35,438 nucleotides of DNA, from contig JAFYMP010000077.1 of assembly GCA_017556585.1 (NCBI GenBank), positions 1 through 35,438 on the forward strand, in the 5' to 3' direction. Below the pieces are notes generated by a model. The model saw only the letters and a list, made by a program, of their open reading frames with translations, was not told the DNA's origin and did not search any database. A program made the translations under genes and the position numbers. Positions 1 to 35,438 of the stretch are shown one piece after another. Source of the stretch: Bacteroidaceae bacterium. GTDB lineage: Bacteria > Bacteroidota > Bacteroidia > Bacteroidales > Bacteroidaceae. How positions within the stretch are numbered: the first letter of the stretch is position 1; the number at the start of each line of letters is the position of its first letter.

Positions 1-29
1 GGTCGTTGGTTCGAATCCGACAAGAGGCT
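1..29 (+). tRNA. 3' end of a tRNA, probably tRNA-Thr
   Basis: The window opens inside a tRNA. The T arm is complete (stem GTTGG at 5-9, loop TTCGAAT, stem CCGAC at 17-21), followed by the 3' acceptor strand AAGAGGC (22-28) and discriminator T29. No CCA is encoded, as in the other tRNAs here. The anticodon lies outside the window. The T discriminator matches the downstream tRNA-Thr(GGT), and I recall a similar 3' half for Bacteroides tRNA-Thr(TGT), so Thr is the best guess. That it is a tRNA is firm; the amino acid is inferred. Confidence 0.75.
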
Positions 30-62
30 CGAATAAGGGGTTCTTTTAAATATTGGATTATT

Positions 63-96
63 AAAACTGAAATCAAGCTTGCTTGATTGCAGTTTT
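63..96 (+). other. Long stem-loop downstream of the first tRNA
   Basis: A 16-bp inverted repeat with one mismatch (63-78 against 81-96) is separated by 2 bases; a real RNA hairpin would open the central pairs to make a loop. The T run at 93-96 belongs to the stem rather than following it, so it is not a textbook terminator. It may be a processing or weak termination signal after the tRNA. A second small perfect hairpin follows at 113-128 (6 bp, GTTA loop). Confidence 0.45.
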
Positions 97-149
97 AAGA
101 ATGCAAAATTTCGAAGCCGTTAGGCTTCAAGACTCGCCGGAGGATGCAC

Positions 150-260
150 GAGCGAAGCGAAGTGAATCCGACAAGAGGCTTAAAAGACATTTGTTTAGGC
201 TGAGTGCTAGCGAGGCTTAAAAGAAAATTTAAGCTGAGCGTCAGCGACGTCTTAAAAGAA
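150..260 (+). repeat. Degenerate three-copy repeat in the tRNA spacer, with a tRNA 3'-end duplicate
   Basis: Three units share a core like GAGYGnnAGCGA (150-160, 202-213, 236-247), each followed by a segment like GGCTTAAAAGA (177-187, 214-224, 249-259). The last two units are aligned over about 34 bp (195-228 and 229-262). Within the first unit, 164-180 is an exact 17-bp copy of 13-29, the 3' end of the upstream tRNA including its discriminator. No convincing gene lies in the 31-280 spacer. The repeats look like decayed tRNA-derived or processing-related sequence; function is unknown. Confidence 0.6.
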
Positions 261-280
261 ATTACCTGTGTTCGTCTGTT

Positions 281-363
281 GGGTGAATTCCAGAGTGGCC
301 AAATGGGGCAGACTGTAAATCTGCTGTCTTTCGACTTCGGTGGTTCGAATCCATCTTCACCCA
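281..363 (+). tRNA. tRNA-Tyr (GTA)
   Basis: Acceptor strands GGGTGAA (281-287) and TTCACCC (356-362) pair fully and are followed by discriminator A363. The anticodon stem GCAGA/TCTGC encloses a loop with anticodon GTA at 315-317. A long variable arm (about 83 nt total length) is the class II feature expected of bacterial tRNA-Tyr. No CCA is encoded. Confidence 0.96.
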
Positions 364-449
364 CAAGAGATGTTAGCAAGCAATGCGAACCGGGCAACTG
401 GGGCTTGCGGTTTCCAGGAAATTGGAAATCTTCGTGACAAAGGATAGTT

Positions 450-522
450 GCGGGAATAGCTCAGTTGATAGAGCATTAGCCTTCCAAGCTGAGGGTCGCG
501 GGTTTGAGTCCCGTTTCCCGCT
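450..522 (+). tRNA. tRNA-Gly (TCC)
   Basis: Acceptor GCGGGAA (450-456) pairs with TTCCCGC (515-521); the discriminator is T522. The anticodon arm is TTAGC-CT-TCC-AA-GCTGA with anticodon TCC at 483-485. The T arm has the GGTTTGAGTCC pattern. No CCA is encoded. It lies between tRNA-Tyr and tRNA-Thr in what is probably one transcript leading into tuf. Confidence 0.96.
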
Positions 523-533
523 CTAATTTTGTC

Positions 534-606
<73 letters not shown>

Positions 607-700
607 CAAAAAGATTTATTATTTGATAAGGGGAACTGTGTGTTGCAGTAACCTCTTGTTGTTGTAAACAAGTCTTAATCAATCAAAATAAAATAGAATT

Positions 701-1888
701 ATGGCAAAAGAAAAATTCGAAAGATCGAAACCGCATGTAAACATCGGTACTATTGGTCACGTTGACCACGGTAAGACTACTCTTACTGCAGCGATCACTA
801 CAGTTCTTGCAAAGAAAGGTTTGTCAGAACTCCGTTCATTTGACTCAATCGACAACGCTCCTGAAGAAAAAGAGCGTGGTATCACTATCAACACTTCACA
901 CGTAGAGTACGAAACAGCTAATCGTCACTACGCACACGTTGACTGTCCGGGTCACGCTGACTATGTTAAGAACATGGTTACCGGTGCTGCTCAGATGGAC
1001 GGTGCTATCGTAGTAGTTGCTTCAACTGACGGTCCTATGCCTCAGACTCGTGAGCACATCCTGCTCGCTCGTCAGGTAAACGTACCTCGTTTGGTTATCT
1101 TCTTGAACAAGTGCGATTCTCCAGATGTTGACTCAGAAATGATCGACTTGGTTGAAATGGAAATGCGCGAACTTCTTGACGCTTACGAATTTGACGGTGA
1201 CAACACTCCTATCATCCGCGGTTCTGCACTTGGTGCTTTGAACGGTGTTGAAGAGTGGGAAGAAAAGGTTATGGAATTGATGAACGCTGTTGACGAATGG
1301 GTTCCACTGCCTCCACGTGCTGTTGATCAGCCATTCTTGATGCCTGTTGAAGACGTATTCTCAATCACAGGTCGTGGTACTGTAGCAACTGGTCGTATCG
1401 AGACTGGTGTTGTTAAGGTAGGTGATAAGGTTGAAATCCTTGGTCTTGGTGAAGAAAAAGAAACAACTGTTACCGGCGTTGAAATGTTCCGTAAGCTTCT
1501 TGACGAAGGTCAGGCTGGTGATAACGTAGGTCTGTTGCTCCGTGGTATTGAAAAGACTGAAATCAAGCGTGGTATGGTTCTTTGCCACCCAGGTCAGATC
1601 AAACCTCACACAACTTTCAAGGCTTCTATCTACGTATTGACACAGAAGGAAGGTGGTCGTCACACTTCATTCCGTAACAAATATCGTCCTCAGTTCTACA
1701 TCCGTACTATGGACTGTACTGGTGAAATCACATTGCCAGAGGGAACTGAAATGGTAATGCCTGGTGATAACGTTGAGATCACAGTTACTTTGATCTATCC
1801 AGTAGCAATCAACGTAGGTTTGCGTTTCGCTATCCGTGAAGGTGGCCGCACCGTTGGTTCAGGTCAGATCACTGCAATCGTTGAGTAA
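701..1888 (+). CDS. tuf: Elongation factor Tu
   Basis: This 395-residue protein is EF-Tu, the GTPase that carries aminoacyl-tRNA to the ribosomal A site in the cytoplasm. The N terminus runs [20 protein letters not shown] into the P loop GHVDHGKT (about residues 19-26). Other G motifs are the switch II DCPGH, the base-specific NKCD and the SAL motif. Domains 2 and 3 follow, with the GTVATGRIE and C-terminal [12 protein letters not shown] segments typical of the family. Length is normal for bacterial EF-Tu. It sits directly after tRNA genes and before tRNA-Trp, so tRNA and mRNA processing are probably linked. The start is the only sensible ATG. Confidence 0.99.
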
Positions 1889-1905
1889 TCAATAAAACCA
1901 ACATA

Positions 1906-1933
1906 ATCGGTCTCTTGAAACATAGAGACCGAT
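1906..1933 (+). promoter_or_regulatory. Perfect hairpin between tuf and tRNA-Trp
   Basis: A 10-bp perfect stem (1906-1915 with 1924-1933) has an 8-nt loop. It is followed by AATAT, not a T tract, so it is unlikely to be a simple intrinsic terminator. Its 5' arm ATCGGTCTC is identical to bases 1964-1972 of tRNA-Trp (anticodon stem and loop, including the first anticodon base). Its 3' arm could therefore pair with the tRNA instead. Possible roles are 3'-end protection of tuf mRNA, a processing site or a conformational switch. Confidence 0.6.
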
Positions 1934-1938
1934 AATAT

Positions 1939-2011
1939 ACGGGTGTAGCTCAGTTGGTAGAGCATCGGTCTCCAAAACCGAGTGTCGAGAGTTCGAGCCT
2001 TTCCGCCCGTG
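1939..2011 (+). tRNA. tRNA-Trp (CCA)
   Basis: Acceptor ACGGGTG (1939-1945) pairs with CGCCCGT (2004-2010, one G-T pair); G2011 is the discriminator typical of tRNA-Trp. The anticodon arm TCGGT-CT-CCA-AA-ACCGA puts anticodon CCA at 1972-1974. It is embedded between tuf and secE on the same strand, with only 15 nt to the secE start, so it is probably excised from a polycistronic transcript. Confidence 0.97.
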
Positions 2012-2026
2012 CAAAAGATAAAGAGT

Positions 2027-2215
2027 ATGTTTAAGAAATTTTTTACAAACTGTAAGGAATCTTACAACGAGCTTGTCCATAAAACTTCATGGCCTACAAG
2101 CAAAGAACTTACAAGCAGCGCAATCATTGTTCTAGTTGCTTCCCTTTTGATTGCGTTAGCAGTATTTCTAATGGATAAATGCTTCCAAGGCATTATGACA
2201 TTCATCTACCCTTAA
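2027..2215 (+). CDS. secE: Preprotein translocase subunit SecE
   Basis: This 62-residue protein is SecE, the small essential subunit that clamps SecY in the inner-membrane Sec translocon. It has the short single-span form: an amphipathic N-terminal stretch with the family motif around VHKTSWPTSKEL, then one hydrophobic segment (about residues 31-50) and a short tail. I chose ATG 2027; an in-frame extension begins inside tRNA-Trp and is not credible. Its location between tRNA-Trp and nusG is the classic one. Processing of the tRNA would leave an mRNA leader of about 15 nt with no Shine-Dalgarno sequence. Confidence 0.95.
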   Translation: MFKKFFTNCKESYNELVHKTSWPTSKELTSSAIIVLVASLLIALAVFLMDKCFQGIMTFIYP

Positions 2216-2225
2216 TTCATTTGAA

Positions 2226-2768
2226 ATGGCTGAGTTGGAAAAGAAATGGTATGTTCTTAAAGCTGTAAGTGGCAAAGAGCTTAAGGTTAAAGAATACCTT
2301 GAGGCTGATGCCAGAAATAACCAGCTGGAAGAATTTATTTCACAAGTGCTTATTCCTACTGAAAAAGTAGTGCAGGTACGTAACGGCAAACGCGTGGTTA
2401 AAGAACGTAGTTATTTGCCGGGTTATGTGCTTGTAGAAGCCGTATTAAACGGTGAGATTAAGCAACGTCTCAGAAATTGTCCTAATGTATTGGGTTTTCT
2501 AGGTGGAATGATCACTCCTACTCCTCTTCGTCCTTCTGAAGTAAGCAGGATTTTAGGTTCAGTTGATGAACTTATGGAGGAGACAGAAGAAGTTTTGGTA
2601 CCATTTACTGAAGGCGAAACAGTAAAGGTAACATTCGGACCGTTCTCAGGTTTCAATGGTGTCATTGAAGAGGTTGATAACGCGAAGAAGAAGCTTAAGG
2701 TTATGGTTAAGATCTTTGGTCGTAAAACACCTATCGATCTTGGTTTTATGCAGGTAGAGAAACTATAA
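2226..2768 (+). CDS. nusG: Transcription termination/antitermination factor NusG
   Basis: This 180-residue protein is NusG, which binds RNA polymerase to modulate pausing and links it to Rho or the ribosome. The N-terminal NGN domain starts at KWYVLKAVSGKE (about residues 6-17) and includes the LPGYVLVE segment. The C-terminal KOW domain contains FTEGETVKVTFGPFSGFNG (about residues 126-144). It begins 10 nt after secE. A second, specialised NusG paralogue of UpxY type is encoded at 26886-27491, so this copy is the housekeeping one. Confidence 0.98.
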   Translation: MAELEKKWYVLKAVSGKELKVKEYLEADARNNQLEEFISQVLIPTEKVVQVRNGKRVVKERSYLPGYVLVEAVLNGEIKQRLRNCPNVLGFLGGMITPTPLRPSEVSRILGSVDELMEETEEVLVPFTEGETVKVTFGPFSGFNGVIEEVDNAKKKLKVMVKIFGRKTPIDLGFMQVEKL

Positions 2769-2826
2769 TCCGCAAGGGTTTTGTTTATCTGCCTAATTTA
2801 GTGTTCACAAAAAATTATTTTGGAAA

Positions 2827-3252
2827 ATGGCAAAAGATGTTGCTGGAATAATCAAATTACAGATTAAAGGAGGCGCTGCAAACCCATCACCACCAGTTGG
2901 ACCTGCACTTGGTTCAAAGGGTTTGAACATTATGGAGTTTTGCAAACAGTTCAATGCCAGAACCCAGGACAAATCAGGTAAGACATTGCCGGTGATTATC
3001 ACTTACTATTCTGATAAATCATTCGACTTTGTTATCAAAACTCCTCCTGTGGCTATTCAGTTGTTAGAAGCTTCTAAAGCTCAGAAAGGTTCAGCTGAAC
3101 CTAACCGTAAAAAGGTTGCTTCTGTTACAAAAGAACAGGTTACTGCTATTGCTCAGGATAAGATGCCTGACCTGAATTGCTTTACATTGGAATCTGCTAT
3201 CTCAATGGTAGCCGGTACTGCAAGAAGTATGGGTATTACGGTTAAGGATTAA
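2827..3252 (+). CDS. rplK: 50S ribosomal protein L11
   Basis: This 141-residue protein is L11, which with 23S rRNA forms the GTPase-associated centre where elongation factors act. The N-terminal domain shows the proline-rich segment [20 protein letters not shown] (about residues 19-38). The C-terminal RNA-binding domain ends at the [12 protein letters not shown] segment. Length matches the family. A 58-nt gap separates it from nusG; in many bacteria this leader region carries the L1 autoregulatory site, but I could not confirm such a site here. Confidence 0.98.
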
Positions 3253-3275
3253 ACCTGATTAAAAACGAAATTGTA

Positions 3276-3974
3276 ATGGGTAAACTGACTAAAAATCAAA
3301 AGATAGCTGCTTCAAAAATTGAGGCAGGTAAGGCATATACCCTCAAGGAAGCATCTCAGTTGGTAAAGGATATTACTACCACTAAGTTCGACGCATCAGT
3401 TGATATTGATGTGCGTCTTGGTGTAGATCCACGTAAAGCCAACCAGATGGTTCGTGGCGTCGTGTCTCTTCCAAACGGAACAGGTAAGGTGGTTAGAGTT
3501 CTTGCTCTTTGCACACCTGACCAGGAAGCTGCAGCTAAAGAAGCTGGTGCTGACTACGTTGGTTTTGAAGAGTACATCGAGAAGATCAAAGGCGGTTGGA
3601 CCGATGTAGATGTTATCATCACAATGCCTGCATTGATGGGTAAATTAGGCCCTCTTGGTCGTGTTTTAGGTCCTCGTGGACTTATGCCTAACCCTAAGAG
3701 TGGTACAGTAACTATGGACGTTGCTAAGGCAGTCAAAGAAGTTAAACAGGGTAAGATTGACTTCAAGGTTGACAAGACAGGTATCGTTCATGCATCTATC
3801 GGTAAGGTTTCTTTCACCGCTGATGCTATTAGAGAGAATGCTAAGGAATTCATTGATACAATTATCAAGTTGAAACCTACAGCAGCTAAGGGAACTTATA
3901 TTAAGAGTATTTATCTTTCAAGTACAATGAGTTTGGGTATCAAGGTTGATACTAAGGCATTGGACGAAATTTAA
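3276..3974 (+). CDS. rplA: 50S ribosomal protein L1
   Basis: This 232-residue protein is L1 of the ribosomal L1 stalk, which helps release E-site tRNA and in other bacteria represses the L11-L1 operon. The diagnostic segment is in the middle of the protein: the [20 protein letters not shown] motif (about residues 123-142). Length is normal. It starts 23 nt after rplK and ends 12 nt before rplJ, so translation of the ribosomal-protein genes is tightly arranged and there is no room for a separate intergenic L10 leader. Confidence 0.98.
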
Positions 3975-3986
3975 TTTTGAAATAAG

Positions 3987-4511
3987 ATGAAAAAAGAAGA
4001 TAAAGCGCTTATTATAGAAAGCCTGAAGCAGACTATTCAGGAATATGCAGCTTTCTACTTGGTTGACGTTACAGGTCTTAATTCTGTAGCTACAAGCGAC
4101 TTGAGAAGAAAGTGCTTCAAATCTGAAGTGAAGATGGTTGTTGTCAAGAACACTCTTCTTCAGAAGGCTTTAGAGCAGATGGATGTTGACTATTCACCAA
4201 TGTATGATTGCCTGAAGGGCACTACAGCATTGATGCTTGCTAACACTGCTAATGCTCCTGCTAAGCTTTTGAAGGAAGTTATGGACAAAAAGACCGGTAT
4301 TCCTGGTTTGAAGGCTGCATACGCTGAAGAAAGTTTCTACATTGGTGCAAACCAATTGGATGCTTTGGTAAATATCAAGAGCAAGAAGGAACTTATCGCC
4401 GATATCGTTGCATTGCTGCAGTCACCGGCAAAGAACGTTATTTCTGCTCTGCAATCTGGTGCAAACACCATTCACGGAGTACTCAAGACTCTGGGAGAAA
4501 GAGAGAATTAA
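3987..4511 (+). CDS. rplJ: 50S ribosomal protein L10
   Basis: This 174-residue protein is L10, the base of the L7/L12 stalk. It binds 23S rRNA through its N-terminal domain and L12 dimers through its C-terminal helix. The N-terminal part has the family segments YLVDVTGLNSVATSDLRRK (about residues 24-42) and VVKNTLLQKAL. The C-terminal segment ALQSGANTIHGVLKTLGE is helical. It precedes rplL as usual. Confidence 0.97.
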   Translation: MKKEDKALIIESLKQTIQEYAAFYLVDVTGLNSVATSDLRRKCFKSEVKMVVVKNTLLQKALEQMDVDYSPMYDCLKGTTALMLANTANAPAKLLKEVMDKKTGIPGLKAAYAEESFYIGANQLDALVNIKSKKELIADIVALLQSPAKNVISALQSGANTIHGVLKTLGEREN

Positions 4512-4553
4512 TATTAAAGAAAAAAGTAATAAACCAATTAAAATTATACAACA

Positions 4554-4931
4554 ATGGCTGATTTGAAAGCTTTAGCAGAAGAACTGGTTAACCTTACAGT
4601 GAAAGAGGTCAACGAACTTGCAAACATCCTTAAGGATGAATATGGAATTGAACCAGCTGCCGCAGCTGTAGCTGTAGCTGCTGCTGGTCCAGCTGCTGCC
4701 GCAGAGGCTGCAGAAGAGAAATCTTCATTTGATATCGTATTGAAGAGCTTTGGCGCAAATAAACTTGCTGTAGTTAAGGCAGTTAAGGAAGCTTGTGGCT
4801 TAGGTTTGAAGGAAGCTAAGGATCTTGTTGACGCTGCTCCTAGCGTAGTTAAGGAAGGTCTTGCCAAGAACGAAGCTGAGTCTATGAAGAAGACTCTGGA
4901 AGAGGCTGGCGCAGAAGTTGAACTTAAATAA
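4554..4931 (+). CDS. rplL: 50S ribosomal protein L7/L12
   Basis: This 125-residue protein is L7/L12, the acidic stalk protein that recruits translational GTPases. The N-terminal dimerisation helix region (residues 1-33) is followed by an Ala-rich hinge (about 36-56). The globular C-terminal domain contains [20 protein letters not shown] (about 75-94). It is followed by a strong hairpin with a T tract before rpoB, so expression of stalk protein and polymerase can differ although the genes are adjacent. Confidence 0.98.
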
Positions 4932-4956
4932 CACAAGCCTGCTTGACAGGTAAAAC

Positions 4957-5011
4957 GGTTAAGTAGCCCCGACGGTTGCCTAAATGGCCGCCTCGGGTAC
5001 TTAACCTTTTT
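4957..5011 (+). terminator. rplL-rpoB intergenic attenuator/terminator
   Basis: GGTTAAGTA (4957-4965) pairs with TACTTAACC (4998-5006). Past a two-base bulge, CCCGA (4968-4972) pairs with TCGGG (4993-4997), and further short pairings lead to the apical loop TAAAT (4981-4985). Five T bases (5007-5011) follow at once. rpoB starts 39 nt later with no obvious promoter box, so this is best read as a partial terminator reducing rpoBC transcription relative to the ribosomal-protein genes, similar in position to the E. coli rplL-rpoB attenuator. Confidence 0.85.
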
Positions 5012-5050
5012 GTGCGTTAATAAAAGAAGTTCCACTATTACCTTCTATTT

Positions 5051-8000
5051 ATGTCTTCAACAACTGAAAATCAGAGAATTAACTTTGCTTCCGTAAAGAA
5101 TCCGCTTCCGTGTCCGGATTTTTTGGAAGTTCAATTGAAGTCATTTAAGGACTTCTTACAATTGGATACTCCTCCCGAAAAACGTAAAAACGAGGGACTT
5201 TTTAGAGTATTCTCAGACAATTTCCCTATTGCTGATACACGCAATAACTTTGTCTTAGAGTTTTTAGACTATTACATTGACCCGCCACGTCACTCAATAG
5301 AAGAGTGCTTGGTAGGTGGCTTGACATATAGCGTTCCTTTGAAGGCTAAACTGAAATTGTACTGTACCGATCCTGATCACGAAGATTTTGATACAGTAAT
5401 TCAGGATGTTTTCCTGGGTCCTATCCCATATATGACCGATCAGGGAACGTTTATCATCAATGGTGCAGAACGTGTTGTTGTTTCACAGTTGCACCGTTCA
5501 CCGGGTGTTTTCTTTGGTCAGAGTATTCACTCTAACGGCACTCCGTTATATTCAGCACGTATTATCCCATTCAAGGGTTCGTGGATTGAATTTGCTACAG
5601 ACATCAACAATGTGATGTATGCATATATTGACCGTAAGAAAAAACTTCCTGTTACCACTTTGTTACGTGCTATCGGTTTTGAGACCGATAAAGAGATATT
5701 GGATATTTTCAATCTGGCAGAGGAAATCAAAGTTAACAAGACTAACTTGAAGAAGGCAATCGGCAGAAAACTTGCTGCCCGTGTGCTTCGTACAAGAATT
5801 GAAGACTTTGTGGATTCCGATACCGGTGAAGTTGTATCAATTGAGCGTCACGAGGTAGTTGTTGATCGTGAAGCAGAATTGACAGAGGACAACATTGAGG
5901 ATATCCTCGAATCAGGTTTGGAGACAATCCTTCTTCATAATGAGGATATTAACCAGTCTGATTTCTCAATCATTTTTAATACTTTGCAGAAAGACCCGTG
6001 TAACTCTGAAAAGGAGGCGGTTCTCTACATATATCGTCAGTTGCGTAATGCCGATCCTGCCGATGATTCCAGCGCAAGAGAAGTTATCAATAATCTGTTC
6101 TTCTCTGAAAAGCGTTACGATTTAGGTGAAGTAGGTCGTTATCGCGTAAACAAAAAACTTGGTTTGACTACCGATTCTTCTATTGGTGTTCTTACTAAGG
6201 AAGATATCATTGAGATTATCAAGTATCTCATTGAACTTATAAATTCAAAGGCTGTAGTTGATGATATTGACCACTTGTCAAATCGTCGTGTTCGTACAGT
6301 AGGTGAACAGTTGTCAAATCAGTTTGCTATTGGTTTGGCGCGTATGGCTCGTACAATCCGTGAACGTATGAATGTTCGCGATAACGAGGTGTTCACTCCA
6401 ACAGATCTTATCAATGCTAAGACTGTTTCTGCTGTTATCAACTCATTCTTTGGAACAAATGCTCTTTCACAGTTTATGGATCAGACCAACCCATTGGCTG
6501 AAATTACCCATAAACGTCGTATGTCTGCCCTTGGTCCCGGTGGTCTTTCAAGAGATCGTGCCGGTTTCGAGGTTCGTGACGTACACTATACTCACTATGG
6601 TCGTTTGTGTCCTATCGAGACTCCTGAAGGTCCAAACATCGGTCTTATCTCTTCTTTGTGTATCTATGCAAAGATTAACGACTTAGGATTTATCTCTACT
6701 CCATACCGTAAGGTTGCAGACAGCAAGGTAAATCTTAATAACGATGAGGTTGCTTATTTGACAGCCGAAGAAGAAGAGGGTCGTATCATTGCACAGGGTA
6801 ATGCTCCTTACGATGAGAAAGGTAAGTTTGTTCGTACAAAGGTTAAGGCTCGTCGTGATGCCGACTTCCCGGTAGTTGCTCCGGAAGAGGTTGAATTGAT
6901 GGACGTATCTCCACAGCAGATTGCTTCTATAGCAGCTGCACTTATTCCTTTCCTGGAACACGATGATGCTAACCGTGCATTGATGGGTTCTAACATGATG
7001 CGTCAGGCAGTTCCTTTGATGCGTTCAGAAGCTCCTATTGTGGGTACAGGTATTGAGAAACAGCTTGCCGAAGATTCACGTACACAGATAACAGCCGAAG
7101 GTGATGGCGTTATTACATACGTTGATGCAAATATTATACGTATTCAGTATGACAGAACAGAGGATGAAGAGTTTGTTAGCTTTGAACCATCTGTAAAGGA
7201 ATATAAGATTCCTAAGTTCCGTCGTACTAACCAGAATATGACAATAGACCTACGTCCTATTTGTGAGGCAGGTCAGAAGGTAAAATTAGGTGACATTCTA
7301 ACTGAAGGTTATTCAACTCAGAAAGGTGAATTGGCTCTTGGTAAGAATTTGCTTGTTGCCTATATGCCTTGGAAGGGTTACAACTACGAAGATGCTATTG
7401 TTCTTAACGAACGCGTGGTACGCGAAGACATCCTGACTTCTGTACACGTAGAAGAATTTATTCTTGAGGTTCGTGAAACAAAACGTGGTATGGAAGAGTT
7501 GACAGCCGACATTCCTAATGTTAGTGAAGATGCAACTAAAGATCTTGATGAAAACGGTATTGTACGTATTGGTGCGTATATTCAGCCGGGTGATATCCTG
7601 ATTGGTAAGACAACTCCAAAGGGTGAATCAGATCCTTCACCAGAAGAAAAGTTGTTGCGTGCTATCTTTGGTGATAAGGCTGGTGATGTTAAGGATGCAT
7701 CACTCAAAGCATCTCCTTCATTAAAGGGTGTTGTTATTGATAAGAAACTCTTTGCACGTGCTATCAAGACTCGTAAATCGACAATTGCTGATAAGGCTAA
7801 ACTGCCTTTGATTGACGAAGAGTTTGAAGATAAAGTTGCAGAATTGAAGGGTGTTCTTGTAGGAAAATTGCTTACATTGACTGAAAAGAAACCTTCACAG
7901 GGTGTATATAATTTATTAGGTGAAGAGATTATAGCTTCTGGTCAGCGTTTCACAAAACGTGATCTTGATTCAATGGATTATGCTTCTGTACAGTCTGATA

Positions 8001-8863
8001 ACTGGACAGAAGATGAACATACAAACGAACTGATTTCTAAACTTATTGTTAATTATCTGCGCAAGTATAAAGAATTTGATGCAGAGAATAAGCGCAAGAA
8101 GTTTGCTCTGACAATTGGTGATGAACTACCTTCAGGTATTATGCAGATGGCAAAGGTTTATGTTGCCAAGAAGCGTAAGATTGGTGTAGGTGACAAGATG
8201 GCGGGTCGTCACGGTAACAAGGGTATTGTAAGCCGTGTAGTAAGACAGGAAGATATGCCGTTCCTGGCAGATGGTACTCCTGTGGATATTGTTCTTAACC
8301 CACTTGGTGTGCCTTCACGTATGAACATCGGTCAGATTTTTGAAACAGTTCTGGGTCACGCCGGAAAGGAACTTGGAGTGAAGTTTGCTACTCCTATCTT
8401 TGATGGTGCTACTTTGGATGATTTGAATGAATGGACTGATAAGGCAGGTCTGCCACGTTATGGTAAGACTCAGCTTTATGATGGTGGTACAGGTGAACCA
8501 TTCGACCAGTGTGCAACTGTAGGTGTTACCTATATGCTGAAACTTGGTCACATGGTTGAAGACAAGATGCATGCTCGTTCAATAGGTCCGTACTCACTTA
8601 TTACTCAGCAGCCATTGGGCGGTAAGGCTCAGTTTGGTGGTCAGCGTTTTGGTGAAATGGAGGTTTGGGCACTTGAAGCATTTGGTGCATCACACATCCT
8701 TCAGGAGATTCTAACCATCAAGTCTGACGACGTAGTAGGTCGTTCAAAGGCTTATGAGGCTATAGTGAAAGGCGATCCTATGCCTACACCGGGTATTCCG
8801 GAATCACTCAATGTGCTATTGCACGAATTGAGAGGTTTGGGTCTAAGTATCAACCTTGATTAA
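5051..8863 (+). CDS. rpoB: DNA-directed RNA polymerase subunit beta
   Basis: This 1270-residue protein is the beta subunit of RNA polymerase. The rifampicin-binding cluster is intact, with [18 protein letters not shown] (about residues 473-490) continuing into [19 protein letters not shown]. The Asp, His and Ser positions most often changed in resistant strains carry the sensitive-type residue, so resistance is not predicted from this region. The hybrid-binding segment [13 protein letters not shown] and the C-terminal clamp segment [20 protein letters not shown] are present. The ATG at 5051 follows the attenuator hairpin; rpoC starts 19 nt after the stop. Confidence 0.99.
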
Positions 8864-8882
8864 TCACTAAAATTAAGAAGTT

Positions 8883-11800
8883 ATGCCTTTTAAAAAAGAT
8901 ACAAAAATCAAGAACAATTTCTCGAAGATAACCATCAGTTTGGCTTCTCCTGAAGAGATTCTGACAAGCTCAAGCGGTGAGGTTTTGAAACCCGAGACTA
9001 TCAACTACCGTACATACAAACCTGAACGTGACGGTCTGTTCTGCGAACGCATATTCGGTCCTGTTAAGGATTACGAATGTCATTGCGGTAAGTACAAGAG
9101 AATACGTTATAAAGGTATTGTCTGCGAACGTTGTGGTGTAGAGGTTACAGAGAAAAAGGTACGTAGAGAGCGTATGGGACACATCCAGCTGGTTGTGCCT
9201 GTAGCTCATATCTGGTATTTCCGTTCACTTCCTAATAAGATGGGTTATCTGTTGGGTATTCCTACCAAACAGCTTGATTCAATTATATATTATGAACGTT
9301 ACGTAGTTATTCAGCCGGGTGTATATGCCGAAGAACATGCTTTGGGTAGCAACCGTTTGGATCTTCTGTCAGAAGAAGAGTATCTGGATATTATTGATAA
9401 ACTTCCAAAAGATAATCAGTATCTGGAAGATTCAGATCCTAATAAGTTTGTAGCTAAGATGGGTGCTGAAGCTATCTATGATTTGCTGAGTCAGTTGGAT
9501 TTGGATAAGCTGTCATACGAACTGCGTAATCGTGCTAATACAGATACATCTCAGCAGCGTAAGACCGAAGCTTTGAAGCGTCTTCAGGTTGTAGAGTCTT
9601 TCCGTGCATCACGCGAATTGAATCGTCCTGAATGGATGATATTGAAGGTGATTCCGGTTACTCCTCCTGAATTGCGTCCTTTGGTTCCGCTGGATGGTGG
9701 TCGTTTTGCTACTTCCGATTTGAATGATCTGTATCGTCGCGTTATCATCAGAAACAACCGTCTGAAACGTCTTATTGAAATTAAGGCTCCGGAAGTTATT
9801 CTGCGTAACGAAAAACGTATGCTTCAGGAAGCTGTTGACAGCTTGTTCGATAATAGCCGTAAGGCAAGTGCCGTTAAATCGGAGGCTAACCGTCCGTTGA
9901 AATCACTTTCAGATTCACTGAAGGGTAAGCAGGGACGTTTCCGTCAGAACTTGCTTGGTAAGCGTGTTGACTATTCTGCACGTTCTGTTATCGTGGTTGG
10001 TCCTGAACTGAAGATGGGTGAGTGCGGTATTCCAAAACTGATGGCTGCAGAACTTTACAAACCATTTATTATCCGTAAGTTGATAGAACGCGGTATTGTA
10101 AAGACTGTAAAATCGGCAAAGAAGATTGTAGATAGAAAAGATCCTATCGTTTGGGATATTCTGGAATATGTAATGAAGGGTCATCCGGTACTTTTGAACC
10201 GTGCGCCGACACTTCACCGTCTGGGTATCCAGGCATTCCAGCCTAAGATGATTGAAGGTAAAGCTATTCAGTTGCACCCGTTAGCATGTACAGCGTTTAA
10301 CGCCGACTTTGACGGTGACCAGATGGCTGTTCACTTGCCATTGAGCAATGAAGCTGTTTTGGAAGCACAGATGCTTATGCTTCAGGCACATAACATTCTA
10401 AATCCTGCAAATGGTGCTCCTATTACAGTGCCTTCACAGGATATGGTATTGGGTCTGTACTATATAACAAAATTGCGTAAGGGTGCTAAAGGTGAAGGTT
10501 TGACCTTCTACGGTCCGGAAGAGGCTCTTATAGCATATAACGAAGGTAAAGTTGATATTCATGCTATAGTTAAGGTGATGGTTGACGATGTAAACGAAGA
10601 GGGTGAGGCTATCAAGCACTTGGTAGAGACATCTGTAGGTCGTGTAATCGTGAACGAGATTGTACCTAACGAAGTAGGTTTTATCAACTACATCATATCA
10701 AAGAAGACTTTGAGCGATCTTATCAGCGAAGTTATTAAGAAGGTGGGTGTTGCACGCGCTTGCGAATTCCTGGATGGTATTAAGAACTTAGGTTACCAGA
10801 TGGCGTTCAAGGGTGGTTTGTCATTCAACTTGAGTGATATTATCATTCCTAAAGAAAAAGAGGAACTTGTTGCTAAAGGTAACGAAGAAGTTGAAGGTAT
10901 CCTGGCAGAATATAACATGGGTCTTATCACCGATAACGAACGTTATAATAAGGTGATTGACGTTTGGACTCACGTTAACGAAGATCTGTCTAAGGTTCTT
11001 ATGAAGACTATCTCTTCTGACGACCAGGGCTTCAACTCAGTATATATGATGCTTGATTCAGGTGCCCGTGGTTCTAAGGAGCAGATTCGTCAGCTTTCAG
11101 GTATGCGTGGTCTGATGGCTAAACCTCAGAAGGCCGGTGCAGAAGGCGCTCAGATTATTGAGAACCCAATTCTTTCTAACTTTAAGGAGGGATTGAGCGT
11201 GCTTGAGTACTTTATCTCTACTCACGGTGCTCGTAAGGGTCTTGCCGATACCGCTTTGAAGACTGCCGATGCCGGTTACCTGACTCGTCGTCTTGTTGAC
11301 GTTTCTCACGACGTTATCATTACCGAAGAGGATTGTGGTACATTGCGTGGTTTGGTATGTTCAGCTCTTAAAGAGAACGAAGAGGTTGTTGCATCACTCT
11401 ATGATAGAATTTTGGGCCGTGTTTCTGTACACGATGTTATTCACCCAACAACAGGTGAACTGCTTGTAGCAGGTGGACAGGAGATTACAGAAGCTATTGC
11501 CAAGAAGATAAGCGATTCACCTATTGAAAGTGTAGAAATACGTTCAGTATTGACTTGCGAAAGCAAACATGGTGTTTGTGCTAAATGTTATGGTCGTAAC
11601 CTGGCTACCGGTCGTTTGGTAGAGAAGGGCGAGGCTGTAGGTGTTATTGCTGCACAGTCAATTGGTGAACCTGGTACTCAGCTTACATTGCGTACTTTCC
11701 ACGCCGGTGGTACCGCTTCTAACATTGCTGCAAATTCACGTTTGGTTGCAAAATACGATTGCCGCATAGAATTTGATGAATTGCGCGTTGTAGAAGCTAC

Positions 11801-13175
11801 AAAGGCTACAGGAGAAAATGTACAGGTAATTGTAGGTCGTCTGGGTGAAGCTAAGTTTATTGATGAAAATACCGGTATTGCACTTTCTACCCATACATTG
11901 CCATACGGTTCTACACTCTATGTGAAGGAGGGCGATAAGGTTAAGAAGGGTGATTTGATTGCTGAATGGGATCCATTTAATGCTCTTATCATCACAGAAG
12001 TAGCCGGTACAGTTAAACTTGAATCAGTAATTGAAAATGTTACATATAAGGTAGAATCTGACGAATCTACTGGTTTGGAAGAGATTATCATCATAGAAAC
12101 CAGAGATAAGGTTAAGATTCCTACAGCTCTTATTGTTGACGAAAATGGTGAAGTACTGCGTTCATATAACTTACCTGTAGGTGGTCACGTAGTTATCAAA
12201 GATGGTCAGAAATTGGCTGCCGGCGATACTCTTGTTAAGATTCCACGTGTTCAGGGTAAGGCTGGTGATATTACCGGTGGTCTGCCACGTGTTACCGAAT
12301 TGTTCGAAGCACGTAACCCATCTAATCCGGCAGTTGTTGCTGAAATTGATGGTACAGTTCACATGGGTAAGATTAAGCGTGGTAACCGTGAGATTTCTGT
12401 TGTATCAAGAACAGGCGATGAAAAGAAGTATTTGGTTGCTTTGTCAAAACAGATTCTTGTTCAGGAAGGCGACTATGTACGTGCAGGAACCCCATTGTCA
12501 GATGGTGCTATTACTCCATCAGATATTTTGGCAATTAAAGGTCCTACCGCTGTTCAGGAATATATCGTAAACGAAGTTCAGGATGTATATCGTCTGCAGG
12601 GTGTGAAGATTAACGATAAGCACTTTGAGATTATTGTACGTCAGATGATGCGTAAGGTGGAAATTGATGAACCGGGTGATACTCGTTTCTTGCCACAGCA
12701 GAGTGTTGACAAACTTGAATTCATGGAAGAAAATGACAGAATCTGGGGTAAGAAGGTTGTTACCAATGCCGGTGATTCTGAAAACTTGCACGAAGGACAG
12801 ATTGTTACAGCACGTAAGTTACGCGACGAGAACTCAATGCTGAAACGTAAGGATTTGCGTTTGGTTCAGGTTCGTGATGCTGTTCCTGCAACATCAACTC
12901 AGGTACTTCAGGGTATTACAAGAGCTGCGTTGGCTACTCAGAGCTTTATGTCTGCTGCATCTTTCCAGGAGACAACAAAGGTTCTTAACGAAGCTGCAAT
13001 CAATGGTAAATCGGATAGCTTGTTAGGTATGAAGGAGAACGTAATTTGCGGTCACTTGATTCCTGCCGGTACCGGTCTGCGTGATTTCGAAAAGATTGTT
13101 GTTGGAAGTAAAGAGGAGTATGATCGTGTTCAGGCAAGCCGCGACGCTATTGTTGACCTGAATTTTTCAAGATGA
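8883..13175 (+). CDS. rpoC: DNA-directed RNA polymerase subunit beta'
   Basis: This 1430-residue protein is the beta' subunit, carrying the catalytic magnesium site. The N-terminal zinc site is CHCG...CERCG (about residues 66-84). The catalytic loop [16 protein letters not shown] is at about 473-488 with its three Asp residues. A second zinc-type cluster, [13 protein letters not shown], is followed by the bridge-helix and trigger-loop region around [20 protein letters not shown]. Length is typical of Bacteroidota. It is followed directly by a strong terminator and then a gene on the other strand, so rpoBC is the end of this operon. Confidence 0.99.
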
Positions 13176-13198
13176 TTGATTAATACTTGATATTAAGT

Positions 13199-13239
13199 AG
13201 AGAGGGTGGTTGATTTTCAGCCACCCTCTCTCATTTTTT
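13199..13239 (+). terminator. Intrinsic terminator after rpoC
   Basis: An 11-bp stem (13199-13209 with 13221-13231), extendable by three inner pairs to a 5-nt loop, is followed by a T run at 13234-13239. It lies 23 nt after the rpoC stop. There is no good T tract on the opposite side, so it mainly serves the plus strand. Confidence 0.92.
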
Positions 13240-13253
13240 AGTATGTAATGTTG

Positions 13254-14591
13254 TTATACTGCCGGCAGACTGTTGCCGTTTATTTTTCTATATACATCAA
13301 GTGCATATACATCGGTCATTCCACTTATGTAATCCAGTACGGCAAGTATCTTTGTGTAGGTATCTGTAGCTGCAATTTCATATTGGCTGCTCACTCTGCC
13401 TATCAGTAATTTGGAGTATTCGTTTTCCGGGTTCATTACTGCGTTGACCATAATATCAAGCAGTGTACTTATTATCTGAAAACCTGCCAATTCTACATCG
13501 AGCACCTCTTTTGAACGGTAAATTCTGTTGAATGAAATCTTAGCACAGGTTTTATATGCTTCTTTCATTCGTGGAGTAATATTATCTATGAGTGAACCGC
13601 AGAATGTGCCATTCATAATGGCCGATTCGTTGTCTAAAAATACTTGGGTACACTCTTTTATAAGCAATCCGATAAGTTTGGAACGCAGGTATGAGACCTG
13701 TTCGTTTACATCGCTTACCATTGAGATAATTCCCTCTATGTGCTGTTTCTCGTTATCAGAGATGAATGCCATCATCAACTCTTTTGTTTCAGCAGTGGAC
13801 AATAGCTTAAGTTTGTGAGCATCCTCCAAATCCATAAGCAGGTAACAGATATCGTCGGCTGCTTCTACCAAATATACTAATGGATAACGCACGTATTTTA
13901 GATATTCACCTTCTGCAGAAAGACGAATTATTCCCAATTCATCGGCAATTTTCTTGAATATAGGGGCTTCGCTGTCAAAGAAACCAAACTTATTCTTCTG
14001 TTCGGCATAGATTGATGAATAGGGGTATTTAACAATAGATGCCAAAGTAGAATAGGTCATGGCAAAACCTCCTTTTCTACGTCCTAAAAATTGATGTGCC
14101 AACAAACGGAAGGCATTTGCGTTTCCTTCAAAGTTTATGATATCTGTCCATTGGGCCATATTATCTTTGAACGATTCTTCCAGATAGCCTCCTTTTCCCT
14201 GTTTGAAAAAGGCAGAGATAGCTTTTTCGCCGGAATGACCGAATGGCGGATTTCCCATATCGTGCGCTAAACAGGCTGTAGATACTATGTTGCCAATTTC
14301 CGGAACAAAAGTGTTTCCTAATGAAGCATTTCTTTCTATCAGGTGTTTAGCTATGTTGTTACCTAAAGAACGACCTACGCACGATACTTCCAAACTGTGT
14401 GTTAGACGGTTATGTACAAAGACACTGCCGGGTAATGGAAATACCTGAGTCTTATTCTGTAATCTTCTGAAAGGAGCAGAAAAGATAACCCTGTCGTAAT
14501 CGCGCAGAAAAACAGATCTGTCATCGCGTTCTACGGTATGTATATCTTCCATTCCTAATCTTTTGTTGGAGATAAGTCTTTCCCAATTCAT
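13254..14591 (-). CDS. dgt: Deoxyguanosinetriphosphate triphosphohydrolase-like HD protein
   Basis: This is an HD-superfamily dNTP triphosphohydrolase, expected to split dGTP or other dNTPs into nucleoside and triphosphate. Visible motifs are the first metal-ligand His in NRLTHSLEV (about residue 65 from the chosen start) and the paired HD in CLAHDMGNPPFGHSGE (His110-Asp111). Length (445 residues) suits the family. I chose ATG 14591 (MNWERLISNKRLG), the usual family start; an in-frame ATG at 14618 would add nine residues. It is divergent from dut, so two dNTP-pool enzymes sit back to back, one cleaving dNTPs and one removing dUTP. True substrate preference cannot be read from sequence. Confidence 0.9.
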   Translation of the reverse strand: MNWERLISNKRLGMEDIHTVERDDRSVFLRDYDRVIFSAPFRRLQNKTQVFPLPGSVFVHNRLTHSLEVSCVGRSLGNNIAKHLIERNASLGNTFVPEIGNIVSTACLAHDMGNPPFGHSGEKAISAFFKQGKGGYLEESFKDNMAQWTDIINFEGNANAFRLLAHQFLGRRKGGFAMTYSTLASIVKYPYSSIYAEQKNKFGFFDSEAPIFKKIADELGIIRLSAEGEYLKYVRYPLVYLVEAADDICYLLMDLEDAHKLKLLSTAETKELMMAFISDNEKQHIEGIISMVSDVNEQVSYLRSKLIGLLIKECTQVFLDNESAIMNGTFCGSLIDNITPRMKEAYKTCAKISFNRIYRSKEVLDVELAGFQIISTLLDIMVNAVMNPENEYSKLLIGRVSSQYEIAATDTYTKILAVLDYISGMTDVYALDVYRKINGNSLPAV

Positions 14592-14676
14592 TGATATCTT
14601 CTTAAAGTTTATCTTCAAAAGTAATTGTTTTGTATCATTTAAACCAAATTATAATTAGTTTTTTGCTGAAATTGTG

Positions 14677-14684
14677 TACTTTCG
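14677..14684 (+). promoter_or_regulatory. Possible -7 box for dut
   Basis: TACTTTCG matches the Bacteroidota -7 consensus TAnnTTTG at all but one defined position and lies 26 nt before the dut ATG. No good -33 TTTG is seen at the right distance (TTAG at 14655-14658 is the nearest). Confidence 0.35.
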
Positions 14685-14710
14685 CTTTTAGAAACCGCAA
14701 GTAAACAAAT

Positions 14711-15142
14711 ATGAAGGTACAAATTATAAATCGTTCGCATCATCCACTACCTGAGTATGCAACTGAATTGTCGGCAGGAATGGATTTGAGAGCCAATATA
14801 GATGCTCCTATAGTTTTAAAACCAATGCAGCGTTGCATTATTCCTACAGGCCTGTACATGGCGTTGCCGGCAGGTTATGAAGCTCAGGTAAGACCCCGTA
14901 GCGGACTTGCTATAAAGAAGGGTATTACAGTTCTGAATTCTCCGGGAACCATAGATGCCGATTATCGTGGTGAGGTAGGTGTTATTCTTATTAATCTGTC
15001 TCAGGAAGATTGGACTGTAACCGATGGTGAGCGTATTGCTCAGATGGTTATAGCGCGTCACGAGCAGGTGGAGTGGAATCAGGTAGAAATACTTGATGAA
15101 ACAGAACGCGGGGCAGGTGGTTTTGGTCATAGCGGTATTTGA
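14711..15142 (+). CDS. dut: Deoxyuridine 5'-triphosphate nucleotidohydrolase
   Basis: This 143-residue protein is a trimeric dUTPase, hydrolysing dUTP to dUMP and pyrophosphate to keep uracil out of DNA. All five family motifs are visible: SAGMDLRA (motif 1, about residues 21-28), the [11 protein letters not shown] region (motif 2), [13 protein letters not shown] (motif 3, with the catalytic Asp), the [11 protein letters not shown] region (motif 4) and the C-terminal [10 protein letters not shown] (motif 5). It heads a plus-strand run with the TPR lipoprotein only 2 nt downstream. Confidence 0.98.
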
Positions 15143-15144
15143 TT

Positions 15145-16431
15145 ATGAGAATCCGTAATCTTCTGTTGCTGGTTTTACTGTGCGCATTAAGTTCGTGCAG
15201 TATGCTGCGTAGTATAGGTATTTCAACAAGACAACAGGATGATGTAACGGATTATGATGATTTCCGTAGAGATTATTTTTATTATGAGGCATTGAATCAG
15301 ATGCAACAGGAGAATTACGATGCTGCTTTTCAGCTGTTGAATTATTGTAATAAGATAGATAGTACATCGGCAGCAGTTAATTATAATCTGGCACAGTTGT
15401 ATATTCTTCTGAACGATAAGACCAGAACAACCGAATTGTTGAATCTTGCAATAAAACAGGACCCTGACAATTACTGGTACTATAATCTTACCGGACTTTA
15501 CTACGCACAAAATCACAAACCATATCAGGCCATATCTCTTTTTGAAGAGATGATGAATAGGTTCCCTACACGCACAGAGGTTCTTATGACGTTGGCAGAA
15601 CTTTATGATGAAACGCGCCAGTACGATAAGGAGTTGCAGATGTTGAACAGATATGCTGTAATAGAGGATGTGTGGGATGAACTCTCTTCGCAACGTTTTC
15701 TATGTTATCTGCGTATGGGTGAGGTAGATTCGGCCTACTATGAGATAGAAGATAATTTTGGCGATATGGTGCAGATTTTATCGCAGAGTGTAAATAATCT
15801 TGCAGGGGTAAATCTTGTATTGAGACTTTGTGAAACAGCATTGAAAAATAATCCTAAGTTATCTGCTGCTTACTATTATTCCGCAATATCGATGTTCCAG
15901 ATACAAGATGAAGAGAACTCTTTGGCTATTCTTGCAGATGGCATAGAGATGGTTCCGGATAGTATAGGAAAGGCTTCTCTTTATGGTCTGCGCAGTGAAT
16001 TATATTATGCTATGGGACGTCCTGACGATGCGTTTTTGGACTACGATTCCACTTTGTTGTATAATCCTAACGATATTGGTGTGCAGAATAACTATGCGTA
16101 TTATCTGTCGGTAGCCGGTAAAGATTTGGAAAAGGCATTAAGAATGAGCGCCAATACACTGAAAGCAGAACCAAATAATCCTACATATTTGGATACGTAT
16201 GCCTGGATTCTGTTTAAGATGAAACGTTACCAGGAGGCAAAAGAGTATATAATTCGTGCTCTTAATGAAGAGGGAGAAAAGTCGGCTGATGTGGTTGAAC
16301 ATTATGGCGATATACTTTATATGTGTGGAGATATAGAGGGTGCAGTGGAAAATTGGCACAAAGCAGTTAGGTTGAATAGTACATCGCCTACACTGCAGGA
16401 GAAAATAAATCAGGAAAAATATATAGAGTAA
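15145..16431 (+). CDS. Tetratricopeptide-repeat lipoprotein
   Basis: This protein of about 428 residues starts with a lipoprotein signal: a hydrophobic run ending in LSSC, with the lipid-bearing Cys at about residue 18. The rest is built of helical TPR-like repeats, for example NYNLAQLYILLNDKTRTTEL, YYNLTGLYYAQNHKPYQAIS and the C-terminal TYAWILFKMKRYQEAKEYI. These repeats usually mediate protein-protein contacts; the protein is probably membrane-anchored on the periplasmic side. I chose ATG 15145 because an in-frame TTG two codons earlier would overlap the dut stop. It is followed 2 nt later by a DUF4292 lipoprotein and an EnvC-like protein, suggesting an envelope or cell-wall task. No specific function can be assigned. 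Confidence 0.85.
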   Translation: MRIRNLLLLVLLCALSSCSMLRSIGISTRQQDDVTDYDDFRRDYFYYEALNQMQQENYDAAFQLLNYCNKIDSTSAAVNYNLAQLYILLNDKTRTTELLNLAIKQDPDNYWYYNLTGLYYAQNHKPYQAISLFEEMMNRFPTRTEVLMTLAELYDETRQYDKELQMLNRYAVIEDVWDELSSQRFLCYLRMGEVDSAYYEIEDNFGDMVQILSQSVNNLAGVNLVLRLCETALKNNPKLSAAYYYSAISMFQIQDEENSLAILADGIEMVPDSIGKASLYGLRSELYYAMGRPDDAFLDYDSTLLYNPNDIGVQNNYAYYLSVAGKDLEKALRMSANTLKAEPNNPTYLDTYAWILFKMKRYQEAKEYIIRALNEEGEKSADVVEHYGDILYMCGDIEGAVENWHKAVRLNSTSPTLQEKINQEKYIE

Positions 16432-16433
16432 AT

Positions 16434-17234
16434 ATGAGGATATTTTATAAGGTTTCAGGTTTACTATTGATGTTGTTTTTTGTAGCATCTTGTGGTACAA
16501 CGGGTACAGTTAAAAAACAAAAATTGTCTAAAGCCGAGGATAATTATGTTACTTTGGCAAAACAGATGTTAGGTACTCCGGCAAATCCGGAGATAACTGC
16601 CGATGCAAAGATAAAGGTGGGTATGGGTAGTTACGATGCTACACTTAAGATGCGTTGGAATGAGAGTATCCAGATAAGTGTAACTATGTTAGGCATAATG
16701 GAGATTATACGCATAGAGTGTTTGCCCGATATGATTGTCTTTATAGACAGAAGTTCGCAAAAATATGCAGTAGAACATTATGCCGATGTGCCATACAGAA
16801 ACTTTACAGGTCTGGATTTTTATTCTCTGCAGGCACTGCTCTGGAATAAGATTTTTGTACCCGGATATGCCGATCCTGAGATGGCAATTCAAAAGATTAA
16901 GATGTCTGAACAGACAGAAACAGGTTTGACTTTAACATCTACGGAATATGATTATGTGTTCAAAATAGATTCAAACAAACATCTGTTGCAAACATCAAAA
17001 AGCGGTTTGGGTTATAACGTATCTGTGAATTACGGTAACTTTAAACAGATGTCAGAGAATGTGGTTATTCCTCATAATATTGATTTGGAATTTAACTTAA
17101 CAGGTCATACAAGTAAAATTGGCATTGTGCTGGATGATGTTTCCATAGAGAAGGGTAATTGGCCTAACAGAACATCGGTTAGCACCAGATACAAACGTTA
17201 CAAGATTAAAGAGATATTGGAACCGTTTCTATGA
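16434..17234 (+). CDS. DUF4292-type lipoprotein
   Basis: This 266-residue protein has a lipoprotein signal (lipobox VASC, Cys about residue 20) and then a mostly beta-rich region with segments such as IKVGMGSYDATLKMRWNESI and YRNFTGLDFYSLQALLWNKI. I recognise it as the Bacteroidota DUF4292 family, which has been likened to LolB-type lipoprotein-carrier folds; that resemblance is recalled, not shown here. It overlaps the next gene by 4 nt (ATGA), indicating translational coupling with the EnvC-like protein. An outer-membrane or periplasmic role is likely. Confidence 0.8.
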   Translation: MRIFYKVSGLLLMLFFVASCGTTGTVKKQKLSKAEDNYVTLAKQMLGTPANPEITADAKIKVGMGSYDATLKMRWNESIQISVTMLGIMEIIRIECLPDMIVFIDRSSQKYAVEHYADVPYRNFTGLDFYSLQALLWNKIFVPGYADPEMAIQKIKMSEQTETGLTLTSTEYDYVFKIDSNKHLLQTSKSGLGYNVSVNYGNFKQMSENVVIPHNIDLEFNLTGHTSKIGIVLDDVSIEKGNWPNRTSVSTRYKRYKIKEILEPFL

Positions 17235-18433
17235 AAAAAATTCTTGTAGTATATATGCTGATTTCTCTGTGCGTACTATCGCCGTATGCACAGACCAATG
17301 CGTTGATAGAACAGATGCAGAAGGAGCGTGCTGCAATAGAGCAACAGATTTCCGAATCGGAAAAGCTTTTGGCAGGAACCGAAGGTGATATTGCTGCTCA
17401 GGTGGCAAATCTGAATACCATTTCGGCACTTCTTAAGGAACGTAAAAAACTTTTGGAGCAGACAAAAAAGGATATTCGTTCTCTGAATGCTCAGACATTG
17501 AAATTAGAGACTGAAATAAAACAGCTGCAGAGTGAATATGATGAATGTTCTAATCGTTATGCAGATGCTTGTCGGTTTTATCAGCATCAGCAGGTATCTT
17601 TTAATCCTATTACTTTTCTGTTTTCATCGTCAACATTTAAACAGCTTACGCGTAGAATGCGTTACATAGGTGAATATTCTTCATCACTTGAATCTTTGGC
17701 AGTAGAAATAAAAGAGAAACAGGATACATTAAAGAGTAAGAAAGCACAGATTGAATTGGCGCGAGAAGAGAAACTGATTTTGCAGAAGGAGCAACAGAAA
17801 AACGAAGCGGCTGTTGCGGCAGAGGAGAAGAGTCAGCGTGCTATTGTCAATAAATTGAAGAGTAAACGTACAGCGTTGAAAAAAGAGATTCAGTCACAGC
17901 AGAAAAAGATTACTGAACTGAATAAGGAGATTGACAGACAGATACAACTGGCTATTAAAGAGCAACAAAAGGAGACTCAGACAGGCGGAACTCTGAAGGT
18001 AGAAGAAGATATTAAACTGACAGGTAGTTTTGAAAGTAATAAAGGTAAACTGCCTATACCTATAACCGGCTCTTATTTGATAGTAGGTAATTACGGAGTA
18101 CAGAATGTAGCCGGAATGAAAGATGTGAAAATCAATAATTTAGGTATTGATATTCAAGGAACAGAAGGTTCGCAGGCCAGAGTTATATTCAATGGTGTAG
18201 TAACTACTGTATTCCAGCAAGGAAAGGGACAGATAGGTGTGTTAGTGCGTCACGGAAAGTTTATTTCAGTATATTGTAATCTGTCTGAAATTGCCGTTAA
18301 AAAGGGCGATGAACTAAAGACCGGCGATATAATAGGTAATATCCATAAATCTGATAACGGTCAACGGATTCTGCATTTCCAGCTTCACAAGGAGACTGCA
18401 AAATTAAACCCGATGGATTGGTTACGCCGTTAA
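17231..18433 (+). CDS. EnvC-like murein hydrolase activator with degenerate LytM domain
   Basis: This 400-residue protein has a signal peptide (about residues 1-21), a long coiled-coil rich in Glu, Lys and Gln (about 25-250) and a C-terminal LytM/M23-like domain. The LytM metal ligands are mostly lost. The usual HxxxD His is replaced (INNLGIDI keeps only the Asp), the usual YAHL reads YCNL, and the usual HLHFE reads ILHFQ. This fits an EnvC-type regulator that activates amidases at the septum rather than a peptidase. It ends the dut-led run, and its stop abuts the stop of the opposing M20 gene with no spacer. Confidence 0.85.
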   Translation: MKKILVVYMLISLCVLSPYAQTNALIEQMQKERAAIEQQISESEKLLAGTEGDIAAQVANLNTISALLKERKKLLEQTKKDIRSLNAQTLKLETEIKQLQSEYDECSNRYADACRFYQHQQVSFNPITFLFSSSTFKQLTRRMRYIGEYSSSLESLAVEIKEKQDTLKSKKAQIELAREEKLILQKEQQKNEAAVAAEEKSQRAIVNKLKSKRTALKKEIQSQQKKITELNKEIDRQIQLAIKEQQKETQTGGTLKVEEDIKLTGSFESNKGKLPIPITGSYLIVGNYGVQNVAGMKDVKINNLGIDIQGTEGSQARVIFNGVVTTVFQQGKGQIGVLVRHGKFISVYCNLSEIAVKKGDELKTGDIIGNIHKSDNGQRILHFQLHKETAKLNPMDWLRR

Positions 18434-19534
18434 TCAGATTCCGTTTAACAGATTGTAGTAGGTAGATAGTGCCTCACTTATCTCCTCTATTTTTATGAAC
18501 TCATTGGCAGTGTGTGAACGTGCTGAACTGCCCGGACCCATTTTAAATGAAGGACATGAGAGTATAGCCTGATCCGATAGTGTAGGTGAACCAAAAGGTT
18601 TTAGTCCCATTTCATCGGCTTTTTTTGTTATTTTATCTACAAGCGGTGAACTTTGGTTATGTCCCAATAATGATGATGAATTCAGCACAAAAGAACGTGC
18701 TTTAAGTGTGCACCATTCGGGCATCTTTTTCTCCAATAGATTGAAAATATCGTTATTGCTGTAGAGTTCGTTTGAACGTATGTCTATGGTGAATGTACAC
18801 AAATCGGGTACAACATTGTGTTGTGTTCCGCTGTATATCATTGTTACACTCATTTTAACAGCGCCCAGCAGAGGCGATACTTTCAGTTCCAAAGGCAGGT
18901 TCTTTATTATCTGAATAATGTCTATTGCACGATACAGAGCGTTGATTCCCTCTTCTCTTGCGGCGTGTCCTGAAACACCCTTAACTTCTGCATCTATAAC
19001 CATAAGACCCTTTTCTGCAATGGCAGGCTGCATATCGGTAGGTTCTCCCACAATGGCCAAAGCTATTTCCGGCAAGGTATTGCCAAATAACGGTGCAATA
19101 CTTTTCATACCATCTGCACCGCTTACTTCTTCTTCTGCCGATGCGACAAAGAGCATATTATAACTCTGTTCTGTACGGTCAAGCTGGTAGAATGTATGCA
19201 AAAGCGATGTTAAAGAAGCTCCTGCATCATTGCTGCCAAGTCCATAAAGTTTACCATCTTTTATGGTGGGTTCAAACGGGTTTATGCTCCATGCAGAGAC
19301 TGGTTTTACAGTATCAATATGCGAATTGAGCAGAACAGTGGGCTTGTTGCTGTTCCAATGGTGACTTTTGCACACAATGTTATTGCAGATTCTTTCCGGT
19401 GTGTATCCTTGTTCTACAAACCATTCAAACACTATATCTGCAGCAACTTTTTCGTTGCGGCTTATGCTCTCTGTTGAGATGAGTTTTGTCAACAGCGATA
19501 CAACCTTTTCTGTATCTGTAGTTTTATTTATCAT
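18434..19534 (-). CDS. M20-family deacylase, ArgE/DapE-like
   Basis: This 366-residue zinc-dependent amidohydrolase is probably an N-acyl-ornithine (acetyl or succinyl) deacylase of arginine synthesis, as annotated for Bacteroides relatives. Di-zinc motifs are visible: LLNSHIDTV (His, Asp), GSNDAGAS (bridging Asp), ASAEEEVSG (catalytic Glu pair), VGEPTD and the C-terminal SHTANEF. An in-frame upstream ATG at 19615 would extend the protein by 27 residues. I prefer ATG 19534 because a promoter-like TTTG-N20-TACCTTTA on the minus strand lies between the two candidate starts. No other arginine genes are nearby, so the substrate is inferred. A peptidase role is an alternative. Confidence 0.8.
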   Translation of the reverse strand: MINKTTDTEKVVSLLTKLISTESISRNEKVAADIVFEWFVEQGYTPERICNNIVCKSHHWNSNKPTVLLNSHIDTVKPVSAWSINPFEPTIKDGKLYGLGSNDAGASLTSLLHTFYQLDRTEQSYNMLFVASAEEEVSGADGMKSIAPLFGNTLPEIALAIVGEPTDMQPAIAEKGLMVIDAEVKGVSGHAAREEGINALYRAIDIIQIIKNLPLELKVSPLLGAVKMSVTMIYSGTQHNVVPDLCTFTIDIRSNELYSNNDIFNLLEKKMPEWCTLKARSFVLNSSSLLGHNQSSPLVDKITKKADEMGLKPFGSPTLSDQAILSCPSFKMGPGSSARSHTANEFIKIEEISEALSTYYNLLNGI

Positions 19535-19557
19535 ATTTCTGCTCAATATTGCGGGTG

Positions 19558-19589
19558 TAAAGGTAGTCAATGGTTCGGTATTGCGCAAA
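19558..19589 (-). promoter_or_regulatory. Promoter of the M20 deacylase gene
   Basis: Read on the minus strand, TTTG (complement of 19586-19589) is followed by a 20-nt spacer and TACCTTTA (complement of 19558-19565). This matches the Bacteroidota -33/-7 pattern with one deviation. Predicted transcription begins near 19551, which rules in the ATG at 19534 and argues against the one at 19615. Confidence 0.6.
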
Positions 19590-19595
19590 TTATTG

Positions 19596-19603
19596 TAACT
19601 TTG
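19596..19603 (+). promoter_or_regulatory. -7 box upstream of prfB
   Basis: TAACTTTG is an exact match to TAnnTTTG and lies 31 nt before the prfB ATG. A weak -33 match TTCG is at 19574-19577 (18-nt spacer). It interleaves with the divergent promoter of the M20 gene, so the two genes share a promoter region of about 50 bp. Confidence 0.6.
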
Positions 19604-19634
19604 CAGCGCAAACAATGAATATATACTTGAAAAG

Positions 19635-20759
19635 ATGATAACTATAGATCAGTTAAAAGAGATTTTGGACCGTACTGAAGCATTAAAAAGATATTTGAAT
19701 ATAGATGCTAAGGTTATTCAGGTAGAAGAAGAGCAGTTAAGAACTCAGGCTCCGGGTTTCTGGGACGATCCCAAAAAGGCTGAGGCTCAGATGAAGAAGG
19801 TAAAGGGTTTGCAGGCATGGATAGAAGGTTATAAAGAGGTTCGCGCTTTGGCAGACGAATTACAGTTGGCTGTAGATTTCTTTAAAGAAGAGTTGGTTAC
19901 AGAGCAGGAGGTAGATGATATTTATCAGAAATCGATGGCTGCCATAGAGTCTTTGGAACTGAAAAATATGCTTCGCGAAGAGGCCGATCAGATGGACTGT
20001 GTACTAAAGATCAATTCAGGTGCAGGTGGTACAGAGAGTCAGGACTGGTCACAGATGCTTATGCGTATGTATATGCGCTGGGGCGAAGAGAACAACTACA
20101 AAGTAACTATAGCAAATATACAGGATGGCGATGAAGCCGGTATTAAACAGGTTACTATGGAGATAGAGGGCCCGTATGCATACGGTTATCTGAAAGGTGA
20201 AAACGGTGTACACAGATTGGTAAGAGTATCGCCCTACAACGCACAGGGTAAGCGTATGACATCTTTTGCAAGTGTCTTTGTAACTCCGCTTATTGATGAT
20301 TCAATAGAGGTGGAGATAAGTCCGGCACTTATAACATGGGATACATTCCGTAGTGGTGGAGCCGGTGGTCAGAATGTGAATAAAGTAGAATCGGGTGTAC
20401 GTCTGCGTTATCAGTTTAAAGATCCATATACCGGTGTAGAAGAGGAGATTCTGATTGAAAATACAGAAACCCGTGACCAGCCAAAGAATAAGGAGCGTGC
20501 TTTGCAACATTTGCGTTCAATCCTTTACGATAAGGAATTACAGCATCGTATGGCTGAACAGGAAAAGGTAGAAGCCGGCAAGAAGAAAATTGAATGGGGT
20601 TCACAAATCCGTTCATACGTTTTTGATGACAGACGTGTAAAGGATCATCGTACAGGACATCAGACATCCGATGTTAATGGTGTGATGGATGGTCGTATTG
20701 ATGGCTTTATTAAATCATATTTAATGAGTTTTGCCGAATCGGCAGAGAATAATATCTGA
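19635..20759 (+). CDS. prfB: Peptide chain release factor 2, without programmed frameshift
   Basis: This 374-residue protein is RF2, which recognises UGA and UAA stop codons and triggers peptide release. The release loop SGGAGGQNVNK contains GGQ at about residues 244-246. The stop-recognition tripeptide position reads SPY (about 199-201) where the E. coli protein has SPF. The C-terminal segment WGSQIRSYVFDD is conserved. The reading frame is continuous: where many bacteria carry an in-frame UGA after about 25 codons that needs a +1 frameshift, this gene reads TAT TTG AAT at 19692-19700 with no stop and no upstream Shine-Dalgarno-like spur. Confidence 0.97.
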   Translation: MITIDQLKEILDRTEALKRYLNIDAKVIQVEEEQLRTQAPGFWDDPKKAEAQMKKVKGLQAWIEGYKEVRALADELQLAVDFFKEELVTEQEVDDIYQKSMAAIESLELKNMLREEADQMDCVLKINSGAGGTESQDWSQMLMRMYMRWGEENNYKVTIANIQDGDEAGIKQVTMEIEGPYAYGYLKGENGVHRLVRVSPYNAQGKRMTSFASVFVTPLIDDSIEVEISPALITWDTFRSGGAGGQNVNKVESGVRLRYQFKDPYTGVEEEILIENTETRDQPKNKERALQHLRSILYDKELQHRMAEQEKVEAGKKKIEWGSQIRSYVFDDRRVKDHRTGHQTSDVNGVMDGRIDGFIKSYLMSFAESAENNI

Positions 20760-20763
20760 TAAG

Positions 20764-21240
20764 ATGGCTATAGAGATAGAGAGAAAATTTCTGGTTACAT
20801 CGGCTGCGTATAAAAAGGCTGCATATAACTTTTACGATATGGTGCAGGGATATATTGCACACGAAAAGGGTAATTCTGTTAGAGTGCGTATTACCAATAC
20901 TGAGGCAGTTATGACCATTAAGGGACCATCGGACAGCAAAGGTTTGAGTCGCTATGAATGGAATCATCAGATTTCTGTAGAAGATGCAAAAGAGTTACTG
21001 AAATTATCGCAGGGCGGTATAATTGAAAAGAGACGCTATCTGGTACATTCCGGTCCGCATGTGTTTGAGATAGATGAATTTTATGGAGATAATGAGGGCC
21101 TGGTGATAGCAGAAGTAGAATTGCAATCGGAAAATGAGACGTTTGAAAAGCCGTCGTTTGTAGGTAAAGAGGTTACGGGAGACAGACGATACTATAACGC
21201 TTATCTTACAACAAATCCTTATAAGAGCTGGACAGAATAG
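20764..21240 (+). CDS. CYTH-domain protein
   Basis: This 158-residue protein starts with the CYTH signature EIERKFLV (residues 3-10, the ExExK motif). Later tunnel residues appear in NSVRVRITN, MTIKGP, IEKRRYLV and FEIDEFYG. CYTH enzymes form a triphosphate tunnel and hydrolyse tripolyphosphate or related compounds, or make cAMP in the CyaB type; which applies here cannot be decided. I chose ATG 20764, 4 nt after prfB, rather than an upstream in-frame ATG that overlaps prfB. Its stop codon lies in the loop of its own terminator hairpin. Confidence 0.85.
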   Translation: MAIEIERKFLVTSAAYKKAAYNFYDMVQGYIAHEKGNSVRVRITNTEAVMTIKGPSDSKGLSRYEWNHQISVEDAKELLKLSQGGIIEKRRYLVHSGPHVFEIDEFYGDNEGLVIAEVELQSENETFEKPSFVGKEVTGDRRYYNAYLTTNPYKSWTE

Positions 21241-21261
21241 TGTTCGGCTCTACTTTTTTTT
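21224..21261 (+). terminator. Terminator of the prfB-CYTH unit, overlapping the VanZ-like gene
   Basis: AGAGCTGGAC (21224-21233) pairs with GTTCGGCTCT (21242-21251, with two G-T pairs) around an 8-nt loop that contains the CYTH stop codon. Eight T bases (21254-21261) follow. The T tract is the reverse complement of the Lys codons ending the VanZ-like protein, whose stop codon lies at the foot of the stem. Confidence 0.85.
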
Positions 21262-21636
21262 CCAAAACAGGGGCTTAATTACAAAATATCCGCAAACAGA
21301 ACCTGTAATTACTCCTATGGTATTGCATACCAAATCCATCCATTCGCCGCTACGTTGGTCTGTAAGATAGAGTTGTGCCAATTCCATGGTTCCACTAAAC
21401 AAAATGGGAGCTAGAATAGCAAGCAGGATAAGTTTTTTACCGCTTAAACTGCTGTGGTGCCTCAAGTATTCTGCCCATAGTATTAGTTCAAAACCTCCAT
21501 ACATACAGATATGTGCCAATTTATCTATATTGGTAATGGTTTTCAATTCTGTTTCAGGGGGATTGAAAAGCGATAGAAAAACTATTATGGCCAGTATTAA
21601 TATGGATAGCGGATATGTGGTAAGTACTCTTTTCAT
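21250..21636 (-). CDS. VanZ-like membrane protein
   Basis: This small integral membrane protein (128 residues from the chosen start) has about four hydrophobic segments and the VanZ-type pattern FSGTMELAQLYLTDQRSGEWMDLVCNTIGV split over the second half (key residues Glu, Gln, Arg, Asp, Asn). In enterococci VanZ affects teicoplanin resistance; in Bacteroidota the role is unknown. I chose ATG 21636. A TTG at 21663 would add nine residues but falls inside an exact -7 promoter box. The C terminus is Lys-rich because it is read through the T tract of the opposing terminator. Confidence 0.75.
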   Translation of the reverse strand: MKRVLTTYPLSILILAIIVFLSLFNPPETELKTITNIDKLAHICMYGGFELILWAEYLRHHSSLSGKKLILLAILAPILFSGTMELAQLYLTDQRSGEWMDLVCNTIGVITGSVCGYFVIKPLFWKKK

Positions 21637-21660
21637 TGCAATAAACAGGTTTTTATGGCG

Positions 21661-21668
21661 CAAAATTA
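21661..21668 (-). promoter_or_regulatory. -7 box of the VanZ-like gene
   Basis: The minus strand reads TAATTTTG, an exact TAnnTTTG match, 24 nt upstream of ATG 21636. No clear -33 element is seen. Its position excludes the upstream TTG start. Confidence 0.5.
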
Positions 21669-21730
21669 GTTAATCTACAGGATAAATACTATTATTGCAC
21701 TACAATTAATCAAAACACATAAATATACCA

Positions 21731-22465
21731 ATGAGAAAGTTGTTTAGAGGAGATTATTTTTACTTTTCAAAATCGGACAGAATAGCCGCTTTTATTCTGT
21801 TGTTGATAATCATAGTTGCAAATGTTTTGCGTGTCAAGTTAGATAGGCCTGTTTCGCCGGAAATAGTGGCTAATGTTGATACATTGTTTGTTACCAAACC
21901 CAAAGCAGATACGGTAAAAATTAAAAAGGAACCACCGGTGTACAATGATTATAGAAAGAATAGCAGTAGGCGTAATTCAAATAGTAAAACTGTAGCAGTT
22001 AAGAAGGAAACTCCTGTAGATACATTAACTGAACGGCCAGTTTTTGTTCAGTATAAGCGTAAAGAGATACCCACGCAAGCTATAGATTTGAATGTGGCAG
22101 ATACAACAGCTTTGGTGCTACTACCGGGAATAGGGAGTTACTATGCCAAAAGGATAGTAGAATATAGAGAATTGTTAGGTGGATATGTCAGTGTAGAACA
22201 GTTAAAGGAGATAAACGGTATTCAGGATTCCGTTTTACGTTGGTTTGTAATTACAGATACTGTACCTGTAAGAAAGATAAATATCAACAAACTTTCTTTA
22301 TCTAAATTGCGTAACCATCCTTATGTTAGTTTTTATCAGGCAAAGGCCATTACGGAATACAGAGGTTCTGAAGGCGATATAAAAAGTCCTGCTCAACTCT
22401 CCTTTATGGAGGAGTTTACCGAGCAGGACTTAATCAGGCTTGAACCTTATATATCTTTTGAATAA
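21731..22465 (+). CDS. ComEA-like helix-hairpin-helix protein
   Basis: This 244-residue protein has one N-terminal membrane segment (about residues 17-35), a Lys/Ser-rich linker (about 55-110) and two helix-hairpin-helix DNA-binding regions. One runs around ALVLLPGIGSYYAKRIVEYR, the other covers the C-terminal third (ININKLSLSKLRNHPYVSFY onward). This is the ComEA-like arrangement, which in competent bacteria binds incoming DNA at the membrane; here a role in DNA uptake or binding is inferred from the family only. Its last codons contain a terminator hairpin that acts on the opposite strand, for the phosphatase gene, which ends 3 bp away. Confidence 0.8.
   Translation: MRKLFRGDYFYFSKSDRIAAFILLLIIIVANVLRVKLDRPVSPEIVANVDTLFVTKPKADTVKIKKEPPVYNDYRKNSSRRNSNSKTVAVKKETPVDTLTERPVFVQYKRKEIPTQAIDLNVADTTALVLLPGIGSYYAKRIVEYRELLGGYVSVEQLKEINGIQDSVLRWFVITDTVPVRKININKLSLSKLRNHPYVSFYQAKAITEYRGSEGDIKSPAQLSFMEEFTEQDLIRLEPYISFE
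22381..22431 (-). terminator. Terminator of the cyclophilin-phosphatase operon, inside the ComEA-like gene
   Basis: An 11-bp perfect outer stem (22384-22394 with 22421-22431) encloses an inner stem of eight pairs with one bulged base (22395-22402 with 22408-22416) and a 5-nt loop. On the minus strand the stem runs into five T bases (complement of 22381-22385), 37 nt after the phosphatase stop. On the plus strand no T tract follows. The whole element lies in the coding sequence of the ComEA-like protein. Confidence 0.85.
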
Positions 22466-22468
22466 GGT

Positions 22469-23863
22469 TTAGTAGTTTGCTATTTCTGCTATTTTCATTG
22501 GTATGTCGATATTGTCCATCTGGCCTGTAAAGTTTTCAGCACCGGCACCAATTGCAAATACAGGTACGTATGCAGCAGTATGTGCACCCGATGACCAACC
22601 AACCAGTGCAATTTCGCTCATAATCTGAACAGCCAAATCTGATAATTTGTTTACACTGTAATATTCTTCAGCTTTCTTGGCGCTTTCGCCCATACCAAAT
22701 GTTTCAACGTATGCAGAACGCAGACGGTTTTCCTGGTCTTTAGAAAGTCTTACTTTGTCCCAGAAACCAAAATGTTCCTTTAATTCTGCTTCTACCTCTT
22801 CCCAAGTGAGAACATCACCTACCTTACGACCCAACTCTTCAAGATGTGTGCTGAATGCATCTTCGCTCATGTTTTGGTATTGCAGAGCCTGCAGATTCAT
22901 TCTGTATTGACCTAAGCTACCCATACTCATACCACCGGTTTCGTGGTCGGCAGTAACTACAATAAGAGTCTCTTTTGGATGCTTCTGATAGAAATCGTAT
23001 GCAACCTGAATGGCATTGTCAAAATCAATAACCTCCTTAACTGTAGAAGCTGCATCGTTTCCGTGGCCGCTATGGTCAATTTTACCACCTTCCATCATAA
23101 TGAAGAAACCTTTTTTATTGTCTTTCATCAGGAAGTCGATAGCTGATTCTGTTAATTGTGCCAAAGTTAAATCGTCTTCTTCTCTGTCGATAAGGAATTT
23201 AAGAGATTCCATACCTTCCTGCTGTGGGAAGAGTATGATTTTGTCTGCCGATTCTGCATTGGCTTTGTATTCATCATAGCCCATTGCAATAGTGTAACCT
23301 GCATCTTCTGCAACTTTGTATGAACCACCGTCATCAAATCTTCTGTCGTGTGCAGAACTGAAGTGACCACCTCCAAAGAATTCAAAACCAGATTCTGCCA
23401 ATTGGTTGCTGATAGCGTGGTAGTTGTTACGTGATAATTGGTGTGCGTAGAATGAACCAGGTGTGGCATGGTTTATACATACGGTACTACCTATACCTAC
23501 TTTTTTACCAGCTTTTTTAGCCATCTCTGCTATTGATTCTGCTGCACTCTCTCTGTCGGGCAACATGCCTAACATACCGCTATTGGTTTTTTTACCCGAT
23601 GCAAGTGCTGTACCTGCAGCTGCACTATCTGTGATAAAGGTGTTTGCTGCATAGCTGAATGCAATACCTGTATATGGGAATTGGGCAAAACATAGAGGTT
23701 TATATCCAATAACGCCTTCAACATCTGCCAAATACATCTGTGCTGCAGCTACTTCGTTAGTTCCCATACCGTCTCCTATAAAATAGAATACGTATTTTGG
23801 AGTCTTTGCTCCGGCAGTCATCGTAACAAAAATCACTGCCAATGTTAATAAAAACTTCTTCAT
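22469..23863 (-). CDS. Alkaline phosphatase, secreted
   Basis: This 464-residue protein has a signal peptide (about residues 1-19) and the alkaline phosphatase core: YFIGDGMG (metal Asp, about 27-34), FITDSAAAGTA with nucleophile Ser80, GGKIDHSGHGND (metal ligands), TADHETGG and the late SSGAHTA His. It should act in the periplasm to release phosphate from organic esters. It lies 5 nt after the cyclophilin gene in one operon. The stretch between TADHETGG and the last motif holds a helical insertion of about 100 residues, common in this branch. No phosphate-control site was recognised. Confidence 0.93.
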   Translation of the reverse strand: MKKFLLTLAVIFVTMTAGAKTPKYVFYFIGDGMGTNEVAAAQMYLADVEGVIGYKPLCFAQFPYTGIAFSYAANTFITDSAAAGTALASGKKTNSGMLGMLPDRESAAESIAEMAKKAGKKVGIGSTVCINHATPGSFYAHQLSRNNYHAISNQLAESGFEFFGGGHFSSAHDRRFDDGGSYKVAEDAGYTIAMGYDEYKANAESADKIILFPQQEGMESLKFLIDREEDDLTLAQLTESAIDFLMKDNKKGFFIMMEGGKIDHSGHGNDAASTVKEVIDFDNAIQVAYDFYQKHPKETLIVVTADHETGGMSMGSLGQYRMNLQALQYQNMSEDAFSTHLEELGRKVGDVLTWEEVEAELKEHFGFWDKVRLSKDQENRLRSAYVETFGMGESAKKAEEYYSVNKLSDLAVQIMSEIALVGWSSGAHTAAYVPVFAIGAGAENFTGQMDNIDIPMKIAEIANY

Positions 23864-23868
23864 GTTAG

Positions 23869-24717
23869 TTATTTGATTAGTTCCATAGATAAAATTCTTA
23901 TATCTCTAATAGGTCTGTCACTTGGGTCGGTAGTAGCTTTTTGAATCTTCTCAACTACATCCATACCATCTGTTACTTCGCCAAAAACAGTGTACTGATT
24001 GTCCAGGAATGGTGTGCCACCAACTGTTGTGTAGGCCTCTATCTGTTCAGTAGTAAAGTGAAAACCACCTTGTTTGTCAAATATAGATTCTGTTTCTGCT
24101 ATAAGTTTTTCCTGTAACTGTTTAAGACCGGCATTATCGGAAGCTTGCTGTAATTTAATGATTGTATCTCTGTTTTCCATACAAAGATTGTTGAATATAC
24201 CTTGCAAAGTTTGTTCTGCAAGTTGTGATTCCATCTGTTGCAAGTCACGTTCCTTATATTTTTTACCGGTAACTATGTAAAATTGTGAACCGGAAGATCT
24301 CTTCTGTGGATTCACCTGGTCTGCCTGACGTGCAGCGCTAAGTGCGCCATACTTATGAAAGTATTTTGGGTAGATGAATTCTGCAGGTAGAGTATAATCG
24401 GGACCGCCAGAACCAAGTCTTGCACCTTTTTCGGCAGTTTTTGAATCCGGATCACCAGCCTGTACCATAAAGTCGCGAATTACGCGGTGAAATAAAGTGC
24501 TGTCATAATATTGTTCTTCCACTAACTTTATAAAGTTGTCTCTGTGAGAAGGAGTCTCATTGTAAAGTTTTATGTTTATATCTCCTTCTGTGGTCTTGAT
24601 TAACACTTTTGTTTCCGGTTCCTGTGATTGTGCACTGGCATTTTTTGCACTATTGCCATTGCAAGAATTGATTGTTACTGCCATGATGATTGAAAGTAAA
24701 GTAATTTTAAGTTTCAT
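23869..24717 (-). CDS. Cyclophilin-type peptidyl-prolyl isomerase lipoprotein
   Basis: This 282-residue protein begins with a lipoprotein signal (INSC, Cys about residue 19) and carries a cyclophilin domain: FHRVIRDFMVQAGDP, SSGSQFYIVTG and the late QYTVFGEVTDGMDVVEKI. Between SQFYIVTG and the usual LDNQYTVFG the domain is split by a helical insertion of roughly 75 residues, rich in Gln, Leu and Glu, not found in short cyclophilins. It should assist folding of exported proteins at the membrane. It is the first gene of the unit with alkaline phosphatase. Confidence 0.9.
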   Translation of the reverse strand: MKLKITLLSIIMAVTINSCNGNSAKNASAQSQEPETKVLIKTTEGDINIKLYNETPSHRDNFIKLVEEQYYDSTLFHRVIRDFMVQAGDPDSKTAEKGARLGSGGPDYTLPAEFIYPKYFHKYGALSAARQADQVNPQKRSSGSQFYIVTGKKYKERDLQQMESQLAEQTLQGIFNNLCMENRDTIIKLQQASDNAGLKQLQEKLIAETESIFDKQGGFHFTTEQIEAYTTVGGTPFLDNQYTVFGEVTDGMDVVEKIQKATTDPSDRPIRDIRILSMELIK

Positions 24718-24730
24718 ATCTAAAAATCTC

Positions 24731-24744
24731 TTGTAAGTTTACAA
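24731..24744. promoter_or_regulatory. Palindrome in the cyclophilin leader
   Basis: TTGTAA-GT-TTACAA is a perfect 6-bp inverted repeat with a 2-bp centre, 14-27 nt upstream of the cyclophilin ATG on the minus strand. It could be an operator. I found no convincing -33/-7 pair for this gene nearby, so the assignment is weak. Confidence 0.3.
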
Positions 24745-24821
24745 CGATAGTATTATAGATTGAATTTTATGTGGTTTATTAGTAATTTTTGGCAAAAAGG
24801 TTAATTATTGTTAATATCTAT

Positions 24822-24830
24822 GGGGGGGGG
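24822..24830 (+). repeat. G9 homopolymer tract in a divergent intergenic region
   Basis: Nine consecutive G bases lie in otherwise AT-rich sequence of the 212-bp gap 24718-24929, about 32 bp upstream of the -33 element of the dehydratase gene and 105 bp upstream of the cyclophilin start. Such tracts are prone to slipped-strand length change, so it could modulate either promoter. The rest of this gap holds a promoter, two inverted repeats and no gene. Confidence 0.8.
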
Positions 24831-24861
24831 TAAAAGTATAATACAAATTCTTTAATGATAA

Positions 24862-24898
24862 TTTGGAAATATGACATAAAATGCAGAATTTTGCATTT
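24862..24898 (+). promoter_or_regulatory. Promoter with overlapping inverted repeat for the dehydratase-upxY unit
   Basis: TTTG (24862-24865), a 20-nt spacer and GAATTTTG (24886-24893) match the Bacteroidota promoter pattern with one deviation. The -7 box is flanked and overlapped by a 7-bp inverted repeat, AAATGCA (24879-24885) with TGCATTT (24892-24898), which could be a repressor site. Transcription would begin near 24900, giving a leader of about 30 nt. Confidence 0.5.
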
Positions 24899-24929
24899 GG
24901 GTTTATACTAATTTAAATATTATAGCATC

Positions 24930-26852
24930 GTGGAAGAAGGATTTATAAAAAAATGTAGCCGATTAGTGTCTCGGTATTTGAATACCAGAGTAGTGTTCGT
25001 AATCGACGTTCTGTTATCTGTCTTGGCCTCTTTCTTGATGCTATTGGCTGCGAGTGGCACCGATAAAGGTGCCGAAATAACTCCGTTTATAATCCTGCAA
25101 TGGAGTATCGCTTCAGGAGTGTTTTTTGCAATTGCTTCAATAATAACCAGAAGTTACAGAATCATTATTCGTCACTCTACAATGCGCGATTTGGCGAATT
25201 TAGTGACAGTGGTTACTCTTTCAGAATTGATGCTGGGTGCAGTAGTTTATATAATCGAAGATACGCCATTATCTGAGATATTATGGTTGATGTTGCTTGA
25301 TTCCATATTTACCTTTTTGCTTCTGATTGTAGTACGTTTGGCTATGATTGTAAGCTATGATCTGTTTAAATCTAAAATGCGTGAACGTATGAACATAAAA
25401 CGTATTTTAGTATATGGAACACACGAAAAATCAATTGCAGTTATTACACGTCTTTTGGATTCTTCACACTATGACATAGTGGGCTTTATAAGTCCCTCTT
25501 CTTCTGACAAACGTATCAGGATTTCCAACTTCAAGGTATATCATGCCAGAACAGAAGAGGAATTGAACAATCTTGCTACCGATTTGGGTTTAAGCGGTAT
25601 TTTGTTCACTACAGAACAGGATGCTCAGACAGAACAGGATAGACTTATCCAAATGGCAACATCCTTGAATATAAAGATATTGGTGGTACCAAGTATCAAT
25701 GAAGTTGAAGGTAATAACTTATTGCATTACAGAGTTCGCGAAATTAAAATTGAAGATCTTTTAGGTCGTCCTGAGATAGAGATTTCAATAGATGAAATTA
25801 AAAAGAGATTTTCCGATAATGTTATTTTGGTAACAGGTGCTGCAGGTTCTATTGGTTCTGAGCTTTGCAGACAGTTGGCTCAATTTAATGTTAAGAAATT
25901 GGTGTTGTTTGACAATGCAGAAACACCTATGCACAATATCAGATTGGAATTAGAAGATACATATCCCGATTTGAACTTTGTTCCTGTAATAGGTGATGTA
26001 CGCAGTGTGGACAGACTCGATTTTGTGTTCCGTGAACATCGTCCTTCTGTAGTATTCCATGCAGCAGCATATAAACACGTTCCTTTGATGGAGGAGAATC
26101 CATGCGAAGCTGTGCATGTAAATGTTATAGGTTCTAAAAATGTGGCAGATAAATGTTTGCAGTATGGAGTGGAGATGATGGTTATGGTAAGTACCGATAA
26201 AGCCGTTAATCCTACAAATATAATGGGTTGCACCAAGAGATTGGCAGAAATATATGTTCAGTCATTAGGATTGGCATTTACCAGTGGTAAGCAGGAGGGT
26301 AACACAAGATTTGTAACAACCAGATTCGGTAATGTGCTTGGTTCAAATGGTTCTGTTATACCTCGTTTCCGCAAACAGATTGAATGTGGCGGTCCGGTTA
26401 CAGTTACAGATCCGGATATTAACCGTTTCTTTATGACTATTCCTGAAGCTTGTCGTTTGGTTATGGAGGCAGCTACAATATCTACAGGTAATCAGATAGT
26501 AGTATTCGATATGGGTACTCCTGTTAAGATAGTGGATCTTGCCCGCAGAATGATAGAATTGGCAGGTTTTGTTCCTGAAAAAGATATTCCAATAGTATTT
26601 ACAGGATTGCGTCCGGGTGAAAAATTATATGAAGAGGTGCTTTCTACAAGAGAGAATACTGACCCAACATCGCACGACCGAATTAGAGTTGCCAGAGTTC
26701 GTGAGTACGATTATGACGAGGTTAAGGCTATTTTTGAAAAGATGGAAAGATTGGCTCTTGACGTTTATATTCCGGATATGGTACGCTTGATGAAAGAGAC
26801 TGTACCTGAGTTTAAATCGAAGAACTCCAGATTTGAAATCTACGATAAATAG
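24930..26852 (+). CDS. Membrane-bound CapD/WbpM-type nucleotide-sugar dehydratase
   Basis: This 640-residue protein has about four N-terminal membrane segments (residues 20-150), a first Rossmann-like domain (RILVYGTHEKS) and a C-terminal extended SDR domain with VTGAAGSIGSELCRQL (about 297-312). The catalytic region reads STDKAVNPTNIMGCTKR, with Met where soluble relatives have Tyr, the WbpM-type arrangement. Relatives remove water from UDP-GlcNAc (4,6-dehydratase), the first step towards deoxyamino sugars for capsule, O-antigen or glycoprotein glycans. The start is GTG 24930; no better ATG lies upstream. The aminotransferase at 28490 could act on its product. upxY follows 33 nt later. Confidence 0.88.
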   Translation: MEEGFIKKCSRLVSRYLNTRVVFVIDVLLSVLASFLMLLAASGTDKGAEITPFIILQWSIASGVFFAIASIITRSYRIIIRHSTMRDLANLVTVVTLSELMLGAVVYIIEDTPLSEILWLMLLDSIFTFLLLIVVRLAMIVSYDLFKSKMRERMNIKRILVYGTHEKSIAVITRLLDSSHYDIVGFISPSSSDKRIRISNFKVYHARTEEELNNLATDLGLSGILFTTEQDAQTEQDRLIQMATSLNIKILVVPSINEVEGNNLLHYRVREIKIEDLLGRPEIEISIDEIKKRFSDNVILVTGAAGSIGSELCRQLAQFNVKKLVLFDNAETPMHNIRLELEDTYPDLNFVPVIGDVRSVDRLDFVFREHRPSVVFHAAAYKHVPLMEENPCEAVHVNVIGSKNVADKCLQYGVEMMVMVSTDKAVNPTNIMGCTKRLAEIYVQSLGLAFTSGKQEGNTRFVTTRFGNVLGSNGSVIPRFRKQIECGGPVTVTDPDINRFFMTIPEACRLVMEAATISTGNQIVVFDMGTPVKIVDLARRMIELAGFVPEKDIPIVFTGLRPGEKLYEEVLSTRENTDPTSHDRIRVARVREYDYDEVKAIFEKMERLALDVYIPDMVRLMKETVPEFKSKNSRFEIYDK

Positions 26853-26885
26853 TGTTGTATCCGTTATAGGGGAGAGAATAACGGC

Positions 26886-27491
26886 ATGAAGGGTCCTATT
26901 GATAAAGATAGTCTGCTTATTCCTAAAAGATTTATTCCGGTAGATCAGGCGGGTGAACTGGATACTTTTTATTCCAATAAACATTGGTTTGTTGGTTATG
27001 TTCAGTATTGTCATGAACAGAGAGTAGCCGATAAATTAGCCTCTAAAGGTGTGGAGTATTATCTCCCGATGCAGAAACGAAAGAAACAGTGGAGTGATAG
27101 GGTTAAGACTGTCAATGTGATGATAATGCCACGATATATATTTATTCGTTGCAAACCATCTGAACGAATACCACTTATTCAGGAAATATCTGATTTGAAG
27201 AGTTATATGATGGATAAAACTAACCATACACCGGTAATTGTAAAAGATGATCAGATGGATAAATTTCGTAAGATGGTAGATTACGAGACATTATCGGTAG
27301 TGGTAGATCCTACTCAGTTTGAACCGGGTGAAATGGTAGAGGTGGTATGCGGACCTTTAGCAGGCCAGGTATTGGAACTTATAGATGTGAATGGTACCAA
27401 ATGTATAGCTCTTGGTTTGGGGATACTTGGCACCGCCAGAATGGAGATACCTCTTTCGTATGTTGAAAAGGTGAAGAAGAATATTACTTGA
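26886..27491 (+). CDS. UpxY-type NusG paralogue (transcription antiterminator)
   Basis: This 201-residue protein has an NGN domain starting at HWFVGYVQYCHEQRVADKL (about residues 33-51), with the YLPMQKRKKQW and MPRYIFIRC segments, and a KOW domain around FEPGEMVEVVCGPLAGQVLE. It has an N-terminal extension of about 30 residues and is diverged from the housekeeping NusG at 2226. In Bacteroides, UpxY proteins head capsule loci and prevent premature termination in the long operon. Here it comes second, after the dehydratase, no UpxZ follows, and a strong terminator lies 25 nt after its stop. Its last 8 bp overlap the opposing gene. It may act in trans or be a relic of a larger locus. Confidence 0.85.
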   Translation: MKGPIDKDSLLIPKRFIPVDQAGELDTFYSNKHWFVGYVQYCHEQRVADKLASKGVEYYLPMQKRKKQWSDRVKTVNVMIMPRYIFIRCKPSERIPLIQEISDLKSYMMDKTNHTPVIVKDDQMDKFRKMVDYETLSVVVDPTQFEPGEMVEVVCGPLAGQVLELIDVNGTKCIALGLGILGTARMEIPLSYVEKVKKNIT

Positions 27492-28338
27492 AATCAACGT
27501 ATGTTTCCGATATATTAAAATCAGATAGACATTCAGTAATGTGCTGTCTGATTTTTTTGTTATTCTCTTCTGAATAAACTTTTGGCAGAATCTGTACTAT
27601 TGCAGCACTATTTTCTCCATCTAAACTCCATATTTTAATATCTTCTACTTTTTCTATTCCGTTTATAGAAGAGATGATATCTTTAATTTTGTCTATAGAA
27701 ATACCTGCAGGTACTCTGTCAAACAAAATAGAGAATATTCGTATAGAACTGCCTACTACATTTATTATTATGTATGTGGATATAGCTATTGAAAGTGCTG
27801 AATCAAGCAATGGAATATGTACGAAAAGCAGAATAATGCCGGCTATCAAAATGGTAGCCCAACCCATTGTGTCTGCTATCATGTGAATAGATACCAGTCT
27901 TTCGTTCTCGCCCGATGCTTTTCTTGTTCTGTATGCTGCAAATCCTTTGATTGCAATACCCGTCAAAGAGATCCAAATCATTCCTTCTGCAACAATATCG
28001 CCATGTGAGTGGTGGATTTCAATAGCTCCAATGCTTTCGGTTATTATTAAAATGGAACTGGTAAAAATCACAATGGCGCTGATGATAGCTCCAATAAGCG
28101 GAATACGCCCCATTCCGAAACTGAAACTTTTGAACTGTTTTTTTTCTGATAACCATTGGAAAAACCAGGCAGAACCTATTGTAAACGTACAGCCTAAATT
28201 ATGTACAGATTCAGCCTTTATGGCGTTACTATTCATTATGTGGCCACCTACAAAAGCTAAAACAGTAAAAAACAGGTTGAGCCAGAATGCGGTTTTAATG
28301 TTACCTGTTGTATGGTTATGGTGCTCTTTGTATTGCAT
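27484..28338 (-). CDS. Cation diffusion facilitator family transporter
   Basis: This 284-residue protein has a His-containing N terminus (KEHHNHT), about six membrane segments and a C-terminal cytoplasmic domain (from about residue 205). This is the CDF layout for export of zinc or related divalent metals by proton exchange. The helix-5 metal site HMIAD (His152, Asp156) is intact. The helix-2 site reads AESVHNLGC, so the usual final Asp is Cys50, which may change metal preference. The ATG at 28338 lies 20 nt downstream of an exact -7 box. Its stop overlaps that of upxY, and the 3' coding region contains the upxY terminator. Confidence 0.87.
   Translation of the reverse strand: MQYKEHHNHTTGNIKTAFWLNLFFTVLAFVGGHIMNSNAIKAESVHNLGCTFTIGSAWFFQWLSEKKQFKSFSFGMGRIPLIGAIISAIVIFTSSILIITESIGAIEIHHSHGDIVAEGMIWISLTGIAIKGFAAYRTRKASGENERLVSIHMIADTMGWATILIAGIILLFVHIPLLDSALSIAISTYIIINVVGSSIRIFSILFDRVPAGISIDKIKDIISSINGIEKVEDIKIWSLDGENSAAIVQILPKVYSEENNKKIRQHITECLSDFNISETYVDFK
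27517..27558 (+). terminator. Terminator of the dehydratase-upxY unit, inside the CDF gene
   Basis: AAAATCAGATAG plus ACATT (27517-27533) pairs with AATGT, a bulged G, CTG and TCTGATTTT (27538-27555): 17 pairs, one G-T, loop CAGT. The plus strand runs into seven T bases (27552-27558). The element is wholly inside the CDF coding sequence on the other strand, 25 nt past the upxY stop. On the minus strand only four T bases follow, so any effect there is weaker. Confidence 0.85.
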
Positions 28339-28357
28339 TTAGTTACGTTTTGTAGTG

Positions 28358-28365
28358 CAAAGTTA
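28358..28365 (-). promoter_or_regulatory. -7 box of the CDF gene
   Basis: The minus strand reads TAACTTTG, an exact TAnnTTTG match, 20 nt before the CDF ATG. The -33 position (about 28386-28389) is poor, reading GTTA. Confidence 0.55.
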
Positions 28366-28448
28366 CTTATTTTGAGTGAAGAATTTAACATAATTGGTAC
28401 AAAACCTTGAATATAGTTTCATTCGCTTTGTGAAATATTAAAGTAAAC

Positions 28449-28481
28449 TTTATATTTCCCGCACGTTTATTTGTATATTTG
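28449..28481 (+). promoter_or_regulatory. Promoter of the aminotransferase-galE-kinase run
   Basis: TTTA (28449-28452), a 21-nt spacer and TATATTTG (28474-28481), an exact -7 box, lie directly upstream of the aminotransferase ATG at 28490. With the usual spacing, transcription would begin at about 28486-28490, so the transcript would be leaderless or nearly so. Confidence 0.6.
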
Positions 28482-28489
28482 CTCCAAGT

Positions 28490-29590
28490 ATGGTGAAGTT
28501 CCTGGATTTGCAGAAGATAACTGCTCTCTATTCCGATGAAATTAATAGAGCAATAGAGAGAACTACTAACGGCGGATGGTTTCTGAACGGAGTGGAAGTA
28601 CAACTATTTGAAAAGGAGTATGCCCATTACATAGGAACTAATCGTTGTGTAAGTTGTGCAAATGGATTAGATGCTCTCTGGTTGATTTTTCGTGCTTATA
28701 TAGAGTTGGGCAGATTGAAACCGGGCGATGAAGTAATAGTACCTGCAAATACATTTATTGCAACGGTGTTGGCTATTTCGGAAAACGGACTTATTCCTGT
28801 TTTTGCAGAACCTGATGGTAATTCTTTGCAAATAAGCCTATCAGCTGTGAAATCTGTAATGACCCCAAAAACAAAAGCTATATGTATAGTGCATCTGTAC
28901 GGACGCTGTGCATTTACCCCTGAATTGGCAGATTTTTGTAAAACAAGTGGTTTGCTGATGGTAGAAGATAATGCTCAGGCACATGGGTGTAGATATGGTA
29001 ATTCAAAGACAGGTTCTTTGGGAGATGCAGCAGGTCATAGTTTCTATCCCGGAAAGATTTTGGGTGCCTTGGGCGATGGTGGTGCAGTGACTACAAACGA
29101 CAATGAATTGGCGGATGTGATTCGTGCGTTGGCAAATTATGGTTCCGAAAAGAAATACTATTGTGGTTTTAAAGGAAAAAACAGCCGTCTTGATGAAATT
29201 CAAGCAGCCGTTTTGCGTATTAAGTTAAAATCATTGGAAAATGATATAGCTGCCAGAAAACGTGTGGCGCAGTTTTATGTAGATAATATTACAAACCCAA
29301 AGGTGACATTGCCGGGTAAAGAACTTTTGACCGACCATGTATATCATCTTTTCCCTGTATTGTGTGCAGAAAGAGACAGATTACAAAAGTATCTGTTTGA
29401 GAATGGTGTAGAGACTGTGATACATTATCCTGTACCCCCACATAAGCAGATTTGTTACCAAGAGTATAATTCAATATCGTTGCCTGTAACAGAAAGACTG
29501 GCTGCACAAGAATTGAGTTTGCCTATGAGCCCGGTGCTTACCGAAGCAGAGATGAATAAGGTTGTAGAGTGCGTGAATAGCTTTGAATGA
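28490..29590 (+). CDS. DegT/DnrJ/EryC1-family sugar aminotransferase
   Basis: This 366-residue PLP enzyme starts with the family N terminus VKFLDLQKI and has the cofactor region VEDNAQAHG and the PLP-lysine segment [16 protein letters not shown] (Lys at about residue 188). Relatives transfer an amino group from glutamate to a keto nucleotide sugar, for example in 3-amino-3,6-dideoxyhexose synthesis. A substrate could come from the dehydratase at 24930. The conserved N terminus supports ATG 28490 even though the promoter leaves almost no leader. It heads a run of five genes on the same strand; galE begins 16 nt after its stop. Confidence 0.9.
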
Positions 29591-29606
29591 AAAATATTAT
29601 AGAATT

Positions 29607-30623
29607 ATGAATATATTAGTTACAGGTGGAGCCGGATATATAGGCTCTCACACATTGATTGAACTTTATAATGCGGGTCATACTGCAGTAGTTGTAGATA
29701 ACCTTTCTAATTCCAGTAAGGAGAGTCTTAAAAGAGTAGCACAGATAATAGGAGCTGAGATTCCTTTTTATCAGGTAGATATTCGCGATAAGGCAGGATT
29801 GGAACAGGTTCTGGAAAAGCATCAGTGTGATGCCTGCATACATTTTGCCGGCTTGAAAGCAGTGGGCGAATCGGTTTCCAAACCATTGGAATATTACGAA
29901 AATAATATTAATGGAACTTTGGTGTTGGTTGATGTTTTGCGCCGTTACAATTGCAAGAATATTATCTTTTCTTCAAGTGCAACAGTGTATGGTACACCTG
30001 CCATAATTCCTATAACAGAAGATTGTCCTAAGGGAGAATGTACAAATCCTTATGGTTGGACTAAGAGTATGTTGGAACAGGTACTTACCGATATGCAAAA
30101 AGCCGATAACAGCTGGAATGTAGTGCTACTGAGATATTTCAATCCTATAGGAGCGCATAAAAGTGGCCTGATAGGCGAAAATCCTAATGGTATTCCTAAT
30201 AACCTGATGCCTTATATTACTCAGGTTGCAGTGGGAAAACGCGATGAATTGGGCGTTTTTGGTAATGATTATGATACTCACGATGGTACCGGAGTACGTG
30301 ACTATATTCATGTAGTAGATTTGGCGCGTGGTCATGTTAAGGCATTGCAAGCTATTCAGAACGGTTGCGGTTTGGGACTTTATAATCTGGGTACAGGTCA
30401 GGGATATTCTGTACTTGATGTGGTAAATGCGTTCGAAAAAGTTAATGGAGTAAAAGTTCCATACAAAATACAACCACGTCGTCCGGGCGATATAGCAACC
30501 TGTTATAGTGATCCTGCAAAAGCATATAAAGAATTGGGTTGGAAGGCAGAATTCGGCATAGAGGAGATGTGTCGTGACAGTTGGAACTGGCAGAAAAACA
30601 ACCCTAATGGATTTGAAGAATAA
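29607..30623 (+). CDS. galE: UDP-glucose 4-epimerase
   Basis: This 338-residue extended SDR protein starts [20 protein letters not shown] (NAD-binding GxxGxxG at residues 7-13). It has the SSSATVYG segment and the catalytic YGWTK (YxxxK). The late [14 protein letters not shown] is characteristic of GalE. It interconverts UDP-glucose and UDP-galactose; broader activity on N-acetyl or uronic forms cannot be excluded. I chose ATG 29607 because the earlier in-frame ATG overlaps the aminotransferase and the canonical N terminus starts here. It precedes a GHMP kinase by 21 nt. Confidence 0.93.
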
Positions 30624-30644
30624 TAAACCTTAATACTATATACA

Positions 30645-31820
30645 ATGAAGTGCGTAGAGAAATTTGAAGAGATTTACAAGAAAAGCCCCGATGCAGTGGC
30701 ATTCTGTCCCTATAGAATTTGTCCTATAGGTGCCCATGTTGACCATCAGTTAGGTAGAATTACCGGTCTGGCAATAGATAAAGGTATTCATTTGGCTTAT
30801 AGCAAGAAACAGAACGGTGTTATAGAATTGGCATCATTGCAGTTTGATAAACGTTCTCAGTTCCATATTCGTGAAATATCAGATATAAAATGCAATGACT
30901 GGGCAGACTATCTGCGTGGTGTTACTATAGAACTTTCTCAGAAATATACACTATCATACGGTCTTTGCGGTGTAATAGAAGGAACTCTGCCTATTGGCGG
31001 TTTATCCTCATCGGCAGCAGTATCAATAGTATATCTCTCTGCACTTTGTAAGGTTAATGGCATTAATCTTTCTCCTATTGAAATGATTATGATGGCTATG
31101 GGATCTGAAAACAAGTACGTAGGTGTAAGCAGTGGTAAATTGGATCAGAGTTGTGAGGTATATTCAAAGAAAGATCATCTTCTTTATCTTGATACAAAAG
31201 ATGATAGCTATGAATTGATTCCTACTGCACCAGCAATGAAACCATACGAAATAGCTATCTTCTTTAGTGGAGTGGAACGAACTTTAGCCGGTAGTAAGTT
31301 CAATATGCGTGTGGATGAATGTAGAAGTGCCGCGTATGCGCTTATGGCTTATTCTGGAATGGAGTATGGAAAGTTCCAGGAGACCTTCTTTAGAGATGTT
31401 CCTCGTACTGTTTATGATGAATACAAAGAGAGGCTTCCTGAAAACTGGCGTCGCAGAGCTGAACATTGGTTTACTGAACAGGAGCGTGTTGTGGCAGGCG
31501 CAGAAGCTTGGCGCAGAGGCGATATAGAAGAGTATGGCCGTTTAAGCTTTGAAAGTGGTAATTCATCTATCTACAATTGGGAAACAGGTTCTCCTGAACT
31601 TAAAAAATTGTATGATATTATGACTCAAACCGATGGTATATATGGCGGTCGTTTTAGTGGTGCAGGATTTAAGGGATGTTGTATGGCATTGATAGATCCG
31701 GCATACAGAGAACAGATAAACGAAAAGGTTACAAGAGAATATTTAAAGGCATTCCCTGAATTGGAGGGTAAATATTCATCATATTTCTGTCAGAGTGCCG
31801 ATGGTGTTATGTTTCTTTAA
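30645..31820 (+). CDS. GHMP sugar kinase resembling galacturonokinase
   Basis: This 391-residue GHMP kinase has motif 1 PYRICPIGAHVDH (about residues 22-34), the ATP loop PIGGLSSSAA (116-125), a KLDQS active-site segment (165-169) and motif 3 FSGAGFKGCC. In galactokinases motif 1 reads GEHTDY; here the sugar-binding Glu is Ala30. From memory, plant galacturonokinase has the same PYRICP...GAH.DH motif, the same RFSGAGF.GCC motif and a similar AEH.F...RV..G.EAW stretch before it. A C1 kinase for galacturonate or a related sugar is therefore more likely than an ordinary galactokinase. The nucleotidyltransferase 12 nt downstream would activate its product. Confidence 0.8.
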   Translation: MKCVEKFEEIYKKSPDAVAFCPYRICPIGAHVDHQLGRITGLAIDKGIHLAYSKKQNGVIELASLQFDKRSQFHIREISDIKCNDWADYLRGVTIELSQKYTLSYGLCGVIEGTLPIGGLSSSAAVSIVYLSALCKVNGINLSPIEMIMMAMGSENKYVGVSSGKLDQSCEVYSKKDHLLYLDTKDDSYELIPTAPAMKPYEIAIFFSGVERTLAGSKFNMRVDECRSAAYALMAYSGMEYGKFQETFFRDVPRTVYDEYKERLPENWRRRAEHWFTEQERVVAGAEAWRRGDIEEYGRLSFESGNSSIYNWETGSPELKKLYDIMTQTDGIYGGRFSGAGFKGCCMALIDPAYREQINEKVTREYLKAFPELEGKYSSYFCQSADGVMFL

Positions 31821-31832
31821 TTGATTGATAAT

Positions 31833-32570
31833 ATGAAATGTTTGATATTGGCAGCAGGATATGCCACAAGATTGTATCCTCTAACAGAAAACTTTCCTAA
31901 ACCATTGCTTAAGGTTGGAGAAAAAACCATTCTTGATTGGTTGGTAGATGATATTGCAGCTGCAGGATTGGTTGATGAATATGTTGTAATTTCTAACCAT
32001 AAGTTTGCACATCACTTTGAAGAGTGGGCTGCAACGCGCAAAGAGCAGATATCGGTAGTGGATGATGGTACAGAGACTAATGAAACACGTTTAGGTGCTG
32101 TTCGTGATATTCAGTTTGCCATTGATGCCCTGAAACTGGACGACGATATGTTAGTTATAGCAGGCGATAATGTCCTGGACTTTAGCCTGACTCATTTCAT
32201 ACGTTATGCAGATAGTAAGCAGAGTTCTGCAATAATGCGTTATTTTGAACCGGTGGAGGCAAAACTACGCAAGTGTGGTATAGTGGAGATAGATGCTGAT
32301 GACAGAATTATATCCATGGAAGAGAAGCCGGCAGAACCTAAATCTCATTGGTGCTGTCCTCCATTTTACTATTACACAAAGGCAGATGCTCAGCGAATAC
32401 CACAGGCTATAGAGTCAGGTTGCGGTGTGGATGCTCCGGGTAGTTTTATAGCATGGCTTGCTACACAAACTACCGTATATGCAATGGAGATGCCAGGCAG
32501 TCGCTATGATATAGGTAATCTGGAAAGCTATAAGGAGGTTTCATCAATTTATAAAGGAATAGTAAAGTAA
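31833..32570 (+). CDS. Sugar-1-phosphate nucleotidyltransferase
   Basis: This 245-residue protein has the nucleotidyltransferase signature LAAGYATRLYPLTENFPKPL (about residues 6-25), a metal site VIAGDNVLDF, the EEKP segment (SMEEKPAEPKSHW) and the late GSRYDIGNLESY. It should join a sugar-1-phosphate to an NTP, making an NDP-sugar and pyrophosphate. The lack of a left-handed helix domain sets it apart from GlmU; it is closest to short RmlA/ManC-like enzymes. I chose ATG 31833, since an earlier TTG directly follows the kinase stop. Paired with the kinase it forms a two-step salvage route. Its stop overlaps the GSCFA start (TAATG). Confidence 0.88.
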   Translation: MKCLILAAGYATRLYPLTENFPKPLLKVGEKTILDWLVDDIAAAGLVDEYVVISNHKFAHHFEEWAATRKEQISVVDDGTETNETRLGAVRDIQFAIDALKLDDDMLVIAGDNVLDFSLTHFIRYADSKQSSAIMRYFEPVEAKLRKCGIVEIDADDRIISMEEKPAEPKSHWCCPPFYYYTKADAQRIPQAIESGCGVDAPGSFIAWLATQTTVYAMEMPGSRYDIGNLESYKEVSSIYKGIVK

Positions 32571-33517
32571 TGAAACTGCAAACAACCATAGAAATCCCAA
32601 AAAAGGAGTTGACTCTTAATTATAAAGACTCCATTTTATGTATGGGTTCATGTTTTGCCGATGAGATAGGAAGAAGGTTGACCGATTGTTATTTTGATAC
32701 AATGGTAAATCCTTTTGGAGTACTCTTTAACCCAATGTCAATTTCTAATGCCTTAGGTTTGATGGAGGGATATGGTATAAACAGCTATGGTTGCAGTTTT
32801 GTGGAATCGGATGTAATTAAGACTCCGGCCGGTTATTGCTCCTTCCATCATCATGGAAGTTTTGCAAAAGAATCGCCGGAGGCCTTTTTGAGTAATGCCA
32901 ATGAAAAATTGGCCAATTCATCGGACTTTTTCTATCGTCAAGGGTGGGTTATTATAACTTTAGGAACAGCTTATGTGTATAGGGAAAAGGAGAATGGAAT
33001 GGTTGTTTCAAACTGTCATAAGCTTCCTGCTTCTCAATTCAATCGTTGTTTATTGACAGTTGAAGAGGTAGTGAATGCATTATCCCAATATGTAAATGCA
33101 AATCCTGACAGACAATGGGTGTTTACTGTTAGTCCTATACGTCATATTGCAGACGGATTGCATCAGAATCAGATAAGTAAATCGACACTGCTATTAGCTA
33201 TACAACAGATAGTGGAGAAATACCCTAACGCTCACTATTTTCCGTCGTACGAAATAGTTCTGGATGAGTTGCGCGACTATCGTTTTTATGCGGAAGATAT
33301 GGTGCATCCTTCAAAACAGGCAGTGGATTACATATTTGAACGCTTTATAGACTGGGCTTTGGCAGATAATGAAAAAAACAGGTTCCATCAGGCCGTAAAA
33401 ATACGGCAGATGATGGAACATAAAATTATGAATCCCAATTCAGAACAAGCTAAATCTTTTATTCAGGATAGGGAACGTCTATACGAAAATCTGATGAAAG
33501 AGATAGGTCGTATCTAA
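32570..33517 (+). CDS. GSCFA-domain protein (SGNH-hydrolase-like)
   Basis: This 315-residue protein carries the name-giving motif MGSCFADEIGRRL (GSCFA at residues 26-30), a VNPFGVLFNP segment, the VSPIRHIADGLHQNQISK segment and the late DMVHPSKQAV with a His that could be catalytic. The family is thought to be related to SGNH/PC-esterase acyl hydrolases or transferases, but I know of no firm biochemical role. There is no signal peptide. It overlaps the nucleotidyltransferase by one base (TAATG), so it is probably translated with it and acts in the same pathway. Confidence 0.85.
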   Translation: MKLQTTIEIPKKELTLNYKDSILCMGSCFADEIGRRLTDCYFDTMVNPFGVLFNPMSISNALGLMEGYGINSYGCSFVESDVIKTPAGYCSFHHHGSFAKESPEAFLSNANEKLANSSDFFYRQGWVIITLGTAYVYREKENGMVVSNCHKLPASQFNRCLLTVEEVVNALSQYVNANPDRQWVFTVSPIRHIADGLHQNQISKSTLLLAIQQIVEKYPNAHYFPSYEIVLDELRDYRFYAEDMVHPSKQAVDYIFERFIDWALADNEKNRFHQAVKIRQMMEHKIMNPNSEQAKSFIQDRERLYENLMKEIGRI

Positions 33518-33518
33518 A

Positions 33519-33650
33519 TTAGATTTCCTTCTCATCAACAACTTGTGAATCTACTACTGCAGATTTTTCTTTAGCAGTTTTCTGGTGAAACTTGAACTTT
33601 CTTTCAGGTTTCTGCAACTGATTTGCATGTCTTAGCCAAGTGTACATCAT
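33519..33650 (-). CDS. Possible small protein, 43 residues
   Basis: An uninterrupted minus-strand frame of 43 codons starts at ATG 33650 (a second ATG follows directly) and ends one base from the GSCFA stop. The product begins MMYTWLRHANQLQKPERKFK and is basic, Lys- and Gln-rich, with a more acidic end (VVDEKEI). It has no membrane segment or signal. A -7-like TATATTCG (complement of 33697-33704) lies about 46 nt upstream. The close stop-to-stop spacing matches the other convergent pairs. I do not recognise a function, and it could be chance. Confidence 0.45.
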   Translation of the reverse strand: MMYTWLRHANQLQKPERKFKFHQKTAKEKSAVVDSQVVDEKEI

Positions 33651-33747
33651 AATGGTTTCTACTATTTATTTTTGTTAAAGTGATATAATTTTCAAGCGAA
33701 TATAAGCAAAATAAATTATAAACTATAGATTTTCGTAATTATTTTAC

Positions 33748-33755
33748 TATTTTTG
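33748..33755 (+). promoter_or_regulatory. -7 box of the surface lipoprotein gene
   Basis: TATTTTTG exactly matches TAnnTTTG and lies 44 nt before the lipoprotein ATG. No convincing -33 element is seen. The region is very AT-rich, so a chance match is possible. The rest of 33651-33799 shows no further gene. Confidence 0.4.
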
Positions 33756-33799
33756 TCACATTATTAACTTTAAAACATAATTTTTAAAAAATACATATA

Positions 33800-35155
33800 A
33801 TGAAAAAGTTATTCTCTATTTCTATTATGATGACACTGATGATGTCGTCATTGTTGATTTCTTGTTCACCTGACGATCCTACAGGTGGTGTTGAAAAACC
33901 AGACAACGTAGTTACAAACTTAGCTACCGATGTTACTCCGTTTTCTTTAACTTTAAATGGTGATATTAATAACTACAGTGTTGCAGCAGTTAGCCGTGGT
34001 CAGTATGGCTTTCTGTATGTTGTGTCTAATGAGATGGACGAAATTGCAGCAAAAAATCTTTTTGAAGAATATTTAGCTAATGGCAGTGCCACAGGTTGTA
34101 AGAAACGTTATGCAGTTAATCTGTTGACAGGTAATGCTTTTTCTGTTAATATCATAGATCTAACTCCTAATTCAAAGGTCTTTTATTGTGCTTTGTTTGA
34201 AACAGAAAAGGGTGATGTGTTTATAGGAGAAGTGCAATCTGTAATCAGTTCAGAGTTCACGCCTTCTGTTAAGGCTACCAATGTGTTGGCAGCCAGACTT
34301 TTGGATTGTAAATTAAAAGTTGATATAGACTTTTCTGGTGCAACAAATAAAGAGTGTTTATGCGGAATTTATTATTCTGATTCAGAGGAGACTTTACTTG
34401 CAGGCGGAATACAACAGCAGTATAAGGGCCCTTGGAAACAAGAAGGATTTGAAATTAATATATCACAAATAAAAGCAAATACCACATACTATGTGAGACC
34501 ATACGTATATTATAAGGCTGAGAAGAAGTATTATTACGGAGATATAATTGAGTTTACAACATTAAATCCGGACGATTTTGCTGTCGATATGGGATTAAGC
34601 GTAAAATGGGCATCTTGTGATTTAGGTGCGTCACAGCCTTTGGAAATAGGATGGGCTTTTCAGTATCTGAAAAAGAATCCTGTGCCGTTATCTCTTTACT
34701 CATCTAATGAATATATGTCCTACGAAGACTATAACAGAATTGTTTCCGAAAATAATAGTGCTACTGAGCATGATGCAGCTACCTATTATTTGGGTGGCAA
34801 GTGGAGAATGCCTACTCTTGCGGAAGTAGAAGAACTTATTGCTAATATGGTAATGGAGGTAAAAACGCCAAATAATTTTGAGGATATAGTAAATGAACAT
34901 ATTGTTATATGGTCAAAAGCAAAACAAGGTGCTCATATTAAGTTTAACCATTTTGCAGTGCTTACTTCAACAGAAAACCTTGCAGTTGTAAGAACGCTCT
35001 ATAGATGGACTGCCACAGCAGATCCGGAAGTTGCATACGGTAGTTATTCTATGATGCCGAATTTGTATTATTTTGATGAGTATGATTATAAAGTTTATAC
35101 ATCATATTCAACTCCTATGATGGAATGCCTAATTCGTCCGGTATGTGATTATTGA
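33800..35155 (+). CDS. Surface lipoprotein with FISUMP-like C-terminal domain
   Basis: This 451-residue protein has a lipoprotein signal (LISC, Cys22), followed by SPDD, which resembles the Asp-rich export signal that sends Bacteroidota lipoproteins to the cell surface. Two beta-rich, fibronectin-III-like units (about residues 36-155 and 160-255) are followed by VDMGLSVKWASCDLGA (about 263-278), LGGKWRMPTLAEVEELI and a final CLIRPVCDY, typical of FISUMP/DUF1566-like domains. Such proteins are common at Bacteroidota surfaces and may bind glycans or host material; no function is known here. It is monocistronic, between its own -7 box and a terminator. Confidence 0.8.
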   Translation: MKKLFSISIMMTLMMSSLLISCSPDDPTGGVEKPDNVVTNLATDVTPFSLTLNGDINNYSVAAVSRGQYGFLYVVSNEMDEIAAKNLFEEYLANGSATGCKKRYAVNLLTGNAFSVNIIDLTPNSKVFYCALFETEKGDVFIGEVQSVISSEFTPSVKATNVLAARLLDCKLKVDIDFSGATNKECLCGIYYSDSEETLLAGGIQQQYKGPWKQEGFEINISQIKANTTYYVRPYVYYKAEKKYYYGDIIEFTTLNPDDFAVDMGLSVKWASCDLGASQPLEIGWAFQYLKKNPVPLSLYSSNEYMSYEDYNRIVSENNSATEHDAATYYLGGKWRMPTLAEVEELIANMVMEVKTPNNFEDIVNEHIVIWSKAKQGAHIKFNHFAVLTSTENLAVVRTLYRWTATADPEVAYGSYSMMPNLYYFDEYDYKVYTSYSTPMMECLIRPVCDY

Positions 35156-35170
35156 TATTCATTAGAATAA

Positions 35171-35212
35171 AAAAGTAAAGCCTGTCATTTTAATTTTGAC
35201 AGGCTTCTTTTT
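35171..35212. terminator. Bidirectional terminator between lipoprotein gene and tRNA-Pro
   Basis: AAGCCTGTCA (35178-35187) pairs with TGACAGGCTT (35197-35206) around a 9-nt loop. The plus strand continues into CTTTTT (35207-35212). The minus strand continues into TTACTTTTTT (complement of 35171-35180). It serves the lipoprotein gene on one strand and tRNA-Pro on the other. Confidence 0.88.
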
Positions 35213-35217
35213 ATGTG

Positions 35218-35290
35218 TCGGAATGAGGCGACTCGAACGCCCGACCCCTACGTCCCGAACGTAGTGCGCTACCAACTGCGCTACATTCCG
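35218..35290 (-). tRNA. tRNA-Pro (CGG)
   Basis: On the minus strand acceptor CGGAATG (from 35290) pairs with CATTCCG, with discriminator A at 35218. The anticodon arm CTACG-TT-CGG-GA-CGTAG gives anticodon CGG, with G at position 37 as expected for Pro. The T arm is GTTCGAGTC-type. No CCA is encoded. Confidence 0.95.
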
Positions 35291-35306
35291 ATCATCATTA
35301 CAGTGG

Positions 35307-35314
35307 CAAAGGTA
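35307..35314 (-). promoter_or_regulatory. -7 box of tRNA-Pro
   Basis: The minus strand reads TACCTTTG, an exact TAnnTTTG match, 16 nt before the mature tRNA 5' end. The -33 position is weak (TATT with a 19-nt spacer). Confidence 0.55.
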
Positions 35315-35354
35315 CACATTTTTTGCACAATGGAATAAAAAATGCAGAAAAATA

Positions 35355-35384
35355 TTGCAGTTATCGGAATTATATGTATATTTG
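35355..35384 (+). promoter_or_regulatory. Promoter of the terminal tRNA gene
   Basis: TTG (35355-35357), a 19-nt spacer and TATATTTG (35377-35384) form one of the best Bacteroidota -33/-7 pairs in the window. The tRNA starts 26 nt later. Confidence 0.65.
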
Positions 35385-35410
35385 CACCCGCATTCGGCAA
35401 TGAATGAGTT

Positions 35411-35438
35411 GGTGCCATAGCTCAGTTGGTAGAGCAAA
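35411..35438 (+). tRNA. 5' end of a tRNA, possibly tRNA-Phe
   Basis: GGTGCCA (acceptor 5' strand) is followed by TAGCTCAGTTGGTAGAGC, a standard D arm, and the window ends just before the anticodon stem. The start resembles Bacteroides tRNA-Phe(GAA) as I remember it, but the anticodon is not visible, so the amino acid is uncertain. Confidence 0.8.

Follow-up and report, generated by a model that had tools for sequence, protein, structure and literature searches.

In plants, the galacturonokinase At3g10700 is paired with a broad-range UDP-sugar pyrophosphorylase (PMC8636097). In zebrafish, DrGKUP joins a glucuronokinase and a putative UDP-glucuronate pyrophosphorylase in one fused protein; UDP-glucuronate is described as no more than a slight signal after an assay of 70 h, and the bacterial homologues listed for the nucleotidyltransferase (NTase) include Prevotella, Alistipes, Butyrivibrio, and Ruminococcus (PMC3938481). 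Among open-licence papers searched by title or abstract start, no paper on a bacterial galacturonokinase was found in the matches listed. Here, we describe a kinase–NTase gene pair in a window (the whole 35,438-nucleotide stretch of DNA that was analysed) from a gut bacterium of the Bacteroidaceae, and we propose, at a probability of roughly 0.6, that it encodes a galacturonokinase and a UDP-galacturonate pyrophosphorylase feeding surface polysaccharide. The proposed two-step chemistry and the GHMP kinase are shared with the plant route, whereas the plant pyrophosphorylase is broad and that of the window is a small RmlA-like enzyme encoded in an operon. DrGKUP is alike in that a GHMP kinase acting on a uronate is combined with a small NTase of bacterial type (the two NTases are likened by description only); however, it is fused and acts on glucuronate, while the window pair is unfused and its kinase is of the galactokinase type. 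Bacteroides Fkp (L-fucokinase/GDP-fucose pyrophosphorylase) also uses a GHMP kinase and a pyrophosphorylase to activate a free sugar.

The assembly that holds the window totals 2.1 Mb in 103 contigs and is 82.8% complete. The genes considered here lie on the plus strand in the following order:

24930-26852, plus strand: CapD/FlaA1-like polysaccharide biosynthesis protein (PF02719, 390 bits), context
26886-27491, plus strand: UpxY-family antiterminator (NF033644, 132 bits against a cut-off of 100), capsule-locus context
28490-29590, plus strand: DegT/DnrJ/EryC1 aminotransferase (PF01041, 323 bits), upstream, surface-sugar context
29607-30623, plus strand: galE, canonical UDP-glucose 4-epimerase (TIGR01179, 468 bits against a cut-off of 262)
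30645-31820, plus strand: kinase, 391 aa, GHMP sugar-1-kinase with galactokinase fold, GAHVDH/GAGFKGCC type, proposed galacturonokinase
31833-32570, plus strand: NTase, RmlA/AglF-like sugar-1-phosphate nucleotidyltransferase (PF00483, 104 bits), proposed UDP-galacturonate pyrophosphorylase
32570-33517, plus strand: GSCFA protein, SGNH-hydrolase fold, proposed acyl esterase or acyltransferase

The three genes named by an earlier sequence-only reading, and the spacing it gave for them, were both confirmed: the NTase ATG at 31833 is 12 nt past the kinase stop, and the NTase and GSCFA genes overlap by one base (TAATG). An alternative NTase start, the first in-frame TTG (31821), would abut the kinase stop. 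The Pfam domains GalKase_gal_bdg and GHMP N and C, NTP_transferase, and GSCFA all score over their gathering cut-offs. Between the UpxY antiterminator and the aminotransferase-to-GSCFA genes (window 26886-28338) sits a cation-efflux gene that runs in the opposite direction, and downstream of GSCFA there is a putative lipoprotein of 451 aa (window 33800-35155) for which Pfam gave nothing at E <= 0.001. Among named genomes, the window is best matched by a yak-rectum MAG of the Bacteroidaceae (L032), whose kinase is 96% identical.

The kinase carries PYRICPIGAHVDHQ and RFSGAGFKGCC, and the GAHVDH and RFSGAGFKGCC motifs are thus present as first described; plant GalAK presumably shares these versions of the GAH and GAGF motifs, and galacturonokinase is the activity that we take to be EC 2.7.1.44. 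We aligned 134 kinase rows (111 distinct, window included), i.e., 112 close rows (89 distinct, the window and a copy of it among them) and 22 mid-distance rows, against 28 galactokinases. Ala replaces the Glu of GEHTDY, which we take to be the galactokinase contact to sugar O6, in 112/112 close and 22/22 mid-distance rows and in 0/28 galactokinases, and this change is more than chance. Position 343, the Gly of motif III, is Lys in 133 and Arg in 1 of the 134 kinase rows; both the Glu and the motif III Gly are present in all 28 galactokinases. Arg24, Asp33, and Asp167 are kept in 134/134 rows and His31 in 133/134, and the His of the motif's "DH" is less fixed (94/112 close, 22/22 mid-distance). 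Against the galactokinase model TIGR00131 the kinase scores 197 bits, under the cut-off of 226.65, while the same genome has a separate GEHTDY galactokinase, adjoining galM, that scores 274 bits and passes. In a quick unrooted tree, for which 71 of 162 rows were left after near copies had been dropped, the kinase clade is set apart from the 28 galactokinases by a branch with 100% SH-aLRT at which long branches meet. On the separate GalK in the genome, the tree position, and the fixed residue changes, we reject an ordinary galactokinase.

The NTase is the constant partner of this kinase. Both genes are found in 77/80 close named loci, including two fusions; a separate same-strand NTase is present in 75/80, in 74 of these within 200 bp. 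L100 and L104 have no NTase in the locus, their contigs ending 53 and about 220 bases past the kinase, and L106 has none in the fetched stretch and one elsewhere in its genome. In the mid-distance set (20 loci, kinase at 45-51% identity), the NTase is in the stretch in 16/20, 15 of them on the same strand, and the other four genomes carry it elsewhere. Across a sample of 301 family genomes, with the kinase defined as the group at >= 43% identity and the NTase by E <= 1e-30, 84 have the kinase (among the matches listed, so that weaker fragments may be missed), 86 the NTase, and 82 both, which supports the suggestion that the two form a working pair. The two genes are within 3.6 kb of each other in 70 of these 82, and on different contigs in 10 of the other 12; the kinase occurs without the NTase in G223 and G288, and the NTase without the kinase in G077, G179, G221, and G234. 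Fisher's test on this co-occurrence gives p = 4e-66, relatedness not being accounted for. The genome of L108 has two NTase genes about 24 kb apart on a single contig (G621:C39), both 76% identical to that of the window.

The top NCBIfam match of the NTase, AglF, reaches 84 bits against a cut-off of 400, and the protein is far under every NCBIfam cut-off matched, so that the nucleotide is not fixed by sequence. This score, together with the DegT-like and RmlB genes near some pairs, leaves room for another acidic or rare sugar, or for another nucleotide (dTDP, ADP, or GDP), set by the local surface polymer. We regard this as very unlikely, since the two genes stay paired across Bacteroidota and Bacillota even though much of the remaining neighbourhood differs, and since the partner to which the NTase is fused in two loci looks like an epimerase of NDP-sugars and has a carboxylate motif.

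That partner is an SDR similar to UGAepi. It is encoded no more than 2.2 kb from the kinase in 20/80 close and 13/20 mid-distance loci, on the kinase strand in 33/33, i.e., it is nearby or fused in 33/100 loci in all; the window's own locus is without it, as are 60/80 close loci, the window's group included, in the stretch covered (some stretches are short). UDP-glucose dehydrogenase (Ugd) is in the stretch in 10/80 close and 4/20 mid-distance loci, and two examples pass TIGR03026. In two Prevotellaceae MAGs (L071, 9207-11039, and L110), the SDR and the NTase form one open frame of 611 aa, the two proteins being 87% identical. Among 296 phylum genomes, no match listed spanned both parts as a further NTase–epimerase fusion; an over-long frame of 775 aa in L156 was rejected as such because it has no NTase match. 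The SDR (E <= 1e-90) is present in 74/84 kinase genomes (10/84 are without a match) and in 56/217 other family genomes, and it is therefore enriched with the pair and not exclusive to it. In the window genome, the SDR and Ugd genes are 14 bp apart on another contig, C82 (G000, L154:11367-13741).

In B. cereus UGAepi, Thr126, Ser127, Ser128, and Thr178 hold the substrate carboxylate and Arg185 that of the product (PMC7984243, PMC12338863). An SSS before VYG, together with a T/R pair spaced by seven, which we matched to the UGAepi residue numbers by our own inference, is found in 57/62 SDR frames (repeats and copies from the SDR search included), and for this reason we take the SDR to be a UDP-glucuronate 4-epimerase. 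The other five frames are three fragments and two full-length copies (L148, L152) with SSS and without the T/R pattern. By this motif the SDR has the Ser/Thr and Arg residues with which B. cereus UGAepi and Klebsiella Gla bind the carboxylate; it differs from them in that its first motif residue is Ser and not Thr, that it occurs in two cases as a fusion with the NTase, and that no curated cut-off is passed. The scanned SDR examples passed no NCBIfam equivalog cut-off, and the matches listed for them included no model for a UDP-glucuronate 4-epimerase. Among solved chains, the one nearest to the L077 SDR is 5u4q (366 bits), deposited as a dTDP-glucose 4,6-dehydratase, with WbgU (137) and others far behind; the match found for 5U4Q among open-licence papers concerned adenine binding. 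A match at 51% to the SDR is present in a K. pneumoniae record.

The epimerase and Ugd neighbours suit either uronate. They support a galacturonokinase identity, as far as gene linkage goes, without defining it, and these links cannot tell galacturonate and glucuronate apart. The kinase might instead act on glucuronate and the NTase make UDP-glucuronate, from which the 4-epimerase would then supply UDP-galacturonate; this is also the arrangement that the zebrafish fusion of a glucuronokinase to an NTase, with listed homologues including Prevotella, Alistipes, and Clostridia (PMC3938481), would favor. We consider the glucuronate route distinctly unlikely.

The sequence-only reading had assigned galE the interconversion of the pair's NDP-sugar, and this appears doubtful. 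The gene runs in the same direction as the pair and adjoins it in 18 of the 21 loci with GSCFA; it is, however, the only copy found at E <= 1e-30 in the 83%-complete assembly, so no special role for the pair is needed, and it has the GalE-type motifs SSATVYG/RYFNPIG in place of SSS and T/R. A role for GalE as a dedicated uronate epimerase is thus probably to be set aside, the fitting epimerase being the SDR on C82. The proximity of galE, together with L158:4075-5885 (G040:C12), where galE follows the NTase and the kinase is on another contig, would also suit a kinase for a neutral galacto-sugar (galactose, L-arabinose, D-fucose, or N-acetylgalactosamine), with the uronate genes belonging to general polysaccharide loci. 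The kinase has GHMP N and C domains, and its structure model has the fold of galactokinase and N-acetylgalactosamine kinase, which points the same way. The separate galactokinase in the same genome, the fixed Glu-to-Ala and Gly-to-Lys/Arg changes, the NTase–epimerase fusion, and the carboxylate motif of the epimerase frames argue against a neutral sugar, and we find this reading unlikely.

The kinase, NTase, and GSCFA genes had been expected to be conserved as a trio, which did not hold beyond the window's own genus-level group in the neighbourhood search: GSCFA is in the stretch in 21/80 close and 0/20 mid-distance loci, two genes past the kinase in 20 of these and upstream in L052. GSCFA is a local, genus-level add-on. 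L052 is rearranged: the kinase is directly preceded by another NTase-like gene, and GalE, NTase, and GSCFA form a group some 4 kb further upstream than the kinase. The protein matches the GSCFA profile (PF08885, SGNH clan) and has the Ser...DxxH motif, with Ser27 and DxxH 243-246 invariant. Foldseek on the GSCFA model gave only weak matches (TM <= 0.38 for the five listed first); an unrelated resistance protein led the list, followed by an acetyl xylan esterase.

Of the 80 named loci, 17 come from Bacillota-titled records, and all 17 Bacillota genomes to which a kinase locus led carry the NTase. A 57-row tree places the Bacillota rows basally in the close clade, with the Bacteroidota rows arising among them and the forks weakly supported. 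The C82 SDR is 81% identical to a copy in a Clostridiales MAG (L077), and most same-genus copies are at 55-57%. The tree placement and the 81% identical SDR suggest that the pair and the SDR moved between phyla; mis-binned contigs are a possible alternative. A wide spread in Bacillota was rejected: the kinase type is in only 2/299 genomes of a Bacillota sample, the centre genome G612 included, and the other seven matches are GEHTDY galactokinases.

From gene order, conservation, co-occurrence, fold, sequence changes, epimerase motif, and fusion, we infer the substrate, nucleotide, and end use of the proposed galacturonate pathway as follows. The kinase would transfer phosphate from ATP to C1 of free D-galacturonate, and the NTase would join galacturonate-1-phosphate and UTP to give UDP-galacturonate. 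The putative UDP-glucuronate 4-epimerase encoded elsewhere in the genome would link this pool to UDP-glucuronate from UDP-glucose dehydrogenase, and the uronate would then be built into surface polysaccharide, on whose acyl groups the GSCFA protein would probably, and tentatively, act in this genus only. The central idea of the sequence-only reading, that the pair activates a free sugar, perhaps galacturonate, to an NDP-sugar, seems right as far as sequence goes, galacturonate being the most likely substrate, with the kinase set off from galactokinases and the SDR recurring beside the pair.

In bacteria, galacturonate is usually regarded as fuel and degraded through UxaC. The hexuronate isomerase UxaC is in 20/21 genus genomes, this assembly included, and would compete for free galacturonate. 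The GH28 polygalacturonase was found in 1/21 genus genomes and not in this (incomplete) assembly, the control for this search being positive in 4/14 known genomes. The earlier suggestion that the sugar comes from pectin is weak in view of GH28, although UxaC is common; with UxaC in 20 and GH28 in 1 of the 21 genomes, free hexuronate is probably handled inside these cells and perhaps released by other organisms. An arabinofuranosidase, a PETase-like hydrolase, and a GH9 are among the neighbours in genus-level loci; we do not claim a pectin operon, as GH28 was not found in this assembly.

We would put at about even odds a broader view, in which these genes are a transferable cassette that Bacteroidales and Clostridia of the herbivore gut use for UDP-galacturonate salvage. 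It would consist of a galacturonokinase, a dedicated small UDP-galacturonate pyrophosphorylase, and a UDP-glucuronate 4-epimerase that is in some cases fused to the pyrophosphorylase, and by it uronate from pectin degraders would go into surface polymers instead of being burned. If true, galacturonate, which is the chief sugar of pectin, would have a second fate, and the plant pathway would have its counterpart in bacteria; the zebrafish protein's NTase domain, which is poorly understood, might gain a bacterial partner as well.
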